A stretch of 64,000 nucleotides of DNA. Source: Halorussus litoreus (lineage in GTDB: Archaea > Halobacteriota > Halobacteria > Halobacteriales > Haladaptataceae). Under the pieces are notes generated by a model. It ran no database searches, was not told where the DNA came from, and was given only the letters and a program-made list of their open reading frames with translations. Location: positions 1 to 64,000 of the forward strand of contig NZ_KZ859509.1 of assembly GCF_003382685.1 (NCBI RefSeq), in the 5' to 3' direction. Below, in pieces: positions 1-64,000 of this stretch (position 1 is its first letter; every line of letters starts with the position of its first letter). Both the position numbers and the translations under genes were made by a program.

Positions 1-1154
1 CCGCCGCCGAGCCCGCCGCTCGAAGCGTCCTGCTCCGAATCGTCCCGCTCGGGTTCGACCGTTGCCTCGTCGGGCGTGCTCTTTCCGCGGGGGGCCGACG
101 ACCGGACGAGGCCGTGGTCGAGCAACGCCGACGTCACCGCGCGCTCGACCGCGTCGCCGACCGCCGCCTCGTCGTCCCACCTGCATTCGAGCTTTCTGGG
201 GTGGACGTTCACGTCGACCTCGCTCGGGGACACCTCCACGAACAGGACCGCGAACGGGTAGCGCTCGGTCGAGAGCTGGCCGCCGTACGCCGACAGCACC
301 GCCTCGCGGACGACCGGCGAGCGCACGTACCGGCCGTTGACGTAGGTCGAGACGTACTCCCGGCTGCTCCGGGTCGTCTCGGGGTCGCTGACGTAACCCG
401 AAACCGAGATGCTGCTGTCCGGCCCCTCTACCCCGTCCGTCCCCTCCACCTCGATCATCGAGGTGGCGACCTCGCGGCCGTACACCGACAGGAGCGCCGA
501 CCGGAGGTCGCCCCGTCCCGAGGTGGCGAACACCTCGCGGTCGTCGTGGGTCAGCGACACCGCCACGTCGGGGTTGGCGAGCGCGTACCGGGTGACGACC
601 GTGCTGACGTGGGAGAACTCCGTGGTCTCGGTCTTGAGGTACTTCCGACGCGCGGGGGTGTTGTAGAACAGGTCCGCGACCTCGACCGTGGTGCCCTCGG
701 GTCGCCCGGCAGGGCCGACCGACTCGACGTCGCCGCCGGCCATCCGGAGTTCGGTGGCTCGCCGGCTCGGGTCGCCGTGTTCGTCGCCGTCATCGCTCGC
801 TCGCGGCTTCGTGGTGATGGTCACCCGCGAGACCGCGCCGATGGTGTACAGCGCCTCACCGCGGAAGCCGAGGGTGGCGACCCCGGATTCGAGGTCGTCG
901 AGGTCGCCGAGCTTGCTCGTGGTGTGCTCGCGCACCGCGGCGCGCACGTCGGCCTCGCTCATCCCGACGCCGTCGTCGCTGACCGCGATGCGCTCGGTGC
1001 CGCCCGCCTCGACTGTCACGTCGATGCGGTCGGCGTCGGCGTCGAGGCTGTTCTCGACCAGTTCCTTCACGACCGAGGCTGGCCGTTCGACGACCTCCCC
1101 GGCCGCGATCTTCCGGACGGTGTCGTCGTCGAGTCGCGTGATTCGGTCGCTCAC
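1..1154 (-). CDS. mutL: DNA mismatch repair protein MutL (C-terminus beyond window)
   Basis: N-terminal 384 residues of MutL, the GHKL ATPase that couples mismatch recognition by MutS to downstream repair. The ATP-site motifs are visible: ENSLDA near residue 34, DDGVG near 60 and GFRGEAL near 96, followed by the transducer domain (YVNGRYV, VDVNVHP). The GTG start at 1154 places the conserved IAAGEVVERP about 16 residues in, as in the family. The reading frame is open to base 1, so the C-terminal dimerisation domain lies outside the window; the last residues seen are an acidic Ser/Gly linker. mutS lies 2.6 kb upstream on the same strand. The MutL assignment is certain; its total length is unknown. 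Confidence 0.95.
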   Translation of the reverse strand, partial: MSDRITRLDDDTVRKIAAGEVVERPASVVKELVENSLDADADRIDVTVEAGGTERIAVSDDGVGMSEADVRAAVREHTTSKLGDLDDLESGVATLGFRGEALYTIGAVSRVTITTKPRASDDGDEHGDPSRRATELRMAGGDVESVGPAGRPEGTTVEVADLFYNTPARRKYLKTETTEFSHVSTVVTRYALANPDVAVSLTHDDREVFATSGRGDLRSALLSVYGREVATSMIEVEGTDGVEGPDSSISVSGYVSDPETTRSSREYVSTYVNGRYVRSPVVREAVLSAYGGQLSTERYPFAVLFVEVSPSEVDVNVHPRKLECRWDDEAAVGDAVERAVTSALLDHGLVRSSAPRGKSTPDEATVEPERDDSEQDASSGGLGG

Positions 1155-1274
1155 TCACGTTACCTCCGAAAGCGACTGGCGTCGCGCGTACATCGTCACT
1201 GTTCGTCACTGTCACAGCCACGAGTGAAAAGTGCCTCGTCGCGGACCGTCCCGGAGTCCGGCGTAGGGACCGGC

Positions 1275-2285
1275 TCAGAGTCCGGCGTACGGGCCGCCCT
1301 TCGCCTCGGTGAGTCGGTCGACCTGCTCGTCGGAGAGGTCGATCTCGGCCGCGGCGAGGTTCTCCTCCAGCTGGTCGAGGGTGCGCGCGCCGACGATGGG
1401 CGCGGTCACGCCCTCGCGGTGGGAGAGCCACGCGAGCGCGGTCTGGGCGGGCGAGGCGTCGACCTCGTCGGCCACTGCGTCGAGTTCGTCGTGGAGGTCG
1501 AAGTTCTCCTCGGTCAGGTAGTTCTCCTCCCAGCGGCTGGACTCGCTCGCGCGCGACTCGCCGGTCAGCCCGTCCTCGCGGTCGTACTTGCCGGTCAGGA
1601 AGCCCTGTCCGAGCGGGCTCCACGGGCAGACCGCGAGGTCCTCGCTGCGGGCCATCTCGAGGTAGTCGCCCTCGATCTCGCGGTCGACGAGGTTGTAGCG
1701 GGGCTGGAGCAGGGTGAACGGCTCCCAGCCCTCCGCGCGGGCGATCTCGTTCGCTTTCGCGACCTTCCACGCGTTGGGTCGCAGGGTCGACGCGCCGAGG
1801 TAGTGGATCTTGCCCTCCTCGACGAGGCGGTTGAGCGTCTTCATCATCTCGCGCGCGGAGGTCTGGTCGTCCCAGCGGTGGATGTACAGCACGTCGACGT
1901 AGTCGGTGCCGAGCCGCTCCAGAATCTCGTCGACGCGATGGCGGATGTTCTTCCGGTTGGTGCCCCCGCTGTTGGGGTCGCCCTCCCGGATCTGCCAGTA
2001 TATCTTCGAGGCGACGGTGTAGCGCTCGCGGTCGCGCTCCGAGAGCCAGTCGCCGATCCACTCCTCGGCCTTGCCGCCGCCGTACACGTCCGCGGCGTCG
2101 ATGTATCGCCCGCCGGCCGCCGCGTAGCCGTCGAGGAGGTCGTGGGCGCGGTCCTCGCCGATCTCGACGTTGCCCTGTTCGGTCTCCTTGCCGAACCGCC
2201 ACGTGCCGAACTGGAATTCGCTCGTCTGCAGGCCCGTGCCGCCGAGCTGGACGAAGTCGAGGTCGAGTGCTTCGAGGTCGGTCAT
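1275..2285 (-). CDS. Aldo/keto reductase
   Basis: 336-residue NADPH-dependent oxidoreductase of the aldo/keto reductase superfamily, a TIM barrel. The catalytic tetrad is readable: D63 (YIDAAD), Y68 (VYGGG), K94 (ASKIYW) and H136 (YIHRWD). A C-terminal cofactor-binding stretch includes PIVGART. The length is typical, and the ATG at 2285 gives the usual short N-terminus before the first barrel strand (LGGTGLQTSEFQFGTW). It lies upstream of mutL on the same strand with a 120-bp gap. No functional link to mismatch repair is implied, and the physiological substrate cannot be told from sequence. Confidence 0.9.
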   Translation of the reverse strand: MTDLEALDLDFVQLGGTGLQTSEFQFGTWRFGKETEQGNVEIGEDRAHDLLDGYAAAGGRYIDAADVYGGGKAEEWIGDWLSERDRERYTVASKIYWQIREGDPNSGGTNRKNIRHRVDEILERLGTDYVDVLYIHRWDDQTSAREMMKTLNRLVEEGKIHYLGASTLRPNAWKVAKANEIARAEGWEPFTLLQPRYNLVDREIEGDYLEMARSEDLAVCPWSPLGQGFLTGKYDREDGLTGESRASESSRWEENYLTEENFDLHDELDAVADEVDASPAQTALAWLSHREGVTAPIVGARTLDQLEENLAAAEIDLSDEQVDRLTEAKGGPYAGL

Positions 2286-2464
2286 GACGGTCGAGAGTAC
2301 GGACGACGGGCGGAAAAGGATTCACCATTCGGCAGAGACGGGGGGCATCGCGGGAGGCGCGAGGGGCGTTTCCGGATACGGGGCGAGTCAGCTGCGGATG
2401 CACAGTGGGTCGTTCCCGGGTGCGCAGTGAATCGTCGTTCTCAGGAGCGGATTCGCCCAGTCGG

Positions 2465-2701
2465 TCACAGGTCGTCCCGGAGGAGCGGCGAGTCCGGGTC
2501 CGTACACGCTGGTCGACCGCAGACACCCGCCTCGTCACCCGCGCGTTCGACTCCCGAGTCGAGGCGGCCGAGTTCCCACGTCGGTTCGTGACCCGTCTCG
2601 ACGCGGTGGCTCTCGATGCGCGATCGGGCGGCCGCGAGCTTCTCGAACGTCTCCTCGAGGTCGCAGTCCGGACAGGTGACCGTCGCGTGCGTGTCCACCA
2701 T
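2465..2701 (-). CDS. Small CxxC protein, haloarchaeal, unknown function
   Basis: A 78-residue protein beginning MVDTHATVTCPDCDLEE. The N-terminal CPDC knuckle followed by a short amphipathic helix (EKLAAARSRIESHRVETGH) looks like half of a small zinc finger; HRVETGHEP may supply histidine ligands. A second pair of cysteines (CGRPAC) near residue 61 could complete the site. I chose the ATG at 2701 because upstream in-frame sequence is not protein-like and overlaps a gene on the other strand. Such short zinc-finger proteins are abundant in haloarchaea and mostly uncharacterised. Moderate confidence that it is real. Confidence 0.6.
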   Translation of the reverse strand: MVDTHATVTCPDCDLEETFEKLAAARSRIESHRVETGHEPTWELGRLDSGVERAGDEAGVCGRPACTDPDSPLLRDDL

Positions 2702-2881
2702 CGTTCGTCGGCAGGACCTCCGGAGCCATATTTCCGTCGGGCCGACGGGGAGTTCGACCCGACGACCCGTCCTGGTGGAGCCATCGTCGGACCGCTCGCG
2801 CCCGGCACCTCCCAACGGGCACCGCTTGCAAACGTCCCCCCTATCCGAACAGTTAACCTCGCGTTCGTGCTGATGGTTCGC

Positions 2882-3502
2882 ATGGACGACGACGCGCCGG
2901 AGAACGCCTCGGACTCGATTCGGTATCAGGGAAAGGCGGTCGACGACGACGAGGAGATCGTCGCGTTCCTCGACGCTCAGCGGTCGGGCGTCCTCGGGTT
3001 GGCGGACGACGGGCAGCCCCACCTCGTCACGCAGCTGTTCGTCTACGACGACGAGGACGGCGCGATATACCTCCACGGCGCGCAGGCGGGCCGCGCGTAC
3101 GGCATCGTCGCGGACGGTGGTAGTGTGGACGGCGAGAGCGCTGGCGGTGACAATGATGACAGGGCCACAGTAGAGGCCTGCTTCACCACAAGCGAGATGG
3201 GCCGATTCATCCCCGCGGACGAACCCGTCAACTTCACCGTCGAGTACACCAGCGTCGTCGCCTATGGCGAGATCGGGCTGGTCGAGGACGCGGCGGCCAA
3301 GCGAGGCGTCCTCGAACGGTTCATGGCGAAGTTCGCGCCCCATTTGAGCGCGGGCCAGGACTACGAAGAGATGGCCGAGGAGTCCATCGACCGGACCGCG
3401 GTGTACCGACTCGACGTGGAGCGGTGGTCGGGCAAGCACGGCGAGAAAGCACCCGAGTACCCCGGCGCGTACGACCTCGACGAGGTTGCCGAGTCGGAGT
3501 GA
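2882..3502 (+). CDS. Pyridoxamine 5'-phosphate oxidase family (FMN-binding split barrel) protein
   Basis: 206 residues. The stretch IVAFLDAQRSGVLGLADDGQPHLV followed by LFVYDDEDGAIYLHGAQAGR is the characteristic first half of the split-barrel flavin-binding fold used by general stress proteins and PNPOx-like reductases. VNFTVEYTSVVAYGEIGLVED and the C-terminal Y-R-L-D-V-E-R-WSGK end also fit this family. An ATG nine bases upstream (2873) is an alternative start. A short acidic, Gly/Ser-rich loop around residues 80-95 (GGSVDGESAGGDNDD) is a haloarchaeal-style insertion. Substrate and cofactor cannot be assigned; heme- or F420-binding relatives exist. Confidence 0.85.
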   Translation: MDDDAPENASDSIRYQGKAVDDDEEIVAFLDAQRSGVLGLADDGQPHLVTQLFVYDDEDGAIYLHGAQAGRAYGIVADGGSVDGESAGGDNDDRATVEACFTTSEMGRFIPADEPVNFTVEYTSVVAYGEIGLVEDAAAKRGVLERFMAKFAPHLSAGQDYEEMAEESIDRTAVYRLDVERWSGKHGEKAPEYPGAYDLDEVAESE

Positions 3503-3572
3503 CGTGTAGCGGCGAGTGGGTCGCTTTCCCGGTTCGGACGGCGTACCGGCGACAATAGCCGACGAACTCACT

Positions 3573-3782
3573 ATGACACAGAGGCAAGAAGGACTGCTGG
3601 TGGACGTATGGATTGGCTTTCACGTGCTGTTCGTCGCAGTGGTGTTCTCGGTTCTGCTGATGTTGTTCGACGTCTTCGCACCGTCGGACAGCATCGTCGT
3701 GGCTGGGCCGATAGGCGTCGCGGCGTTCGCGGTACTCGGTCGCTCGTCCGCCCGAGCGGTCCGGAAACTCACGTCGGCGTAG
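3573..3782 (+). CDS. Small two-helix membrane protein, unknown
   Basis: 69 residues from the ATG at 3573. Two hydrophobic segments are clear: FHVLFVAVVFSVLLMLF (about residues 15-32) and VVAGPIGVAAFAVLG (about 42-56). A short charged N-terminus (MTQRQEG) and basic C-terminus (RAVRKLTSA) suggest a membrane hairpin with both ends inside. It lies between the split-barrel protein gene and the 3' end of mutS, which converges from the other strand with a gap of only 6 bp. No family recognised. The length and hydrophobic pattern favour a real gene, but it could be unexpressed. Confidence 0.55.
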   Translation: MTQRQEGLLVDVWIGFHVLFVAVVFSVLLMLFDVFAPSDSIVVAGPIGVAAFAVLGRSSARAVRKLTSA

Positions 3783-3788
3783 AATCGC

Positions 3789-6620
3789 TCACCGCTCGCT
3801 GTTCCCGTCGTCGTCATCCAGCCGTTCCTGCCACTCCTGCGCGCGATTCAGTAACTCCACCGGCGCGGTTTCGCCGACCGAGAGCTCCGTGAGTTCTTCG
3901 AGCACCGCCTCCGCATCCTCGCCGAATCTGTCCCGGAGTTCTTCCGCGTCGGGTTCACCGGACTCCCCGTCGCGCTCCGCAGTATCCTCCCTGTCCGTCC
4001 GCAGTTCGCCGCTCCCAACGTCGAAGACCACCTGTTTCGTGCCGCCGGAACTCCCGCCCTTGGTCTCGATGGCCTCGTCGGCCCGGAGCTTCCCGAGCAC
4101 GTCGCGCGAGCGCTCGACGACCGGGTCCGGGACGCCCGCGAGGTCCGCAACGTGGATGCCGTACGAGCGGTCGGTCGGCCCGTCCTCGACGGTCCGGAGG
4201 AAGGTCACGTCGTCCGAGCGGGACTGCTCGGGTCGATGGGACTCCCCGTCGCTGGCTTCCGGTGGTTCGCCGTCGACCGCCACGTGGACGTTCTCCACGC
4301 GGTCGAGGTGGTCCGCGAGCGTCGTGAGTTCGTGGTAGTGGGTGGCAAAGAGAGTCGTGGCCCGAACCTCGTTGTGGAGGTACTCCGTCGCGGCCCACGC
4401 GATGGAGATGCCGTCGTACGTCGCGGTGCCCCGGCCCACCTCGTCTAAGATCACCAGCGACTCGTCGGTCGCCGAGTGGAGGATGTTGCTGAGTTCCTGC
4501 ATCTCGACCATGAAGGTCGAGCGGCCCTGCGCGAGTTCGTCGAGCGCGCCGACTCGGGTGTAGATGCCGTCCACGAGGCCGATCTCGGCCGCATCGGCCG
4601 GGACGAAGCTCCCGATCTGGCCGAGCAGAGTTATCAGCGCGGCCTGTCGCATATACGTCGACTTGCCCGACATGTTCGGTCCGGTGACCACGAGGAACCG
4701 CCGGTCCGGGCTCGTCCGGAGGTCGTTGGGCACGAACTCGGTGGTCTGCTCCACCACGGGGTGGCGACCGGCCTCGATGCGGAGGTCGCCCGACTCCCGG
4801 AGGTCAGGGCGGACCCAGTCGTTCTCGACCGCGTGGACCGCGAGGCTGGCGAGCGCATCGACCGTCGCGAGCGCGCGGCCCACCGACTGGAGGAGGTCGG
4901 CCCGCTCGGCGACTCGCTCGCGGAGGGCCGCGAACAGGTCGTACTCCAGTTCGCCGCGCCGTTCCTCCAAGCGCATGATCTCGCGCTCGCGCTCGTCCAA
5001 CTCGTCGGTGGTGTATCGCTCGGAGTTCTTCAGGCTCTTGAGCCGGTCGTAGCGGTCGGGCACCTTCTCCGTCTCGCTCTGGCCGACCTGGATGTAGTAG
5101 CCGTCGGTGCGGTTGCGGTCGACCTGCAGGTGGGTGATCCCCGTCTCGCGCTTCTCGCGGTCGGGCAGCGCGTCGAGCCACGACCGCACCTCCTCGTGGC
5201 GGTCGATGACCTCGTCGAGGTCGGCGTCGTAGCCGCGGGCGAACAGCCCGCCCTCGGTGACGGTCCCCGGCGGGTCGTCCGCGAGGCCGCCGAGCGACTC
5301 GCGGAGTCGCTCGGCGGCCTCGCGGTCGGGTCGGTCGAGAACGTCAGCGAGCGGTGAACTCGCGAGGGTGGGGTCCGAGGCCACGGCATCGGCGACCTCG
5401 GGGAGCAGAGCTAAGGTCTCCCGGACCCGCAGGAGGTCGCGGGCGTCCGCACTGCCGTGAGCGGCCTTGCTCGCCAACCGTTCGAGGTCGTACGCGCCGT
5501 CGAGAACGTCCCGGACCGTCTCGCGGGCGAGCGCCGCGTCCGCGAACGCCGCGACCGAGTCCGCGCGCTCGCGGAGGGTCGATAGGTCGCGCCGGGGGCG
5601 CTGGATCCACTCGCGCAGGCGGCGCTTGCCGGGACTCGTCGCGGTGTGGTCGATGGTCGAGAACAGCGACCCATCGCTGTCGCCCTGCATCGTCTCGGTG
5701 AGTTCGAGGTTGCGCTGGGTCGTGGCGTCGAGCCGCACGTGGTCGTCGCCCGCGAAGGTCTGGAGGCGCGTCATCGACGACGTGACGCCGGTGCCGGTCT
5801 CCTCGACGTACGAGAGCAGCGCACCAGCGGCCTGCACCTCGGGGTTCTCCCCTCGCTCACCGTCGAGGCCGAGGCTGTCCAGCGTCTCCGCGCCGAACTG
5901 GGCCGTCGTCTCGTGGGTCGCCCGGCCGGGCGCGAACGCCTCCGCGCGGTGGAGCGTCAGCGTGGCGTCGGTGCGCTCGCGGACCGCTTCGAGGAAGGCG
6001 TCGTCGTTGCGGATCTCCGGACCGGGCAGCACCTCGACGGGGTCGAACCGGTAGAGTTCCGTGAGCGCGCGGTCGGTGGCGACGTCGGCGGGGTCGATGG
6101 CGGCGTCGTCCCGGTCGGTGGCAGCATCGGCGCGGTCGTCGGCTCCACCCGCGTCCTCGCCGGTGGCGTCCGTGACGAGAAAGCGCCCGGTCGTCACGTC
6201 GGCGAACGCGAGGCCGTAGCGGTCCGGCGCGGCCCGGACCACCGCGACGAGATAGCGAGCGTCGGCGTCGCTGGTTTCGAGCAGCGTGCCGGGCGACACG
6301 ACCTGCGTGATCTCGCGGGCGTGGCCGTCGTCGGTCTCGTGCTGGTCGGCGACCGCGACGCGGTAGCCGCGCTCGACCAGCCCCTTGAGGTGCGGGGTGA
6401 GCTTGTCCACAGGGACGCCGGCCATCGGGTAGCTGGAGCCGTGCGAGGACTTCTCCGAGACCTTGAGGTCGAGCAGGTCAGCGACCGTCTCGGCGTCCTC
6501 GCCGAAGAACTCGTAGAAGTCCCCGACCTGCATCACGAGGAAGTCGGCGTCTGTCTCGGCCTTCAGGTCGAAGAACTCGCCGACGATACCGCCCACGTCA
6601 GACTCGGGCAAGCGGGTCAC
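3789..6620 (-). CDS. mutS: DNA mismatch repair protein MutS
   Basis: 943-residue MutS that binds DNA mismatches and signals through ATP. The mismatch-reading motif GDFYEFF sits at residues 33-39. The connector and lever domains follow, and the ATPase has Walker A GPNMSGKST at 647, then the Walker B region ESLVILDEVGRGTATYDG and the FATHYHELT switch. The GTG at 6620 is the only in-frame start giving a normal N-terminus. Asp/Ala-rich insertions (around residues 155-190 and near the C-terminus) are acidic loops typical of halophiles. With mutL 2.6 kb further along the same strand this forms a mismatch-repair locus. Confidence 0.97.
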   Translation of the reverse strand: MTRLPESDVGGIVGEFFDLKAETDADFLVMQVGDFYEFFGEDAETVADLLDLKVSEKSSHGSSYPMAGVPVDKLTPHLKGLVERGYRVAVADQHETDDGHAREITQVVSPGTLLETSDADARYLVAVVRAAPDRYGLAFADVTTGRFLVTDATGEDAGGADDRADAATDRDDAAIDPADVATDRALTELYRFDPVEVLPGPEIRNDDAFLEAVRERTDATLTLHRAEAFAPGRATHETTAQFGAETLDSLGLDGERGENPEVQAAGALLSYVEETGTGVTSSMTRLQTFAGDDHVRLDATTQRNLELTETMQGDSDGSLFSTIDHTATSPGKRRLREWIQRPRRDLSTLRERADSVAAFADAALARETVRDVLDGAYDLERLASKAAHGSADARDLLRVRETLALLPEVADAVASDPTLASSPLADVLDRPDREAAERLRESLGGLADDPPGTVTEGGLFARGYDADLDEVIDRHEEVRSWLDALPDREKRETGITHLQVDRNRTDGYYIQVGQSETEKVPDRYDRLKSLKNSERYTTDELDEREREIMRLEERRGELEYDLFAALRERVAERADLLQSVGRALATVDALASLAVHAVENDWVRPDLRESGDLRIEAGRHPVVEQTTEFVPNDLRTSPDRRFLVVTGPNMSGKSTYMRQAALITLLGQIGSFVPADAAEIGLVDGIYTRVGALDELAQGRSTFMVEMQELSNILHSATDESLVILDEVGRGTATYDGISIAWAATEYLHNEVRATTLFATHYHELTTLADHLDRVENVHVAVDGEPPEASDGESHRPEQSRSDDVTFLRTVEDGPTDRSYGIHVADLAGVPDPVVERSRDVLGKLRADEAIETKGGSSGGTKQVVFDVGSGELRTDREDTAERDGESGEPDAEELRDRFGEDAEAVLEELTELSVGETAPVELLNRAQEWQERLDDDDGNSER

Positions 6621-6743
6621 CCCGGAGCGAGTCGGAGAGAATCATACTCGGGTTCACGCGCAGGTCGAACTAAAACGATGCGGGTTCTTCTTTCTCGTCA
6701 CTTCGAGACTCGTCTGTTCGAGCAGTCGGGGAAATCGACGCCC

Positions 6744-6812
6744 CAGTCTCGGTGCCATCATTTAGCACCACCAGTCTCGGTTCCAATATTCAGTCTCGGT
6801 TCCAATCATTTG
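6744..6812. repeat. Degenerate tandem repeat, CAGTCTCGGTKCCA units
   Basis: Three copies of CAGTCTCGGT(G/T)CCA start at 6744, 6772 and 6791. The spacing is 28 bp, then 19 bp. They lie between the start of mutS and the large inverted-repeat element at 6819. No gene is seen in the roughly 610 bp between mutS and the creatininase gene apart from these repeats. Confidence 0.7.
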
Positions 6813-6818
6813 TGGTTA

Positions 6819-7132
6819 GCGCGCGCGAGCAACGCGCGCGAGGGACGAGAAGCGCAACGACCGGAGGGAGTGAGCATCGCAGGAGGCTGGGGAGGTGTGA
6901 GGCTCGCGGTCGCGGTTGCGGTTCTCATATGTCGAGGCAGTAGCTAGCTTCATCGAAACCAAATCGAAGACCGGAAGCTCAGTGAAGCTAGCTACTTCCG
7001 AGGCATAGGAGAGACCGCACCTCGTCCCCCAACCGCTTGCGTTGCTCGGTCTCCGTTTCACTCCGACCTGCGCTACTCAGCCCTCGCGCGTTTTGGCGCG
7101 ACACGGAGGTCGCGCCAGCACGCGCCGGGCGG
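6819..7132. repeat. Long imperfect inverted-repeat element, copy A (full)
   Basis: About 314 bp. The left end reads GCGCGCGAGCAACGCGCG and the right end CGCGCCAGCACGCGCCGGGC. Near the centre, AGTAGCTAGCTTC (6939-6951) is exactly inverted at 6984-6996. Outward from this core the two arms keep partial complementarity: GGGGAGGTGTGAGG on the left against CCGCACCTCGTCCCCC on the right, and CGCGCGAGGG on the left against CCCTCGCGCG on the right. A transcript would fold into one long hairpin. No coding sequence is evident. Related sequences occur at 16.9, 43.5, 46.0 and 50.2 kb. Confidence 0.8.
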
Positions 7133-7232
7133 TTAGTCAGTCAAGCGGAGTCGAAGAAGATCAGCTAATCCAACCCGAACGAGAGTCAGCAAAACGAAAT
7201 CGGACAGAAAGAGCAAATCAGTTCACGTTGCG

Positions 7233-8000
7233 TTACTTGTGCGGTGGTCGCGAAACGTCCCGACGCTCCACCGCCGCGAGCAGGTCCGCCAGCGACTCGG
7301 CGGCCAACTCCAGCAGTTCCTCGCCGAGCGCCGCGTCCCCGTCCGTGGGGTCGCCAACCACGCCGTTCTCCGTGAACTCCGCCGAGTCGAACGCCAGATT
7401 CGCGTAGCTGACCCACTCGCCCCAGCCCTCGCTCGCCCCCTCCCGCGCTTCCTCCACGCGGTCCTCGCGGACGAGGTCGGGCGCGACGTGGCGCAGCAGC
7501 GCGGTTTCGAGCGGGCCGCCGTGGCCCATCTCGTCGCTGTACTCGCCAACGGCCTCGAACCACGTGAACGGGACCGCGTAGGCCGCGTCTTCGCGGGTGA
7601 TGGTACCCGCAACCTCCCGGAGCGCGCTCACGTTCCCGCCGTGACCGTTCACCAGCACCACGCGATCCCAGCCGTGGTGCGCGAGGCTGGCGACCGTCTC
7701 GCGGACGTAATCCCGGAACGTGTCCTCGCTCACCCACAGCGTCCCCGTGAACTGGCGGTGCTCGGCGGCCACGCCGACGGGAATCGGCGGCGCGACGACT
7801 ACCGCTTGGTCGTCCGTCTCGCTCCCGTCCGACTCGCGCTCGTAGACCTCGGCACCCGCCTCCGCGACCGCCTCGGCGGTGATCGCGTCGGTCCCCAACG
7901 GTGCGTGCGGCCCGTGCTGTTCGGTGCTGCCCACTGGCAGAATCGCGAGGTCGGTCGCGGCCGCGTCGGCGTCGGTCCACGTGGCGTCCGAGAGGTGCAT
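7233..8000 (-). CDS. Creatininase-family amidohydrolase (possible ArfB-type deformylase)
   Basis: 255 residues. The metal-binding signature of the creatininase family is plain: GSTEQHGPHAPLGTD near residue 23, VLVNGHGGN near 115, and GGPLETAL later. Family members are dinuclear-metal amidohydrolases. In archaea one subgroup (ArfB) removes formate from FAPy nucleotides in riboflavin and F420 synthesis, and haloarchaea make both cofactors, so that role is plausible. No riboflavin gene adjoins it, so the substrate is inference. Start ATG at 8000. It is flanked by repeat element A on its 3' side and a membrane-protein gene upstream on the same strand. Confidence 0.85.
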   Translation of the reverse strand: MHLSDATWTDADAAATDLAILPVGSTEQHGPHAPLGTDAITAEAVAEAGAEVYERESDGSETDDQAVVVAPPIPVGVAAEHRQFTGTLWVSEDTFRDYVRETVASLAHHGWDRVVLVNGHGGNVSALREVAGTITREDAAYAVPFTWFEAVGEYSDEMGHGGPLETALLRHVAPDLVREDRVEEAREGASEGWGEWVSYANLAFDSAEFTENGVVGDPTDGDAALGEELLELAAESLADLLAAVERRDVSRPPHK

Positions 8001-8085
8001 GTCCGGGGGAAGGGCGAGCGCGGACTTGTAGCCGGGGGGTTCAGACCGGGGTGCACTGCTGCTGACCGGAACTGCAAGACCCGCA

Positions 8086-8430
8086 TCACGTCGGCGCGGT
8101 CGAGAGCAGCCGAACTAGATTGAAGATCGTGATGCCCACGAGCGCGGCCACGGTGTAGTGGGCCAGCGTCACGACGGCCGCGGTCCGGTACCGGAGCCGG
8201 TACACAGCCCGGATGGCGAAGAAGTCCGCACTGGCGGTCACGGCGATGACGACCGCCGGGCCGTACGCCTGCAGCGCGAAGGAGATGACCGCCGGGACGA
8301 GCCCGACCGCGAACGCCCGCACGATTGGCACGTCGCCGAGGACGTACCGCGCGGCGATGTGCATGGTGACGCCGTAGAACAGCACCGCCAACAGGAACGT
8401 GCCGACGAGCGCGACGACGGGGACTGCCAT
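8086..8430 (-). CDS. Membrane protein, 114 aa, unknown
   Basis: A hydrophobic 114-residue protein from ATG 8430 with about four transmembrane segments: VALVGTFLLAVLFYGVTM, AFAVGLVPAVISFALQAYG, AVVIAVTASADFFAI and VVTLAHYTVAALVGITIF. Charged loops carry Arg (RYVLGD, YRLRYR). It has the look of the many small integral membrane families conserved in haloarchaea, but I do not recognise it. Upstream in-frame sequence is Ser/Arg-rich and not protein-like, so the internal ATG is preferred. It is divergent from the Fic/Doc-like gene, about 110 bp apart. Confidence 0.7.
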   Translation of the reverse strand: MAVPVVALVGTFLLAVLFYGVTMHIAARYVLGDVPIVRAFAVGLVPAVISFALQAYGPAVVIAVTASADFFAIRAVYRLRYRTAAVVTLAHYTVAALVGITIFNLVRLLSTAPT

Positions 8431-8504
8431 GTTCTGTCCGTGATTCGGAAGGGAAGGGGCAAGGAAGTAGCGATTCGTCGCGCGAGCAGTATAGACTATT
8501 TTGG

Positions 8505-8521
8505 GAATAGTATTACGGGAC
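8505..8521. promoter_or_regulatory. Inverted repeat in the promoter of the Fic/Doc-like gene
   Basis: ACTATT (8505-8510) and AATAGT (8516-8521) form a perfect 6-bp inverted repeat around TTGGG, in an AT-rich stretch 23-39 bp before the ATG at 8544. It overlaps the expected promoter and could be an operator. Function is inferred from position only. Confidence 0.4.
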
Positions 8522-8543
8522 GACGAACAAATTGGAGCGAGCG

Positions 8544-9428
8544 ATGACCGGCAATCCCGTCTACTACTATCATCCCGACGACGACCAGTTCTCGTTGGAC
8601 TTCGTGAATCCAGACAGGGAGAAAATCGACGACCGACTCGACTCCTACGAGAAGGCGACCGAGACGCGGGTTCGGTCGTACGACCTCGACGAAACGGTAT
8701 ACGGAATCTACGCGAAGACGAACGATGTAGACGACGCTGGCGAGATCGAGTACGGGTTCGACGCTGCGTTCGCCAAAATGACGCCGGACACACGAGTCAT
8801 CGTCCGAAACTTCCTCGGCATATTTCGGACTATCAGGGACGGGCAGTCGGAGACTGAAGCGGATTCGCTCGATGCGTACAAGGAGATCGACATCGAGCGA
8901 GTGCCGGACGCGCTCGATAGAGTCCACTGGTCTGGAACAGCGTCGCAGGTTGGCGCACAGCTAGCGTCGAATCTCGTGCTCTGTCACGCCCTTCCGAACG
9001 CGAATCACCGTACTGCACTCAGTATGTACGAGAGCTACGTGAATGCGGTGACCGGCCCCACCTACGAACTCCCGTCTCTCGTGACCGACGACGAGACGTG
9101 GCATGCGTGGGTAGACGACTTCGTCGTCGACCCCAAAAGATTGCTGACGGTTCGTCGTAACGTCGGACTCTTCGGTCATCTCTCGCAGTTCGGTTGCGAC
9201 GTTGTCCGCCGAAAGGGCGACGTAGACGTTCCACTCGCAGAGTTCGAGCTAGATCTGTATCCGCACGAGGCACTGTCGAAGTACGCTCGGATTCACGAGC
9301 AGCGAACGTCGGCGTTCGTGGAGAGATTACGTTCCAGAACTAACGACGAACGACTGACCGGAACGTCCGGCATCGATAGAGGGGAGTTCGCCGACGCTAT
9401 CAGACGCGAAATTCAGTCCCGGAGGTGA
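8544..9428 (+). CDS. Fic/Doc-family protein
   Basis: 294 residues. The segment LCHALPNANHRTALSMYESYV (about residues 152-172) matches the Fic/Doc active-site loop H-x-F-x-x-[AG]-N-x-R-x-[AT]: the catalytic His, the Asn and the phosphate-binding Arg are present, but the position that is Lys in Doc (ANKRTA) is His here. Fic proteins transfer AMP or phosphate to target proteins; Doc is the toxin of the Phd-Doc system. This protein is more than twice the length of Doc and has long flanking helical regions. The ATG at 8544 has GGAG seven bases upstream. No classical Phd antitoxin lies upstream; a possible 34-residue ORF converges at its 3' end. Confidence 0.7.
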   Translation: MTGNPVYYYHPDDDQFSLDFVNPDREKIDDRLDSYEKATETRVRSYDLDETVYGIYAKTNDVDDAGEIEYGFDAAFAKMTPDTRVIVRNFLGIFRTIRDGQSETEADSLDAYKEIDIERVPDALDRVHWSGTASQVGAQLASNLVLCHALPNANHRTALSMYESYVNAVTGPTYELPSLVTDDETWHAWVDDFVVDPKRLLTVRRNVGLFGHLSQFGCDVVRRKGDVDVPLAEFELDLYPHEALSKYARIHEQRTSAFVERLRSRTNDERLTGTSGIDRGEFADAIRREIQSRR

Positions 9429-9517
9429 GCCATCGAGCGTGCGATCTTCTCGGCCGTCTCGCTACGGCCGAGATTGTACTTCTCGTCTATCCCTTCGAGG
9501 GCTTCATCGAGAGTCAT
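9413..9517 (-). CDS. Possible 34-aa protein overlapping the end of the Fic/Doc-like gene
   Basis: On the minus strand, ATG at 9517 to TGA at 9413 encodes MTLDEALEGIDEKYNLGRSE and 14 further residues (TAEKIARSMAHLRD), a charged helical peptide. GGAAGG lies just before the ATG, and a TTTATG box lies about 35 nt upstream. It overlaps the end of the Fic/Doc-like gene by 16 bp in convergent orientation. It could be a small antitoxin. Against this, the segment contains a 9-bp stem (CTCGGCCGT/ACGGCCGAG, 9449-9472) that may simply be the terminator of the Fic/Doc-like gene. Weak call. Confidence 0.3.
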   Translation of the reverse strand: MTLDEALEGIDEKYNLGRSETAEKIARSMAHLRD

Positions 9518-9629
9518 CCTTCCCGTACCGATTTCTTACGGGATAGAGAGCATAAATCTGTTGCCGAGGACAGTTGTGGACTCTCCTCTTGCCGAAAAAC
9601 GGGTAAATTCAGCCTTCTGTTCGCCCGCG

Positions 9630-10190
9630 CTACTCCAGCAGGCCGAGCTCTTCGAGCCGCGAGACGATCTTGTCGACCGCCTGCTCGGCGTCCTCGGGCT
9701 TCTTCCCGCCGGTGATGACCAGCTTGCCCGAGCCGAACAGCAGCGCGACGACTTCGGGTTCGTCGAGCCGGTAGACCAGTCCGGGGAACTGCTCGGGCTC
9801 GTACTCGATGTTCTCCAGTCCGAGACCGATGGCGATGGCGTTGAGGTTGAGGTTCCGACCGAGGTCCGCCGAGGTGACGATGTTCTGGACGACGATCTCG
9901 GGGTCCTCGTTCACGTCGATCTGGAGCTCGCGGAGCTTGTCGAAGACGATTTCGAGGCTCTCGTGAACGTCGGCCGTGCTCTTCGCGCCGGTACAGACGA
10001 TCTTGCCCGACCGGAAGATGAGTGCCGCGGACTTGGGGTTCTGCGTTCGGTAGACGAGACCGGGGAACTGCTCGGGGTCGTAGTCGGCCCCCTCCAGGTC
10101 CATGGCGACGCTCTGGAGGTCGAGTTCCTGTCCGATTCCGGTGGAGGCGACCACGTTTTCAATGTTGATGGTCTCCTTTGGGTCGGTCAT
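9630..10190 (-). CDS. tbp: TATA-box binding protein (TBP)
   Basis: 186-residue archaeal TBP, the general factor that recognises TATA boxes with TFB and recruits RNA polymerase. It is a direct repeat of two about 90-residue saddle halves: INIENVVASTGIG then FPGLVYRTQNPKSAALIFRSGKIVCTGAKS, and VQNIVTSADLGRNLNL then FPGLVYRLDEPEVVALLFGSGKLVITGGK. The length is normal for haloarchaea, which usually carry several tbp paralogs; this one resembles the main chromosomal form. It is divergent from the TrmG10 gene across a 74-bp region with a palindromic TATA box and an inverted repeat. Confidence 0.97.
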   Translation of the reverse strand: MTDPKETINIENVVASTGIGQELDLQSVAMDLEGADYDPEQFPGLVYRTQNPKSAALIFRSGKIVCTGAKSTADVHESLEIVFDKLRELQIDVNEDPEIVVQNIVTSADLGRNLNLNAIAIGLGLENIEYEPEQFPGLVYRLDEPEVVALLFGSGKLVITGGKKPEDAEQAVDKIVSRLEELGLLE

Positions 10191-10196
10191 GTGCGA

Positions 10197-10224
10197 CTTA
10201 AATGTCGTATTTAAGGTTTATAAA
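10197..10224. promoter_or_regulatory. Bidirectional TATA region with inverted repeat between tbp and trmG10
   Basis: TTTATAAA (10217-10224) is self-complementary and could serve as TATA box for both divergent genes: it lies about 30 bp upstream of tbp's ATG and about 40 bp upstream of the other gene's ATG. Next to it CTTAAAT (10197-10203) and ATTTAAG (10209-10215) form a perfect 7-bp inverted repeat around GTCGT, between the TATA box and the tbp start, a typical position for a repressor or autoregulatory operator. Confidence 0.5.
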
Positions 10225-10264
10225 GGTTGGTACTCGGGGCTGACAGGTGGCTGGTGGGTTTATA

Positions 10265-11383
10265 ATGACTGACGCGCCGGGTGCGGCGCGGTGCGGGCCC
10301 GCCAGCGCCTCCCGGCGAGACGAAATCCCCAAGGTCGCCCACCGCCTCCGAGAAGTCGTGTACGCGCTCGAACTCGCCGGCGAGGACGACCGGTTCGCTG
10401 CCGCCGAAGCCGCGAGCGCCGCGACCGGCGTCGAAGTCGTCGCGCCGGGGCTCGCCACCGCGTCGGCGGTCACCGACCGCGTCCGAAATCTGGCCTACAC
10501 CCGCCGCGCTAGCGAACTGGTCGGGCGCACGGACGCCAGCGTCGAGTCGGCACGCGCGCTGCTCGACGCCGTAAAAATCGACCGCGAGGGGTTCAGGAAC
10601 GACGAGGAGGCGACCGTCGCCGTCCGCGCCCGCGACGTGCGCGACACCGCCGGAATCGACACGCAGCGCGCCGAGCGCGAACTCGGGCAGGTGCTCGTCG
10701 ACAGGGGATTCGCGGTGGACCTCGACGATCCCGACCACGAACTCCGGGCGATCTTCGCCGACGACGCGTGCCTGCTCGGCTGGCTCGAAGTCGAGAGCGT
10801 CCGCGACTACGGCACCCGGAGGCCCACGGATCGACCGTTCTTCCAGCCCGGCGGGATGGACCCCCTGCTCGCCCGCGCGCTGGTGAACCTCGCGGGGGGT
10901 CGGCCCGGCGCGACGCTGCTCGACCCGATGTGCGGGACAGGCGGCGTCCTCATCGAGGCGGGGCTCGTTGGCGCGACCGCCTACGGCGCGGACGCCCAGC
11001 GAAAGATGGCTCGCGGCGCGGCGGAGAATCTGGCGCAGTATCTCGACTCGGACTCCCGGGCCTTGGGCGAGTGGACCACCCTACAGGGCGACGCCACCCA
11101 CCTGCCGTTCCCCGACGACTCGGTCGACGCGGTCGTATTCGACGCGCCGTACGGCCGCCAGTCGAAGATCGCCAACCTCGACCTCGACGACCTCGTCGCG
11201 GGCGCGCTCGCGGAGGCTCGCCGGGTCGCGGACCGGACGGTCGTGGTCGGCGACCGCTCGTGGGCGAGCGAGGCTCGCGAGCAGGGCTGGACGGTCGAGG
11301 GCGAGTTCGAGCGCCGGGTTCACCGGTCGCTCGATCGGCATATCGTCGTGCTCGATGGCGTCGACGATCCCGGACTTCGGTGA
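10265..11383 (+). CDS. tRNA (guanine(10)-N2)-dimethyltransferase-like, THUMP + Rossmann methyltransferase
   Basis: 372 residues. The N-terminal half (to about 170) is THUMP-like and leads to the linker RDYGTRRPTDRPFFQPGGMDP. The C-terminal half is an AdoMet methyltransferase: motif I LLDPMCGTGGVLIEA and the catalytic motif FDAPYG (D-A-P-Y, where DPPY is usual). This matches archaeal TrmG10 (Trm-G10), which makes m2G/m2,2G at position 10 of tRNA. ATG at 10265 is preferred because upstream codons overlap the promoter. It is divergent from tbp. The DAPYG variant is worth noting but keeps the Asp, Pro and Tyr. Confidence 0.88.
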   Translation: MTDAPGAARCGPASASRRDEIPKVAHRLREVVYALELAGEDDRFAAAEAASAATGVEVVAPGLATASAVTDRVRNLAYTRRASELVGRTDASVESARALLDAVKIDREGFRNDEEATVAVRARDVRDTAGIDTQRAERELGQVLVDRGFAVDLDDPDHELRAIFADDACLLGWLEVESVRDYGTRRPTDRPFFQPGGMDPLLARALVNLAGGRPGATLLDPMCGTGGVLIEAGLVGATAYGADAQRKMARGAAENLAQYLDSDSRALGEWTTLQGDATHLPFPDDSVDAVVFDAPYGRQSKIANLDLDDLVAGALAEARRVADRTVVVGDRSWASEAREQGWTVEGEFERRVHRSLDRHIVVLDGVDDPGLR

Positions 11384-11468
11384 CGTACCCGTTCGCACGA
11401 CTGCTCGATTTATATTCGTCGCGGAAACAGCGAAACATTGGAGTCGTCGACAGTTGAACGATTGACCC

Positions 11469-12035
11469 ATGAGTCGAGGCGATTCTGCACGGACGTACTA
11501 CGAGAGCGCCAGACGCGAGTTGATCCAGCGAATCCGTCTCAGGGACAACGTTCTGCTCTTCTATCTGGGCGGCGTCGGGACGATCGCGGGCGTTGCCCTA
11601 GGCAGTAGTGGAGCAGGAAAAGAAATCATGCTCGTCCTCCCGTTTCTCGCGCTGGGCGTCGCAACGATAGTCTCCCAGCACAACGCCCTCATCGGCTCGT
11701 TGGGCCACTTCTGCGTCCACGAGATAGAGCCGTTTCTCCAAAACCTTCACGAACCAGAGGACGCTCCGCAGTGGGACAGTTCGGTGGCGCTCGAGGAGTA
11801 CAAAGAGCAGGCCATCAGGCTCCGGAGCTTGGGGCACACGGTGATGATTTTGGCACCCGCTCTGGCGGGCCTCGCGATAAACTATCAGCACGTAGTTGGG
11901 TCGGCACTTCTGCTCGGGCTCCTCTGGTGGGTCGGCTTCCTCTGCGTGACACTCGCGACGTTGATCATCTATCGGTCGTACTCGTGGAGAGACGAACTCT
12001 ACGATGGCATGTTCGACGGCGAAACAGAATCGTAG
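11469..12035 (+). CDS. Membrane protein with paired transmembrane helices, unknown
   Basis: 188 residues. The N-terminus YYESARRELIQRIRLRDNVLLFYLG is amphipathic and basic. Hydrophobic segments follow at VLLFYLGGVGTIAGVALG, IMLVLPFLALGVATIVS, HTVMILAPALAGLAI and ALLLGLLWWVGFLCVTLATLII. A soluble loop of about 55 residues sits between the second and third (GHFCVHEIEPFLQNLHEPED). The layout of helix, paired membrane segments and soluble part recalls SLATT-type membrane proteins found in some conflict systems, but I see no partner gene and do not claim that identity. It stands between the tRNA methyltransferase and the 3' end of rfcC. Confidence 0.7.
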   Translation: MSRGDSARTYYESARRELIQRIRLRDNVLLFYLGGVGTIAGVALGSSGAGKEIMLVLPFLALGVATIVSQHNALIGSLGHFCVHEIEPFLQNLHEPEDAPQWDSSVALEEYKEQAIRLRSLGHTVMILAPALAGLAINYQHVVGSALLLGLLWWVGFLCVTLATLIIYRSYSWRDELYDGMFDGETES

Positions 12036-12105
12036 GAACTTTCGAGTTTCCGGAGGACAAGCTACCAACTGTTAGCAGGGCTCCGCCCGTGCCTCAGTCG
12101 AAATC

Positions 12106-13125
12106 CTACGCCTCGCCCTTCGCTCCGAGTTCCGCGAGCAGGTGCGCGACGTGAACCCGGTCGTTGGCCCCCTCCGCGAGGTCCGCGTCGACCTCGCCCG
12201 CGAGCCGGGTCACCTCGGCCAACTCCTCGCCGGTGTATCGGCCGGCGTGCGCCACGTCGAGAATCTCCCGCAGCACCTCCTCGCCGCTGAACCCCTCGTC
12301 GACGAGCAGGTCGTCGAGCGTCTTGCGGGCGTCCTGGAACTGTCCGGCCTCGGCGTCGTCCAGCATCGCCTCGACGGTGCTCTGTGCGCCCACGTCGCCC
12401 AGCACCTCGTAGGCGGCGTTCATCGTGACCTCGCCCTCCTGCTCGGCGGTGGTCTGCGCGCCGAGGATGGCCTTCCGGAGGTCGCCGTTGGCGTAGCCCG
12501 CGACGTATTCGAGGCCGTTCTCGTCGTATGCGACCCCCTCGGCCTCGACGATGCGTTCGAGCACCGTCACGATCTCCTCGACGGTCGGCGCGCGCACGGC
12601 GACCGGGAAACAGCGGGACTTGATCGGCGGGATGAGCTTCGTGGGCTGGCGCGTGGTGATGACGAACTGGGTCGCCTCGTGGTGGCGCTCCATCACCCGC
12701 CGGAGCGCCTGCTGGAAGTCCTCGCGGATGGCCTCGGCGTTGTCCAGCACCACGGTCTTGTAGCTGCCCGCGACCGGCGAGTAGCTCGCCGACTCCTTGA
12801 GCACGTGGTTGATGAGGTCGGCCTTCGAGGAGTTGCGCTTGCGCTTGCTGTCGATGAACGACGCGAAGCGCGGATCGTTGGCGATCTCCTTCTTGGTCAT
12901 GCCGAAGAAGTCCGCGACGTTGATCTCCACGAGGTCGTTGTCCGGGTCCTCGTGGGCCGCGCGGGCCAGCGCACGCACGGCCGCGGTCTTGCCCGCGCCG
13001 GACGGGCCGTACAGCACGAGGTTGATCGGGTCGTCGACGGCCTTCTGGAGGTAGTCGCGGACCTCCGGCTGCGGGAGGTCGGCCAGCTCGGGCGCGTAGC
13101 GTTCGGTCCACAGCGGCGCGTCCAT
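12106..13125 (-). CDS. rfcC: Replication factor C small subunit (RfcC type)
   Basis: 339-residue AAA+ clamp-loader subunit that loads PCNA at primer ends. Walker A GPSGAGKT is at residues 40-47, and the arginine-finger SRC motif appears as IKSRCFP. The Walker B line reads VVLDNAEAI rather than the canonical DEAD/DEAE box, so ATP hydrolysis at this subunit may be altered. Haloarchaea carry two different small subunits (A and C) plus a large one; this sequence matches the C type and the A type lies at 62.3 kb. ATG 13125 follows an in-frame GTG and gives the conserved APLWTERYAPE start. Confidence 0.9.
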   Translation of the reverse strand: MDAPLWTERYAPELADLPQPEVRDYLQKAVDDPINLVLYGPSGAGKTAAVRALARAAHEDPDNDLVEINVADFFGMTKKEIANDPRFASFIDSKRKRNSSKADLINHVLKESASYSPVAGSYKTVVLDNAEAIREDFQQALRRVMERHHEATQFVITTRQPTKLIPPIKSRCFPVAVRAPTVEEIVTVLERIVEAEGVAYDENGLEYVAGYANGDLRKAILGAQTTAEQEGEVTMNAAYEVLGDVGAQSTVEAMLDDAEAGQFQDARKTLDDLLVDEGFSGEEVLREILDVAHAGRYTGEELAEVTRLAGEVDADLAEGANDRVHVAHLLAELGAKGEA

Positions 13126-13157
13126 CACGTCAGTGTAGGTCCCCGCCGGGTAAGAAT

Positions 13158-13207
13158 CGGTCGGTCCGGTCCAGTGGCTAGTCGGTCGGTCCGGTCCGGT
13201 GGCTAGT
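13158..13207. repeat. 25-bp direct repeat, two copies, upstream of rfcC
   Basis: CGGTCGGTCCGGTCC followed by (A/G)GTGGCTAGT occurs at 13158-13182 and again immediately at 13183-13207, with a single difference. It lies 33-82 bp upstream of the rfcC start codon, in its probable promoter zone. Confidence 0.75.
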
Positions 13208-13253
13208 CGGATTGGCGCGCGAGGCTAGTTCGGCCGAACTGGCGCACGAAAAA

Positions 13254-13297
13254 CGGGCGCGGGCGGCAGCGGTGACTACCGCTGCCGCCCGCGCCCG
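13254..13297 (-). terminator. Intrinsic-type terminator of the Thr/Glu-rich secreted protein gene
   Basis: A perfect 20-bp GC-rich stem (13254-13273 with 13278-13297) around a 4-nt loop. On the minus strand it is followed at once by five T residues (13249-13253), 82 bp after the stop codon of the secreted-protein gene. This is a textbook hairpin plus T-run, separating that gene from rfcC downstream. Confidence 0.7.
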
Positions 13298-13378
13298 AGT
13301 CGGTACCGCGCCGGTTCCGTCATCGGTCGCGGTCGTCGACGGGTTTGTTGGGTCGTCGTCGGACCGCTACAGCCTATC

Positions 13379-15370
13379 TCAGGCTTCCGTGGTCGTCGTC
13401 ACGGTGTCCGTGTCGTCACCGGTGTCGTCGGTGTCGTCCGCAGCGGTGGTCGTGGTGTCGTCCGCAGCGTCCTCCAGCACGATCACTGCGAGGTCGCCGA
13501 ACTCCTGGGTGTACACCCCGTGGATGTACTCGCCCGCTTCCAGCCCGGTGGTGTCGACTTCGAAGGTCACGTTGGTCTGTTCGCCCGCGTCGAGCGTAAC
13601 GTCCTGTTGCTCGACGACGTTCCCCTCAAGTCGGAACGCGACCGTCTGGGTGGCCGTCGTGTCGCTGGGGTTCGAGATGGTCGCCGACACCTCGATGGTG
13701 TCGCCGATCATCGCGGACTCGGGAGCGGTCAGTCCCGAGACTTCAAAGGACTCGGCGTCCTCGGGTTCGTCCTCGGTCGTGGTCGTTTCCTCGGTGGTCG
13801 TCGTGGCAGGCTCCTCCTCAGTCGTCGTGGTCGTCTCTTCTTCAGTCGTCGTGGTTTCTTCCTCGGTGGTCGTCTCTTCTTCAGTCGTCGTGGTTTCCTC
13901 CTCGGTGGTCGTCTCTTCTTCAGTCGTCGTGGTTTCTTCCTCTGTCGTGGTCGTTTCCTCCTCGGTCGTGGTTTCCTCCTCGGTCGTCGTGGTCTCTTCC
14001 TCGGTCGTCGTGGTCTCTTCCTCGGTCGTCGTAGTGGTGTCGGGCTCCTCCTCGGTCGTCGTGGTCGTCATCGGCGGCTGCGGGAGGTCGACGTCGCTCG
14101 GAGCCATGACGACCAGCGTGACGTTCTCGACGTTCACGTTCTGGATAACGTACCGGACCGTCGGGACGTCCTGCGAGAGTTGCTCCTCCATGTCCTGCTC
14201 GATCTCCTCGGGACTCTGGGTGGTCGTGTACATCAGGTCGTCCTGACTGATCTCGCCCTGCTGCTGGAGCTCGGAGAGGTTGATCGTGACGCGCTCGTCG
14301 CTGAGCGAGCCGTCCGGCGGGAAGAGCTCGCTGCCGTTGACGTACACCGTCTCGTCGGGCGTCTCCTCGTCGCCGACGACGAAGGACCACCGGTCGACGT
14401 TCATCTGCTCGATCTTGAAGACTAACTGCTCCATCCCGTCGTCGGGTTCGACGTCTTCTTCGGTGGTCGTTTCAGTTTCGTCCAGACCGTCGTCGGCCTC
14501 GGTCGTGGTGGTCGTGTCACCGAGGTCGTCTTCTTCGGTCGTGGTGACGGTCTCGACGCCGTCATCCTCCTCGGTGGTGGTCGTCTCGTCGGCTTCGGTC
14601 GTAGTCGTCTCCTCTTCGGTCGTGGTCGTCTCGTCGGCTTCGGTGGTAGTCGTCTCCTCGGTCGTGGTCGTCTCGTCGGCTTCGGTCGTGGTCGTCTCCT
14701 GCTCGACCGTCACCTCGGCGTCGTCCACGACGACCGAGTCGCCCTCGGTTATCGGACCGTCGAGTTCCCCGCTCGAGAGGACGAAGTCGTACACGCGGTT
14801 CTCGTTGGTGTCCGAGTGGAGCATCGCGACGATGGTCTGACTCTCGTCGAGCGGCCGGGCGAGCGAGATTTCCACGTCCTCGTGGGTCCCGGCTTCGAGG
14901 TACACCGAGCTACCGAGCACGGTCGAGAGCGGTGCCTCCTCCCAGTCCGCCGAGTGGATTGCGATGAAGCCACCCTCGGGCACCGTCGCCGAGTCGATGA
15001 CGAGGTTCGCGCCGTCGCTCTCCTGCTCGTCGATGGAGACGCTCGCCTCGTCGCCGGTCGCCTCTTCGTCGGCGGCTTCGGTCTCCATCGTGGTTTCGTC
15101 GTCGGCAGCATCCTCGTCGGTAGCATTGTCGTCGGCGGCATCATACTCGTCTGTCCCGTCCTCGTCCGTCACTCCGTCTTCCTCGGTCGTCGTCTCGTCG
15201 ACCGGTTCCGCTGTCGTCGTCGGTTCCTCTGTTGTCGTCGTGTCCTGTACGCCGACCGCGTTCGTGCCGCCGTCCGTCGCCGTCACCGCGAACGAGACGG
15301 CCGCACCGCTGGACAGCACCAGCACGACCGCCATGAAGACGGCACTAATCGTCTTTTTATCTCGTGTCAT
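13379..15370 (-). CDS. Secreted Thr/Glu-rich protein with DUF7282-type and CARDB-like domains
   Basis: 663 residues from ATG 15370 (MTRDKKTISAVFMAVVLVLS). Residues 1-30 are a Sec signal peptide. Then come a Thr/Glu/Asp-rich stalk, a globular domain (LVIDSATVPEGGFIAIHSADWE to about 250) resembling the haloarchaeal DUF7282 domain, more TTTTEADE repeats, a second DUF7282-like domain (QLVFKIEQMNVDRWSFVVGD to PSDVDLP), a long run of TTTEEE repeats, and a C-terminal beta-sandwich like CARDB/NEW3 (FEVSGLTAPESAMIGDTIEV). The Thr-rich linkers are probable O-glycosylation stalks. There is no C-terminal membrane anchor, so the protein is secreted or cell-wall associated. Function unknown. Confidence 0.85.
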   Translation of the reverse strand: MTRDKKTISAVFMAVVLVLSSGAAVSFAVTATDGGTNAVGVQDTTTTEEPTTTAEPVDETTTEEDGVTDEDGTDEYDAADDNATDEDAADDETTMETEAADEEATGDEASVSIDEQESDGANLVIDSATVPEGGFIAIHSADWEEAPLSTVLGSSVYLEAGTHEDVEISLARPLDESQTIVAMLHSDTNENRVYDFVLSSGELDGPITEGDSVVVDDAEVTVEQETTTTEADETTTTEETTTTEADETTTTEEETTTTEADETTTTEEDDGVETVTTTEEDDLGDTTTTTEADDGLDETETTTEEDVEPDDGMEQLVFKIEQMNVDRWSFVVGDEETPDETVYVNGSELFPPDGSLSDERVTINLSELQQQGEISQDDLMYTTTQSPEEIEQDMEEQLSQDVPTVRYVIQNVNVENVTLVVMAPSDVDLPQPPMTTTTTEEEPDTTTTTEEETTTTEEETTTTEEETTTEEETTTTEEETTTTEEETTTEEETTTTEEETTTEEETTTTEEETTTTTEEEPATTTTEETTTTEDEPEDAESFEVSGLTAPESAMIGDTIEVSATISNPSDTTATQTVAFRLEGNVVEQQDVTLDAGEQTNVTFEVDTTGLEAGEYIHGVYTQEFGDLAVIVLEDAADDTTTTAADDTDDTGDDTDTVTTTTEA
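13790..14710. repeat. Low-complexity TTTEEE-coding repeats
   Basis: Within the secreted protein gene, two blocks (about 13790-14070 and 14455-14705) consist of short near-identical units rich in GTCGTCGTGGT-type codons for Thr with Glu codons. Such tracts change length easily by slippage or recombination, so copy number may vary between strains. Confidence 0.8.
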
Positions 15371-15586
15371 GTGTAACCCCCATTCTGCACCCAGTCCGAC
15401 GACGAGTCCGCGAATAAACCGGCGCGACTGTTCACGCGTGTAACAGCTAGATACCACGTGTAACAGTTGAGGTACGCCGGATTAGCCCGGGGCTATCCCG
15501 CGATTCCGGAGCGGTTGTCCGGGTCGCCCGGACCTGCCGCGTCGGCTACAACCACTCGTTTCCGGCAGGTAATCCTGCTTACTCGG

Positions 15587-15681
15587 CCCGGGAGCCCGAA
15601 GTCCGCCCGGAATCTGGAAGTCGACTCGGAATCTCGCAGTTGGCCCGGAATCTGCGAGGCTGCCGGGGATTTCGAAGCCGC
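15587..15681. repeat. 19-bp degenerate tandem repeat upstream of rnz
   Basis: Copies of CCCGGAATCT start at 15606 and 15644, with CTCGGAATCT at 15625 between them and weaker matches at 15587 and 15663. The period is exactly 19 bp over five units. The block ends about 33 bp before the rnz start codon. The rest of the 343-bp gap between the secreted-protein gene and rnz shows no gene. Confidence 0.75.
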
Positions 15682-15713
15682 TTTCACCCTCGCCCACGGA
15701 GGTTCCGAGGAGG

Positions 15714-16640
15714 ATGTCGATGCGCGTGACCTTTCTCGGAACCGGTGGCTCAGTGCCGACGACGGAACGCAACCCGAGTTCGGTGCTGGTCAACCGGGAC
15801 GGGGACCGGCTGCTGTTCGACGTCGGGGAGGGGACCCAGCGCCAGATGATGCGCTTCGGTACCGGGTTCACCATCTCGGACGTGTTCGTCAGTCACCTCC
15901 ACGGCGACCACGTGCTCGGCCTGCCGGGGCTGCTCCAGACGATGGACTTCAACGACCGCGAGGCCGCCCTCTCGCTCTACGTGCCCGCCGGAGCCGAGTC
16001 GGACATCGAAGAACTGGTCCACGCCGCCGACACCCATCCGTCCTTCCCGGTTCACGTCTACGGAGTCTGTCCGGGAGAGGCCGCGATCGTGCGCGACGAG
16101 TACGAGGTCCGCGCGGTTCGGACCGACCACGACGCGAACGCGGTCGGGTACGCGCTGGTCGAGGACGACCGCAAGGGCCGGTTCGACCGCGAGCGCGCCG
16201 AGGAGCTCGGGGTCCCCGTGGGGCCGAAGTTCTCGCGCCTCCACGAGGGCAAGCCGGTGGAGCTGGACGACGGAACGGTCGTTCGCCCCGAGCAGGTCGT
16301 CGGCGACGCCCGACCGGGCCGGACGCTGGTGTACACCGGCGACACGCGCCCGACAGAGACCGTCGAGGCCGCAGCCGAGGACGCCGACCTCCTGATCCAC
16401 GACGCGACGTTCGCCGACGACTGGACCGACCGGGCGACCGAAACCGCTCACTCGACGGCTCGACAGGCCGGGGAGCTCGCGGCCCGGGCGGACGCCGAAC
16501 GGCTCGCGCTCACCCACATCTCCTCGCGGTACGGCGGGGACGTGTCCGACCACCTCGCGGAGGCCCGAGAGGCGTTCGACGGCGAGGTGTTCGTCCCCGA
16601 CGACGGCGAGACTGTCGACGTGCCGTATCCCGAAGCGTAA
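15714..16640 (+). CDS. rnz: Ribonuclease Z (tRNA 3' processing)
   Basis: 308-residue metallo-beta-lactamase-fold endonuclease that removes 3' trailers from tRNA precursors. The zinc motif H-x-H-x-D-H is at residues 61-66 (VSHLHGDHVLGLPG). Further ligands are in GDTRPTE and the C-terminal LTHISSRY. N-terminal FLGTGGSVPTTERNPSS is diagnostic of RNase Z. The ATG at 15714 is preceded by GAGGAGG, a good ribosome-binding site; an ATG six bases later is an alternative. Length equals that of other archaeal short-form enzymes. Confidence 0.96.
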   Translation: MSMRVTFLGTGGSVPTTERNPSSVLVNRDGDRLLFDVGEGTQRQMMRFGTGFTISDVFVSHLHGDHVLGLPGLLQTMDFNDREAALSLYVPAGAESDIEELVHAADTHPSFPVHVYGVCPGEAAIVRDEYEVRAVRTDHDANAVGYALVEDDRKGRFDRERAEELGVPVGPKFSRLHEGKPVELDDGTVVRPEQVVGDARPGRTLVYTGDTRPTETVEAAAEDADLLIHDATFADDWTDRATETAHSTARQAGELAARADAERLALTHISSRYGGDVSDHLAEAREAFDGEVFVPDDGETVDVPYPEA

Positions 16641-16943
16641 GGTGGCGTCTCGGCACGTTCGTTCTCCACCGACGGCGTCTCTGCCATCTTTGTTCCCCCA
16701 CCGGTTACTGCCAATTATTACCGTGAGAAGGGCGAGAGCGGGAACGGGAACAACGGGAATGGCAACGGCCCCGACAGCCTCGCGCCCATCACGCAGGTGT
16801 CTGCTACTCCCGCCGCGGCCTGACGCCGAAACCGATTCTCGGCAGCTAACTCGCGTTCTTTTTTCGTGGTGGACGACGCGAGTTCGCTACCGCAATCGGT
16901 GCTCGACAATCCACGTCACGAGTTGATTTTTATTATTCTGACT

Positions 16944-17021
16944 GGCGCGCGAGCAGCGCGCGCGAGGTCGCGCCCGCACGCCCCGGAGTAGAAATATCAC
17001 CCCAGCGCACGCTGAGGCGGA
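16944..17021. repeat. Internally deleted inverted-repeat element, copy D
   Basis: GCGCGCGAGCAGCGCGCG joined almost directly to a right-end-like CGCGCCCGCACGCCCCGG, then GAGTAGAAATATC and CCCAGCGCACGCTGAGGCGG. It matches the ends of the full element at 6819 and is very like copy E at 43535. It sits in the 500-bp gap between rnz and the DUF460 gene; the rest of that gap holds no convincing gene. Confidence 0.65.
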
Positions 17022-17110
17022 AAGTAATCGAAAACGAACCGACGAATGCGACCATTCCAGAGAAACAGAGAACACGAAAACCCAGACCCCGACCCCGATT
17101 TCCACGCCGG

Positions 17111-17119
17111 ATTTATATC
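17111..17119 (+). promoter_or_regulatory. TATA box of the DUF460 gene
   Basis: ATTTATATC lies about 26-30 bp before the GTG at 17142. In haloarchaea transcription starts at about that distance, so the mRNA would begin at or one or two bases before the GTG: a leaderless message. This decides the start codon. Confidence 0.6.
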
Positions 17120-17141
17120 TACCCGAGCCATATTCCAGTCC

Positions 17142-19151
17142 GTGAACGCCCGTACGAGTGCGCTCGACACGCTCGTCTTCGGCGTGGACGTGCAGAGCGG
17201 TGACGTCCGCGGCGACGCACCTTCCTACGCGGTCGTCGCCTTCGACGGCGAGAACTTCGACCGCGACGTGGTCTCCCATCGAAAGCTCCGCCGGCTCGTC
17301 GACCGCGAGGAGCCCGCGCTGCTGGCGACCGACAACGCGTACGAACTCGCAGCCGACAAGGACGCGCTGGTCGGCTTCCTGCGCGAATTGCCCGACGAGA
17401 CGCGACTCGTGCAGGTCACCGGGGCCGAGCGCCCCGAACCCCTCTCGCGGGTCGCCTCGCGCCACGGCGTCCCGTACGGCAAGAAGCCGATGAAGGAGGC
17501 CGAGGCCGCCGCTCGGCTCGCGGCCGGCAACGTCGGCTACGAGGTCTCCGCTTTCACCAACACCACGGAGGTCAAGGTCTCGCGCGGTCGCTCGACCGGC
17601 AAGGGCGGCTGGAGCGAGGACCGATTCACCCGTCGGATCCACGGCGCGGTGCGCAAGCGCTCCCGCGAGGTCGAAAGCGAACTCGACGGCGCGAACCTCG
17701 ACTACGAGAAGGACGCGACCGAGAAGTACGGCGGGCTCTCGAACGCCGTCTTCGAGGTCGAGGCTCGCCCGGAGGACATCCCCGTCTCGAACGAGCGCTC
17801 GGGCGACGTGCGGATCGAGGTCGAGCGCGAGCGCCGGGACGGCATCGAGTTCGAACCGCTCGCGAAGCGCAGGGACCACGTCCTCGTCGGCATCGACCCC
17901 GGGACGACCACCGCCGTCGCGGTGACCGACCTCGACGGGACCGTGCTGGACGTGCTCTCGACCCGGACAGCCGACACCGCCGAGGTCATCGAGTGGATCA
18001 TCGAGCGCGGGCGGCCGATCCTGGTGGCCGCCGACGTGGAGCCGATGCCCGAGACCGTCGAGAAGATCCGCCGGAGCTTCGATGCCGCAGGGTGGATCCC
18101 CGACAGCGACCTCCCCATCGACGAGAAACAGCACCGGACCCGCGAGCACGACTACGACAACGATCACGAGCGCGACGCGATGGCGGCCGCACTCCACGCG
18201 TTCGACGACCACGAGGACCAGTTCGACCGCATCGCCGAGAAGGTGCCACCGAGCGCCGACCTCGGGGCGGTCACCGCGCGCGTGGTCGCGGGGGAGGACA
18301 GCGTCGAGACCGCGCTGGCGGCCCTCTCCGACGACGAGGACGAGGACGACGAGGAGACCGAACACGCGCCCCGTGAACTCACCGCCGAGGAGAAGCGCAT
18401 CAAACAACTCGAATCGCAGGTCGAGCGCCTCGAAGCCCACGTCGAGGAGCTCAACGACACCATCGAGAGCAAGGAGGGCCGCATCGGCCAGCTGAAGGGC
18501 GACCTCGAAGCCGCCCGGAGCGAGGAGCGCAAGGAGGTCCGCGAGCGCCGGGAGGTCAGCCGACTGGAGCGCGAGAACGACAGATTAGAGCGCCAACTCG
18601 ACCAGCGCGACGAGCGAATCGAGGAGCTGGAGGGCAAGCTCGCCCGGCTCAAGGAACTCTGGAAGCTCGACCACTCGAACTTCAGTGACGTCGCCGAGAA
18701 GAAGGCCGGGCTCGTCCCGGTCAAGCCCGTCGAGAAGTTCACCAAGGGAGCCATCGAGTCGGCCCACGACCGGTTCGGCCTCGCCACCGACGACGTGGTC
18801 TACCTCCGGGACGCCTCGGGCGCGGGACGCTCAACCGCCGACCGGCTCGCCGCGGTGGACCCGAAGGTCGTGCTCGTCGGCAAGGGCGGGCTCTCGGACG
18901 TGGCCGACCGCGTGCTGTTCGAAGAGGAGATTCCGGTCGGTCCCGCCGACGACGTGACGATCCAGGAGGTCGACGAGCTGGCGGTCACGCGCGAGCGCGA
19001 GGTCGAAGCCGTGATCGAGGACTGGGAGGCTCGGGCGGAACAGCGCCGGAAGGAACAGAAGGCCGAGGAGCTCGACCGGCTCATCAGCGAGCACCGCGCC
19101 GACCGGACGTACGACTCGGGGTCGTCGGAAGCGAGCGGACAGAGCCCGTGA
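17142..19151 (+). CDS. DUF460 family protein: RNase H-like domain plus coiled coil
   Basis: 669 residues from GTG 17142, chosen from the TATA spacing. The core LVGIDPGTTTAVAVTDLDGTVLDVLSTR near residue 250, together with the acidic position in LVAADVEPMPETVEKIRRSF and HDYDNDHERDAMAAALHAF, is the RuvC/RNase H-like fold of the archaeal DUF460 family. A long, heavily charged coiled coil follows (about 410-520), then a C-terminal domain with a KGGLSDVADRVLFEEEIPV segment. A nuclease role, perhaps in RNA metabolism or recombination, is suggested by fold only. The family is conserved in archaea and poorly characterised. It is monocistronic here. Confidence 0.85.
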   Translation: MNARTSALDTLVFGVDVQSGDVRGDAPSYAVVAFDGENFDRDVVSHRKLRRLVDREEPALLATDNAYELAADKDALVGFLRELPDETRLVQVTGAERPEPLSRVASRHGVPYGKKPMKEAEAAARLAAGNVGYEVSAFTNTTEVKVSRGRSTGKGGWSEDRFTRRIHGAVRKRSREVESELDGANLDYEKDATEKYGGLSNAVFEVEARPEDIPVSNERSGDVRIEVERERRDGIEFEPLAKRRDHVLVGIDPGTTTAVAVTDLDGTVLDVLSTRTADTAEVIEWIIERGRPILVAADVEPMPETVEKIRRSFDAAGWIPDSDLPIDEKQHRTREHDYDNDHERDAMAAALHAFDDHEDQFDRIAEKVPPSADLGAVTARVVAGEDSVETALAALSDDEDEDDEETEHAPRELTAEEKRIKQLESQVERLEAHVEELNDTIESKEGRIGQLKGDLEAARSEERKEVRERREVSRLERENDRLERQLDQRDERIEELEGKLARLKELWKLDHSNFSDVAEKKAGLVPVKPVEKFTKGAIESAHDRFGLATDDVVYLRDASGAGRSTADRLAAVDPKVVLVGKGGLSDVADRVLFEEEIPVGPADDVTIQEVDELAVTREREVEAVIEDWEARAEQRRKEQKAEELDRLISEHRADRTYDSGSSEASGQSP

Positions 19152-19359
19152 AGACGTGAGATTTCGTGAAGGCGCGAATTCGGTACGTTCGAGCGGCGTA
19201 CTCGACTATTCGTAATCGGGTGCAGAAAGCCGGGGGCAGCCATCTGACTCACAGGCATTTTGAGAACGAAGGTGTTGTCACATATATCCTAATGAAAACA
19301 AGAGAAAGTAAGGCTTATCTAGAACCTTAATTATCGATTTGAGTGTGAGGGCCGATCAT

Positions 19360-19536
19360 ATGACGAATCCCCGCGGTCAGATGGAACGCGCCGTGAGGTG
19401 GTCGCGCTCACGGAACCGACCGCTACTCAACTCACTCCGTAGCCTTTCGGTCTCGGGCCGAGAATGCTCGGAAGTGGGTCGGTTCTATCGAGACGTTCGT
19501 TCCTCACGCCGCGTGGAGGTCGCACGATGTCGATGA
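19360..19536 (+). CDS. Possible upstream ORF overlapping the nhaC start
   Basis: ATG at 19360 opens a 58-codon frame ([12 protein letters not shown] and onward, Arg/Ser-rich) that ends at TGA 19534-19536, ten bases inside the antiporter gene. A TTAATTA box at 19327-19333 lies about 30 bp upstream of this ATG, the spacing of a near-leaderless transcript. The peptide has no recognisable features and may be just leader sequence. If translated it would couple to antiporter translation. The rest of the 375-bp gap shows an AT-rich promoter zone near 19260-19340 only. Confidence 0.25.
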
Positions 19537-20999
19537 GCTTCGAACCGCGGCTATACGACGAAATCGACCCCGAGAAACAGCCGTCGTTGGTCGAGGCGTT
19601 ACTTCCAGTCGTCGGAATGATACTCTTCCTCTCGGTCGGTATCGTGATACTCGACCTCGACCCACAGATGCCGCTGTTCTGGGGCATCGTCTTCTCGGGG
19701 TTGATGGGACGATACTACTTCGGCTATACGTGGGACGAACTCTACGAGGGAATCAGTCGGAGCATCCTCATGGGTCTACAGGCGGTTTTCATCCTGTTCG
19801 TGATCTACATGTTGATCGCTTCGTGGGTTAGTGCCGGAACCATTCCCACCATCATGTACTACGGACTGGAGTTTCTCACCCCGACGATATTCCTCCCGTT
19901 TGCGGCCGTCCTCGGGGCCGTCGTCGCGTTCGCGGTCGGGTCGTCTTGGACGACTGCAGGGACGCTGGGCGTCGCCATGGTCGGTATCGGTTCCGGCCTC
20001 GGTATCCCCGACCCGATGACAGTCGGTGCGGTGCTGTCCGGTGCCTACACCGGCGACAAGAACTCACCGCTGTCAGACACGACGAACTTGGCCGCCGCCG
20101 TCACCAACACCAAACTTATCGACCACGTCAAGGCGATGCGAACTGGAACGTTCATCTCGTTCGGTATCTCGGTCATCTTCTTCGTCTTCCTTGGACTCGA
20201 AGCCGGTGGGACGATACCGGCGGAGCGAATCGCCGAGATTCAGAGCGGAATCACGAGCGTCTACAACGTCACGCCGCTCACGCTGGTTCCGCTCGTCGCC
20301 ACGTTCGCGCTGGCACTCTACAGGTACCCCGCACTCCCGTCTCTCGGCGCGGGAATTTTCGCGGCCGTCGGAGTCAGTACGGTCATCCAGGGAACCGGGT
20401 TCGCTACCGCGTGGGAACACGTACACTACGGAACGAGTCCAGAGACGGGCGTCGAGCTCACGAACAAACTGCTCGCAAGCGGCGGTCTTTCGGAGTCCAT
20501 CTCGACGATATCGATAGTCGTTGCCGCCCTCACGCTCGGCGGAATACTCGAATCCACCGGGATACTCGCGGCCATCGCACACTACATCGGCGAGGCAGTC
20601 AGTAGCGTGGCGGGACTCACGGCCGGTACCGCGGTCAGTACGTTCACGATGAACGTCCTCGCCGCCGAACAGTACATGGCCATCGTCGTGCCGGGCATGA
20701 CGCTCCGGAATCTCTACGACGAGTACGACTTGGAGAGCCGGAACCTCTCGCGGGCCGTCGAAGCCTCCGGAACCACGACATCGGCGCTGGTGCCGTGGAA
20801 CTCCGGCGGCGTCTATATGGCGACCGCGTTCGGGGTGCCGGTACTGTCCTACGCACCGTACTACTTCTTCGGGTTTCTCTCGCCGCTCATCCTCATATTC
20901 ATGGGCGTGACCGGGTGGAACATGTACTACCAGGACGAGGGCGACTCCGAGGGCGAATCGGAAGCCGAGACGGCCGCCTCGGCTTCGACCACCGATTGA
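19527..20999 (+). CDS. nhaC: NhaC-family Na+/H+ antiporter
   Basis: 490-residue polytopic membrane protein with about 11-12 helices. Family signatures include [34 protein letters not shown] and [21 protein letters not shown], the conserved ion-translocation region of NhaC proteins (GD-x-x-SPLSDT). It exchanges Na+ (or a metabolite pair in some relatives) for protons, which suits a high-salt organism. The ATG at 19527 has GGAGG eight bases upstream. The C-terminus is a short acidic cytoplasmic tail. Substrate preference, Na+/H+ against malate/lactate, cannot be decided from sequence. Confidence 0.9.
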
Positions 21000-21191
21000 C
21001 TACTCGTCGTCGTTTTTTCGGTTGTTCACCGACACGCGATTACCGCATCGCTAGCGAACTGAGTGGCTCCGCCTCGCCTAAATTCTCCGAATCCGTTCCC
21101 GGATAACTAGTGTGTGAGACGCCGACGCGCACGTCCGAACCACTGACACGGTCCCGGAACGCTAAAGCCGCGCGCGGGACACGTCCCGCAC

Positions 21192-22187
21192 ATGGATGCC
21201 TACGAGTTGATCACGCGGAACGCGGAGGAAGTCGTCACCGACGAGGAGGTGCAAGCCCTCGCCGAAGACCCCGAGGGCAAGCGCGTCTACGTCGGCTACG
21301 AGCCCTCGGGCGTGCTCCACATCGGCCACATGCTCACGGCGAACAAGCTCATCGACCTCCAGGACGCGGGCATGGAGGTCGTCGTCCTGCTCGCGGACGT
21401 GCACGCCTACCTCAACGACAAGGGCACCTTCGAGGAGATCGAGGAGACCGCCGAGAAGATGCGCACGCAGTTCCTCGCGTACGGGCTCGACGAGGACCAG
21501 ACCGAGTTCGTCTACGGCTCGGAGTACCAGCTCGACGACGACTACGCGCTCGACCTCCACAAGCTGGAGTTGGACACCACGCTCAACCGCGCCCAGCGCG
21601 CGATGGCCGAGATTCAGGGCGGCGAGACGGCGAAGGTCAGCCACGTTGTCTATCCACTGATGCAGGCGCTCGACATCGAGTATCTCGACCTCGATCTGGC
21701 GGTCGGCGGGCTGGACCAGCGGAAGGTCCACATGCTGATGCGCGAGGAACTGCCCGAGATCGGCTACGACGCCCGCCCGGTGCTCCACACGCCTATCCTC
21801 GCCGACCTCGGCACGGGCGAGGGCAAGATGTCCAGCAGTACGGGCGTCACCATCTCCATGGAGGACTCGACCGAGGACATCGAGGAGAAGGTCAACTCGG
21901 CGTTCTGCCCGCCGACCCGCGACCCCGAACCCGACGAGGAGGGCAACGAGCGCGAGAACCCCGTGCTGGAGATCTTCCAGTACCACGTCTTTCCGCGATT
22001 CGAGACGGTCGTGGTCGAGCGCCCCGACGAGTACGGCGGGAATCTGGAGTACGACGACTACGAATCGCTCGCGACCGACCTCGAGAGCGGGGAACTCCAC
22101 CCCGCAGACGCCAAGGGGGCGCTGGCGTCGTCCCTCGACGAACTCGTCGCACCGGGCCGGGAGAAACTGCGGGAGCTGGAAGAGTAG
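21192..22187 (+). CDS. tyrS: Tyrosyl-tRNA synthetase
   Basis: 331-residue class I aminoacyl-tRNA synthetase charging tRNA-Tyr. HIGH is at residues 43-46 ([11 protein letters not shown]) and KMSSS at 212-216. YEPSG near 36 and the active-site region [38 protein letters not shown] are as in archaeal TyrRS, the compact form without the bacterial S4-like tail. The start is fixed by [16 protein letters not shown]. The neighbouring small membrane protein converges 11 bp after the stop. Confidence 0.97.
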
Positions 22188-22198
22188 CGATTCCGCTG

Positions 22199-22408
22199 TT
22201 ATTCGAAGCCGCCGCCACCGCCCATCATCCCGCCCATGCCGAAGCTCGACAGGAGGCCCGAGACGAGTCCCCACGCCGTCAGCACGAACCCGGCCACGAC
22301 GAGTCCGATGCCGGCCGCGACGATGGGGTCTCTCCACGCGACGACGCCGATGCCCGCGAGCAGGACGAGCACCCCTGCGATGCCCTTCGCTCCGAGTTTG
22401 CCGATCAT
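22199..22408 (-). CDS. Small membrane protein with Gly/Met-rich tail
   Basis: 69 residues from ATG 22408. Two transmembrane segments: [20 protein letters not shown] and [27 protein letters not shown], ending in [13 protein letters not shown]. It looks like a membrane hairpin with a flexible glycine tail. Small proteins of this layout recur in haloarchaea without known function. It converges on tyrS. Confidence 0.65.
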
Positions 22409-22579
22409 ACGACGGGTTGGGTTCGGACGGGACTTAAACACCCGCACTCCGAGTCGGCTAATCTGGGCGATGTGGAAACGAAGCGCAGAGAGGGCTGCTC
22501 CGGGTCGGAATCCGGGAAGGAGGACGTGGAAAGCGCGGACGACGGCACGTTTAAAGTCCCGGGTGACCAACCGGAAACT

Positions 22580-22870
22580 ATGAGTGACAACGACGGCGGA
22601 CGGCGGAAGAACCTCCGCATGCCCGACGACGACGAGGTGTTCGCCACCGTCACTGATATGCTCGGCGCGAATCGCGTGAAAGTACGCTGTGCGGACGGCA
22701 CGGAGCGCACCGCACGCATCCCCGGCAAGATGCAAAAGCGCATCTGGATCCGCGAGGACGACGTCGTCCTCGTCGAGCCGTGGGACTGGCAGGACGAGAA
22801 GGGCGACATCAAGTGGCGCTACGACAAGCAGGAGGCCGACCAGTTGCGCGAGGAAGGGCATATTCAATAA
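22580..22870 (+). CDS. eif1A: Translation initiation factor aIF1A
   Basis: 96-residue S1/OB-fold initiation factor equivalent to eukaryotic eIF1A, which helps scanning or start-site selection on the small ribosomal subunit. The motif [22 protein letters not shown], then [28 protein letters not shown], is diagnostic. Start ATG 22580. An ACGTTTAAAGT stretch at about 22547-22557 is a plausible TATA box about 25-30 bp upstream, suggesting a leaderless or near-leaderless transcript. Rio1 and a KH protein follow, a grouping of ribosome-related genes seen in many archaea. Confidence 0.96.
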
Positions 22871-22891
22871 AGACGACCTTTTACTGCGCTC

Positions 22892-22973
22892 GGGAGCGTC
22901 TGAGCCACCGGCTCAGACGCTCCCCTCGCTGGTAAAAGCTCGACCAAAAACACCGTCAGAGCGAAGCTCTGAC
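22892..22973. terminator. Two perfect hairpins after aIF1A
   Basis: A 15-bp stem GGGAGCGTCTGAGCC/GGCTCAGACGCTCCC with loop ACC spans 22892-22924, 22 bp after the stop codon of aIF1A. A second stem GTCAGAGC/GCTCTGAC with loop GAA spans 22955-22973. No T-run follows either hairpin directly. They are probable 3'-end structures, either terminators or RNA stabilisers. Confidence 0.5.
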
Positions 22974-23167
22974 GAGCCCTCGTTCGCGTCGCTCACGAGG
23001 ACACGGCGCTCCTCCCACCACTCGCTTCGCTCGCTCTGGGCGTCCCTTGGTCCGCTCGCTCACGTTCGTTCGCTCGCGGTACAACCGCTGGGACGAAACG
23101 TGGAAGGTCTCACCGAGCGCGTCAGAAAAAACGAGTCACCACCGGGTTCTTCCCGGCATTTGTTCCA

Positions 23168-23261
23168 CTGGCGCGAATTCGTCGGTTGCTCCGCCGGCGC
23201 GAACTCATCGGCTGTTGCGTTCGCGGTCGGAGTCGCGCTCGTGAGCGCGACTCCGACCGCG
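23168..23261. repeat. 26-bp direct repeat followed by a perfect 19-bp hairpin
   Basis: Two 26-bp units (23168-23193 and 23194-23219), both of the form C(T/C)GGCGCGAA followed by similar sequence, stand directly before a perfect inverted repeat CGCGGTCGGAGTCGCGCTC/GAGCGCGACTCCGACCGCG (23222-23240 and 23243-23261) with a 2-nt loop. The structure lies 100 bp upstream of rio1. The 490-bp gap between aIF1A and rio1 holds these repeats and no gene. Confidence 0.65.
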
Positions 23262-23361
23262 GGCGCGAGTGTGCCACCGGCCGCAGGTGCAAGTGCGACA
23301 CGCGGGCGCGAGTGAACCCGAAGCCCACCCTTTTATCGCTGGCCGCGTTAGGGCCGGCTAG

Positions 23362-24258
23362 ATGACCGAGGAGTACGACCTGCTCGAACCCGACAACGTG
23401 GAGGGCGTCGGCGACGAGTGGGAGGAGATCGACGTCTCCGATACGGCGGCCGACCAGGTCCAGCGCCAACGCGACCGGGAGTTCAACGAGTTCCGCGAGC
23501 GGCTCAAGAACACCGAGCAGTTCAAGGTCGAGCAGTCGGTGTTCGACGACGCCACGCTGGCGGCGCTGTACAAGCTGGTCCAAGACGGCTACGTGGAGGC
23601 GTTCGGCGGCCCCATCTCCTCGGGCAAGGAAGCGAACGTGTATCTAGCGCTGGGGGGCGAGGCGTCCCGCGGCGACGGGTCGAGTGGCGATCAGAGCCAC
23701 GACGAGGTCGCGGTGAAGGTGTACCGAATCAACGCCTCGGACTTCCGTGACATGCGCGAGTACCTCGTCGGTGACCCCCGATTCGAGGAGCTGTCCGGCG
23801 ACAAGAAGCGCGTCGTCCTCGCGTGGACGCGAAAGGAGTTCGCCAACCTCAAGCGCGCCCAGAAGGCCGGGGTCCGGGTCCCCGACCCCATCGCGGTCGA
23901 GCGCAACGTGCTCGTCATGGAGTTTCTCGGCACCGACGGCGACCGCGCGCCCACGCTCGACGACGCTCACCTCGAAAATCCCGAGACGGCGTTCGAGGTG
24001 GTTCGGGAGTACATGCGCCGGCTCTACGACGTCGGGCTGGTCCACGGCGACCTGAGCGAGTACAACATCGTGGTCCACGACGGCGAGCTCTGCATCATCG
24101 ACCTCGGACAGGCCGTGACCGTCCACCACCCCAACAGCGGCGAGTTCCTCACGCGGGACTGCGCCAACGTGGCCGCCTTTTTCAACCGGCAAGGGATGGA
24201 CGTGCGCGGCGACGAACTGGAGGAGTGGATTCGCGAGCACGCCGACCCGGACAAGTAA
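23362..24258 (+). CDS. rio1: Atypical protein kinase Rio1
   Basis: 298-residue RIO-type Ser kinase/ATPase needed for maturation of the small ribosomal subunit. The ATP loop GPISSGKEANVYLAL, the lysine in EVAVKVYRI, the catalytic loop VHGDLSEYNIVV (D230) and the metal-binding DLG at D247 (IIDLGQAV) are all present. KVYRINASDFRDMREYLVGDPRF is the Rio1-specific flexible loop. An acidic Gly/Ser insertion (about residues 98-114) in the N-lobe is a halophile elaboration. It lies between aIF1A and the KH protein, consistent with a role in subunit assembly. Confidence 0.95.
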   Translation: MTEEYDLLEPDNVEGVGDEWEEIDVSDTAADQVQRQRDREFNEFRERLKNTEQFKVEQSVFDDATLAALYKLVQDGYVEAFGGPISSGKEANVYLALGGEASRGDGSSGDQSHDEVAVKVYRINASDFRDMREYLVGDPRFEELSGDKKRVVLAWTRKEFANLKRAQKAGVRVPDPIAVERNVLVMEFLGTDGDRAPTLDDAHLENPETAFEVVREYMRRLYDVGLVHGDLSEYNIVVHDGELCIIDLGQAVTVHHPNSGEFLTRDCANVAAFFNRQGMDVRGDELEEWIREHADPDK

Positions 24259-24326
24259 GGTGTGAGTTTCGGCCCCGTTCGTCCCCGGACGAAGAGTTAA
24301 AACACTCGGAGCGAGTAGATTCGGCC

Positions 24327-24875
24327 ATGCAACACGTGAAGATTCCGCAGGACCGGATCGGCGTTCTCATCGGTGAAGGTGGTGAGACGATGCGCGAGAT
24401 CGAGAGTCGCGCGGAGGTCCGACTCGACATCGACTCCGAGAACGGGAAGGTCGAGGTCGAGCAGACCGGCGACCCCGTTCGCGGTCTGAAGGGCCCCGAG
24501 ATCGTGAAGGCCATCGGTCGCGGCTTCGCCCCCGACGAGGCCCTCAGCCTGCTCGACGACGACATGATGATGTTCGACCTCATCGACGTCGACGCCGCCG
24601 CCCGGAACAAGAACGACCTCGAACGGCAGAAGGGCCGGCTCATCGGCGAGAACGGCCGGACGCGCGAGTTGATGGAGGAGCTCACCGGCGCGAGCGTGGT
24701 CATCTACGGCACCACGATGGGCGTCATCGGCACCCCCAAGCAGGTCGACGTGGTCCGGAGCGCCGCCGAGATGATCCTCGACGGCGCGCCCCACGGCTCG
24801 GTGTACTCGTTCCTCGAACGCAAGCGCAACGAGATGAAGCGCGAGGGGATGGAGTTCCACCAGTTCCCCGGGTAG
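24327..24875 (+). CDS. KH-domain RNA-binding protein (Dim2/Pno1-like)
   Basis: 182 residues with two KH domains: the GxxG loops are IGEGGETM near residue 14 and IGENGRTR near 99. The arrangement, with FAPDEALSLLDDDMMMFDLIDV between the two, is that of archaeal homologues of Pno1/Dim2, which bind the 3' end of 16S rRNA during small-subunit maturation and cooperate with Rio1. It follows rio1 with a 68-bp gap, so co-expression is likely. Start ATG 24327 gives MQHVKIPQDRIGVLIG, the normal N-terminus. Confidence 0.93.
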   Translation: MQHVKIPQDRIGVLIGEGGETMREIESRAEVRLDIDSENGKVEVEQTGDPVRGLKGPEIVKAIGRGFAPDEALSLLDDDMMMFDLIDVDAAARNKNDLERQKGRLIGENGRTRELMEELTGASVVIYGTTMGVIGTPKQVDVVRSAAEMILDGAPHGSVYSFLERKRNEMKREGMEFHQFPG

Positions 24876-25013
24876 ACGGTTCGTTTCCGCGTTCGGTTCG
24901 GACTGTCGAACTGTTTTCTCGGCAGGCGGCCCGACTTTCCACAGAAATCTCCCTTCAACCTCGTCAGGCGCAGCGAATCCGTTTGACTTCGACAGGCAAC
25001 TGTTCGCGTCCCG

Positions 25014-25259
25014 TTAGTCGGTCTCCCGCCCTTGTTTCCTCGCTAAACTGGCGAACGCGACGAAAAAGAGGATGATCGAGGTGTAGAACGTCGATTCCAT
25101 CACCGATTGGAGAATCGGAGAGGTCGAAACGCCAAATACCGTTCGCGGTACCAGCGATCCCAACAGGACAACTAAAACGCAGACACCAATCGAGATGCTT
25201 CCAACGTTCAACCACGTCCGCCAATGAGACACGTTCTCGGGTATCCAACTCGTCGTCAT
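25014..25259 (-). CDS. Small two-helix membrane protein, unknown
   Basis: 81 residues from ATG 25259 (MTTSWIPENVSHW). Two hydrophobic helices: VGSISIGVCVLVVLLGSLV and STFYTSIILFFVAFASLA, then a basic end KQGRETD. The base composition is less GC-rich than the neighbours. No family recognised. An upstream in-frame ATG at 25331 would add 24 residues but runs into the next promoter region. Confidence 0.5.
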   Translation of the reverse strand: MTTSWIPENVSHWRTWLNVGSISIGVCVLVVLLGSLVPRTVFGVSTSPILQSVMESTFYTSIILFFVAFASLARKQGRETD

Positions 25260-25558
25260 TAGAGGGGGCCGTCGGCTAATTGACAGCAATAGTGCTTCAT
25301 TCTTTGGGTGGAGCCGCCGGATACATATCACACCGCTCGGGGACCGTCTTCAGAAACAGGAGTCGTCCGAAACGCGCCGGTCCTTTGATCTTTGGTTCAC
25401 TGCTGGTTCGCTTGAAGCCGGCTCCAGAAGCCCGTAAATTCGCTCGATGGCCCCCGTGCGCCAGCTTCCGAATCCCCTTATAAAACCCGCCGTGACAATT
25501 GTTTACATGGTGCCTTTCCGGCCCCCTGTCGGCGGTTCGTCCGGGCTCGACAGCAACC

Positions 25559-25566
25559 TTTATATA
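25559..25566 (+). promoter_or_regulatory. TATA box of the thermosome gene
   Basis: TTTATATA preceded by AACC (BRE-like) lies 28-35 bp upstream of the ATG at 25594, so transcription should start a few bases before the start codon. The 334-bp gap upstream of the gene contains this promoter and no other gene. Confidence 0.65.
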
Positions 25567-25593
25567 GAATGCCAATCAATCTATCAGGTACCT

Positions 25594-27291
25594 ATGTCAC
25601 AACGTATGGGCAACCAGCCGATGATCGTACTCTCCGAGGACAGCCAGCGCACCCAGGGCAAAGACGCCCAGTCGATGAACATCACCGCCGGGACCGCGGT
25701 CGCGGAAGCCGTCCGCACCACGCTCGGCCCGAAAGGGATGGACAAGATGCTCGTCGACTCCACGGGGCAGGTCGTCGTCACGAACGACGGCGTCACCATC
25801 CTCAAGGAGATGGACATCGAGCACCCGGCGGCCAACATGGTCGTCGAGGTCTCCGAGACCCAGGAGAACGAGGTCGGCGACGGCACGACCACCGCGGTCG
25901 TCGTCGCCGGTGAACTCCTCGAGAAGGCCGAGGACCTCCTCGAACAGGACATCCACGCCACCACCCTCGCGCAGGGATACCGGCAGGCCGCCGAGGAAGC
26001 CAAGGACATCCTCGAGGAGAAGGCCATCGACGTGAGCGCCGACGACACCGAGACCCTCGAGAAGATCGCCTCCACCGCGATGACCGGCAAGGGCGCGGAG
26101 AACTCCAAGGACTACCTCGCCGAACTCGTCGTGCGCGCGGTCCAGTCCGTCGCCGACGACGAGGGTATCGACACGGACAACGTCAAGGTCGAGACCGTCG
26201 TCGGCGGTTCCATCGACCAGTCCGAACTCGTCGAGGGCGTCATCGTGGACAAGGAGCGCGTCCACGAGAACATGCCCTACTTCGTCGAGGACGCAAACAT
26301 CGCCCTGCTCGACAGCGCGCTCGAAATCCAGGAGACCGAGATCGACGCGGAAGTCAACGTCACCGACCCCGACCAGCTCCAGCAGTTCCTCGACCAGGAA
26401 GAGGAACAGCTCCGTGAGATGGTCGACCAGCTCGAAGCTGTCGGCACCGACGTCGTCTTCGTGGACGGCGGCATCGACGACATGGCCCAGCACTTCCTCG
26501 CGGAAGCGGGCATCATCGCGGTCCGCCGCGCGAAGTCCGACGACATGAGCAAGCTCGTCCGCTCGACCGGCGCGAGCCTCGTCAGCAACGTCGACGACAT
26601 CGAGGAGTCCGACCTCGGCTTCGCCGGGTCGGTCGCCCAGAAGGACGTCGGCGGCGACCAGCGCATCTTCGTCGAGGACGTCGAGGAGGCCAAGTCCGTC
26701 AGCCTCATCCTCCGCGGCGGCACCGAGCACGTCGTCGACGAGGTCGAGCGCGCCATCGAGGACAGCCTCGGCGTCGTGCGCGTCACGCTGGAGGACGGCA
26801 AGGTCGTCCCCGGCGGCGGCGCGCCCGAGACCGAGCTCGCGCTCGAACTCCGCAACTACGCCGACTCCGTGGGCGGCCGCGAGCAGCTCGCGGTCGAGGC
26901 GTTCGCCGACACCCTCGAGGTCATCCCGCGCACCCTCGCCGAGAACGCGGGTCTGGACCCCATCGACAGCCTCGTCGACCTCCGCAGCCAGCACGACAGC
27001 GGTAACTTCGGTTCGGGCCTCGACGCCTACACCGGAGACATCGTCGACATGGAGGCCGACGGCGTGGTCGAGCCGCTCCGAGTGAAGACCCAGGCCATCG
27101 AGTCCGCGACCGAGGCGGCCGTCATGCTGCTCCGCATCGACGACGTCATCGCCGCAGGCGACCTGAAGGGCGGTCAGGTCGACGGCGACGACGGCGGCGA
27201 CCCCGGCGCAGGCGGCCCCGGCGGTGCCGGTGGCATGGGCGGCGGCATGGGCGGCATGGGCGGTATGGGCGGCATGGGCGGCGCGATGTAG
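25594..27291 (+). CDS. Thermosome subunit (group II chaperonin)
   Basis: 565-residue CCT/thermosome subunit, an ATP-driven protein-folding ring. ATP-site motifs: [11 protein letters not shown] near 43, NDGVTIL near 64, GDGTTTAVV at 95, and [11 protein letters not shown] plus the [12 protein letters not shown] end. Residues from about 540 on are a Gly/Met-rich GGM tail as in other haloarchaeal thermosomes. Start ATG 25594 follows a strong TATA box. A very stable hairpin begins 8 bp after the stop. Haloarchaea usually have two or three paralogs; which one this is cannot be settled here. Confidence 0.97.
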
Positions 27292-27298
27292 GCAGGCA

Positions 27299-27339
27299 GT
27301 TTGGAGCGCGAGCGACCGCCGGTCGCTCGCGCTCCAAAC
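27299..27339 (+). terminator. Perfect 19-bp hairpin 8 bp after the thermosome stop codon
   Basis: GTTTGGAGCGCGAGCGACC (27299-27317) pairs exactly with GGTCGCTCGCGCTCCAAAC (27321-27339) around the loop GCC. There is no T-run after it. Its position makes it a 3'-end structure of the thermosome mRNA, for termination or protection against exonucleases. Confidence 0.6.
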
Positions 27340-27406
27340 GCACCACCCAATTCGCGTCACCTGCGAACCCGCACCGCTCGATCACCGGCCGCTCGCGAAG
27401 CTGTCA

Positions 27407-27501
27407 GCTGATCACACGATCGCCGGCTGACCTCGCGATTGCCGGGTGACACACGATTATCGGCAGACCAAGCGACTATCGACCGACCGCGCGACTGCGC
27501 G
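27407..27501. repeat. 19-bp degenerate tandem repeat, five units
   Basis: Units start at 27407, 27426, 27445, 27464 and 27483, each near GCTGACCACGCGATTATCG with substitutions. The last unit runs into the 50-bp palindrome at 27485. Two 18-bp units beginning TCGCAGTCG(A/C)AGTTCG follow the palindrome. No gene is seen in the 373 bp between the thermosome gene and the next regulator. Confidence 0.75.
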
Positions 27502-27534
27502 CCCGAACCGGTTCGGGCGCGCAGTCGCGCGGTC
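27485..27534. repeat. 50-bp perfect palindrome
   Basis: Bases 27485-27509 (GACCGCGCGACTGCGCGCCC and five more) are the exact reverse complement of 27510-27534, with no spacer. It is GC-rich and could extrude as a cruciform or form a 25-bp RNA hairpin. It lies in the intergenic region between two convergent genes, so a bidirectional terminator is one reading. Confidence 0.8.
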
Positions 27535-27664
27535 TACTCGCAGTCGAAGTTCGAATCGCAGTCGCAGTTCGCCTCGAAACGCTGCTGTCGTTCCGACGAC
27601 GGCTTTTCTTTCGTGCCTCTATTCGCTAGGCGTCTGCCCGTTCGTACAGTTCCGGAGACGAGAT

Positions 27665-28318
27665 TCAAAAGTCGCTGAGCAGCGTGTTCGAGACGAGGTC
27701 CGAGACGCCGCGGCGGAGCCGCTCGGAGGCCGACTGGCCGCTGATATCGAGCTTTTCGCCGAGTTCGTTCAGCGAGATCTGTCGGGGGACCTCGAAGTAG
27801 CCCGTCCGCTCGGCGGTGACCAGCGCGCGGCGCTGTTCCGAACTCAGGCCGAACTCGTCGACCATCTCCGAGTCGCCCGGCGTGTACAGCCGCTGGAGTC
27901 GGAAGTCCACGTCGTTGTCGCTGCAGTACTCGCGCATCTCGACGACCGAGTCCCTGTCGGGGAATCGGACCCGGCGCTGCCAGCCGTCGGCCGTGCCGGT
28001 TCCCGCCATCGGGGCCGCGCCGAGTCGCTGGTACACCGGGTAGACGCCCACGATGTCTTCGTTGTCGATCCGCGCACGGTAGAGCCGCTTGCCGTCGAGT
28101 TTCTCGATGCAGGTCGCCGACTCGACCGTCCGGTCGCGGTCGAGCCCCGACTCCAGCGCCTCGAAGTCGCCGCCGAACGCCCAGAATGTCACCACGGGCG
28201 CACCCACTCCGGCCGCGATCTGGGACTCGAGTTCGAGGGTCACGTCGGGCGCGCCGTCGAGCGCGGTCGTCAGCGCCAGGTCCGACGACTGGATGGCGAA
28301 CTCGGCGATGAGGCTCAT
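27665..28318 (-). CDS. Bat-like HTH transcriptional regulator
   Basis: 217 residues from ATG 28318 (MSLIAEFAIQSSDLALTTAL). The C-terminus LSSEQRRALVTAERTGYFEVPRQISLNELGEKLDISGQSASERLRRG is the HTH_10 helix-turn-helix found in the bacterio-opsin activator family. The N-terminal part is the GAF-like regulatory domain that accompanies it. Such proteins are numerous in haloarchaea and act on individual operons in response to mostly unknown signals. It is transcribed toward the thermosome gene and is not obviously in an operon. Confidence 0.9.
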   Translation of the reverse strand: MSLIAEFAIQSSDLALTTALDGAPDVTLELESQIAAGVGAPVVTFWAFGGDFEALESGLDRDRTVESATCIEKLDGKRLYRARIDNEDIVGVYPVYQRLGAAPMAGTGTADGWQRRVRFPDRDSVVEMREYCSDNDVDFRLQRLYTPGDSEMVDEFGLSSEQRRALVTAERTGYFEVPRQISLNELGEKLDISGQSASERLRRGVSDLVSNTLLSDF

Positions 28319-28444
28319 TGGAGTGAACTTCTCTCGGTTCTTTGAAAATCTATCGGTGGCAGTCAAATACATTATGGAAACGGTGGGAAATCAGCCGGCG
28401 TTCCCACATCGACTTTCGAGCGCAGACCGACCTTCGACCCCGAG

Positions 28445-28903
28445 TCAGTCCTTGACGTCGAGGTCGAACTGCTCGTGCTCGCTGGCGGCGTTCAACACGA
28501 CGCTGGTGTTGCTCTCCTTCACGTCTGGGTCGTTGAGCAGGGTCTTGATGCCACGGTTCATCCCGTCGGTGTCGGCGAACTTGCCGACCGCGATGATGTC
28601 GTAGTCGCCCGTGACCTCGTAGACGCTGATCATCTGGTCGTGGCTCCGCAGGCTCTCGGTCACGTCGGGCAGCGCGTCGCCCTCGACCTTGAGCTGGACG
28701 ATGGCGGTCACGTCGTACCCGAGCGCGCCGTAGTCCACTCGCGGCGTGTAGCCGTCGATGACGCCGTCGCCTTCGAGGTCCTGGAGGTGATTCGAAACGG
28801 TCGTGACCGAGACGTCGAGGTCCTCGGCGAGACTCCGAAGGCTGGCCCGGCCGTCGCCCAACAGCGCGTTCACCAACTTCGCGTCGAGATTTTCGTACGT
28901 CAT
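28445..28903 (-). CDS. lrp: Lrp/AsnC family transcriptional regulator
   Basis: 152 residues. The N-terminal HTH ([44 protein letters not shown]) is followed by the RAM ligand-sensing domain ([36 protein letters not shown]). It is divergent from glnA; in Halobacterium salinarum an Lrp gene next to glnA has been reported to regulate it, and the same layout is seen here. Start ATG 28903, with an alternative four codons upstream. The intergenic region has repeated AGAATT half-sites that could be its operators. Confidence 0.93.
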
Positions 28904-28929
28904 TACGCTCACCAACGGCCCCCGCCCTT

Positions 28930-28974
28930 TAGAATTTTACGAATATCCAATTCTACCGTGGGAAAGGCAGAATT
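28930..28974. promoter_or_regulatory. AGAATT half-sites between lrp and glnA (candidate Lrp operator)
   Basis: TAGAATT (28930-28936) and AATTCTA (28949-28955) form a perfect 7-bp inverted repeat with a 12-bp spacer. A third AGAATT is at 28969-28974. They lie between the divergent start codons of lrp and glnA, where a dimeric or higher-order Lrp protein would bind. A TTTTAGTA stretch at about 28991-28998 is a possible glnA TATA box. Confidence 0.5.
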
Positions 28975-29029
28975 GTAGGAACCGGTAACGTTTTAGTAGT
29001 AGATGTAGTGGTTCGAATCGCCTACAAAG

Positions 29030-30400
29030 ATGACGGATGGACAAATTGCAGCCGAACCCGAGTCAGGGCTGACAGACGCCGAGCAGGACGTACTCGACGC
29101 GATCGACGAGGAGAACGTGGACTTCGTGCGCCTCCAGTTCACGGACATCACCGGAACGGTGAAGAACGTGAGCGTCCCCGCCTCGCAGGTCGAGAAGGCG
29201 TTCGAGGAAGGAATCTGGTTCGACGGCTCCTCCATCGAGGGGTTCGTCCGGATCCAGGAGAGCGACATGCGGCTCGAACCCGACCCCGAGACGTTCACCG
29301 TCCTGCCGTGGCGGTCGGACGGCGAGACCGCGAGCGCGCGGCTCATCTGCGACGTGGTAAACACCGACGGCACGCCGTTCGAGGGCGGCCCCCGGCAGGT
29401 ACTCAAGAGCGTGCTCGCCGAGGCCGAGGAGATGGGCTACGAGGTTTCCATCGGCCCCGAGCCCGAGTTCTTCCTGTTCGAGAAGGACGAGCAGGGCAAA
29501 GCGACGACCGTCCCCCACGACTCGGGCGGTTACTTCGACCTCGCGCCCAAGGACCTCGCGTCCGACGTGCGCCGCGAGATCATCTTCACGCTGGAGCAGA
29601 TGGGCTTCGAGATCGAGGCCAGCCACCACGAGGTCGCCGACGGGCAGCACGAGATCAACTTCAAGTACGACGACGCGCTCACCGCGGCCGACAACATCGC
29701 CACGTTCCGCGCGGTGGTGCGGGCGGTCGCCGAGCAGAACGACATCCACGCCACGTTCATGCCCAAGCCCATCGGCGAGATCAACGGCTCTGGCATGCAC
29801 AGCCACATCAGCCTGTTCGACGAGGACGGCAACGCCTTCGCCGACGAGGACGACGAGTACAACCTGAGCGAGACCGCCTACAAGTTCATGGGCGGCGTGC
29901 TCGATCACGCCCAGGCGTTCACCGCGGTCACGAACCCGACCGTCAACTCCTACAAGCGGCTGGTGCCGGGCTACGAGGCTCCGGTGTACATCGCGTGGAG
30001 CGACGTGAACCGCTCGGCGCTCATCCGCGTGCCCGACGCCGCAGGCGCGAGTTCCCGGTTCGAGATCCGGAGCCCCGACCCGTCGTGCAACCCCTACCTC
30101 GCGCTGGCCGCGGTCATCAAGGCCGGCCTCGACGGCATCGAGAACGACGCCGACCCCGGCGAGCCGGTCGCCGAGGACATCTACGAGTTCGGCGAAGAGG
30201 AACGCGACGAGTACGGCATCACGACCCTGCCCGGCAGCCTCGGACAGGCGGTCGACGCGCTCGAAGCGGACGAGGTCATCACCGACGCGCTCGGCGAGCA
30301 CGTCACCGAGAAGTTCGCGCAGGCCAAGCGCGCGGACTTCGCGGACTACAAGGCCCACGTCTCCTCGTGGGAGGAAGAGAAGTACCTCGAAAAGTTCTGA
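29030..30400 (+). CDS. glnA: Glutamine synthetase, type I
   Basis: 456-residue ATP-dependent ligase making glutamine from glutamate and ammonia, the main nitrogen-assimilation enzyme. Motifs: FDGSSIEGF near residue 64, [10 protein letters not shown] near 142, [11 protein letters not shown] near 250, and [34 protein letters not shown]. The adenylylation-site signature of the type I-beta enzymes (NLYDL) is not seen, so control by adenylylation is unlikely; feedback and Lrp-type transcriptional control are more probable. ATG 29030 gives an acidic N-terminal extension usual for halophiles. Confidence 0.97.
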
Positions 30401-30418
30401 GGTAGCGACCCGCGCGAT

Positions 30419-31339
30419 CTATCTTCTCGCGTTCGACGCTTCTCGCGTTCTCACGCGCTCGACAGCGAGCGGCAGCGCCAGAATCCCCGCGGGCACCGCC
30501 AGATTCAGCGCGAACGTCGCGGACAGCCCCACTCCGAGCGCGTTGCCCGCGTAGCCGACGACCCCGAGCGCGACCAGTCCCGCGACCGCGACGGGCGGGC
30601 CGACCGACGCGGGCGGCCCGACCGACGAGTCCGACGCCGTCCTGATCCACAGCCACGCCGCACCTGCGCCGAGGCTTCCGGCCAGCGCCGCGACCGCGTC
30701 CGGCGTGAGGCCGTTCGTGGCGACCGCCACGAGCGCGAGTCCGATTGCGACTGCGAACCCGCGTCCCGCTCGCCAGTCGGCGAGCCGAAGGAGCGCCCCG
30801 AGATAGACCAGTCCCACTCCGATCCCGACCACTACGTCGACGGCGTAGTGGACGCCGATGGCGACTCGCGAGATGGCGACGACCGCGACGACGAGGGCCG
30901 CGATAACTCCGGGAACAATTCCCGTAGCGAAGCCCGGAACGACCTCCGAGGTTCGCACTCGCGCTGGCGGTCGACCGCGGGCGCGGTCGACCGCCAGCGC
31001 GAGCGCGAGGACGCCCCACGTCGCGGGCGCGGCGATGGCGTGCCCGCTCGGGAAGCCGTATCCCGAGGCGTCGCCGAGGTGGAGGTCGGCCGGCGGGCGC
31101 GGCAGTGCGAACAGTCCCTTCAGCGCGAAGGAGAGCGCCGTCGCCCCGAGCGCGGTCGCGAGCGCGAACGCGCCGCGTTCGCGCTCGCGACCGCTGTCGG
31201 CCGACCAGTGGTACAGCGCGACCGCGCCGAGGAGGACGCCGGCGTCACCGAGGTACGTTAGCAGGCCGAACAGCTCGCGCACTGCTGGCGGGAGAAGTCG
31301 TTCGACCGCGACCGCGATCCCCAGTCCCCGTCCCGCCAT
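30419..31339 (-). CDS. PAP2-family membrane phosphatase
   Basis: 306-residue integral membrane phosphatase. The three PAP2 motifs are in order: KGLFALPRP (K-x6-RP), YGFPSGHAIAAP (PSGH) and SRVAIGVHYAVDVVVG (SR-x5-H-x3-D). About nine hydrophobic segments surround them. Likely substrates are lipid or polyprenyl (di)phosphates. A perfect 22-bp inverted repeat lies within the coding sequence at 30958-31003. The gene is Gly/Ala/Val-rich in its C-terminal membrane part. It converges on glnA, 18 bp apart. Confidence 0.92.
   Translation of the reverse strand: MAGRGLGIAVAVERLLPPAVRELFGLLTYLGDAGVLLGAVALYHWSADSGRERERGAFALATALGATALSFALKGLFALPRPPADLHLGDASGYGFPSGHAIAAPATWGVLALALAVDRARGRPPARVRTSEVVPGFATGIVPGVIAALVVAVVAISRVAIGVHYAVDVVVGIGVGLVYLGALLRLADWRAGRGFAVAIGLALVAVATNGLTPDAVAALAGSLGAGAAWLWIRTASDSSVGPPASVGPPVAVAGLVALGVVGYAGNALGVGLSATFALNLAVPAGILALPLAVERVRTREASNARR
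30958..31003. repeat. Perfect 22-bp inverted repeat inside the PAP2 gene
   Basis: Bases 30958-30979 are exactly complementary to 30982-31003, with a 2-nt loop (GG). It encodes the loop region LALAVDRARGRPPARV. Hairpins of this strength in coding sequence are uncommon and may affect transcription or mRNA decay. Confidence 0.75.
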
Positions 31340-31417
31340 CGGTTCGGAGTACGGCTGGCGGGCCGTGTACCTTTCGGTCGCGACGACTGGCGGTTGCTGA
31401 TGGGTTTCGATGCGGCG

Positions 31418-32665
31418 TTACGACCGGAGGTTGCCCAGACGGTCGCTGATGCGGGCCGGCAGGCTCAGCACGCCGACGCCGAAGCCGAGCATCACCATCA
31501 GGACGTAGAGGCCGAGCGTCGACAGCCATAGCACGACCATCGCGAAGATGGCCCACCAGTTCTCGAGCCAGTAGAAGGCCCCGAGGGTCATCACGGTGCC
31601 GTACAGCAACACGAGGTACGGGCCCCAGCCTCTGGCGTGGCTGCGGCGCATCCGCTTGCGGACGTACGCCTTCAGCTCCGATTCGACCTCGGGCTTGTCG
31701 ACGGTCCGGTCCTCGATGTCATCTTCGAACGATTCAACTTCGGCTCGCAACTCCCGCAGCTCGTCGCGGAGCTCCACGATGTCGGGAGCGGATTCGTCGT
31801 CGGTCATGTAGCGTGAGAGCAGGTCCTGTTTGCGTTCGACGCGCGATTGCAGTTGTTCTTTCGTCCGCTCGGCGTAGCTGCCGCGGTTGGCGAGGACGAC
31901 GTTCACGACCGCCCCGAGAAGCAGGAGGATACTCGCGAAGTACAGCCACGTCACCAGCAACAGCGCGGTGCCGAGGAACTGGGACGGCCCGGTCGAACTC
32001 GCCTCGGCGTAGACCCGGAACACCACCTGCAGGACCGTCCAGCCTACCGTCGCCAGCACCGCGCCGGGGAGCGCCTCCCGGAGCGACACGTCGGCGTCCG
32101 GGAAGACGACGTACAGCGGGAGGAACACCGGGACCAGCGCGACGATCTGAACGATCGTGGTCACGACGCCGACGAACGGGAACTCCGGGAACAGCGCGGT
32201 CACCGCACCGGTCGCGACGACGACCACGACGCCCACACCGATGGCGACCAGCACGAGCACCGCGTCCTTGAGCTGGTCGACGATGCCGGACGTCGGACCA
32301 CTCGCGTACACGTTCGAGAACGCCTCGTCCATCCCGCGAAACACCTTGAGCGCGCTCCACACCAGCAGGACCAGCCCGATGGCGGTCACGCTGCCCCGGC
32401 CAGACGGGTCGAGGATGAACTGGCGCAGTTGCTCCTCGCCGGTCGCGGTCAGCAGCCCGGACGCCTGACTCACGACCGTCGTCGCGAACTGCTCGCCGGC
32501 GACGAACGACGCGACCACGAACGCCAATACCAGCATCGGTATCAGCGAGACGAACGCGTAGTAGGCGATGCTCGCCGCGAGGAAGGTGATCTCCTGCTGG
32601 CGGGCCTCCTCGAACACGGAGCGGCCGGCGCTCACGGCGGAACCGAGACTGGGCACGCGACTCAT
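31418..32665 (-). CDS. YihY/BrkB-family membrane protein
   Basis: 415 residues. The N-terminal half is a YihY/virulence-factor BrkB domain: QQEITFLAASIAYYAFVSLIPMLVL, the conserved KVFRGMDEAFSNVY loop, PDADVSLREALPGAVLATVGWTVLQ, and GTALLLVTWLYFASILLLLGAVVNVVL. It is followed by a cytoplasmic coiled coil (about 255-320) and a C-terminal two- or three-helix membrane domain (GPYLVLLYGTVMTLGAFYWLENWWAIFAMVV). The family was once called RNase BN in error; its function is unknown. A paralog lacking this C-terminal membrane domain lies at 57.5 kb. Confidence 0.92.
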   Translation of the reverse strand: MSRVPSLGSAVSAGRSVFEEARQQEITFLAASIAYYAFVSLIPMLVLAFVVASFVAGEQFATTVVSQASGLLTATGEEQLRQFILDPSGRGSVTAIGLVLLVWSALKVFRGMDEAFSNVYASGPTSGIVDQLKDAVLVLVAIGVGVVVVVATGAVTALFPEFPFVGVVTTIVQIVALVPVFLPLYVVFPDADVSLREALPGAVLATVGWTVLQVVFRVYAEASSTGPSQFLGTALLLVTWLYFASILLLLGAVVNVVLANRGSYAERTKEQLQSRVERKQDLLSRYMTDDESAPDIVELRDELRELRAEVESFEDDIEDRTVDKPEVESELKAYVRKRMRRSHARGWGPYLVLLYGTVMTLGAFYWLENWWAIFAMVVLWLSTLGLYVLMVMLGFGVGVLSLPARISDRLGNLRS

Positions 32666-32739
32666 TTCGCCAACGAGCTACAAATATTCATTGGCGTTAG
32701 GTCGGGGCGTTTCACCCCAGCAGCCCGAAGTTACGACTC

Positions 32740-32800
32740 GCGTGTCGCCTCGCGTATCTCAGCGACTGGATTCACCTGTCGCCTCGCGTATCTCGGCGAC
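32740..32800. repeat. 24-bp direct repeat at the 3' end of trm1
   Basis: TGTCGCCTCGCGTATCTC(A/G) followed by GCGAC occurs near 32740 and again 36 bp further on, inside the last codons of trm1. The outer copy would encode almost the same C-terminal peptide (EIREAT) but lies after the stop. This looks like a short partial duplication of the gene end. Confidence 0.6.
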
Positions 32801-33874
32801 AGTCGCGTCGGTCTTGAACGTGGTCCCGCCGTAGTGGGTGCGCGAGGCCTCGAACCCGGCCTCGCGGAGCGCGTCGAGGAACTCGTCCATCCCCGAAGCC
32901 GCCCGGGTCCACTCCTTGCAGAGCCGGTGCTGGTCGTAGTGGGTCGGCTCGTGGAGTTCGGCTTCGAGCGTCTCCAGCAGCCGCTCGGCCCGAGTGACGG
33001 TGCCCATCGAGTCGTCGAGTTCCTCGCGGACCGCGGCCACGAACTCTGCCTCGTGGGCCGGCCCGAGCCAGAGCGGCCCCGCGACGAGCACGCGCTCGCT
33101 GCCACACTCCGGGCAGACGTCGAGCGGGTCGGCGATCAGGCCCGCGTCGTGCTCGCGGTAGAGACACGACTCGCAGTGGGAGACGTGGCCCAACTGCTCG
33201 ACGGCGGCGTTGGCGTCGGTCGCGCTGTGGTCGAGTTCGAGGTAGGTCCGGACGTAGTGATTCGTCGCGTGCGTGAACACCGGCCTCACGCCGACGTCGT
33301 AGCGCGCCGCGGTCCGTGCCAGCGCGCCCAGCAAAATTCGAACACCCATCTCGGCGTGGTAGTCGGTGTTTCGCGGGACCGCGCTGTACTTCCGGACGCC
33401 GCTGTGGAAGTGTGCGCCACAGAGCGGCGCGGTGTCGGTCGCGGTGATGCAGACCAGATTGCGCGCGTTGGCGAACGCCGCGTCCGCGAAGGGGATCGGC
33501 GTCCCGAACGGGTCGATGTCGACCACGTCGAACAGCGACTCGTGGAGGACCGCGTTCGCGTCGCGATGGACCACCTCGCCGTCGAGGTCGTTTCCCGCGA
33601 GATTCCGCCGGCAGAGTTCGACCGCCAACTCGTCGACGTCCGCGAGCGTCGCGTCCCAACCCTCAGCGGCCGCGCGCACGCCTCGGACGCCGCTGGCGGC
33701 CGTCGCGTCGAGGTACGTCTTCGCGCGTGGCTCGCGGTCGCGGTACGCCCGGAGCGTCGCCACGGTGAGGTCGCGGTTGAGCTCCTGCACCGGGTTGAAG
33801 AACACCTCGTCGCCGACGCCCTCGCCCTCCTGTTCGGGGACCTCGACCTCGACCCCGCCTTCGGTGACGCGCAT
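32759..33874 (-). CDS. trm1: tRNA (guanine(26)-N2)-dimethyltransferase Trm1
   Basis: 371 residues. It makes m2,2G at position 26 of tRNA. AdoMet motif I is [17 protein letters not shown] near residue 53, and the catalytic motif is [11 protein letters not shown] near 118. The archaeal Trm1 zinc site is [29 protein letters not shown] 33874 ([19 protein letters not shown]) is the canonical start; further upstream in-frame codons overlap another gene's region and lack protein character. The C-terminal residues ([11 protein letters not shown]) are partly duplicated in DNA just beyond the stop. Confidence 0.95.
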
Positions 33875-34088
33875 ACCGCTACTCGTCGCTCCCCGGCGAA
33901 AAGCGACTCGGAAACGCTCGACCGGTTCGAGCCTCGGCAGGACCCCGCCCTCGCCGAGGTGACCTCGTCGGACGAGGCGTGACACCGGAACCTGTTTACA
34001 CCCGCCGTCCAAACCTCTGGCCCGTGTTCCCGGCGGACGCCACCGGTTCGGCTCGCGCACGCACCCCGGCTCTCGTGAGGTGGCCCCG

Positions 34089-34436
34089 ATGAACGAGGTC
34101 GAGGAGTGGCAGGCCCGCCTCGACGAAGCGGGCGAACTCACGCCCGCGGTTACCGACCGCATCCTGTCGGTCCACGACGACCGGGGAGCTCGCGCCATCG
34201 AGGCGGTCTCGGAGAGCCGGGTCAAGGAGTACCGGGACTTCACGGTGGTCGTGGGCCACGACGACGAGTACGTCGTCGAAGGGCGAGGCTGTGGCTGTCG
34301 GGACAGCGAGTACAACCTCGACCCCGAGGACCCGACCGAGCTCTGCTGGCACGTCATCGCGGTTGCCATCGCGCGCCGGGTGGACGCGGTGGACGACCAC
34401 GACATGTGGTACTCCGACGTGCGGGACTTTCTCTAG
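34089..34436 (+). CDS. Small SWIM-type zinc-finger protein
   Basis: 115 residues. The metal motif C-x-C...C-x-H is visible as [34 protein letters not shown], a SWIM-like finger that in larger proteins mediates DNA or protein contacts. The N-terminal part ([42 protein letters not shown]) is helical. ATG 34089 is preceded by GAGGTGG; an in-frame GTG at 34080 is possible. A larger SWIM protein is at 55.8 kb. Function unknown. Confidence 0.75.
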
Positions 34437-34572
34437 GCGTAACGGGGCGTTCGATTCGTCCGCGTCGGAAGCGGCACAGAACGGTACAGGAGCCGGACGT
34501 GTCAGCGGGGAAACCGGCGGTGGCGGCGCTACGCCGTGCTACGAAAGAAAACAGTTACTCCAGAAAGTTCCG

Positions 34573-34881
34573 TTACCGCGTGATCGGACCGGTGATGGGA
34601 GACTGCGTGATCGGGGAGTTCGTGATCGGCTTGTCCGCAGTGATGGGGCCAGTGATCGGCGAATTCGTGATGGGGACGTCCTGCGTGATCGGCGCGTCGG
34701 CGGTTATCGGACCAGTAATCGGCGAGTTCGTGATGGGTACGTCCTGCGTGATGGGTACATCCTGCGTGATCGGCGCGTCGTTCGTGATAGGACCGGTGAT
34801 GGGGGCTGCGGCCGCACCGCCGGTGAAAGCGATACCGACTACGAGGAATCCGAGTAAGATTCCGAGTATTCTCGTGTTCAT
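34573..34881 (-). CDS. Secreted PIT-repeat peptide
   Basis: 102 residues from ATG 34881. Residues 1-25 (MNTRILGILLGFLVVGIAF then TGGAAA) are a Sec signal peptide with an Ala cleavage site. Everything after is a repeat of Pro-Ile-Thr every four to six residues: 15 PIT triplets joined by G, NS, QDV, ADA or NDA. No Cys, no other domain and no membrane anchor. The mature chain would be extended and Thr-rich, a good substrate for O-glycosylation. It is isolated in an AT-richer intergenic region with an inverted-repeat operator candidate upstream. I know no characterised homologue. Confidence 0.7.
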   Translation of the reverse strand: MNTRILGILLGFLVVGIAFTGGAAAAPITGPITNDAPITQDVPITQDVPITNSPITGPITADAPITQDVPITNSPITGPITADKPITNSPITQSPITGPITR

Positions 34882-34909
34882 ATCAATCGCGGCGTAATGC
34901 CGATTACCA

Positions 34910-34929
34910 TTAGAACGTCTTCGTTCTAA
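34910..34929. promoter_or_regulatory. Inverted repeat upstream of the PIT-repeat gene
   Basis: TTAGAACG (34910-34917) and CGTTCTAA (34922-34929) form a perfect 8-bp inverted repeat with a TCTT spacer, 29-48 bp upstream of the gene's ATG on the minus strand. The repeat covers the expected core promoter, so a repressor operator is likely. Confidence 0.45.
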
Positions 34930-35114
34930 AAGTTTTCCAAGTACAGGTTGGTTTTTGGTGGGAATCTAAACGATTGCCCCATAATTAAGATAAAATACAA
35001 AAACACCGCTGTGGGCAAACGGGGCGGTTCCGCGAACGATAGGTAGACGCCATCAGAATCTCGTTCACGTGTGAATCACCACCAACAGAGATACGTCCAA
35101 CTCATCATCAAATA

Positions 35115-35128
35115 GAACACATGTGTTC
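35115..35128. promoter_or_regulatory. 14-bp palindrome GAACACATGTGTTC next to a TATA-like box
   Basis: A perfect palindrome followed 12 bp later by CTATTTAAGTA, TATA-like on the plus strand. TTCAC-GT-GTGAA, 5-bp arms, lies about 50 bp before it. No plus-strand gene that I trust starts downstream. The 342-bp gap between the PIT-repeat gene and hisH is AT-rich and otherwise empty. Confidence 0.4.
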
Positions 35129-35223
35129 AATATTATACTATTTAAGTATTCTCGGTGATGTTTCTGCGGACTCGTCGGGGGCCCCGAGAGAAGTCGGACC
35201 CAACTACGGGTCCCGGCGGCCGC

Positions 35224-35889
35224 TCACTCCGCACAGATGTCGACGAAGTTCCGGAGGATACGGAGTCCCGTCTCGCCGCTCTTCTCGGGGTGGAACTGCG
35301 TTCCGAACACGGTTCCCGTCTCGTCGGCGACGACGGCCGGGAACTCCCGGCCGTACTCTGCGGTGGCGACGACCGCGTCCTCGTCGTCCGGAACCGCGTA
35401 GTACGAGTGGACGAAGTAGGCGTACTCGCCGTCCACGCCGTCCACGAGCGGGTGGTCGCGCTCGACCGTCAACTGGTTCCAACCCATGTGAGGTACCTTC
35501 TGGCCGTCGTCGAACCGGACGTTGGTTCCGGGGACGAGTTCCAGCCCTCTGACCTCGCCCTGCCCGGCCCGGTCGGCCTCCTCGCTGGTCGAGAGCAGCA
35601 TCTGCATGCCGAGACAGATGCCGAACACGGGCGTTCCGCGCTCGGCGACCTCCAGCAGCGCCTCGCGGTACGGGCCGGCGTTCTCGACGCCCTCGCGGAA
35701 CGCGCCGACGCCGGGCAGTACCACGCCGTCGGCCGACTCGAACGTCCCCGGGTCGTCGCTGATCTCGACCTCCGCGCCTGCGCGCTCCAGTCCGCGAGTG
35801 ACGCTCCGAAGGTTTCCGAGCCCGTAGTCTACCACGACGACCGACGCGGCAACTTCCCGCCCGCGTTCCCGTGTCCGCTGTTCGCTCAT
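35224..35889 (-). CDS. hisH: Imidazole glycerol phosphate synthase, glutaminase subunit HisH
   Basis: 221-residue class I glutamine amidotransferase that feeds ammonia to HisF in histidine synthesis. The triad is visible: C92 in VFGICLGMQMLL, and H200 and E202 in GTQFHPEKSG. N-terminal VVVDYGLGNLRSV and VLPGVGAFREG are HisH signatures. ATG 35889 (MSEQRTRER) gives a short charged leader. hisG lies 9 kb away and no other his gene is adjacent, in keeping with the scattered his genes of haloarchaea. Confidence 0.95.
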   Translation of the reverse strand: MSEQRTRERGREVAASVVVVDYGLGNLRSVTRGLERAGAEVEISDDPGTFESADGVVLPGVGAFREGVENAGPYREALLEVAERGTPVFGICLGMQMLLSTSEEADRAGQGEVRGLELVPGTNVRFDDGQKVPHMGWNQLTVERDHPLVDGVDGEYAYFVHSYYAVPDDEDAVVATAEYGREFPAVVADETGTVFGTQFHPEKSGETGLRILRNFVDICAE

Positions 35890-36137
35890 GGTCGAACGTG
35901 GGACCCCTCGGGGCAAGTCGCTTTCCCTCGGGGCAACGCCGGGCGCTACGCAGCGAGGACCCGACCGGCGCGACGATCGCGCTCAAATCGCCGGACCGCC
36001 CGGCTTCAACTCCCGGCGGTGACCGACCTCACTCGTCGGCCCGTCGCCCACCGTTCCGGCCGGCCGCACCCCGCCGTCCGCAGCCCTATACACGACTATA
36101 TCTCCATCGGGAGACGCATAGATGGCGAATAGGAAGA

Positions 36138-36150
36138 TTTTTTAATAAAC
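36138..36150 (+). promoter_or_regulatory. AT-rich TATA region of the phnDCE transporter
   Basis: TTTTTTAATAAAC lies 27-39 bp upstream of the ATG of phnD, the right distance for a near-leaderless start. TCTCC-ATC-GGGAGA at 36099-36112 is an imperfect inverted repeat just upstream and might be a control site. Confidence 0.4.
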
Positions 36151-36176
36151 TGTCTTATTGTTAGGACGATTTGGTC

Positions 36177-37130
36177 ATGGCTAACCGACGCACGTTCCTC
36201 AAATCGGCAGGCGCGGCAGGTGCGGTAGGATTGAGCGGACTCGCGGGTTGTATTGGAGACATCGGTGGTGACCAGGCGTACGGCAACGGCACCGTCACGT
36301 TCCTCATGTCGCCGACCGAGGAGCAGGAGACGATGCGGGCTCAGTACCAGCCGGTCGAAGAGCGGCTGAACGACCACATCGACGACGCGGACGCGGAGGT
36401 CCAATTCGCGGCCGACTACAGCGCGACGCTCGAGTCGCTGGACAGCGGAACAGCCGAAGTGGCCGAGACCGGGCCGTTCGCCGCGGCGCTCGGCGCGGAC
36501 ACCGGCAAGGCAGAGATCATCCTCCAGCGGCAGGCGTACGGCGGCTGGACCTACGGGAGCTATCTCATCACGACGCCGGACTCGGACATCGAGTCGGTCG
36601 AGGACCTCGAGGGCAAGACCATCGCGTTCGCGGACGCGCTGTCGGCCAGCGGCTCGCTGTACCCGCTGTCGCTGCTCGCCGACGCCGGCCTCTCGGTGCC
36701 GGACTCGCCGGGCAACGACCGCGGAGCCGACTTCTCGGCGACCTGGTCGACCCACGAGCAGGCGCTCGAAGCCCTGATGAACGACCAGGCCGACGCGGCG
36801 GGCGTCGGCGCGTTCATCACCACGAACGACGACAACGAGTTCCGCGACGATCTCAAGGAGGTCGCCAGCCGTGACGGCATCCCTCGCGCCCCCATCCTGG
36901 TCTCGCCCGACCTCTCGGACGACGAGAAGGAGCAGATTATCACGGCGTTCACCGAGGCCCCCGACGAGATTTACTACGGCGAGGACGGCGAGGCGGACAC
37001 CGACGACGACCTCTGGTTCGACGGCGTCCGCGAGCGGGGCGAGGACACCTACCAGCCGGTCATCGACGCCGCCAACAACCTCGGCTACGGCGAAGACATC
37101 TTCCAGAACAGCACGACGACCGAACAGTAA
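36177..37130 (+). CDS. phnD: Phosphate/phosphonate ABC transporter substrate-binding lipoprotein
   Basis: 317 residues. The N-terminus MANRRTFLKSAGAAGAVGLSG then LAGC carries a twin-arginine motif and a lipobox with Cys25, so the protein is exported folded and lipid-anchored, as usual for haloarchaeal binding proteins. The body (VTFLMSPTEEQETMRAQYQPVEERLNDHI, YSATLESLDSGTAEVAETGPFAAALG, LEGKTIAFADALSASGSLYP) is a PhnD/PtxB-type periplasmic-binding fold. First gene of a phnD-phnC-phnE operon. Whether the ligand is phosphonate, phosphite or phosphate cannot be read here; no C-P lyase genes are present. Confidence 0.93.
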   Translation: MANRRTFLKSAGAAGAVGLSGLAGCIGDIGGDQAYGNGTVTFLMSPTEEQETMRAQYQPVEERLNDHIDDADAEVQFAADYSATLESLDSGTAEVAETGPFAAALGADTGKAEIILQRQAYGGWTYGSYLITTPDSDIESVEDLEGKTIAFADALSASGSLYPLSLLADAGLSVPDSPGNDRGADFSATWSTHEQALEALMNDQADAAGVGAFITTNDDNEFRDDLKEVASRDGIPRAPILVSPDLSDDEKEQIITAFTEAPDEIYYGEDGEADTDDDLWFDGVRERGEDTYQPVIDAANNLGYGEDIFQNSTTTEQ

Positions 37131-37208
37131 CGCGGGGCGACAACACGGACGAACCGTATCGCGCCGACTTCGGCGCGTTTAACAAGCCACATATTTGCAC
37201 TTTCAGTA

Positions 37209-37982
37209 ATGGCAACAGTCACGGCAGGAAACATCAGCAAAGTGTATGGCGGACACACCGTCGCTCTCGACGACGTCTCGTTCGAGATTCCCGACGGCGA
37301 GTTCGTGGTCTTGCTGGGCCCGTCCGGAGCGGGCAAGTCGACGCTACTCCGACTGCTCAACGGCCTAGAACGACCGACCGAAGGAAGCATCAACATCGGC
37401 GAGGAGGTCGTGTCCGGGACGCGCAGCGACGTGGCGATGGTGTTCCAGCGCCACAACCTCGTCGAAAGCATGAGCGCCTACCGGAACGCGCTCACCGGCG
37501 CGCTCGCCCGGACGGGTACCCTCGACAGCGCGCTCACCCACTACGACGAGTCGGACAAGCGGACCGCGCTGGAGGCGCTCGACACCGTCGGCTTGCTCGC
37601 GGAAGCCGACCAGCGTGCCAGTTCGATGAGCGGCGGTCAGCAACAGCGGGTCGGCATCGCGCGGGCGCTGACCCAGAACCCGCAGTTGCTGATCGCCGAC
37701 GAACCGGTCGCCAGCCTCGACCCCAAGGCAGCACAGGACGTGATGGGCTACCTCAAGCAGGCCGCCGACGAGCGAGACCTGACGACCATCACGAGTCTCC
37801 ACCAGGTGAACATCGCCCGCGAGTACGGCGACCGGTTCATCGGGCTCCGCGACGGGAACGTCGTGTTCGACGGTAGCCGCGACGACCTCACCATGGACAT
37901 CGTCGACGACATCTACTACGGCGACGCGGAATCGACCGGGGACGCCGGCATGAACGACGTGGTCGCGGGGAGTGAGTCATAG
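37209..37982 (+). CDS. phnC: Phosphonate ABC transporter ATP-binding protein
   Basis: 257-residue ABC ATPase. Walker A GPSGAGKS at 37-44, signature SMSGGQQQR, Walker B LLIADEPVASLD, and the H-loop in TITSLHQVNIAREY. GEEVVSGTRSDVAMVFQRHNLVESMSAYRNALTGAL is characteristic of PhnC rather than other importers. It starts 78 bp after phnD, and its stop codon touches the phnE start (TAG then ATG), so the two are translated from one mRNA. Confidence 0.95.
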   Translation: MATVTAGNISKVYGGHTVALDDVSFEIPDGEFVVLLGPSGAGKSTLLRLLNGLERPTEGSINIGEEVVSGTRSDVAMVFQRHNLVESMSAYRNALTGALARTGTLDSALTHYDESDKRTALEALDTVGLLAEADQRASSMSGGQQQRVGIARALTQNPQLLIADEPVASLDPKAAQDVMGYLKQAADERDLTTITSLHQVNIAREYGDRFIGLRDGNVVFDGSRDDLTMDIVDDIYYGDAESTGDAGMNDVVAGSES

Positions 37983-38972
37983 ATGGTGGACATCGACGAG
38001 GTTAAGTCGGGGATCGAACGCCGCCAGCGCGTCCGCCGGATCGCCACGACCGTCGGCGTACTCGTCGTCCTCGCGCTGACCGGTGCGGGCGCGACCTACC
38101 TCGGGTTCACGGTCGCGGAGGTCATCCGGCAGTTCGGTACGTGGACGGACTTCCTGGCCGCTTTCCTCTCCCCGGACTTCGCGGACCTCACGCTCTACTC
38201 CCAGGACAACGGCCTCACGGGTCTCGACGCGTTCGTCGGGAGCCTCGCCAACCCCTCGACGTTCCTCGAGAGCGCCGGACTGGACTGGAGCGGAACGCTG
38301 CTGGTCGGGTCGGCCATCGCCACCATCATCATCGGGTTCACCGGCACGGTCATCGGCTTTCCGCTCGCGCTGACGTTCGGCATCCTCGGCTCCGAGCGCG
38401 TGACACCGTTCCCGTTCAACTTCATCTTCCGGGGGATCATGAGCAGCATCCGTGCCATTCCGGCGCTCATCTGGATCCTGATCTACGTGCCGCTGGTCGG
38501 CATCAGCCCGCAGGGCGCGATGCTGGCGGTGGCGACCGACACCATCGGCAATCTCGGGCGACTGTTCACCGACGAGCTCGAGGAGATCGAAGACGGACCA
38601 ATCGAGGCCGTCGAGTCGACCGGTGCCAGGCGCCCGCAGGTCGTCTTCTTCGGGATGCTGAGCCAGGTGTCGAACGGGTTCATCGCGTGGACGCTGTACG
38701 TGCTGGAGATCAACACCCGGATCGCCATCAGTCTCGGCGTCGTGGGTGCCGGCGGCATCGGTCAGTACATCGAACTCGCGGTCCGCGGGTTCCGCTACGG
38801 CGAGGCCGCCGCGGGCATCTTCGTGGTCATCGCCATCGTGCTCAGCGTGGAGATGCTCTCCTCGCGTATCCGCGCCCGACTCCGGCCCGGCGAGCACGAG
38901 AGCAAGGGACTACTGGACTCACTCCGCGACCTCGCTGACCGCGGCAAGTGGTTCGGCGCGTCGAACCAGTAG
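37983..38972 (+). CDS. phnE: Phosphonate ABC transporter permease
   Basis: 329-residue inner-membrane permease with about six helices. The EAA loop that contacts the ATPase is visible as LGRLFTDELEEIEDGPIEAVESTGARRPQVVFFGMLSQV, as is the final SLGVVGAGGIGQYIELAVRGFRYGEAAAGIF of PhnE proteins. It has a longer N-terminal part than bacterial PhnE, with a large loop (FPEFADLTLYSQ-like segment after the first helix). Last gene of the phnDCE operon. Confidence 0.94.
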   Translation: MVDIDEVKSGIERRQRVRRIATTVGVLVVLALTGAGATYLGFTVAEVIRQFGTWTDFLAAFLSPDFADLTLYSQDNGLTGLDAFVGSLANPSTFLESAGLDWSGTLLVGSAIATIIIGFTGTVIGFPLALTFGILGSERVTPFPFNFIFRGIMSSIRAIPALIWILIYVPLVGISPQGAMLAVATDTIGNLGRLFTDELEEIEDGPIEAVESTGARRPQVVFFGMLSQVSNGFIAWTLYVLEINTRIAISLGVVGAGGIGQYIELAVRGFRYGEAAAGIFVVIAIVLSVEMLSSRIRARLRPGEHESKGLLDSLRDLADRGKWFGASNQ

Positions 38973-39065
38973 CCGGAGTCGCCGTCTTTCTCACCCGCGT
39001 CGCGTCGTCGAACGACCGTCGCGGGGCCACACGTCTTATTCGGACTCGTGCCGTACTCCCGCTCC

Positions 39066-39383
39066 ATGAGCGAATCAGGGGACGACGACCGCGAGATGGG
39101 GCTCGAACTCGGGGACATCACGGACGAAATCGAAAACGAGGAGTATCCGATCAGCGCCGAGGAGCTGATGGACAAGTACGGCGACCACGAGATCGGCCTG
39201 CCGGACGGCGAGGAGCGCCTCGACGAGGTGCTGGCGACCGGTGGCGACGAGCAGTTCGAGTCGGCCGACGAAGTCGAGCAGGCCATCCTGAATCGCGTCG
39301 GCGGGGAGGCCGTCGGGCGACAGGGGTACACCGACCGCGGGGCCGGCGCGGTCGAAGGTGAGGAGGACGCCGAGTCGTTCTGA
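39066..39383 (+). CDS. DUF5789-type haloarchaeal protein
   Basis: 105 residues, extremely acidic. The core YPISAEELMDKYGDHEIGLPDGEERLDEVLATGGDEQFESADEVEQAILNRVG matches the haloarchaeal DUF5789 pattern as I remember it, a short helical domain of unknown role. Start ATG 39066. The C-terminal GAVEGEEDAESF is disordered. It follows the phn operon but with its own gap of 93 bp. Confidence 0.7.
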   Translation: MSESGDDDREMGLELGDITDEIENEEYPISAEELMDKYGDHEIGLPDGEERLDEVLATGGDEQFESADEVEQAILNRVGGEAVGRQGYTDRGAGAVEGEEDAESF

Positions 39384-39552
39384 GCGGCGGGGTTGAGGAG
39401 CGGTCTTCTGTTACTCGTCCTCGAAGAGATTCCGCACTCGTCGGTCGCGTTCCCATGGCAGCTGTCTGTACGTACATCGCACCCACAGCAGAATAAGCGC
39501 TGGTCGGCTGACCCAGCCGCGGACTGCGCCGAAAGAGTGGAAGAACTCTACC

Positions 39553-40485
39553 TCAGACGACCCGATTCGTCAACGCCTCGCCCTCCCCGATCCGGCCGAC
39601 GTTCTCCTCGACCAGCCCCGCGATGTGCCGGAAGTAGTCGCGCTCGGCCGCGGCGCGGTGGGGCGTCACGAGCACCTCCTCGAAGTCCCAGAGCGGCGAA
39701 TCGGCGGGGAGGGGCTCCTCCTCGAACACGTCGAGGCCCGCGCCCGCGATCTCGCCCTCGCGGAGCGCCGCGATCAGTTCGTCCTCCACGACGACCGGGC
39801 CGCGCGCGACGTTGACGAGGCGGGCGTCCTCGCGCATCGCCTCGAACTCGGCGCGGCCGACGAGTCCTTCCGTCTCGTCGGTCAGCGGGACCGCGAGCGC
39901 GACGAACGTGGCGTCACCGATGGCCTCGTGGAGGTCGTCGGGCGTGTACACTTCCTCGGTGTGGGGCGTCGGCTCGCCCGACCGTCGGACGCCCACCACC
40001 TCCATCCCGAGGGCGTCGGCCCGCTCGGCGATGCCGCGGCCGAGAGTGCCCAGTCCGACGATGCAGAGCCGCTCGCCGTCGAGCGTGAACGGTTCGTCCC
40101 ACGCGGGGTAGCCCCACTCGTTGTCCTCCTGCCGGCGGACGTAGGTGTGGAGGCGGCGCGCGAACGACAGCAGCAGGCCGACAGCGAACTCGCCGACGCT
40201 GGTGTCGTGGATGCCGGTGGAGTTGGTCAGCGCGATACCGCGCTCCTCGAACGCGTCGAGCGGGAACCGGTCGTATCCGGCCTGAATCGAGTGGACCCAG
40301 TCGAGCCCAGACTCCAGCAGCGCGTCGGTGTGCGCAAACGTGACCGCCGCGTTGCACGTTTCGAGGTCGCCGTCGCTTCCGACGATGACGACTTCCGGGC
40401 CGAGGTCGGCCAGTTCGTCCCGGAGCTCCTCGGGCGGAAAAACGGCGCTCACCGAGTCGTGGATACCGATGCGTCGAACTTGCAT
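39553..40485 (-). CDS. D-2-hydroxyacid dehydrogenase
   Basis: 310 residues. The Rossmann signature CIVGLGTLGRGIAERADALGMEVVG is near residue 140, the catalytic Arg lies in VNVARGPVVVEDELI, the Glu region follows (FEEEPLPADSPLW), and the His is in VTPHRAA. It reduces 2-keto acids with NAD(P)H; a close haloarchaeal relative has been studied as a D-2-hydroxyacid dehydrogenase. Start ATG 40485 gives MQVRRIGIHDSVSAVFPPEEL. Monocistronic by spacing. Confidence 0.92.
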   Translation of the reverse strand: MQVRRIGIHDSVSAVFPPEELRDELADLGPEVVIVGSDGDLETCNAAVTFAHTDALLESGLDWVHSIQAGYDRFPLDAFEERGIALTNSTGIHDTSVGEFAVGLLLSFARRLHTYVRRQEDNEWGYPAWDEPFTLDGERLCIVGLGTLGRGIAERADALGMEVVGVRRSGEPTPHTEEVYTPDDLHEAIGDATFVALAVPLTDETEGLVGRAEFEAMREDARLVNVARGPVVVEDELIAALREGEIAGAGLDVFEEEPLPADSPLWDFEEVLVTPHRAAAERDYFRHIAGLVEENVGRIGEGEALTNRVV

Positions 40486-40695
40486 GCGTCCGTCTGCGCA
40501 GGCTCGCTGGTTGAATCTTCGGGTGCAGGTGTTCGGACCGCGGAGAACGCTCGATTACGGAACGGTGGCTCGGTGGAAACGCCTCGTCACAAGGGGCTCG
40601 GAGGGGGTAACTTTCATCATCGCCACCGGGGGACCCTTCGCGCTCGTTCAGCAAAAGGTGTACGCATTCGGGGACGAACAAGACAGGGGTCGAGA

Positions 40696-41208
40696 TTACG
40701 GGTCCGTCGGCTCGTCGATCCAGTTGTAGCACCGGAACTCCTCGGCGTCGCCGTCCTCGCCCGTCAGCATCTCTATCGGAACGAATCCCGTCCCACCGCG
40801 AGCGCCCACCTTCTCGCCGTCGGGGTCGCTCGCGACGAACATCGCCTTCGCGCGCATCTCGACCGTGAACTCGAACTCGCCGACGCCCGACTCGTCGGGG
40901 TCGAACTCCATCCGCACGCCCTCGGGTGCGACCCCGAGCGTGACGTAGCCGTCCGGCGACTCGACCGCGACGTCGTGGCTGCCGAGGCCACCTGCGAGGT
41001 CTTCGACCCACTCGCGCAACTCCTCGCGGTCGAGGTCGGCGTCGAGTTCAAAGCTCCCGTCGTCGGCGATCTCGCCTTCCCCGAAAACGAACTCCGGGTA
41101 CTGGAGGCCCTCCGGCGCGATCGCGGGGTCGTCCGAATCCGCGCCGTTCTGGCCATCGGCCGCCTCGTCTTCGTCCGCCCCGCTCGCGTCTTCTCGCCCG
41201 TCGCTCAT
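40696..41208 (-). CDS. Acidic protein, possibly amphi-Trp domain
   Basis: 170 residues. After a disordered acidic N-terminus (MSDGREDASGADEDEAADGQ) comes FELDADLDREELREWVEDLAGGLGSHDVAVESPDGYVTLGVAPEGVRMEFDPDE, an alternating hydrophobic pattern reminiscent of the amphi-Trp domain of haloarchaea; then a basic-aromatic end (EFRCYNWIDEPTDP). Unrecognised otherwise. Its start codon is 58 bp from that of the divergent next gene. Confidence 0.65.
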   Translation of the reverse strand: MSDGREDASGADEDEAADGQNGADSDDPAIAPEGLQYPEFVFGEGEIADDGSFELDADLDREELREWVEDLAGGLGSHDVAVESPDGYVTLGVAPEGVRMEFDPDESGVGEFEFTVEMRAKAMFVASDPDGEKVGARGGTGFVPIEMLTGEDGDAEEFRCYNWIDEPTDP

Positions 41209-41266
41209 GTTTCCACGCGCTCGCTTCGACCGCATTATCCTTACGAGAGCGCGACGAAGGGCGAGT

Positions 41267-41572
41267 GTGACCGATTCGGACGATTCATCGGGCGACCCTG
41301 AAGCCATTCCGGAACTCGTCGCAGACCTCCACGGCCACCTCGAAGCGACCGCCGAGCTGCCGGTCGAAGCGCGGGCGAGCCAGTGGCTCGGCGAGGCCGA
41401 AGCGGTCGCGAGGGACGCGACGGGGCCGGGCGTCCCGCGCGAAGCCGTCGAGAAGCGCGTCGGTCAGGTCCGGATGCTCCTCTCGAACGTCGACGGGACG
41501 GGCAGCGAGGCGGCCGACGAACACGTCGAGGCAGCGCGCGAGCTGGTCGACGAAATCGAGTCGCGGCTCTGA
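41267..41572 (+). CDS. Small helical acidic protein, unknown
   Basis: 101 residues if started at GTG 41267 (VTDSDDSSGDPEAIPELVADLHGH). A CATTATCCTTA box at 41232-41242 lies about 28 bp upstream, which suits a leaderless start there; an in-frame ATG at 41207 would overlap the divergent gene. The body (ARASQWLGEAEAVARDATGPGVPREAVEKRVGQVRMLLSNVDGTG) is helical. Proteins like this occur across haloarchaea without known function. Confidence 0.65.
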   Translation: MTDSDDSSGDPEAIPELVADLHGHLEATAELPVEARASQWLGEAEAVARDATGPGVPREAVEKRVGQVRMLLSNVDGTGSEAADEHVEAARELVDEIESRL

Positions 41573-41608
41573 GAACGGAGCCGCGGTTCCGAGAACCGGC
41601 TCGCAGCG

Positions 41609-41959
41609 CTACGCGGCCTGCTGCATCATCTGGCGACACGACTCCGCGCAGTCTTCGAGTACGTCGGCACAGACCTGACAGTGCTCGTGGTCGTGACGCG
41701 AGCACTCCTCGGCGCACTCCTCGCAGGCCCCCGCGCAGGCCTCCGCGAGCTGGGCGCTGTAGTTCGAGTTGCGCGCCATGAACCGGGCGTGCTCGGTGGT
41801 GAGGTCGGCCACGTCGCGACAGAGCCGGATGCACCGGGACATGTCCATCTCCTCGTCGAGGCACTCGTCGGCGCACCACTCGCAGGCCTGCATCGCGTCG
41901 AGGCAGTTGTCCATGCACTCTTCGGCGGTGTCGCTCAGTTCGAGTTCTTGAAGCGCCAT
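41609..41959 (-). CDS. Cys-rich four-helix copper-binding protein (Csp/DUF326-like)
   Basis: 116 residues with 15 cysteines spaced along amphipathic helices: ECMDNCLDAMQACEWCADECLD, MSRCIRLCRDVADL, EACAGACEECAEECSRHDHEHCQVCADVLEDCAESC. This is the pattern of Csp copper-storage proteins, whose helical bundle is lined with Cys binding many Cu(I) ions. There is no signal peptide, so it would act in the cytoplasm. It is divergent from a CopZ-like chaperone 118 bp away, which supports a copper role. Confidence 0.85.
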   Translation of the reverse strand: MALQELELSDTAEECMDNCLDAMQACEWCADECLDEEMDMSRCIRLCRDVADLTTEHARFMARNSNYSAQLAEACAGACEECAEECSRHDHEHCQVCADVLEDCAESCRQMMQQAA

Positions 41960-42077
41960 GCCAGAGGGACCACGATAGCTCCGCGTAAGCCGATTGTGGC
42001 CGGTCTCGCCTCTTCTGCAATCGTAGGGTTGATTCGAAGGGGAAAGTCCGAATACGCTCGCGCCCCAACCGTTCCAC

Positions 42078-42275
42078 ATGGCACGAACCATCACCGTGGA
42101 GGGGATGAGCTGTGGCGGCTGTGAGGAGAACGTCGAGAACGCGCTCCGGGACCTGCCGGGCGTCAGCGACGCCGAGGCGGACAACGAAACCGGAAACGTG
42201 ACCGTCGAGGGCGACGCCACCGACGAGGAGATCTCCACGGCGGTCGAGGACGCGGGCTACACGCCGAAGGTCTGA
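42078..42275 (+). CDS. CopZ-like heavy-metal-associated domain protein
   Basis: 65 residues, a single HMA domain with the metal loop GMSCGGCEENV and the fold MARTITVEGM...GVSDAEADNETGNVTVEGDATDEEISTAVEDAGYTP. It carries Cu(I) between proteins such as P-type ATPases. No ATPase gene is nearby. Paired divergently with the Cys-rich storage-type protein. ATTCG (about 42032) and CGAAT (about 42049) around the promoter form a weak inverted repeat. Confidence 0.92.
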   Translation: MARTITVEGMSCGGCEENVENALRDLPGVSDAEADNETGNVTVEGDATDEEISTAVEDAGYTPKV

Positions 42276-42332
42276 TAGGCCAGAGACTGACCGTTCGAAG
42301 GCCGACCGAATCGCTGGTTCTCACCGCGTTGC

Positions 42333-42803
42333 TCACTCGGCGGCTTCGGCTTCCTCGGCATCGGCATCGTCGGACTCGGCGTCGGCATCGCCGCTGTCCA
42401 CTTCTGTCTCGTCCGCGCCGAGGTCCTCCAGCGCGTTCTTGAGTGCGGGGACCGTGCTGGTGAGGTCGCCGACCTGCTCCTCGGCCGCGGCCACGTCGGC
42501 GATGGTCTCCTCGACGCGCTCGATGTCGGCTTCGAGGTCCGCGGCGTCCTCGAAGGCGTCGGCTCGCTCGCCCATTGTGTACCACTTCTTGGCGTCCCGG
42601 AGGGCGTCCTCGGCGTCGCCCACGTCGAGGGCCGACCGGAGCGCGTTGAGCGCACCGAGGGTGTTGTCGGCGTCGACCTCCCAGACGTCGTCTGCGTCGG
42701 GCAGCGCCGTCGTCGCCTCGTCGAGGCTGGCCTCCACGTCCTCGCGCACCTCACTGGCGGCCTCGCCGAACAGCTCGTCCTCGTCGAGCGTGGTCTGGCT
42801 CAT
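42333..42803 (-). CDS. DUF5790-type haloarchaeal protein
   Basis: 156 residues, start ATG 42803 (MSQTTLDEDELFGEAASEVREDVEAS). The sequence DDVWEVDADNTLGALNALRSALDVGDAEDALRDAKKWYTMGERADAF fits the DUF5790 family as I know it: a small helical protein found in nearly all haloarchaea, function unknown. The C-terminus is an Asp/Glu/Ala tail. Monocistronic. Confidence 0.75.
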   Translation of the reverse strand: MSQTTLDEDELFGEAASEVREDVEASLDEATTALPDADDVWEVDADNTLGALNALRSALDVGDAEDALRDAKKWYTMGERADAFEDAADLEADIERVEETIADVAAAEEQVGDLTSTVPALKNALEDLGADETEVDSGDADAESDDADAEEAEAAE

Positions 42804-43029
42804 GCCTCGACCTTCGACGCGATTCCTTTTAAACCCACGCCCGAAACCGAAAGTGAAACCCCGTCACTCGGCCGAGACGGGTCGTCGCGAATCGAAAGCG
42901 AAGGCATTGTATCGGGGTGAGACGCCGACAAGCCATGGATCCGAATCGAGCCGAAAATCGGAGACGCCAACGCGAGGGAAAGCTCGCTCGAAGTAAATGC
43001 TTATTCCATAGGGGATGGAAGGAACCGGT

Positions 43030-43434
43030 ATGGAGGACATTTTCGTCGGACGGCTCATGTCGTCCCCGGTCGAAACAGTCTCACCCGACACCCCGGCGCA
43101 CGTCGCCGCCGAGACGATGCTCGACGAGGGCATCGGTTCGGTCATCGTGGCCGACGACGACGGCCACCTCGAAGGGATCCTGACGGCGACGGACTTCGTC
43201 CACGTCGCGGCCGAGCAGCGCTGGGCGGCCGACGCCACGGTCGAGACGTACATGACGACCGACGTGACGACGACCACCGCCAACGAGGACCTGCGCGACG
43301 TCTCGGACACGATGATCCAGCAGGGGTTGCACCACATGCCGGTCGTCGACCCCGAGGGCAAGGTCATCGGCATCATCACCACCACGGACATCACGGCCTA
43401 CGTCTCGACGGTGCAGACCCCGAGCCCGGCGTGA
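43030..43434 (+). CDS. CBS-pair protein
   Basis: 134 residues with two CBS motifs: VGRLMSSPVETVSPDTPAHVAAETMLDEGIGSVIVADDDGHLEGILTATDFV and VETYMTTDVTTTTANEDLRDVSDTMIQQGLHHMPVVDPEGKVIGIITTTDI. Such pairs bind adenine nucleotides and sense energy state or AdoMet. It stands alone here with no effector domain. A CTTATT box at 43000-43005 lies about 27 bp before ATG 43030, supporting a leaderless start there rather than at the in-frame ATG 43015. Confidence 0.92.
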   Translation: MEDIFVGRLMSSPVETVSPDTPAHVAAETMLDEGIGSVIVADDDGHLEGILTATDFVHVAAEQRWAADATVETYMTTDVTTTTANEDLRDVSDTMIQQGLHHMPVVDPEGKVIGIITTTDITAYVSTVQTPSPA

Positions 43435-43534
43435 TCTGAGAGTACGGGTTCTGAGGTACGGCTGTCGTGTTCTCCGCCGGCTCGCGCTGGCTTTCTCTTT
43501 CGATAAAGCAGACATAGGTTTGACTGACTCCCCC

Positions 43535-43632
43535 GGCGCGCGCGAGCAACGCGCGCGAGGGAACTGAGCGCAGGCTCGCCAAGACGCCAGCGCGCGCCGG
43601 CCAAGAGTAGAACCCAGCGCACGCCGGGCGGA
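43535..43632. repeat. Internally deleted inverted-repeat element, copy E
   Basis: GCGCGCGCGAGCAACGCGCG with GAGGGA (43537 on) is identical to the left end of the full copies. It passes quickly to right-end-like GCCAGCGCGCGCCGG (43586-43600) and GAGTAGAACCCAGCGCACGC with CGGGCGG. Very similar to copy D. It lies between the CBS gene and the convergent dihydroneopterin aldolase gene. Confidence 0.65.
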
Positions 43633-43699
43633 AGGAAAACCAGCGCACACGACGTCCGAGAAGGCGCCAGCGAAAACCCGACAACAACCCCGTTTCGCG

Positions 43700-44152
43700 T
43701 CACTCCTCGACAGACTCCACGCGCATCAGCGGATACCCATCCTCCATCTCCATCCGGGTGACGACCTCCACGCCCTCCTGTTCGACGACGATTTCGACCT
43801 CCATGAAGCGTCCTGTGAGTTCCGTATACCCACCGGAGGACGCTTCCTCGCCTTCGGCGAGACTGCCTCCTCCGATCTCCCCCTCGCTGTCGCTCGCGGG
43901 AACGTGATCGATCTCCGCGGCCAGTTTCTCGGTCAGAATTTCGACAGTCACGGCCTCGCAGAACGGCTGGTTCTCGATGGCCTTTTCCATCGCGGTTTCG
44001 AGGCTCGCCGCACTGTCAGGACTGACCGGCGTGCCCGCGAACTGGTGGTAGAGCGCGCCGAACTTGATGCCCGCCTCGAAACAGGCCGCGTCGCGGTCGG
44101 TGGGCGGCGCGCCCTCGTCGGTCGGCGAGTCGTCGGGGTCAGTGGAATCCAT
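43700..44152 (-). CDS. mptD: Archaeal dihydroneopterin aldolase (MptD-like)
   Basis: 150 residues. AACFEAGIKFGALYHQFAGTPVSPDSAASLETAMEKAIENQPFCEAVTVEI is the signature of the archaeal MptD family, which cleaves 7,8-dihydroneopterin to 6-hydroxymethyl-dihydropterin in folate or methanopterin synthesis. A Ser/Gly/Glu-rich insertion (about residues 85-110) interrupts the fold, a haloarchaeal feature; then YTELTGRFMEVEIVVEQEGVEVVTRMEMEDGYPLMRVE completes it. Divergent from aIF2-beta. Confidence 0.8.
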   Translation of the reverse strand: MDSTDPDDSPTDEGAPPTDRDAACFEAGIKFGALYHQFAGTPVSPDSAASLETAMEKAIENQPFCEAVTVEILTEKLAAEIDHVPASDSEGEIGGGSLAEGEEASSGGYTELTGRFMEVEIVVEQEGVEVVTRMEMEDGYPLMRVESVEE

Positions 44153-44257
44153 ACCCGGGACGACGCGCGCCGAGCGATTAAAGCGGCGTGGTCCAGCCTC
44201 GGTTCGTGGTTCGGTTCATCACGGAATACCTTTGAGTGTTGCCCGCCTTCCACCTGC

Positions 44258-44866
44258 ATGGACTACGGATCGAACCTCGACCGAGCGATGGACGAGACCC
44301 CCGACTTCGAGGGTCAGGACGAGCGGTTCAGCTACCCCAACGCGGACGCCCAGAAGGACGGTGCGTTCACGCGACTCACGAATCTCGACGACATCGCGGA
44401 CGCCCTCGACCGCGACCCCGAGCACGTCCACAGCGCGCTCCAGCGCGAACTCGGCACGAACGGGAAGTTCGAGGACGGCCGCGCCCGGTACAACGGCACC
44501 TTCTCCGGATCGGACTTCGACGCCGCGCTCGACAGCTACGTCGAGGAGTTCGTGCTCTGCTCGGAGTGCGGGCTGCCCGACACCCGCCTCGTGCGCGAGA
44601 ACCGTAATCTGATGCTCCGGTGTGACGCCTGCGGGGCGTTCCGCCCGGTCACCAAGCGCTCGACCCAGACCCAGAATCAGAACCGCGACGCCGTCGAGGA
44701 GGGCGCGACCTACGAGGTCAAGATCACCGGAACGGGCCGCAAGGGCGACGGCGTGGCCGAGAAGGGCAAGTACACCATCTTCGTCCCCGGCGCACAGGAA
44801 GGCGACGTGGTGCAGATTTACATCAAGAACATCAGCGGAAATCTCGCGTTCGCGCGACTCGCCTGA
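44258..44866 (+). CDS. Translation initiation factor aIF2 subunit beta with C-terminal TRAM domain
   Basis: 202 residues. The aIF2-beta core (RFSYPNADAQKDGAFTRLTNLDDIADALDRDPEHVHSALQRELGTNGKFED) is followed by the zinc ribbon CSECGLPDTRLVRENRNLMLRCDACG. From about 140 a TRAM domain is fused (YEVKITGTGRKGDGVAEKGKYTIFVPGAQEGDVVQIYIKNISGNLAFARL), an RNA-binding beta barrel. The TRAM fusion is known in haloarchaeal aIF2-beta. The factor is part of the GTPase complex that delivers initiator tRNA. Confidence 0.95.
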   Translation: MDYGSNLDRAMDETPDFEGQDERFSYPNADAQKDGAFTRLTNLDDIADALDRDPEHVHSALQRELGTNGKFEDGRARYNGTFSGSDFDAALDSYVEEFVLCSECGLPDTRLVRENRNLMLRCDACGAFRPVTKRSTQTQNQNRDAVEEGATYEVKITGTGRKGDGVAEKGKYTIFVPGAQEGDVVQIYIKNISGNLAFARLA

Positions 44867-44935
44867 GTCGGCGTCTCTCCTGTAGTTCTCTCGATTTCGC
44901 GTCCGATTCTCCCGATTCTCCCCATCCTCTCCTGC

Positions 44936-45802
44936 CTACTCGACCAGTCGCTCGATCTCCGTGACGAGGATGCCGCTCGCGCCGACCGACTGCAGCTCGT
45001 TTATCGTCTCGAACACGTCGCGCTCGTCGACGACCGCGTGGACCGCGACCATTCCCTCTTTCTCGCCGTTCGCGCCGCCCTCGACGTTCATCACGGTCGG
45101 GCCGCCGAGTCCCGGAATCACGTCCCGGACCTCGTCGAGGCGTTCCTCGGGCGCGTTCATCATCAGGTAACGCTTGCCGTCGGCCGACAGCACCGACCGG
45201 AGCGCCATCACGATCTGCTCGACCTTCGGCTCGTCGACCACGTCCTCGCGGGCGAACAGGTGGACCGAACTCGACAGCACCTCGTCCACGATCGCGAGTC
45301 GGTTGACCTTCAGGGTCGTCCCCGTGCTGGTGATGTCGATGATGGCGTCGGCCATCTCGACGTGCGGGGTCAGCTCGGTCGCGCCGCTGACCTCCACGAC
45401 GTCGACCTCGACGTCCTGCTCCGCGAAGTACCGCTCGGCGATGTGAGGGAATTCGGTCGCGACGGTCTTGCCCGCCACGTCCGCGACGCTCCGGATGTCG
45501 CCGTCCTCCGGTGCCGCGAGCACGAGGCGACACTGGCCGAACTCGAGGTCGAGCAGGTCCACGACGTTCCCGGGGTCGGCCTCCCGATGCTGGTCGAGAC
45601 CGGTGATGCCCACGTCGGCCGCGCCGTCGCTGACGTACTCGGGGATGTCGGCGGCGCGAGCGAACAGCAGCGTGACCTCGGGGTCGACCGTGTCGGCGTA
45701 CAGTTTTCGGTCCGCGCCATCCACGGCGTGCAGGCCCGCGCGTTCGAGCAGTTCCATCGACGGGTCGTGGAGTCGGCCTTTGTTCGGGACGGCGATCCTC
45801 AT
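44936..45802 (-). CDS. hisG: ATP phosphoribosyltransferase HisG (long form)
   Basis: 288 residues, first enzyme of histidine synthesis. [23 protein letters not shown], the phosphate loop [13 protein letters not shown], and a C-terminal regulatory domain of about 70 residues ([31 protein letters not shown]) identify the long, hexameric form that is inhibited by histidine without HisZ. It stands alone, downstream-convergent with aIF2-beta. Confidence 0.96.
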
Positions 45803-45980
45803 GTGTTGGGTCGAGGTTCGCGTTCCCGGGGGAACTACCTTTCGTCACACAGCAAGGCTCGCCGATAATCAGTTCAGTTTCGGTTTTTGGAGGTGTTCTT
45901 CGCAGTCATCGACTTCTGACTGGGAGTCGGGAGCTGTGCGAGTAGTTAGGGGTCCATCCGGGAACCGGGAAGAACCGGGA

Positions 45981-46152
45981 AGCAGTTAGCTACTGCTTGC
46001 GCCTCGGAGAGACCGCGACCGCACAACACCGCGACCGCGAGCCTCACGCCTCCCCAGCCGCCTCACTTCCTCACTGCGTTCGGTCGTTCGTCCCTCGCAC
46101 GCTAGGGCACGACGCGCGAACGCGTCGCGGCCAAACGCACGCCGGACGGTTA
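45981..46152. repeat. Inverted-repeat element, copy B (right half)
   Basis: Begins with GTTAGCTACTGC, near the element core, then GCCTCGGAGAGACCGCG, CCTCACGCCTCCCCAGCCGC, and ends in CGCACGCCGGACGGTTA, matching the right half of copy A. The left arm is absent or very diverged. The rest of the 640-bp gap (45803-46445) shows no gene. Confidence 0.65.
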
Positions 46153-46445
46153 CTTCACCGAGCGCAATCGGTGGTTCGTCCAAAGGTTCAAGTACGAAAG
46201 CGGGACGAAACCGGCCCGTGACCTGAATCCGGCCGGAGCGCCCCAGCGGTCGCGCGGTGCGCAGCGCTCCGGGTGTGCATCGCTTCGCGACGCGAGACGT
46301 CGAGCGGCGACGCCGCGAGACGCGAACGCCAGCGCGCCGCCTGTCAGCCCTCAGTTCGCCAGTCGGTCGTCTGTCCCGCGAAGGCGTCCCGTTCGCGCTG
46401 GACCGAAGGACAATCGATTTGGTCCCGGCGCGAACACGCCGCGAC

Positions 46446-47606
46446 ATGGCCCTCCCAGCCGTCGCTGACCCGGTCGCCGTCCCGGACCCGGCGATAGCGG
46501 TCGGCGTCGTCGCCATCCTCTCGTTCGCCGCCGTCCGGCTGTACGCGTGGCGCGCCGCGAAGGAATCCCCGAAGACCGCGATGCGACGACTCCGCATCGC
46601 AGTCGGAGTCGGGACGGTCCTGACGGGGCTGGTCGCGCTGTTCGCCGCGGTCGGAACGGACGCGCTCGACCTGACCGAGGCCGCGCTCCGGGCCGCGAGC
46701 CCTACGCTTGCCGAATCGCCAGTTGGCGCGGTGTTGACGTGGGTTCCGACCATCCTCGGCGTCACGGTCGCAATCGAGGCGAGCTACCTCGGCGCGTTCC
46801 CCTACGTCCGCGAGATTCGGGACCTCGACGTGTCGGCCGCGTCGGCCGCGTGGAGCGTGGCGAAGATCGTCGGCCTCTTCTTCGCGCTGATGATCGCCGT
46901 CATCGGCACGATGAACCTGCTCCCGGCGAGCGCGTTCGCGTCGACGCTCTCGGTACTCGCGTTCCTATTCCTCGTCGCAGCCGTCGTTCTCGGCGTCCAG
47001 CCGTGGATCCTCGCGCTTCTGAACGACGTTCGGGAGCCGACCGACGCCGAGCGCGAGCGCATCGTCGGACTCTGCGAGACGGCGGACGTCTCGGCCCACG
47101 AGATTCGAGTCCTCGACCTCGACTCGAACAGCGTCCCGACCGCCATCCTCGCGGGCCTGCCGGGCCGCCGCCGTCTGCTGGTCACAACCGACTTGCTCGC
47201 GGACCTCGACGACGAAAAAGCGACAGCCGTACTCGCCAGCAAGACCGGCCGCGCGAAACGCTACTACCGGGAGGCCAAGCTGGGCGTCCTCTTCGCCGTC
47301 GCGGCACCCGTCCTCGGGCTGGCCGCTGGTGATCTCCAGCGGCTCACGGGACTGGCCCCCGGCACGCTGGCCCTCGGCATCGTCGCGCTCGCGGTCGTTC
47401 TCCTGTGGCTCGGCAGGCGACTCGTCTACGCCGCGGACGACTACGCGGTCGGGCGGGTCGGCGCGGAGACGTTCGTGGAGACGCTCGAAACGCTGGCCGA
47501 CGACCAGCAGGTCTCCTACGAGTCGGGTCGGCTGCTGAGCCTCCTGCTGATGCGGCCCTCGCTCGGCGACAGGCTCGACCGGCTTTGGGATCGGCTCGAC
47601 GAGTGA
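46446..47606 (+). CDS. M48-like membrane protein lacking the zinc motif
   Basis: 386 residues. Four or five N-terminal transmembrane helices, a soluble part, then two more helices and a C-terminal domain. The stretch SNSVPTAILAGLPGRRRLLVTTDLLADLDDEKATAVLASKTGRAKRYY aligns with the active-site region of M48 (HtpX/Ste24-like) proteases, where LLxxLxxxExxAVLAHELGH is expected. Here the HExxH is replaced by ASKTG, and the downstream Glu ligand region reads VYAADDYAVGRVG. It is therefore probably a catalytically dead M48 relative. Start ATG 46446 is preferred over an in-frame upstream codon because the extra part is Arg-rich and unlike a membrane-protein leader. Confidence 0.75.
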   Translation: MALPAVADPVAVPDPAIAVGVVAILSFAAVRLYAWRAAKESPKTAMRRLRIAVGVGTVLTGLVALFAAVGTDALDLTEAALRAASPTLAESPVGAVLTWVPTILGVTVAIEASYLGAFPYVREIRDLDVSAASAAWSVAKIVGLFFALMIAVIGTMNLLPASAFASTLSVLAFLFLVAAVVLGVQPWILALLNDVREPTDAERERIVGLCETADVSAHEIRVLDLDSNSVPTAILAGLPGRRRLLVTTDLLADLDDEKATAVLASKTGRAKRYYREAKLGVLFAVAAPVLGLAAGDLQRLTGLAPGTLALGIVALAVVLLWLGRRLVYAADDYAVGRVGAETFVETLETLADDQQVSYESGRLLSLLLMRPSLGDRLDRLWDRLDE

Positions 47607-47691
47607 CGAGGACGCCTGTCGGCGGTCGAACTCGCACTTCGCACCGGTCGAACCCGATGGATTGACACGCCGGGCGCGAGAAGGCCGACGC

Positions 47692-48990
47692 ATGACTACC
47701 CTGCGAATCGCTGGCGGCGAGGTGCTCCGACCGGACGCGTCCGTCGAGTCGGCCGACGTGCTGGTCGACGCAGACGAGGGCGAGATCCTCGCGGTCGACG
47801 ACCCCGAGAACGTGCCCGAGGGCGACCACCGCCTCGACGCCGACGGCGGACTGGTGATGCCCGGGCTGGTGAACGCCCACACTCACGTCGCGATGACGCT
47901 CTTGCGAGGCTACGCCGACGACAAGGAACTCGACGCGTGGCTCCGGGAGGACATCTGGCCGGTCGAAGGCGAGTTGACCCCGGAGGACGTACGCGCCGGG
48001 ACCGAGCTCGGCCTCGTGGAGATGATCAAGTCCGGGACCACCGCGTTCGCGGACATGTACTTCCACGTTGGCGAAGTCGCCGACGCCGTGGCCGAGTCGG
48101 GGCTGCGCGCCCGACTCGGCCACGGCGTCGTCACGGTCGGCAAGGACGAGGAGGCCGCGCGCGAGGACCTCGAAACCGGCCTGGAAGTCGCCCGGGAGTA
48201 CGACGGCGCGGCAGACGGCCGCATCGAAACGGCGTTCATGCCCCACAGCCTCACGACGGTCGGCGAGGAGTACCTCAGCGAATACGTCTCGAAGGCGCGC
48301 GAGCAAGGGACGCCGATTCACTACCACGCCAACGAGACGACCGACGAGGTCGATCCTATCGTCGACGACGCGGGCCAGCGCCCGCTGGAATACGCCCGCG
48401 AGCTCGACATGACCACCGAGGCCGACTTCGTGGCCCACGGCGTCCACGTCGACGAGACCGAAATCGACCTGCTCGCCGAGTCCGGCACAGCTGTAATCCA
48501 CTGCCCGGCATCGAACATGAAGCTCGCCAGCGGGATGGCTCCGGTCGAGGAACTCCTCGACGCGGGCGTGACGGTCGGCCTCGGCACCGACGGCGCAGCC
48601 TCGAACAACGATCTGGACCTGTTCGACGAGATGCGCGACGCCGCGATGATAGGCAAACTCGCCGCGGACGACGCCAGCGCGGTCCCGGCGGAGGCCGCGG
48701 TCCGGATGGCGACCGCGGGGAGCGCCGACGCGCTCGGGTTCCGGAGCGGCCGAATCGAACCGGGCGCGAACGCCGACCTCGCGGTCGTGGACCTCGACGC
48801 CGCTCACCTGACGCCCCACCACGATCTGGTGAGCCACCTCGCTTACGCGGCCCGCGGGTCGGACGTGCGCCACACCGTCTGCGACGGCGCGGTGCTGATG
48901 CGCGACCGCGAGGTACTGACGCTCGACGAAGAGGCTGTCCGGGAACGCGCCGAGGAGCGGGCCGCGGCCGCGGTCGAGCGCACGGAGTGA
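47692..48990 (+). CDS. mtaD: 5-methylthioadenosine/S-adenosylhomocysteine deaminase
   Basis: 432-residue amidohydrolase-fold deaminase acting on SAH, MTA or related nucleosides. The metal site is shown by VNAHTHVAMTL near residue 62, IHYHANET near 210, AHGVHVDETEIDLLAESGTAVIHCPASNMKLASG, and GTDGAASNNDLDLFDEM. SAH hydrolase lies only 1.7 kb downstream, so this locus offers two routes to clear SAH, the inhibitory product of methyl transfer. Start ATG 47692; an in-frame ATG 30 bp upstream is less likely. Confidence 0.92.
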   Translation: MTTLRIAGGEVLRPDASVESADVLVDADEGEILAVDDPENVPEGDHRLDADGGLVMPGLVNAHTHVAMTLLRGYADDKELDAWLREDIWPVEGELTPEDVRAGTELGLVEMIKSGTTAFADMYFHVGEVADAVAESGLRARLGHGVVTVGKDEEAAREDLETGLEVAREYDGAADGRIETAFMPHSLTTVGEEYLSEYVSKAREQGTPIHYHANETTDEVDPIVDDAGQRPLEYARELDMTTEADFVAHGVHVDETEIDLLAESGTAVIHCPASNMKLASGMAPVEELLDAGVTVGLGTDGAASNNDLDLFDEMRDAAMIGKLAADDASAVPAEAAVRMATAGSADALGFRSGRIEPGANADLAVVDLDAAHLTPHHDLVSHLAYAARGSDVRHTVCDGAVLMRDREVLTLDEEAVRERAEERAAAAVERTE

Positions 48991-49180
48991 CCCGTCGTTC
49001 TCCTCGCTAACCTGCCAGTTCGGTTGCGGAAACGCGCCGTTGAAGATACCGCTTGAACGGTGAGAACTATTTTTGAACAGTTTAACGGATTCTCGTCGCC
49101 TCTCACGCAAAGGATGAACGCTGCGAACGAGATGTACGGCAATCGGGGTTTAATCGGTCATTTCCCATAGGACCGAGTGC

Positions 49181-50059
49181 ATGACATCGAAGAAATCGCT
49201 GCTCGCCGTGGCACTCGCGGGACTGCTCGTCCTGTCGAGCCTCGCGGCCGCGGACGTCGCACCGAGCGCAGCCATGGACGCAACTGGCAACGATCTGACG
49301 GTCGGCGTCGAGAACGTCGGCAACGACGGCGCGACGGTGACGGTGACGCAGAACGACACCGCGGTCGAGAACGCCTCGGTGACCGTGGCAACGACCGACG
49401 ACGAATCGTACGCGGGCACGGGCGAGTACGAGACCGGCGAGAACGGGACCGTCTCGCTCCCGGAACCGGAAGAGAACGTGAGCGTGGACGTTACGGCCGC
49501 GAAGGACAACGCCACCGGCTCCACGACCGCGACGATCACCGCCGCCGGTGACGGATCCGACGACGGCGACGACCCGGACGAGTCCGACGACGAGTCGTTC
49601 GGACAGATCGTCTCGTCGTACGTCCACGAGATGCTGAACGCGAGCGACGACGGCGGCCCCATCGGACAGGTCGTCTCGGAGTTCGTGACCGAGAACAACC
49701 CCGGTAACGCCGACGAGAACCGCCCGGACCACGCGGGCCAACCCGACGACGCCGGCCCCGACGAGGGTGACGACGCGGAGAACGAAACCGACGAGAACGA
49801 GACCGAGGAGGACGGCGAGCGCGGCCCGCCCGACCACGCGGGTAACGACGACAAGCACGACGACCACAAGCAGAAGAACGACCAAGAGGACGGCGACGAG
49901 ACGGACGACGAGGAGACCGACGATGAAGAGACCGAGCAGAGCGACGAAGAGGACGAAACCGAGGACGATTCGGACGACGAAGAAGATGACGAGGAGGACG
50001 ACGATGACGACGGATCGCAGGGTCCGCCGGACCACGCTGGCAACGGTAACGGCAACTGA
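49181..50059 (+). CDS. Secreted, extremely acidic protein with PPDHAGN repeats
   Basis: 292 residues. MTSKKSLLAVALAGLLVLSS and LAAADVA form a signal peptide. A beta-rich domain follows (NDLTVGVENVGNDGATVTVTQNDTAV to about 115), then helices DESFGQIVSSYVHEMLN and IGQVVSEFVTENN. The C-terminal half is Asp/Glu-rich with three PDHAG motifs (RPDHAGQPDDAG, GPPDHAGNDDKHDDH, GPPDHAGNGNGN). It may bind divalent cations or act in the cell envelope. No anchor is visible, so it is probably released. No known homologue that I can name. Confidence 0.75.
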   Translation: MTSKKSLLAVALAGLLVLSSLAAADVAPSAAMDATGNDLTVGVENVGNDGATVTVTQNDTAVENASVTVATTDDESYAGTGEYETGENGTVSLPEPEENVSVDVTAAKDNATGSTTATITAAGDGSDDGDDPDESDDESFGQIVSSYVHEMLNASDDGGPIGQVVSEFVTENNPGNADENRPDHAGQPDDAGPDEGDDAENETDENETEEDGERGPPDHAGNDDKHDDHKQKNDQEDGDETDDEETDDEETEQSDEEDETEDDSDDEEDDEEDDDDDGSQGPPDHAGNGNGN

Positions 50060-50174
50060 GTAGTTTCGATCCGCTGATATTCGCTGTTCTTCTGTTTTTC
50101 GTAGGAGTCAGCTTCGTTCGTCTCTTCTGATTCTCGAAATCCAGTATGTTGAGCATACTTGACTTTTGAAATCC

Positions 50175-50529
50175 GGCGCGCGCGCGAGCAACGCGCGCGA
50201 GGGACGACCGAGCGCAGCGAGGGAGGAGGTTGGGGAGGTGTGAGGTTGCGGCGACTCCTATGTACCGGCAGAAGCTAGCTTCGTGATTCTTTGATTGACT
50301 GGTCGGGCTGAGCTAGCTACTGCCTCGACATATGGGAACCGCACAGCACCGCACCGCGACAGCCTCGTCCTCCCCAGCCGCCTGCGTTGCTCGGCCTCCG
50401 TTTCACTCCGGCCTACGCTACTCGACCCTCGCGCGATTTGGCGCGACACGAGGCACCGGCAGACAACCCGCGTCTGCCGAGCAGTCGGTCGCTCCGCTCC
50501 CGACAACCGCGCCAGCACGCGCCGGGTGG
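50175..50529. repeat. Long imperfect inverted-repeat element, copy C (full, with insertion)
   Basis: The left end GCGCGCGCGCGAGCAACGCG with CGAGGGACGA matches copy A. The core has AGAAGCTAGCTTC (from 50270) and GAGCTAGCTACTGCC (from 50310) as imperfect inverted arms; the right end is CGCGCCAGCACGCGCCGGGT. About 45 bp are extra near 50452-50505 compared with copy A. It occupies most of the 618-bp gap between the acidic-protein gene and ahcY; no gene seen in it. Confidence 0.8.
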
Positions 50530-50677
50530 AATGCCACACCGAGCGTGACGAGCGGAAATCAGTCTCGCGCGACCTGAGGACGTGATCATAAGAAGCGACG
50601 AACGAAGTCCAACCTGCTATCCCGCATTTCAGTCCGCCTTCGGTAGCGTTTTGAGCGCGGTGGCCCTCAGTTCGTGT

Positions 50678-51961
50678 ATGACGGACTACCCGACGATCAG
50701 CGAGCGGGTCGACGACCTCGCTACTGCTCGCACTGAGGGCCACCGGAAGATGGACTGGGCGCGCGAACACATGCCGATCCTGACCGCGCTGCAGGCCGAG
50801 TTCGAGGCCGAGCAGCCGCTGGCCGACCAGCGCATCGGGATGGCGATGCACGTCGAGGCCAAGACCGCCGTGCTGGTCGAGACCCTCGCCGACGGCGGCG
50901 CGGAGGTCGCCATCACCGGCTGCAACCCGCTGTCGACCCACGACGACGTGAGCGCTGCGCTCGACGAGCACCCGAACATCACCTCCTACGCCGAGCACGG
51001 CGTCGACGACGAGGCGTACTACGGAGCCATCGAGGCGGTCATCGCCCACGAGCCGACGATCACGGTCGACGACGGGATGGACCTCGTGGCGGCCATCCAC
51101 GAGGACTACCCCGAACTCATCGACTCTATCGTCGGCGGGGCCGAGGAGACCACCACGGGCGTCCACCGACTGCGCGCGATGGACGAGGACGGCGAGCTGA
51201 AGTACCCCGTCTTCGCCGTGAACGACACGCCGATGAAGCGGCTGTTCGACAACGTCCACGGCACGGGCGAGTCCTCGCTGGCCAACATCGCGATGACCAC
51301 GAACCTCTCGTGGGCGGGCAAGGACGTGGTCGTCGCGGGCTACGGCGACTGCGGCCGCGGCGTCGCAAAGAAGGCCTCGGGCCAGAACGCGAACGTCGTC
51401 GTTACCGAGGTCGAGCCCCGCCGCGCGCTGGAGGCGCACATGGAGGGCTACGACGTGATGCCGATGAACGAGGCCGCGGAGATCGGCGACGTGTTCCTCA
51501 CGACCACGGGCAACCGCGACGTCATCACTCGGGAGGACTTCGAGAAGATGGACGACGGCGTCCTGCTCGCGAACGCGGGTCACTTCGACGTGGAGGTCAA
51601 CCTCGACCAGCTCTCGGAGCTGGCGGTCGACCAGCGCGAGGCCCGCGATGGCGTCCGGGAGTACGAGATGGCGGACGGCCGCAGGCTCAACGTCCTCGCT
51701 GAGGGCCGGCTCGTGAATCTGGCCTCGCCCATCGCGCTGGGCCACCCGGTCGAGGTGATGGACCAGAGCTTCGGCGTGCAGGCCGCCGCAGTCCGCGAGT
51801 TGGTCGAGAACGGGAAGGCGTACGACGCCGGAGTCCACGACGTGCCCGACGGACTGGACCGCGAAATCGCCGAGATCAAGCTCGACGCCGAGGGCGTCGA
51901 GTACGACGAGCTGACGCCCGAGCAGGCCGAATACATGGACAGCTGGCAGCACGGGACGTGA
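50678..51961 (+). CDS. ahcY: Adenosylhomocysteinase (SAH hydrolase)
   Basis: 427-residue NAD-dependent enzyme that splits S-adenosylhomocysteine into adenosine and homocysteine. The Rossmann NAD motif VVAGYGDCGRGVAKKASG is near residue 214; GCNPLSTHDDVSAAL, GGAEETTTGVHRL and the C-terminal GVHDVPDGLDREIAEIKLDAEGV are family features. It is shorter than the bacterial enzyme, as usual for archaea. Start ATG 50678. The deaminase at 47.7 kb can act on the same substrate. Confidence 0.96.
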   Translation: MTDYPTISERVDDLATARTEGHRKMDWAREHMPILTALQAEFEAEQPLADQRIGMAMHVEAKTAVLVETLADGGAEVAITGCNPLSTHDDVSAALDEHPNITSYAEHGVDDEAYYGAIEAVIAHEPTITVDDGMDLVAAIHEDYPELIDSIVGGAEETTTGVHRLRAMDEDGELKYPVFAVNDTPMKRLFDNVHGTGESSLANIAMTTNLSWAGKDVVVAGYGDCGRGVAKKASGQNANVVVTEVEPRRALEAHMEGYDVMPMNEAAEIGDVFLTTTGNRDVITREDFEKMDDGVLLANAGHFDVEVNLDQLSELAVDQREARDGVREYEMADGRRLNVLAEGRLVNLASPIALGHPVEVMDQSFGVQAAAVRELVENGKAYDAGVHDVPDGLDREIAEIKLDAEGVEYDELTPEQAEYMDSWQHGT

Positions 51962-52050
51962 ATGCGGACTTATTCGTGTAGGTAGTATCTCCACCCGACT
52001 TTGCGTGGTTATCTACGCAAACTTTATGCAACATCGCATACTATCTGTAC

Positions 52051-52149
52051 ATGTCCGGTGGCAAGGAAGACGATGATCCCTCAGTGAAGGGGTATGAGAC
52101 TTCCAGAGCCACCCGCTTGACGGTTCGGAAGACGATGATCCCTCAGTGA
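52051..52149 (+). CDS. Possible small leaderless ORF running through the 41-nt repeats
   Basis: ATG 52051 to TGA 52149 encodes 32 residues beginning MSGGKEDDDPSVKGYETSRA. A TTTATGC box at 52023-52029 lies about 25 bp upstream, right for a leaderless transcript. The frame passes through the first 41-nt repeat and closes inside the second, because the 62-nt spacing is not a multiple of three. Either an unrelated RNA is made here, or a small gene was broken by the repeat. Uncertain. Confidence 0.3.
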   Translation: MSGGKEDDDPSVKGYETSRATRLTVRKTMIPQ

Positions 52150-52167
52150 AGGGGTATGAGACTTCCA
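52065..52167. repeat. Two identical 41-nt direct repeats with 21-nt spacer
   Basis: GGAAGACGATGATCCCTCAG followed by TGAAGGGGTATGAGACTTCCA occurs at 52065-52105 and 52127-52167, identical in all 41 positions. The flanks on both sides differ, so this is not a simple tandem duplication. Each repeat has GGAAG/CTTCC at its ends and CCCT/AGGG inside, so it can fold into a stem. The 3' part GGTATGAGAC resembles ends of CRISPR repeats, but the spacer is shorter than CRISPR spacers and no cas gene is in the window. Confidence 0.8.
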
Positions 52168-52185
52168 ATGCCGTTGAGTGGCGTT

Positions 52186-52872
52186 TTACAAAAGACGATT
52201 ATCAATAAAGGTCGCGGCGTCTTCACACGAGGAGTCTTTCGTGTAACTCCGCCACGAATACGCGACTAAATCTGCAATTTGGATGCCCGGAGTTCGACTG
52301 CTGTCTCTTGTTTCCACGTTGATTTCTGTTCCTTGTAGCTCTGCGAGTAAATCACAAACCTCGTTTGCAGGTGTTCGCCAGACATCAGCATCTGGAACAA
52401 GATGAATCTCGTTTATTTGGTCTAAGTCAACGAGATCACCATCTGTGAGGGGACTTAGAATTCTGGCCAGAGATAGTCGCTGAAGAACGTGGGGAACATC
52501 TGCCTCGGCCATATAATCAGCTAAAACCTGTTTCCCTAACTCTGGGTTGAAGCTATGATGAGAACATTGAAATGGAGTATCCTGCCTCCACGGATACGGT
52601 GGGTCGGCGATTGTTCCGTCTTTGTATGTAGCTCCCTCGAAAGTCTTGAGAAAGGACCCGAGGCGGTCTTTTGGTAACTGACTTCCTTTTAGTTCGTCTA
52701 CATGGCCAATATCACGTATGTCCGAGATATGTCTTGACAGTTCTTCACGAGCGTTATCGAAGATATACTGGGGAGAATTATTCGACAGACACCAACAACC
52801 GGCAACCGTGTAGTATTCTCCTCGGGCGTGCTGACCACTCTCATCTACGAAAATATAGAGGTCCTCAGCCAT
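52186..52872 (-). CDS. DUF3800 family protein
   Basis: 228 residues. LYIFVDESGQHARGEYYTVAGCWC at the start and TPGIQIADLVAYSWRSY near the end are the DUF3800 hallmarks: an acidic DES near the first strand and a late IAD. The family has an RNase H-like fold, is of unknown function, and is frequently found in mobile or defence-rich regions. The gene is clearly less GC-rich than its neighbours and uses A/T-ending codons, signs of recent transfer. It is flanked on its 3' side by the two-copy 41-nt repeat, 18 bp away. No partner gene is attached. Confidence 0.85.
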   Translation of the reverse strand: MAEDLYIFVDESGQHARGEYYTVAGCWCLSNNSPQYIFDNAREELSRHISDIRDIGHVDELKGSQLPKDRLGSFLKTFEGATYKDGTIADPPYPWRQDTPFQCSHHSFNPELGKQVLADYMAEADVPHVLQRLSLARILSPLTDGDLVDLDQINEIHLVPDADVWRTPANEVCDLLAELQGTEINVETRDSSRTPGIQIADLVAYSWRSYTKDSSCEDAATFIDNRLL

Positions 52873-53010
52873 GCTATATTCAATATCCGACTGTTAACGT
52901 TTATAGCTATTAATGACTACGAAGTTCCTCCCACACTCCACCGTTCGTCGAGATCTGATGCTGAGAAAGTAGGTGATCGTTTTTCCTGTTCGGTAACAAA
53001 GTCACGTCCT

Positions 53011-53964
53011 ATGCCCCTCGACCACGCCGCCGACCCGAGCCCCGAGGCCGAACGCTTCCTCGACGCGGTCGCGGACCTCTGTGACCACTACGACCTTTCA
53101 GCCGAGTCCCAGTACGCCGACCTACCCGACCCCACAGATAAAGTCCACTATCTCACAGCGGGCGAAGGACCGCCGCTCCTGCTGCTCCACGGCCTGAGCA
53201 CCACCAGCGCGTCGTGGATCCCGATATTCGATGCGCTGACCGACCAGTTCACCGTGTACGCGCCCGACCGGCCGGGCAGGGGGCTCTCGACCGCGGTGGA
53301 CTACCGCGAGACGGGGTTCCGAGAGTTCGGCGTCTCGTACGTGGCCGAGTTGCTCGACGCGCTCGGCGTCGAGGAGGCCGCGGTGATGGGCAACTCGCTC
53401 GGCGGGTTCCAGACGCTCGCGCTGACCCTCGACCACTCCGAGCGCGTGACTCGGCAGTGTCTCATCGGTGCGCCCGCAGGCCTGACAACCGACCTGCCGA
53501 TCTTTTTCCGAATACTCGATCTGCCCGTGCTCGGTGACTGGCTGTTCGACTACGTCGAGGAGGAGTCGGTCGAGGACGCCCGGCGGGCGTACCGCCAGAT
53601 GAACGTCGAGGACGACTCGGCGATCCCCGACGCCTACCTCCGGCCGGGCGTGGTCGGCGAGCGCCTGCCCGGCCAGCGCGAGAGCCTGCGGTCGCTGATG
53701 GAGACGCTCGGCTCGATGTGGGGACTGAACTCGCAGTTCGACCTGTCGGCTGCGCTTCCGGCGGTCGAGACGCCCACGCGGTTCGTCTGGGGCACCGAGG
53801 ACTACTTCTGGCCGCCCTCGGTGGGTCGGCCGATGGCGAGTGCGATGGCGAACGCCGACTTCGTGACCCTCCACGACCACGGCCACACCCCGTGGCTCGA
53901 ACCCGGCGACGAGGCGACCGAGGCGGCCGTGGAGTTTCTGGCGGGCGAGGTGGGTCCCGGATAG
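53011..53964 (+). CDS. Alpha/beta hydrolase
   Basis: 317 residues from ATG 53011. HYLTAGEGPPLLLLHGLSTTSASW gives the oxyanion-hole HG; the nucleophile elbow is GNSLGG; the acid is likely in RFVWGTEDYFWP and the His in LHDHGHTPWLEPG. A cap domain (about 170-235) covers the site. The substrate is unknown; esters or epoxides are common for this class. Upstream AT-rich sequence belongs to the DUF3800 islet. The stop abuts the stop of the next, convergent gene. Confidence 0.92.
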   Translation: MPLDHAADPSPEAERFLDAVADLCDHYDLSAESQYADLPDPTDKVHYLTAGEGPPLLLLHGLSTTSASWIPIFDALTDQFTVYAPDRPGRGLSTAVDYRETGFREFGVSYVAELLDALGVEEAAVMGNSLGGFQTLALTLDHSERVTRQCLIGAPAGLTTDLPIFFRILDLPVLGDWLFDYVEEESVEDARRAYRQMNVEDDSAIPDAYLRPGVVGERLPGQRESLRSLMETLGSMWGLNSQFDLSAALPAVETPTRFVWGTEDYFWPPSVGRPMASAMANADFVTLHDHGHTPWLEPGDEATEAAVEFLAGEVGPG

Positions 53965-54798
53965 TCAGTCTCCCGACTCCTCGCCGCGGACGACGTGGCC
54001 GTACTTGAGCAGGGCGACGAAGACGCTGCCGCCGATGGCGTTGCCGACCGTGGCGAGCGCGAGGAACCCAGCGTAATCGGCGAGCGTGATGGCGGGTGAG
54101 ACGAGCGCTCCTGCGAGCACCTCGACGTTGCCCGCGATGCAGTGGGGCAGGTGCGCGAGGCCGATGCCGGTGGTGACGAGCCAGACGACCGCGATGCGCG
54201 AGATACTCTCCTGAGCGGCGGTGAGGAGCCACGAGAGCAGCCCCATCAGCCAGCCAGCGACGACGGCCCCGGCCAGCACGAGCCCCGGCCCGTTCTCCGT
54301 GAGATGCAGTGCGATCTCGGTGAACGCCGAGGGTTCCACGATGCCGTAAGCCGGGGCGAACCAGACCATCCCGGCCGCGAAGACGACACCCCCGAGGACG
54401 TTCCCGGCGTAGACGAGCCCCCAGAGCCGGGCGAGTTGGCCGACCGTCGCGCGGCCGTCGATCACCGGCAGGCTGGCCCGTGCCGTGTGTTCGGTGAACA
54501 GCTCGGACCGGCCGCCGATGACGAAGATAAAGCCGACCGCGTAGGCGTTGGCGACGACGATGCGGGTCAGCGGGTCGCCCCACGCGCCGCCGACGACGGT
54601 GTAGAGAATCGCCATGAACAGCGGGCCGAACCCGATGTCGAGTCCGGCCGAGATGCCTGAGAGGAAGAGGCCGTCGGCCGAGCGTTCGAGTTCCTCCAGC
54701 CCCTCCTGGATCTCCTGTGCGAGTATCTCCTTTTTGGGGAGCTGTCCTCCGGCCACCGGTTCGGTCCGGATGCGGCGGTCGAGTTCTTCTTTCGGCAC
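53965..54798 (-). CDS. Formate/nitrite transporter family channel
   Basis: 277 residues from GTG 54798 (VPKEELDRRIRTEPVAGG). After an N-terminal soluble helix region (KKEILAQEIQEGLEELERS) come six membrane segments with FNT motifs: GISAGLDIGFGPLFMAIL, GRSELFTEHTARASLPV, AGNVLGGVVFAAGM, and HCIAGNVEVLAGAL. FNT proteins form pentameric channels for formate, nitrite or hydrosulfide; this YfdC-like type with a longer N-terminus is of unknown specificity. No ATG is available near the start, so GTG is chosen. Confidence 0.88.
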   Translation of the reverse strand: MPKEELDRRIRTEPVAGGQLPKKEILAQEIQEGLEELERSADGLFLSGISAGLDIGFGPLFMAILYTVVGGAWGDPLTRIVVANAYAVGFIFVIGGRSELFTEHTARASLPVIDGRATVGQLARLWGLVYAGNVLGGVVFAAGMVWFAPAYGIVEPSAFTEIALHLTENGPGLVLAGAVVAGWLMGLLSWLLTAAQESISRIAVVWLVTTGIGLAHLPHCIAGNVEVLAGALVSPAITLADYAGFLALATVGNAIGGSVFVALLKYGHVVRGEESGD

Positions 54799-54945
54799 CG
54801 TTGGAGCTAGTCGGAGCAAACGCGGAAAAGCCGTCTGGCCGCCAGCAGCGTGTCCCGGACGACCGATTTCGGGGTTCTGATTCGGAAGTTCCACTTCCAC
54901 CGCGCTTGCGAGGGACTTAACACGGAGAAGGCGGACGTTCTCGGT

Positions 54946-55437
54946 ATGTCCAACGCGAAGGGCGACCGGCGGGAGCGCGAACTCGTCAACCGGCTCGACG
55001 AGGCCGGGTTCGCGGTCATGCGCGCGCCCGCCAGCGGGAGCGCGACCGAGCGCGAGCTCCCGGACGTGCTCGCGGGCGACGGGGGGAGCTTCTACGCCAT
55101 CGAGGCCAAGTCGAGCTCGGGCGACCCCATCTATCTGACGGGCGAGGAGGTCGAGGCGCTGGTGTACTTCGGCCGGAACTTCGGCGCGAAGCCCAAGATC
55201 GGGGTGCGGTTCGACCGCGAGGACTGGTACTTCTTCCACCCGGCCGACGTCCACCAGACCGACGGCGGCAACTACCGCGTCAAGGTCGAGACGGCGCTCG
55301 AGGAGGGCGAACCCCTCGACGAGTTGAGGGAGGCCGACGACGAGGGCGAGGAATCCGACCACGACATCCGGGACGTGCTTCGGGCCGTCGAGCAGGGCGT
55401 GCTGTCGACCGACGAGGCCGCGTCGATACTCGAGTAA
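54946..55437 (+). CDS. hjc: Archaeal Holliday junction resolvase Hjc
   Basis: 163-residue endonuclease that cuts four-way DNA junctions during recombination. The nuclease motif E...D...E-x-K is visible: [52 protein letters not shown]. The acidic C-terminal tail ([36 protein letters not shown]) is a haloarchaeal addition with a small helical end. Start ATG 54946, with TTAACAC upstream. A 17-bp tandem repeat begins 9 bp after the stop. Confidence 0.95.
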
Positions 55438-55445
55438 GTTTCACC

Positions 55446-55513
55446 GTCCGGAAACTATCCCTATCTGGCAACGATCTCCATCTGCCAACTACCCCCGTCT
55501 GGCAGCTACCGAA
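55446..55513. repeat. 17-bp degenerate tandem repeat after hjc
   Basis: Units at 55446, 55463, 55480 and 55497: GTCCGGAAACTATCCCT, ATCTGGCAACGATCTCC, ATCTGCCAACTACCCCC, GTCTGGCAGCTACCGAA. They begin 9 bp after the hjc stop codon. The remaining gap to the next gene has no other gene. Confidence 0.75.
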
Positions 55514-55777
55514 AGGATTCCTTCGAACTCGCAGACGTATAGCGAAAGACATATCCACCAATATGACTATTTCGACTATGTCGGTGATGTAGTCGGGGGG
55601 GGAATCCCGGTCGTCCTGCCGTCTGCGACGCGCCAGCGCTACGTCATCGACGCGAACGCGACCGAGTCAGGTTCCGAGCGGCGACGCGGCGGACGCTTCA
55701 GGACGACGGAGGGCCGACCCATCCGCCGCTTTTTCGAGCATTTCCGAGAATACGTGGCTCGCAGTGACACCGCCCGG

Positions 55778-55841
55778 CAGTCTTCAGTTGTCAGTTGAAA
55801 ATTGGCAGTCGTCAGTCGCCAGTCTCCAGTCCTCAGTGCTG
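55778..55841. repeat. Heptad repeat CAGTNNN
   Basis: Nine consecutive 7-bp positions from 55778, eight of which begin CAGT (CAGTCTT, CAGTTGT, CAGTTGA, then AAATTGG, then CAGTCGT, CAGTCGC, CAGTCTC, CAGTCCT, CAGTGCT). It overlaps the last codons of the SWIM-protein gene (stop at 55833). Confidence 0.75.
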
Positions 55842-56522
55842 GACGGCCTCGAAGTCCGACAGCGCCGACTGATCGCCGCGCGTCTCGAACTCCTCGCGGC
55901 GGGCGAGTCGCCCGCGCGGGAACGAGTACCGCCGAAGGTGGTGGGGCTTCAGGTCGTCGGGACCGAGCCCCCCAGGGACGGGGTACATCGCCTCGACCAC
56001 CACGTCGTCGGCGCGGTACCCCTCGTTGGTCGAGTACGCCGCGACAGTGCAGTCGCGGTCGGTGATCGTCACCTCGTCCGCGCGCCGGTCGGTCGTCCGC
56101 ACGACGACCAGCAGGTCGCCGGTCTCGCGGTCCACGACCGCCTCGCCGGGGTCGAGATTGCACGCCTCGCAGAGGTGCGGGCCGGTCGCTCGCTCGTCCA
56201 CGAACGTCTCCTCGCCGCAGTTGGTACACGCCACGGCCCGCTGGCCGGGCGGCGGGACCAGTCCCTCGGTCACCTCGATGGCGACCCGCCGGAGGTGCTT
56301 GCACCGGACCCCGCGGAAGTTGTGGTCCGGGCAGGTACAGCGCCTGCCGGGCAGGTCCACGGAGTAGGTGTTCCCGCTCTGGCTCTCGACCTCGTAGACG
56401 CCACCGCCGAGCGGCGTGACCGCCATGCGCTCCATGCGAGCGCGCTGGGACCGGATGTCCCGCACGCTCTCGACCGGAGGGAGCGATGCTCGCGTTCGTT
56501 CGGAAGCTGTTGTGTTTGCCAT
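55833..56522 (-). CDS. SWIM zinc-finger protein
   Basis: 229 residues from ATG 56522 (MANTTASERTRASLPPVESVRD). The SWIM motif C-x-C-x(n)-C-x-H is RRCTCPDHNFRGVRCKHLRRV near 80. A second zinc ribbon follows: CTNCGEETFVDERATGPHLCEAC. The C-terminal part (GDLLVVVRTTDRRADEVTITDRDCTVAAYSTNEGYRADDVVVEAMYP) forms a beta-rich domain. Found widely in haloarchaea; DNA-binding regulators or recombination partners are possible, with no direct evidence. Its 3' end runs into the heptad repeat. Confidence 0.85.
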   Translation of the reverse strand: MANTTASERTRASLPPVESVRDIRSQRARMERMAVTPLGGGVYEVESQSGNTYSVDLPGRRCTCPDHNFRGVRCKHLRRVAIEVTEGLVPPPGQRAVACTNCGEETFVDERATGPHLCEACNLDPGEAVVDRETGDLLVVVRTTDRRADEVTITDRDCTVAAYSTNEGYRADDVVVEAMYPVPGGLGPDDLKPHHLRRYSFPRGRLARREEFETRGDQSALSDFEAVQH

Positions 56523-56695
56523 AGGCTTCCCACCTGTGAGTGCGGTCGACCGACTTCCCCAGATCGTCTCTACCCCCAATCGTCGCGCTGTCGGCCGATT
56601 CCGCGTATAGTGAGGTAGGTGCTGGACCACCCTAAGTCTTGCACCTGTCAGACCTCCCGAACGCCTGGAAACGGTGGCTTGACCCGCGCTAGCGC

Positions 56696-56735
56696 CACGA
56701 TTCGACTTCGAGAATCACGATTCGATTTCGGAAAC
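56696..56735. repeat. 20-bp direct repeat upstream of the SWIM gene
   Basis: CACGATTCGACTTCGAGAAT and CACGATTCGATTTCGGAAAC stand head to tail. The 620-bp gap 56523-57142 contains this, a 12-bp near-perfect stem near 56750-56778, and the hairpin at 57025, with no gene. Confidence 0.65.
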
Positions 56736-57024
56736 TGTCGGCGAGCAAGGGCGCGGCGCTGAACAGCGCTGCGCCCGAGCGGACGAACGCGAAAACGACG
56801 GCGTACCGGCTATTTAGCCGATCTTCGCGTCTCGCGCCGATCCCGACGTACCACGACTGCCAAGCGAGGGGCGAACGAACCCCTGCAGGGAGCCAACGGT
56901 TCCCCCACGAGCAGCAACAGCAGCAGTCGCTCGCCAGCGTCCGCGCGAACGTAGCGAGCGCGGTTCCCCGCGAGCGAACGCACGTGAGCGAGCGGCCTTT
57001 TTTGGTCCAGACTTTTCGAGGAGT

Positions 57025-57069
57025 GGTGGTCACCGGCGCGCCGAAGTTTTCGGCGCGCCGGTGACCACC
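57025..57069. terminator. Perfect 21-bp hairpin
   Basis: 57025-57045 is fully complementary to 57049-57069 around the loop GTT (GGTGGTCACCGGCGCGCCGA and one more base). It lies about 70 bp upstream of the next gene, so it may be a barrier against read-through from the left or an operator. A run of six A follows at 57077-57082. Confidence 0.5.
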
Positions 57070-57142
57070 CGACGAAGAAAAAAGGTGGTCGTCAAAAGGT
57101 CGTGTCGTAACCCTTTTGCACGTACTCTGGGAAGCCCACAGC

Positions 57143-57346
57143 ATGGCAATCGACCAGGATACCCTCCGCGAGATAGTCGTCGGGGTGGGTTCCGTCGGTC
57201 TGTTCGTCGGTCTCCTCTACTGGGTCGGCACGACGTACGGGAACGGCGGCCTCTCCGAGACCGGTGCGCTGGCCGTCGTCGGCATGATCGTCGCGTTCGT
57301 GCTCCTGATGACCGGCGTCGGCTTCTGGATGTCCCGGCAGTACTGA
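57143..57346 (+). CDS. Small two-helix membrane protein
   Basis: 67 residues from ATG 57143 (MAIDQDTLREIVVGVGSVG). Helices GVGSVGLFVGLLYWVGTTYG and TGALAVVGMIVAFVLLMTGVGFWM separated by a short Gly/Asn turn; the C-terminus is SRQY. Proteins of this type are common in haloarchaea, and their function is unknown. An 18-bp tandem repeat begins 21 bp after the stop. Confidence 0.7.
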   Translation: MAIDQDTLREIVVGVGSVGLFVGLLYWVGTTYGNGGLSETGALAVVGMIVAFVLLMTGVGFWMSRQY

Positions 57347-57366
57347 TAGCTCCGTTTTCGCGTTCG

Positions 57367-57474
57367 TCGTGGAGTTCGCTCGTATCGGCGAGTCCGCTTA
57401 CATCGTCCAGTCCGCTTACATCGTCGACTCTGTTCGCATCGTCCAGTCCAAACGAATCGCCGAGAAACGTCCGC
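57367..57474. repeat. 18-bp degenerate tandem repeat, six units
   Basis: Units start every 18 bp from 57367 and begin TCG, for example TCGGCGAGTCCGCTTACA (57385), TCGTCCAGTCCGCTTACA (57403), TCGTCGACTCTGTTCGCA (57421) and TCGTCCAGTCCAAACGAA (57439). The period is 18 bp throughout. It lies between the small membrane gene and the YihY gene. Confidence 0.8.
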
Positions 57475-57547
57475 GTGGGCTCTTTTCGGCCCGAAATCCG
57501 GCTGAACCGGGCGCAGGCGTTTAGGTTCGCGGTCCCGTGGAATCGGC

Positions 57548-58573
57548 ATGGGGGTTTCAAGCGAAGCCAGACGAGTTCTTCGGGAGTCGTGGCAGGAGGT
57601 CCGCGACGAGAACGTCACGTTCATGGCGGGCAGCATCGCCTACTACGCGTTCGTCTCGATACTGCCGCTGCTGGTGTTCGCGCTGATCGTCCTCTCGGCG
57701 GTCGACAACGCGGCGTTCACCGCGGGGCTGTCCGACCTCACCGAGTCGTTCCTCACGCCCTACGCACGGGAACTCATCGCGGGTTCGCTCGACGCCACCG
57801 CCGCCAGAACCGGCGTGTCGGTCGTCGGCGCGATCACGCTCCTGTGGGGGATGTCGCGCATCTTCCGCGGGCTCGACGTGGCGTTCTCGGAGATCTACGA
57901 CAGCAGCGCCGACAAGTCCCTGCTGGCGACGATCGAGAACGGCCTCGTGGTGTTCGTCGCGCTCGGCATCGCGGTGACGGCCTTCGTCGCGGCAGGGTCG
58001 GTCGCCGCGCTCGCGCCCGACCTGCCGTATCCCGCCGTGGTGAACCCACTCTTGCTCGTTTTCGGGCTCGCCGTCGCGTTCGTCCCGGTCTACTACGTGT
58101 TCCCCGACGTGGACCTAACCGTTCGGGAAATACTCCCCGGCGTCCTGTTCGCCGCCATCAGCTGGACCGCGCTGGGTGCGCTGTTTCAGGGCTACGTGCA
58201 GTTCGCCACGCGCTACGAGGCGATCTACGGCACCCTCGGGAGCGCGTTCCTCTTGCTCGTCTGGCTCTACTTCTCGGGACTCCTCCTGCTGGTCGGGGGC
58301 GTCCTCAACGCCGTGCTTGCCGGCCGGACCAACGACGAACACGCGCTCCACGTGACCGAGGAAGTCAGCGCCGCCTCCGGGGACGACCGCGATGGCAGGA
58401 GTGCAGACGATCGCCGGCATTCGGACGATACCCAGCGACTCCGCGACCGCGTGGCGGAGTTGGAGGCCGAGAACGACCGCCTGCGGCGCGCGAACGAGCA
58501 TCTGAGCCAGCGACTCGCCCGCCGGTCGGTCTGGGCACGAGCAAAGCAGTGGATCGGCAGCGAGTGGGGCTGA
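57548..58573 (+). CDS. YihY/BrkB-family membrane protein
   Basis: 341 residues. ENVTFMAGSIAYYAFVSILPLLVFALIVLSAV, MSRIFRGLDVAFSEIYD, PDVDLTVREILPGVLFAAISWTALG and YGTLGSAFLLLVWLYFSGLLLLVGGVLNAVLAGR are the YihY motifs, about six helices. The C-terminal tail (RLRDRVAELEAENDRLRRANEHLSQRL) is a coiled coil. Compared with the paralog at 31.4 kb it lacks the extra C-terminal membrane domain. Function unknown. Confidence 0.92.
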   Translation: MGVSSEARRVLRESWQEVRDENVTFMAGSIAYYAFVSILPLLVFALIVLSAVDNAAFTAGLSDLTESFLTPYARELIAGSLDATAARTGVSVVGAITLLWGMSRIFRGLDVAFSEIYDSSADKSLLATIENGLVVFVALGIAVTAFVAAGSVAALAPDLPYPAVVNPLLLVFGLAVAFVPVYYVFPDVDLTVREILPGVLFAAISWTALGALFQGYVQFATRYEAIYGTLGSAFLLLVWLYFSGLLLLVGGVLNAVLAGRTNDEHALHVTEEVSAASGDDRDGRSADDRRHSDDTQRLRDRVAELEAENDRLRRANEHLSQRLARRSVWARAKQWIGSEWG

Positions 58574-58655
58574 AGAGCGGGAAATCGAAATTATTCGTGG
58601 CGCGGCTCCCACAAGCGAAGCAACACTTATAGCGCCCGCAGTGTTAGTTGTCAAC

Positions 58656-58862
58656 ATGTACCGCGAAAGTCGGCCAGGTGCCAGCCCCCTCGACCGCCTC
58701 GGGTCGCACTTCGACGCGGACCTCGTCTGTCCCGACTGCGGGTTCGACGACGCCGACGGCCACTGGATGAGCGACACGAGCGGCGACCGGGTGCGCTATC
58801 GCCACGTCTGCCCGAGCTGTGGCTCCATCCGCAAGCGGACGCTCGACCTCGGCCGCAGGTAG
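58656..58862 (+). CDS. HVO_0649-type small zinc-finger protein
   Basis: 68 residues with two CPxC knuckles: VCPDCGFDDADGHWMSDTSGDRVRYRHVCPSCGSIRKRTLDL. The layout LDRL..HFDADLVCPDCG fits the haloarchaeal family named after HVO_0649. It probably binds one zinc; partners are unknown. ATG 58656 lies about 28 bp after CACTTATAGCG, a TATA-like box, so the message may be nearly leaderless. An 18-bp tandem repeat begins at the stop codon. Confidence 0.75.
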   Translation: MYRESRPGASPLDRLGSHFDADLVCPDCGFDDADGHWMSDTSGDRVRYRHVCPSCGSIRKRTLDLGRR

Positions 58863-58950
58863 CGAGTCGACCGCCGACAGCGAATCGACCGCTGATAGCG
58901 AATTCACTGCGGATAGCGATTGACTGGTGACAGCGAATCGACCGTGGATA
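58862..58950. repeat. 18-bp degenerate tandem repeat directly after a stop codon
   Basis: Units at 58862, 58880, 58898, 58916 and 58933: GCGAGTCGACCGCCGACA, GCGAATCGACCGCTGATA, GCGAATTCACTGCGGATA, GCGATTGACTGGTGACA (17 bp), GCGAATCGACCGTGGATA. The first unit shares its G with the stop codon of the zinc-finger gene. The block ends 29 bp before the 3' end of alaS. Confidence 0.8.
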
Positions 58951-58978
58951 GAGAAGGAGCTTCGCGTCCGGCCGTCAG

Positions 58979-61795
58979 TCAGGCGTTCCGAACCTGGCGA
59001 AGCACCTCGGGCGCATCTTCGAGGGCGTCGTCCAGCTTCGCGCCGTCGGGGCCGCCGCCCTGCGCGAAGTCCGGCGGGCCGCCGCCGCCACCGCCGACCT
59101 TCCGGGCGAGTTCGCCGACGACCTCGCCGGCGTTGACTCCCACGCCCTCCGGCACCGCGACCACGAACTGCGCGCCGTCAGCACCACTGCCGATGACCGC
59201 GATCTTGCCCTCCTCGACCAGCGCGTTGGCGGTCGCCCGGAGTTCGTCCATGTCGGCGTCGAGTCGCTGGACGACCGCGGTGGCGTCGCCGACCTCGACC
59301 TCCTCGCCGGCGGCCCCGCCCGAGGCGCGGGCTTCGGCCAACTGCTCCTTGAGGTCCTCGATCTGCTTGCCGCGGGCCTTCCACTCCTCGAAGAACCGCT
59401 CGGCGGTCTCGGGCACCTCTGCGGGCACGACGTCGAGGATCTCGGCGGCGTCGGCGAGCGCGGCCTCGGTGCGCTGGGTGGCCTCGACCGCGGCCTCGCC
59501 AGCGGCGAAGGTGATGCGCTCGACTCCGTCCTGGACGCGCTCGGTGTTCAGAATCTTGATAGTGCCGACATCGCCCGTGCGTCGGACGTGGGTGCCCCCG
59601 CAGGCCTGCACGTCCTCGGCGACGTGGATGAGCCGGATGTTCTTCCCGGCCGGGATACCGCCCTGATACAGGTCGAAGCCGTACTCCTCCTCGGCCTCGT
59701 GGCGGTTGGGCCACTCCTGCTGGACCGACGTGTTCTCCATCACGATCTCGTTGGCGACTCGCTCGATCTCGTCTCTGGTCTCGCGGTCGATGCGCTCGTA
59801 GTGGCGAACGTCGATGCGCGAGCTGTCGATGCCCTTCTGCGCGCCCGCCTGCCGGACGTGCTCGCCCAGCACCTCGCGGGCGGCGTGGATCACGATGTGG
59901 GTCGCGGTGTGGTGACGCATCAGCCGGCGGCGGCGCTCGACGTCGATGTTCCCGCGGACGATGTCGCCCTTGCCGACCGGCTCGTCGGTCCGGTGAAGGA
60001 TGACCCCGTCGCGGATCTGGACGTCCTCGACCTGCACGGTGGTGTCGTCGGTGGTCAAGGCACCCCTGTCGGCGGGCTGGCCGCCGCCCTCCGGGTAGAA
60101 CATCGTCTGGTCGAGCACCACGTCGTAGACGGGTTCGCCCTCGCTCGCATCGCCATCACCGGCTCCCTCTCCCTCGCGCTCGAACACGTCGAGGACGACG
60201 GCCTCGAAGTCGGTGCCGAACTGGTCCTCGTAGTAGTGGCGGTCGGTCGCCGGGAGGTCGTCGAACCGGTCCTCGTCTTCGGTCTCCTCCTCGAACGGCT
60301 GCCCGGAGTCGTGCCGGGACGCGACGAGGCTGTAGAAGTCGTCGGGCACGTCGACACCGGTGCCGAAGTCGGCCGCGATCTCCTCGACCATGTCGGGCTG
60401 GATGCCGTGGGAGTCGTACAGTTCGACCAGTTCCTCGGTCGGGATCGGCTCGCCCTCCTCGGCGTAGCGCTTGGCGAGCCGTTCGACCCGGCGACCACCC
60501 TGTTCGAGCGTCTCGCGGTACTTCTCGATCTCGGTCCGGACGATGTCCCGGACCGTGTCGCGGTTCTCGTAGCCGAGCCGCTCGGCCTGCATGTCGACGA
60601 GTTCGTCGAGCGGGGCGTCGACGCCCACGTTGTCGCAGAGTCGCTTGGTCCGGCGCAGGACCATCCGGGCGAGGTAGCCCGTGCCGACGTTGCTCGGGAC
60701 GATGCCGTCGCCGAGCATGTACGCCAGCGTCCGGCAGTGGTCCGCGATGGCGTAGATGTCCTCGAGCGGTTCGAGCAGCGCTTCGAGGTCGGCCGTCGAG
60801 ACGTCGAGTTCGCGGGCGATGTTGTCGCGGGCGGCCTCCATGTCCTCGGCCTCGTCGATGTCCATGTGACCCGCGAGCTTCGAGGAGCGATGCACGAGTT
60901 GGGCCTCCTCCTCGGTGTGCTCGACGCCCGCGTTGTCCTTCAGGAAGGCTATCATTTCGGGGTAGACCGCCTCGTAGACGGTCGGGGTCCCCTGACTCAC
61001 CCACGTCCAGCGTTCGAGGCCGTAGCCGGTGTCGACGACGTAGGTGTCCATCTTCGAGTAGCGGTTGCCGTCCTTCATCTCGTACTCGCCGTCGGGGTCC
61101 TGTTCCATCGACATGAAGACGAGGGTGGCGAGTTCCGCGCCGCGGTAGATGACCTCGATGGCGGGTCCGGCGTTCCCCCCGCCGACCCACGGGTCCTCGA
61201 TGTAGGTGATCTCTTCCGGGTCCGCGCCCATCGACTCGAAGAACTTGTCGCAGTACTCGACGGTCTCGTCCTTCCAGTAGACTTCCCCTTGGTAGGCGTA
61301 CTGGTCGGGGTCCTCCAGATCCTCGCGGGCGTTGAACGCGTGGTGGGCCATCATCTCGAACGCCATGGTGTGGCGACCCGTCTTGCCCACGTTGTCGATG
61401 TCTTGCATCCGGATGCAGGGCTGACTGATGGTCAGCGGGTTGGCCGGCGGCGGGGTCTGCCCGGAGGTCACCAGCGGCTGGAAGTCGTAGATCGACGCCT
61501 GTGTGAGCAGCACGTCGTCCCGCCAGCGGTTCGCTGCGACCGGGTACGGGTCGATGCGCTCGTGGTCCTGGTCCTCGAAAAAGGAGAGGAACGCCTCGCG
61601 CATCTCCTCCAGACTGTACTCGCCGTCGAAGCCCGCGTTGTCGATGAACTGGTAGTCCTCGCATGGCGGCTCGCCGCAAGTCCTCCGGTCCTCGTCGCGC
61701 GTCCAGAAGAAGTCACCGCACTCCGTACACTCCTTTCTCACGAAGTCTTCTTCCTCGAAATAATCGAGGCGGTACTCCTCTTCGAGTTCGCTCAT
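58979..61795 (-). CDS. alaS: Alanyl-tRNA synthetase (archaeal type)
   Basis: 938-residue class II synthetase. The N-terminal zinc-like segment [26 protein letters not shown] is typical of archaeal AlaRS. The aminoacylation domain is followed by the editing domain with [17 protein letters not shown] and the [13 protein letters not shown] motif that clears mischarged Ser/Gly. A C-terminal DHHA1-type domain with [17 protein letters not shown] closes it. Acidic insertions (near residues 520-560) are halophilic. Start ATG 61795. Minus strand, downstream of a small zinc-finger gene and rfcA on the same strand. Confidence 0.97.
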
Positions 61796-61920
61796 ATTGT
61801 GCGTAAGTGGCTAGGGAACGCGTAAAACAGTTCCGCAACGAGCGTCGGTCCGTCGCTCGAATCGGGTGTGAGCGTCGCGTTGGTGGCCACTGGCTTCCGT
61901 CCGTCGTCGGCAGGCGGAGG

Positions 61921-62097
61921 TTAGTCGTCGGCCGTGGGCGCGGGGTCGTCGCGCGCCGACGCGGTCGATCGCGCGCTGACCGGCTCCGACCCGCAGTCGA
62001 CGCACGCGTACGCCCCGTCGACCGTCTGCACGACGGGTGCGTTGCAGTCGATGCATTTCAGACGCGCGTCCCGTACCTGTCTCGGATAGCGTCCCAT
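61921..62097 (-). CDS. Small CxxC zinc-ribbon protein
   Basis: 58 residues, from ATG 62097 to TAA 61921: MGRYPRQVRDARLKCIDCNA, then a short beta hairpin (VVQTVDGAYA) and CVDCGSEPVS. Two CxxC pairs 17 residues apart form a zinc ribbon; the C-terminal tail is Ala/Asp-rich and disordered. Found by reading the minus strand between alaS and rfcA. Similar tiny ribbons are common in haloarchaea; function unknown. Confidence 0.65.
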   Translation of the reverse strand: MGRYPRQVRDARLKCIDCNAPVVQTVDGAYACVDCGSEPVSARSTASARDDPAPTADD

Positions 62098-62199
62098 GGA
62101 TGTACTCCTCGCTCGCTACGCCGGTCCGGAGTAAAAGGGGGAGCGGCCGTTCGGGACCGTTTCCGCGATTATCGGCGGGTTTCGCGGGGCTGGCGGGCG

Positions 62200-62234
62200 T
62201 TTCCGCGCCGCGGCAGGACGCCGCGGCGCGGAAA
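62200..62234 (-). terminator. Perfect 15-bp hairpin downstream of rfcA
   Basis: TTTCCGCGCCGCGGC/GCCGCGGCGCGGAAA around AGGAC, 71 bp after the rfcA stop codon on the minus strand, before the small zinc-ribbon gene. Likely a 3'-end structure; no T-run follows. Confidence 0.5.
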
Positions 62235-62304
62235 GGCCCGCTTGCCATCGGCTAGTTCAGGGCTACTCGACAGTCGCCGACTACCCGACCCTGCCGGGCC
62301 GCCG

Positions 62305-63327
62305 TCACTCGTCGTTCAGCGACAGCGACGCCAGCAGGGCCTCCAGCTGGACCTGCTCGTTCGCGCCCTCGGTGATGCGGTAGTCGACCTCGCCCACGCG
62401 GTCCATCAGGCGAACGGTGGCGGCGTCGTCGAGCTCGAACTCCCACACCGACCGGTGGAGCTGGTCGATGATGTCGCCACCGGCCATCCCCTTGTTCGTG
62501 AGCAGGTCGTCGAGGATCGAACGCGCCTTGCTGAAGTCACCCTCGATAGCGTTGGTCACCATCTCCTCGATCTCCTCCGGGCGGGCAGTGCTCGTGATGG
62601 TAAACACCGCCTCCTCGTCGACCACTTCGCCCATCACCGCGGCGGCCTGCAGCGCGTTGATGGCCTTGCGCATGTCGCCGTCGGCGGCGTAGACCAGCGC
62701 GTCCACGCCCTCTTCGGTGGTCTCGATGCCCTCCACGTCGGCGATCTTCCGAACCTGCCCGGCCACCGCCTCGTCGTTCAGCGGGCCGAAGCGGAAGGTT
62801 GCGCATCGGGACTGGATGGGGTCGATGATCTTCGAGGAGTAGTTACACGAGAGGATGAATCGGGTGTTCGCGGAGAACTGCTCCATCGTTCGGCGGAGTG
62901 CAGACTGGGCGTCGGACGTGAGGGAGTCGGCCTCGTCGAGGAAGATGATGCGGTAGTTGTGACCGCCGAACGAGGACCGCGCGAAGTTCTTGATGCGGTC
63001 CCGGACCACGTCGATGCCGCGCTGGTCGGAGGCGTTGAGTTCGAGGAAGTGCTGCTGCCAGTCGTCGCCGTACAGCTGCTTGGCGATGGCGACCGCGCTG
63101 GTCGTCTTCCCGACACCCGCCGGCCCCGAGAACAGGAGGTTCGGCAGGTCGTCGCGCTCGACGTACCGCTTCAGCCGCGCGGTGATGTCCTCGTGGCCCG
63201 CCACCTCGTCGAGGGTCTGGGGTCGGTACTTCTCGATCCAGATCTCGTCCCGGCCCGCGTCCGGGACCGACTCCGGTTCGGACGCCTCGTCGGCCCCACT
63301 CTCGGCCTCGCTCTCGACCTCGCTCAT
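62305..63327 (-). CDS. rfcA: Replication factor C small subunit (RfcA type)
   Basis: 340 residues. AAA+ clamp-loader ATPase: Walker A GPAGVGKT at 68-75, Walker [12 protein letters not shown], and the arginine finger in [13 protein letters not shown] 25-residue acidic N-terminal extension ([20 protein letters not shown]) precedes the conserved [17 protein letters not shown] 63327 lies about 25 bp after a CTTTAAG box on the minus strand, so the mRNA is probably leaderless; in-frame ATGs further upstream fall in the promoter. Works with RfcC and a large subunit to load PCNA. Confidence 0.95.
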
Positions 63328-63486
63328 GTGGGAGTCGAAGTGCTTGCCGGTCTTAAAGTCCCCGAGGTCGCACTGAGCGTTCCGAGACCTCATGGAGTAG
63401 TCCACAGTGGGTGAGTCCCACGTGAACTGTTTACGCCACTATTACCAGCGAAACTACTATTTCGGATACGGTCGAACCGCCGAGAC

Positions 63487-64000
63487 ATGAACAGGCAGTT
63501 CGCAGTCGTACTCGCGGTCGTGGTCGCGCTGGCGCTGATTCCGGCCCCGGTCGCGGCCGAGGAGACCCGGACCGGCGGCACCGTCGTCGTGGATGAGAGC
63601 GAGACGGTCGACGACGACCTCACCGCGTTCGGCGGAACGGTCGTCGTCCGCGGCACCGTGAACGGCGACCTGACCGCGTTCGCGGGCAACGTCATCGTCG
63701 AAGGCGAGGTGAACGGCGACCTCGAAGCGTTCGCGGGCAACGTCCGCATCAACGGCACCGTCACCGGCGACGCCACCGCCGCGGGCGGGAACGTCTACCT
63801 CGCGCGGGGCGGAACAGTCGGCGGCCAGCTCGAAGCCGGTGCGGGCAACGTCGTCATCGCGGGCGAAGTCGGCGAGGACGCGCAGGTCGGTGCCGACACC
63901 ATCACGGTCGAGTCGAGCGCGAGCGTCGGCGGCGATCTCGCGTACGACGGCGACCTCGACCTCGCCGACGGTGCCAGCGTGGCCGGCGAGGTCCGACAGG
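63487..64000 (+). CDS. Secreted bactofilin-like/polymer-forming repeat protein (C-terminus beyond window)
   Basis: The first 171 residues of a protein with a signal peptide (MNRQFAVVLAVVVALALIPA then PVAAEE) and a run of beta-helix repeats of the form GTVNGDLTAFAGNVIVEGEV, GEVNGDLEAFAGNVRINGTV, about 20 residues each. This is the polymer-forming (bactofilin) pattern, here exported. Many haloarchaea have similar proteins with C-terminal membrane helices; whether this one does lies outside the window. Start ATG 63487; the frame is open to base 64000. Confidence 0.85.
   Translation, partial: MNRQFAVVLAVVVALALIPAPVAAEETRTGGTVVVDESETVDDDLTAFGGTVVVRGTVNGDLTAFAGNVIVEGEVNGDLEAFAGNVRINGTVTGDATAAGGNVYLARGGTVGGQLEAGAGNVVIAGEVGEDAQVGADTITVESSASVGGDLAYDGDLDLADGASVAGEVRQ

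Follow-up and report, generated by a model that had tools for sequence, protein, structure and literature searches.

A candidate family of non-autonomous mobile elements with inverted arms in Halorussus and related Halobacteriales

Element copies in the window and their anatomy

The window, the whole stretch of DNA that was analysed, is the first 64 kb of contig C9 of the Halorussus litoreus assembly (3.84 Mb in 75 contigs). It carries two full copies of a repeat (elements A and C), one half copy and two short forms. The repeat has an S end, which is a short hairpin, and an L end, which is a long hairpin followed by degenerate motifs. The features are as follows; the genes flanking element A were named by Pfam.

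3789-6620, minus strand: mutS
6819-7132, plus strand: full element A, S end left and L end right, between mutS and the creatininase gene
6819-6839, plus strand: S-end hairpin of element A, GCGCGCGCGAGCAACGCGCGC, from the sequence
6825-6930, plus strand: arm of element A, arm profile, 77.6 bits
6952-6983, plus strand: variable centre of element A, 32 nt, between AGCTAGCTTC (6942-6951) and GAAGCTAGCT (6984-6993)
7005-7095, minus strand: arm of element A, arm profile, 37.9 bits
7095-7116, plus strand: near-terminal hairpin of the L end of element A, GGCGCGAC-ACGGAG-GTCGCGCC, from the sequence
7233-8000, minus strand: creatininase gene
16944-17021, plus strand: short form, S end directly fused to L end, core gone, from the sequence
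43535-43632, plus strand: short form, S end, short remnant and L-side motif array to about 43675, from the sequence
44936-45802, minus strand: hisG
45981-46152, minus strand: single L arm (half copy) upstream of hisG, 50.4 bits
50175-50529, plus strand: full element C, S left and L right, between 49181-50059 (plus strand) and the S-adenosylhomocysteine hydrolase (SAHH) gene (50582/50678-51961, plus strand)
50184-50261 and 50331-50440: arms of element C, arm profile, 32.4 and 53.1 bits
50512-50531, plus strand: terminal copy of the L-side motif in element C, CCAGCACGCGCCGGGTGGAA, from the sequence and the array spacing

All five copies had been listed in an earlier note on this DNA and were found again by direct reading. 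The element ends extend a few bases beyond the limits given there (..CCCGG / CCGGGTGGAA). The arm profile scores A, C and the half copy at 32-78 bits, versus a best score of 4.3 bits in ten dinucleotide-preserving shuffles of the window. The two short forms have no arm body and are recognisable by their ends only. That at 43535-43632 gives an end-only profile match of 4.4 bits. The one at 16944-17021 has two L-side ~27-bp motifs beyond its junction, where CGAGG is common to both parent ends. The centre of element A is similar to the centres of two other copies.

A full copy consists of the S end, the L end with its motifs and a centre of ~30 nt bounded by AGCTAGCTTC/GAAGCTAGCT. The median size including 30-bp margins is 358 bp, and the gap between the arm-profile ends is 66-81 bp in most full copies. 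The two ends of one element differ in kind. They share a short CCGGCGCG/CGCGCCGG inversion and are asymmetric otherwise. Among 53 full copies, 34 are L-S, six are L-L and none is S-S; 13 have an end that the rule did not assign, and several of these look S-like. At two variable pairs of the L hairpin, 105 of 114 cases are Watson-Crick, compared with an expectation of 60.8 after shuffling and no more than 74 in any of 2000 shuffles; this covariation cannot separate DNA from RNA since the hairpin is local and palindromic, and G-T and A-C pairs are too few in this set to choose between the two. Beyond the L ends, degenerate copies of CCAGCGCGCGCCGGGTGGAA repeat, with most successive spacings at 25-29 bp. 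This spacing is seen in 44% of L flanks, 13% of S flanks and 13% of control intergenic DNA. Tandem repeats beside the S ends were also considered and were unconvincing (13% of S flanks vs 7% of control).

Some arms contain short tandem repeats or additional hairpins. Minisatellite-like expansions within arms, for example (GCGGTTGCGGGGCTGT)n and (CTGGGGAGGTTTGAGG)n, were observed at L198, L028, L205 and C6:40650-41420. The similarity of centres and that of arms, compared as a trace of whole-unit copying, are uncorrelated, and the copies are thus mosaics. Centres occur in both orientations. At L066, L060-L062 and L067, arms in other families are joined to different inner sequences, which suggests a family composed of exchangeable modules. 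Back-to-back arms, with their outer ends together, were seen in relatives (L260 1005-1328, L262 1007-1304, L267 2101-2425 and G005:C1:304837-305302); the sampled stretches of this genome contain none.

Distribution and syntenic sites

A high copy number across the genome had been expected from the five copies, and it was borne out: CGCGCGAGGGACGA with at most one mismatch gives 154 matches versus 7 for the reversed control. The arm profile was trained on this genome and models one arm. It gives 157 matches in 650 kb of fetched stretches, and reversing this DNA leaves none. Most of the 650 kb was chosen for holding copies and is a biased sample, so density was taken from contigs read end to end (C5, C6 and C9), which have 38 arms in 422 kb. 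One relative has 10 arms in 400 kb. In the present genome, the stretch G000:C2:1-80000 has no arm versus about 7 expected at the C5/C6/C9 density, which may mean that C2 is another type of replicon or region. All 18 Halorussus genomes searched carry the family, which was found in 13 of the 30 genera represented among 79 genomes.

The sampled stretches hold 53 full copies with two facing arms and 51 single arms. The elements are intergenic. According to our own codon-based gene calls, 128 of the 22,860 bases in elements fall within genes, although 79% of the sample is coding, and the overlap exceeds 30 bp in one of 104 elements. By the same calls, outer ends face the 3' ends of genes 86 times and the 5' ends 70 times, and the inner ends of single arms do so 28 to 22, without an orientation bias in either case. 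A role as terminator or promoter was set aside for this lack of bias. No near-identical copies were found among those compared, and there is therefore no sign of recent activity. The phage records searched gave no match. Three exact pattern matches in viral contigs were set aside; profile scores there reach at most 13.2 bits, and the two matches inspected look like coding sequence. The family is undescribed in the open-access literature searched, and the sequence-string search returned unrelated papers among the matches listed.

Relatives differ in which syntenic sites are occupied. On the 5' side of hisG, where the half copy lies here, an arm is found in H. ruber and a possible remnant in H. 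salinisoli, and no arm in H. halobius, H. marinus, H. aquaticus and H. amylolyticus. The closest HisG matches in named genomes are from Halorussus species at 87-93% (the 93% match is a Halobacteriales MAG). On the 5' side of the SAHH gene, the site of element C, short element-free spacers are present in H. marinus, H. aquaticus and H. amylolyticus. On the 3' side of the creatininase gene, three relatives have profile matches and most are without; the sequence of a fourth relative (L172) reads like a heavily modified copy. DUF5791 has syntenic empty sites on both sides in relatives. No target-site duplication was found in the flanks and syntenic empty sites, where flanks are diverged and boundaries blurred. 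The divergence of the relatives (best 90% protein identity) prevents a reading of the exact insertion boundaries.

No transposon with these ends was found among the Y1, DDE_Tnp_1 and TnpB families searched. The Y1 transposase (IS605-type TnpA, PF01797) is absent from the assembly. Four DDE_Tnp_1 genes are all located on contig C17, with no arms nearby. TnpB has four loci, one of which has an arm within the 3.2-kb locus; this arm is part of the cupin-enclosing pair described below. At that place (L217, C11:49800-54800), about 100 bp separate the TnpB gene from the outer end of the pair.

Copies thus occur beyond the window, empty sites exist in relatives and the ends are conserved, and the grounds for doubt named in the earlier note did not materialise. 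Its reading of the copies as MITE-like mobile elements stands in part. It agrees with the genome- and genus-wide copies, the conserved ends and the syntenic empty sites. It does not agree with the asymmetry of the ends and with arms that are not selected to match, nor were a target-site duplication and a parent transposon found.

Arms around small genes

In at least eight cases, one small gene, mostly a core gene, sits between a pair of inner-facing arms, with the two arms about 480-1085 bp apart. Seven of the enclosed genes are those for a DUF7128 zinc-finger protein, JAB, DUF378, EthD, cytidine deaminase (cdd), DUF5791 and a cupin. The cupin-enclosing stretch has a possible second small gene, and the eighth pair encloses a tiny zinc-ribbon-like reading frame. 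There is no transposase among the enclosed genes. Equally close pairs of single arms in other orientations are absent within the sample. The gene-enclosing pairs, the L-end array and the flipped enclosed genes lie beyond what the earlier note could see.

All 18 species have DUF5791, cdd and JAB, and 17 have EthD. Beside these genes in other species, 41 of the 42 nearest arms face the gene and one faces away, in a count made by hand for four genes that were picked as enclosed here and whose shared descent makes the counts non-independent. Among the 18 species, the profile detects both DUF5791 arms in six, one in three and none in nine. The arm-free species include compact arrangements with unchanged neighbours. 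In a four-protein tree with weakly supported inner branches, the species bearing DUF5791 arms fall on one side, along with some arm-free species. A gene cassette that travels with its arms was set aside, since DUF5791 has the same neighbours whether arms are present or not. The uniform inner-facing orientation speaks against an independent insertion of both arms at each gene. Halorussus also has a second kind of palindromic repeat (GACTGAAAGGGGC...GGGGGCTTTC), seen at L277 1200-1500 and 1915-2200, L040 about 3230-3420, and L160. In L277, this repeat lies on both sides of DUF5791, replacing the arms.

The similarity between the two arms depends on their arrangement. In 17 gene-enclosing pairs, the two arms resemble each other more than arms of different loci do (65.7 vs 49.2, p = 5e-5), and five or six pairs with a strong match account for this difference. 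In 47 full copies, whose arms are about 75 bp apart, arms of the same element are less alike than the reference arms of different copies (42.3 vs 47.2, p = 1e-4; copies oriented by end type), and compensatory pairing between the long arms of a copy is not seen. This dissimilarity lies mostly in the inner 60 nt (p = 6e-4) and little in the outer part (p = 0.055). The arms had been called partly complementary; they are so loosely, and less than arms of different elements. Work outside archaea has shown that the closeness and similarity of inverted repeats raise instability (PMC10164571). By analogy, the mismatch of close arms would fit this rule, and it is as expected if near-perfect palindromes get lost.

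Some enclosed genes are flipped. DUF5791 shares the direction of its upstream neighbour in 14 species, whereas three (this genome, G001 and G016) have it inverted; since this genome (G000) and G001 are sisters, these may be two events. Both arms are present in this genome and G001, and one arm was detected in G016. The other case is JAB, which is turned around with respect to its neighbours in G006, a genome with both arms. Among the four genomes with an inversion, no inverted enclosed gene is without arms. The events are few and are suggestive of a link between the arms and inversion of the enclosed gene.

Interpretation and comparison with known systems

We explain the family as non-autonomous mobile elements with exchangeable centres, similar to fold-back elements or palindrome-associated transposable elements (PATEs), in Halorussus and related Halobacteriales, with a probability of roughly 55%. 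A transposase-free mobile element that is moved in trans is favoured because of the anatomy and the empty sites. A full copy would have two inverted arms, each about 100-150 bp long, and two unequal ends, S and L. The L-side ~20-bp motifs, repeated every 25-29 bp, are putative binding sites of a trans-acting protein. Between the AGCTAGCT motifs, the centre would be exchangeable, usually ~30 nt and sometimes a whole small gene. Copies would enter intergenic DNA and presumably spread by transposition. In their decay, loss of the core would give the short forms and loss of one arm the half forms. Close arms would persist mainly if mismatched, with near-perfect palindromes probably deleted. Arms separated by a gene would grow alike and may recombine, by which the enclosed gene would be flipped. 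Several points speak against this reading: the core genes hold their neighbours with and without arms, for which simple cassette transposition does not account; the diverged flanks gave no target-site duplication and the transposase families searched no parent transposon; near-identical copies are lacking; and the copies are mosaics.

A possible, though rather unlikely, alternative is that the copies are intergenic mosaic repeats that do not transpose. They would arise by local template switching and be spread or homogenised by gene conversion and interspecies gene transfer. The uncorrelated similarity of arms and centres, the centres in both orientations, the minisatellite expansion and inserted extra hairpins within arms, and the matched arms around genes are in line with this, as is the failure to find a transposase in the families searched and a target duplication in the diverged flanks. 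However, the conserved asymmetric ends, the tight inter-arm gap of 66-81 bp in most full copies, the hundreds of dispersed copies, and whole elements at occupied vs empty syntenic sites argue against it.

A further idea, which we regard as doubtful, is that the arms form a gene-enclosing inversion system. A small core gene already in place would acquire an arm on each side, and recombination between the two arms would turn the gene around with respect to the genes beside it. This would rely on host recombination, acting on arms that stay alike, or on a protein dedicated to the task that recognises the L-side motif array. It is unlikely that the arms are regulatory or insulating elements under selection at particular genes, such as transcription boundaries of small monocistronic genes. 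This would account for the inner-facing arms beside cdd, DUF5791, JAB and EthD in many species (the 41 of 42 outside this genome) and for the position of most arm-bearing species on one side of the tree at DUF5791; yet gene ends show no general orientation bias (86 vs 70; 28 to 22), many species lack arms at the same genes, and the four genes were chosen as enclosed here in species that share descent. Long hairpin RNA genes, another reading in the earlier note, are very improbable: the arms can pair in part and the L hairpin covaries strongly, but that hairpin is local and palindromic, same-element arms are less complementary than different-element arms (p = 1e-4), Rfam has no match to the element and there is no orientation bias to genes.

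If the mobile-element reading is true, the sampled chromosome-like contigs carry about one arm per 11 kb from a family without a description in the open-access literature searched. The close, mismatched arms and the separated, matched arms would be a natural test of the persistence of long palindromes in archaea, and the enclosed core genes one of gene-order change by inverted repeats. Annotators of haloarchaeal genomes would gain a repeat that can be masked, and a marker by which species differ.

Eukaryotic fold-back (FB) elements have long inverted arms, internal short repeats and a variable centre. Our family is likened to them by description only, for its inverted arms, internal repeats and variable centre; FB elements belong to another domain of life and have much longer arms. 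Prokaryotic MITEs (PMC10969869) resemble the family, which is transposase-free, in being short, gene-free, intergenic and multi-copy. Here, however, the ends are asymmetric, and no terminal inverted repeats of a known transposon were found among the families searched, nor a target duplication in the diverged flanks. MITE pairs that flank genes are known from Acinetobacter integrons (PMC10969869), whereas the enclosed genes here are resident core genes in their ancestral neighbourhood and not cargo. The small mobile repeats (SMRs) of Haloquadratum (PMC3119063) are also haloarchaeal and transposase-free. They make no target duplication, and none was found in the diverged flanks here; their mode of movement is undefined. 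Unlike the present elements, they are ~80-110 bp long and of high uniformity (over 95%), with prominent terminal inverted repeats.

PATEs were described in Haloquadratum walsbyi (PMC3119063). Like our family, they are haloarchaeal, transposase-free and multi-copy with near-terminal palindromes, which are here the S and L hairpins with a covarying L stem. Also shared are core-deleted forms with joined ends (here 16944-17021 and 43535-43632) and, in some PATE families, strongly divergent copies. PATEs show no target duplication, and none was found in the diverged flanks here. PATEs are tied to the ends of IS605-type transposons, whereas PF01797 finds no IS605-type TnpA in this assembly and the TnpB loci do not appear to share the ends of the family, since one of the four 3.2-kb loci has an arm, that of the cupin-enclosing pair. 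Two long inverted arms, an L-side motif array and gene enclosure are not in the PATE paper (PMC3119063). The closest described relatives of the family are the PATEs, and we describe it as working like a PATE or a fold-back element, without filing it as a member of either.

Follow-up and report, generated by a model that had tools for sequence, protein, structure and literature searches.

Structured RNAs that adjoin DUF3800 genes are already represented in Rfam, under the names DUF3800-I (RF02969), DUF3800-VI (RF02915) and DUF3800-IX (RF02968) in the available part of PMC11701678. In the accessible sections of PMC10910872, DUF3800 is assigned the RNase H fold, its active site being rearranged, and is linked to putative non-coding RNAs. 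Our literature search turned up no published function for the RNAs beside DUF3800 genes, no account of a haloarchaeal DUF3800 RNA and no description of DUF3800 as a toxin under RNA control. The Rfam motifs are said to originate from Weinberg et al. 2017.

RNAs that neutralise a toxin provide a second point of comparison. The classical type III arrangement, according to the available part of PMC12373285, places the RNA within the operon, upstream of the toxin. The same part describes AbiF/RCd22 of Clostridioides difficile, with RNA motifs of 33 and 35 nt at a spacing of 19 nt, which binds and neutralises its toxin. In the available portion of PMC3475682, phage TE is described as escaping ToxIN by means of RNA mimics of ToxI.

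The locus presented here lies in the window, the 64,000-nt stretch of Halorussus litoreus contig NZ_KZ859509.1 that was analysed. As with the Rfam DUF3800 RNAs in the accessible sections of PMC10910872, a DUF3800 gene has a structured and conserved RNA as its direct neighbour here. However, when 25 haloarchaeal loci were scanned against Rfam, no family matched the hairpins, and the DUF3800 families were absent from the matches at E ≤ 5 (5 loci) or E ≤ 2 (20 loci). Further, the haloarchaeal RNA is 3′ of the DUF3800 gene and convergent with it, whereas the one bacterial match (DUF3800-VI in Paraburkholderia, below the gathering score) is 5′ and on the same strand. Two tandem hairpin motifs beside a toxin gene (here a putative one) are shared with AbiF/RCd22, as far as the available part of its source goes, but the protein families are unrelated and the AbiF RNA precedes its gene; AbiF is the nearest worked example for an antitoxin reading. 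The likeness to ToxIN, going by the available text on that system, is that ToxI RNA repeats neutralise the toxin and a phage carries an RNA-only pseudo-ToxI, and that RNA-only viral copies are found here. Operon order and RNA fold are different, and the toxicity of DUF3800 is putative. In place of RNA repeats upstream in a toxin operon, the RNA here is downstream and convergent, so that the locus departs from type III systems in its order and, judging from the modelled protein, probably in fold.

Two tandem hairpins beside a DUF3800 gene

The features of the locus are as follows.

52016-52028, plus strand: promoter-like element of the RNA gene, with an A-rich BRE-like stretch and the TATA-like TTTATG at 52023-52028, at an A+T peak
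52057-52113, plus strand: hairpin 1, with outer stem 52057-52062/52108-52113, inner stem, internal loop and apical stem; holds repeat copy 1 (52065-52105); from fold and covariation
52114-52180, plus strand: hairpin 2, with outer stem 52114-52124/52170-52180; holds repeat copy 2 (52127-52167); from fold
52184-52187, plus strand: TTTT directly 3′ of hairpin 2 and partly within the DUF3800 stop codon; the RNA possibly ends here, with a presumed terminator role
52186-52872, minus strand: DUF3800 protein, 228 aa, convergent with the RNA gene; PF12686; RNase HII-like predicted fold

The sequence-only reading had pointed to two identical 41-nt repeats with inverted ends (GGAAG/CTTCC) and an inner CCCT/AGGG stem, in an AT-rich islet beside a DUF3800 gene, and each of these features is there. 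The copies start 62 nt apart and leave a gap of 21 nt; extending the pair gives a 46-nt match at 96% identity. G+C content is 47% in the DUF3800 gene and 50.5% in 52000-52185, against 66% for the window, and the gene itself matches PF12686 at E = 2.4e-10 (41.8 bits, over a curated cut-off of 21).

The region 52055-52185 folds into two successive long hairpins at -56.2 kcal/mol, and none of 200 shuffled sequences was as low (mean -39.4, sd 3.7). Each hairpin is built of an outer stem, an inner stem (GGAAG/CTTCC in the window), a symmetric internal loop and a CCCU/AGGG apical stem. The outer stems are unlike in sequence between the two copies, yet paired in both. The earlier reading, in which all DNA around the repeats differs, needs one correction: the repeated unit extends beyond 41 nt. 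A longer hairpin carries each 41-mer at its tip, and the flanks differ because they are mostly outer stems, which pair without sharing sequence. One small RNA gene accounts for both repeats: it has two hairpins in tandem, each with a 41-nt repeat as its conserved core.

This architecture bears on two other readings. Two identical repeats with inverted ends would suit a degenerate or minimal CRISPR array, a resemblance that had been noted earlier and that is not supported. Instead of several repeats with unique spacers there are one or two copies, often a single one, and no spacers; the short 21-nt gap belongs to paired outer stems, the linked gene is DUF3800, and the element occurs once in its genome. 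We give such an array practically no credence. Hardly any weight attaches either to a small protein gene of which the repeats would be part, with an ATG at 52051 opening a short frame through copy 1 and copy 2 lying in the frame of a short peptide. The 62-nt period breaks the frame between the copies and the stems covary instead, and this reading was rejected.

Conservation of the hairpin RNA

By DNA similarity, G001, G002 and G005 have two copies arranged as in the window, and G013 has one. The second copies of the first three genomes keep the core unchanged while their inner stems differ (GGCGG/CCGCC; GGTGG with CCATC; a shifted, weaker stem). The identity of the two copies in the window is therefore taken as core constraint plus a matching inner stem, for which gene conversion is perhaps the cause.

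The pattern GATGATCCCT-N6-AGGGGTATGAG, with up to two mismatches, was found in 19 of 392 genomes of the order, and a backward control pattern in 0 of 392. Matches in G091, G233 and G275 gave no match to the covariance model described below, were taken as chance and were left out of the counts. A covariance model, R1, was built from 28 aligned hairpins, including both hairpins of the window, which as training-set members match it at 52045-52122 (E = 2.5e-23) and 52119-52184 (E = 4.6e-18). R1 matched 32 of the 392 genomes at E ≤ 0.01; among 392 genomes drawn from the phylum, five matched at E ≤ 0.001, all of the same order. The repeat, which the sequence-only reading had proposed to look for in other genomes, is thus present elsewhere.

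Comparison of the hairpins indicates a conserved structure. In the 28 hairpins 88.1% of the cells are paired, changes on both sides occur in 15 of 20 pairs, and the internal loop is nearly invariant. The covariation score is 0.402 against 0.194 for shuffled alignments (0 of 500 as good), and it falls to 0.14 or less when the alignment is slid by one to three columns. Fourteen hairpins from outside the training set showed both-side changes in 12 of 18 pairs and a score of 0.493 versus 0.204, their alignment having been fitted to R1 and hence leaning towards the model. A viral copy (L148) has G-C where all 28 training hairpins have an invariant C-G.

Strand and boundaries of the RNA gene

Among the stem pairs on the plus strand, 69 are G-U (42 without one conserved U-G pair) and 17 are A-C. 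As A-C is G-U on the other strand, this excess assigns the RNA to the plus strand, on which it runs towards DUF3800. In 17 loci the A+T fraction upstream of the core peaks at 0.79, at positions -50 to -47. By eye, most loci have TTTAT- or TTTAA-like boxes behind an A-rich stretch (G135 and G163 are unclear). The A-rich stretch and the TTTATG box of the window resemble the BRE and TATA elements of archaeal promoters, and we read the upstream peak as promoter-like. T is mildly enriched (0.44) at +21 to +24 after the core in the same number of loci. Together, the promoter-like A/T peak and the G-U bias argue for the RNA being made, probably as a transcript of ~130-140 nt with its own promoter, running towards the convergent DUF3800 gene.

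Alternatively, the hairpin could serve the two convergent genes on either side chiefly as a signal for termination or 3′ processing, or as an antisense regulator. Its place against or across the DUF3800 stop codon would suit such a role, as would the TTTT behind it in some loci. However, termination needs neither a nearly invariant core nor tandem copies; the G-U bias points to the strand opposite the DUF3800 mRNA, the RNA gene has its own promoter-like box, and orphan copies have no DUF3800 mRNA to terminate. We regard this alternative as quite unlikely.

A predicted RNase HII-like protein

The sequence-only reading had assigned DUF3800 to an RNase H-like family, and structure prediction gives the protein a fold like that of RNase HII. 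Its AlphaFold2 model (pLDDT 93.0, pTM 0.91) has RNase HII/H2 as its top fold matches (Foldseek E = 2.7e-5), and VIA-align places it on RNase HII with Z = 12.0 over 164 residues and an rmsd of 3.3. Identity is only 13%, and DUF3800 differs from RNase HII in the further invariant residues E60, K62, W165 and Q198 and in having a partner RNA gene. Argonaute rows appear in the same fold comparison at Z about 8. A check for the ToxN/AbiQ fold again gave RNase HII as the best matches, in a list where the omission of a family excludes nothing. A sequence search for solved structures gave no match, and PADLOC gave none.

Seven residues (D10, E11, E60, K62, D161, W165 and D201) do not vary across the 19 aligned DUF3800 proteins, so that putative catalytic residues appear to be kept. 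Given the RNase HII-like predicted fold and the invariant acidic residues, DUF3800 is likely to be a nuclease in which these acidic residues are putatively catalytic.

Pairing of RNA and protein across genomes

In the window the RNA gene and the DUF3800 gene stand tail to tail, the hairpin abutting or overlapping the DUF3800 stop codon. The same holds wherever the hairpin RNA, hereafter class A, accompanies DUF3800: the gene is on the opposite strand and its stop codon is close behind the hairpin. A DUF3800 frame follows the hairpin in 14 of 20 loci, the exceptions being the G001 ahcY locus, G004, G007 and three chance matches. In the 392 haloarchaeal genomes R1 defines 31 loci at E ≤ 1e-4. 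Neighbouring copies were merged into a single locus, and two G391 loci, seemingly one duplicated region, were kept apart. Rows for G205:C18 (E = 2.5e-4) and for G103, G118, G127 and G201 (E of 0.0026 or more) were left out.

Intact, convergent DUF3800, 17 loci: G000, G001 (second locus), G002, G005, G013, G122, G154, G163, G192, G203, G205, G250, G330, G336, G337, G362, G364 (contig 59)
Broken DUF3800, 3 loci: G135 (in-frame TAG), G185 and G375 (tblastn pieces split at different places)
No DUF3800, 11 loci: G001 (ahcY), G004, G007, G094, G188, G298, G354, G364 (contig 34), G384, two in G391

Genomes have one or two class A loci, with one or two copies per locus.

The linkage can also be seen from the protein. 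PF12686 gave 29 matches in 27 of the 392 genomes, and 26 of these genes have an RNA at their 3′ end (class A for 16, and for 10 a class B described below). The remaining three, in G251 and one copy each in G007 and G375, have neither; the G007 and G375 copies have other simple hairpins at the 3′ end. Simple hairpins of neither class are recorded downstream of the DUF3800 genes at L063 and L080. DUF3800 homologues elsewhere do have the repeat nearby, as the sequence-only reading had proposed to check: it lies no more than a few tens of nucleotides from the stop codon. As a test independent of the RNA, plasmids were searched by protein, which gave a DUF3800 frame on pKBTZ03_437 of Halobacterium salinarum KBTZ03 (L170:3001-3666), and just past its stop, on the opposite strand, R1 matches at E = 2.6e-24; the other plasmid, from Halanaeroarchaeum, was the G163 locus again. 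The L170 frame is apparently intact yet absent from the gene table of its record. A scan of named genomes yielded ten stretches, eight with DUF3800 in the fetched DNA.

Divergence of RNA and protein is correlated over 14 loci (r = 0.617), but significance is lost once near relatives are removed (r = 0.205 over 11 loci, with 3663 of 20000 permutations as high). On the strength of the comparative linkage, RNA and DUF3800 almost certainly form one module. The pairing of a repeat RNA with an RNase-fold protein, advanced earlier as an attractive hypothesis, thus gains support from the copies in other genomes, the linkage to DUF3800 and the predicted RNase HII-like fold.

A second RNA class and a composite RNA

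Ten DUF3800 genes of another branch have beside them a second, longer RNA, class B, in 10 of 10 aligned loci. Its shared blocks are GATAAnGCCG, GATGACC and GGTGGGAGGCC, the RNA ends at or near the DUF3800 stop codon, and the class B loci scanned gave no match in Rfam.

Class B loci, 3′ flank of DUF3800: L060, L068, L069, L072, L074, L075, L077, L078, L079, L084

In the proteins of four of these loci (L074, L075, L077 and L079) the acidic residue of GDESG is replaced, giving GDVSG, and the RNA is still kept; these proteins are perhaps inactive or altered nucleases.

On a plasmid of Salinibaculum sp. KK48 (L137:3160-3380) a class A hairpin (R1 E = 4.2e-22) occupies the position of the class B variable arm, and a PF12686 search of this genome gave no match. 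Such a graft of a class A hairpin in a class B scaffold is a sign that the two RNA classes may do the same job. By eye, the composite RNA is just upstream of a tRNA-like sequence.

RNA without an intact DUF3800 gene

Comparison also turned up loci where the RNA stands with a broken partner or alone. It is kept beside a broken DUF3800 gene in G185, G375, G135 and Halovenus salina. In the last of these an insertion, whose 393-aa frame we take for a transposase, interrupts the DUF3800 gene ahead of its final motif, and the RNA is intact. Two virus contigs from IMG/VR carry the hairpin: L135 (34,980 bp, with a terminase match) at 2950-3027 (R1 E = 1.8e-19) and L148 (106,233 bp, with a clamp-loader match) at 790-867 (E = 1.3e-15). 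PF12686 gave no match in either record, and both contigs may be fragments; a search by alignment for a viral DUF3800 found none. Viral pattern matches inside a predicted coding frame and without an R1 match (L146, L147) were left out, as was L149 (R1 E = 2.3e-4), where the core is incomplete.

In the genus of the window, G001, G004 and G007 have the RNA after ahcY without DUF3800, while in G016, G003 and G006 ahcY is closely followed by a hydrolase gene with no RNA between. At the ahcY 3′ end of 17 genomes of the genus, the RNA is present in six (G000, G001, G002, G004, G005, G007) and 10 have no core; an R1 search of the G017 ahcY locus gave nothing better than E = 0.056. A link to ahcY or to SAH sensing was rejected: outside this genus, none of the loci read has the RNA behind ahcY. 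Some orphan RNAs (L122, L125) look decayed, so not all are kept by selection.

In G391 two orphan hairpins (L118 and L119, at about 630 kb and 702 kb of C1) lie 72 kb apart among the same neighbouring frames, apparently a duplicated region and possibly a mobile one. This duplication, the integrase frame near the hairpin in G188, the patchy spread, the presence on plasmids and the RNase H-like fold could all suit a mobile element, of which the hairpin would be the DNA site and DUF3800 the recombinase, like REP hairpins with transposases. We think this very unlikely: a locus holds one or two copies and a genome 1-2 class A loci, the G-U bias and the promoter-like box point elsewhere, and RNA and protein are not multiplied together.

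The same loci bear on the role of the RNA. Instead of inhibiting DUF3800, it might be a cofactor without which no active ribonucleoprotein forms, serving as scaffold, activator or guide. A scaffold that binds protein would suit the tight linkage and the near-constancy of the internal loop; some RNA-guided enzymes have RNase H folds, among them Argonaute, whose rows appeared in the fold comparison; and PMC10910872, in its accessible sections, suggests that TPR-DUF3800 may act in interference or crRNA metabolism. However, no variable, unpaired, guide-like segment was found in the aligned hairpins, and the RNA persists with DUF3800 broken or absent and occurs alone in viruses, which would be odd for a pure cofactor. 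On balance we hold the cofactor reading to be rather unlikely.

A possible RNA antitoxin

The RNA stands beside a putative nuclease, outlives the loss of that nuclease and is carried by viruses on its own, as would suit an RNA antitoxin. The locus would then be a module of RNA antitoxin and nuclease, type III-like in logic. We hold this to be the likeliest of the readings, at about even odds. The RNA, once transcribed, would bind the RNase HII-like DUF3800 protein and restrain its putative nuclease activity. If the RNA were lost, for example when a virus shuts down host transcription, the nuclease would be freed, with a toxic and possibly antiviral effect. Where viruses, plasmids and some chromosomes carry the RNA alone, it would serve as a decoy or be a leftover.

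Several points count against the antitoxin reading or weaken its support. The RNA is downstream and convergent, unlike the classical type III order. The asymmetry between surviving RNAs and broken genes could reflect target size, a gene of 690 nt being hit more often than an RNA of 70 nt. RNA and protein distances do not correlate significantly without close relatives. Some orphan RNAs look decayed, three DUF3800 genes have neither RNA class, and PADLOC gave no match. A fuller version, which we put forward tentatively and lean against, is an archaeal immune module in which tandem hairpins silence a nuclease, viruses and plasmids carry RNA decoys, and at least two scaffolds serve the two DUF3800 branches, with the Salinibaculum graft joining them.

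The haloarchaeal set comprises two clean RNA classes, intact RNAs with the protein broken or gone, and virus-borne RNA-only copies, and this combination makes the antitoxin and decoy hypothesis directly testable. An archaeal laboratory model, Haloferax volcanii, is at hand, and PF12686 was found in 1 of 15 genomes of its genus. To our knowledge, an RNase HII-like fold is not known for type III systems. If true, the antitoxin reading would extend RNA-antitoxin immunity to the archaea, and would do so with an RNase HII-like fold.
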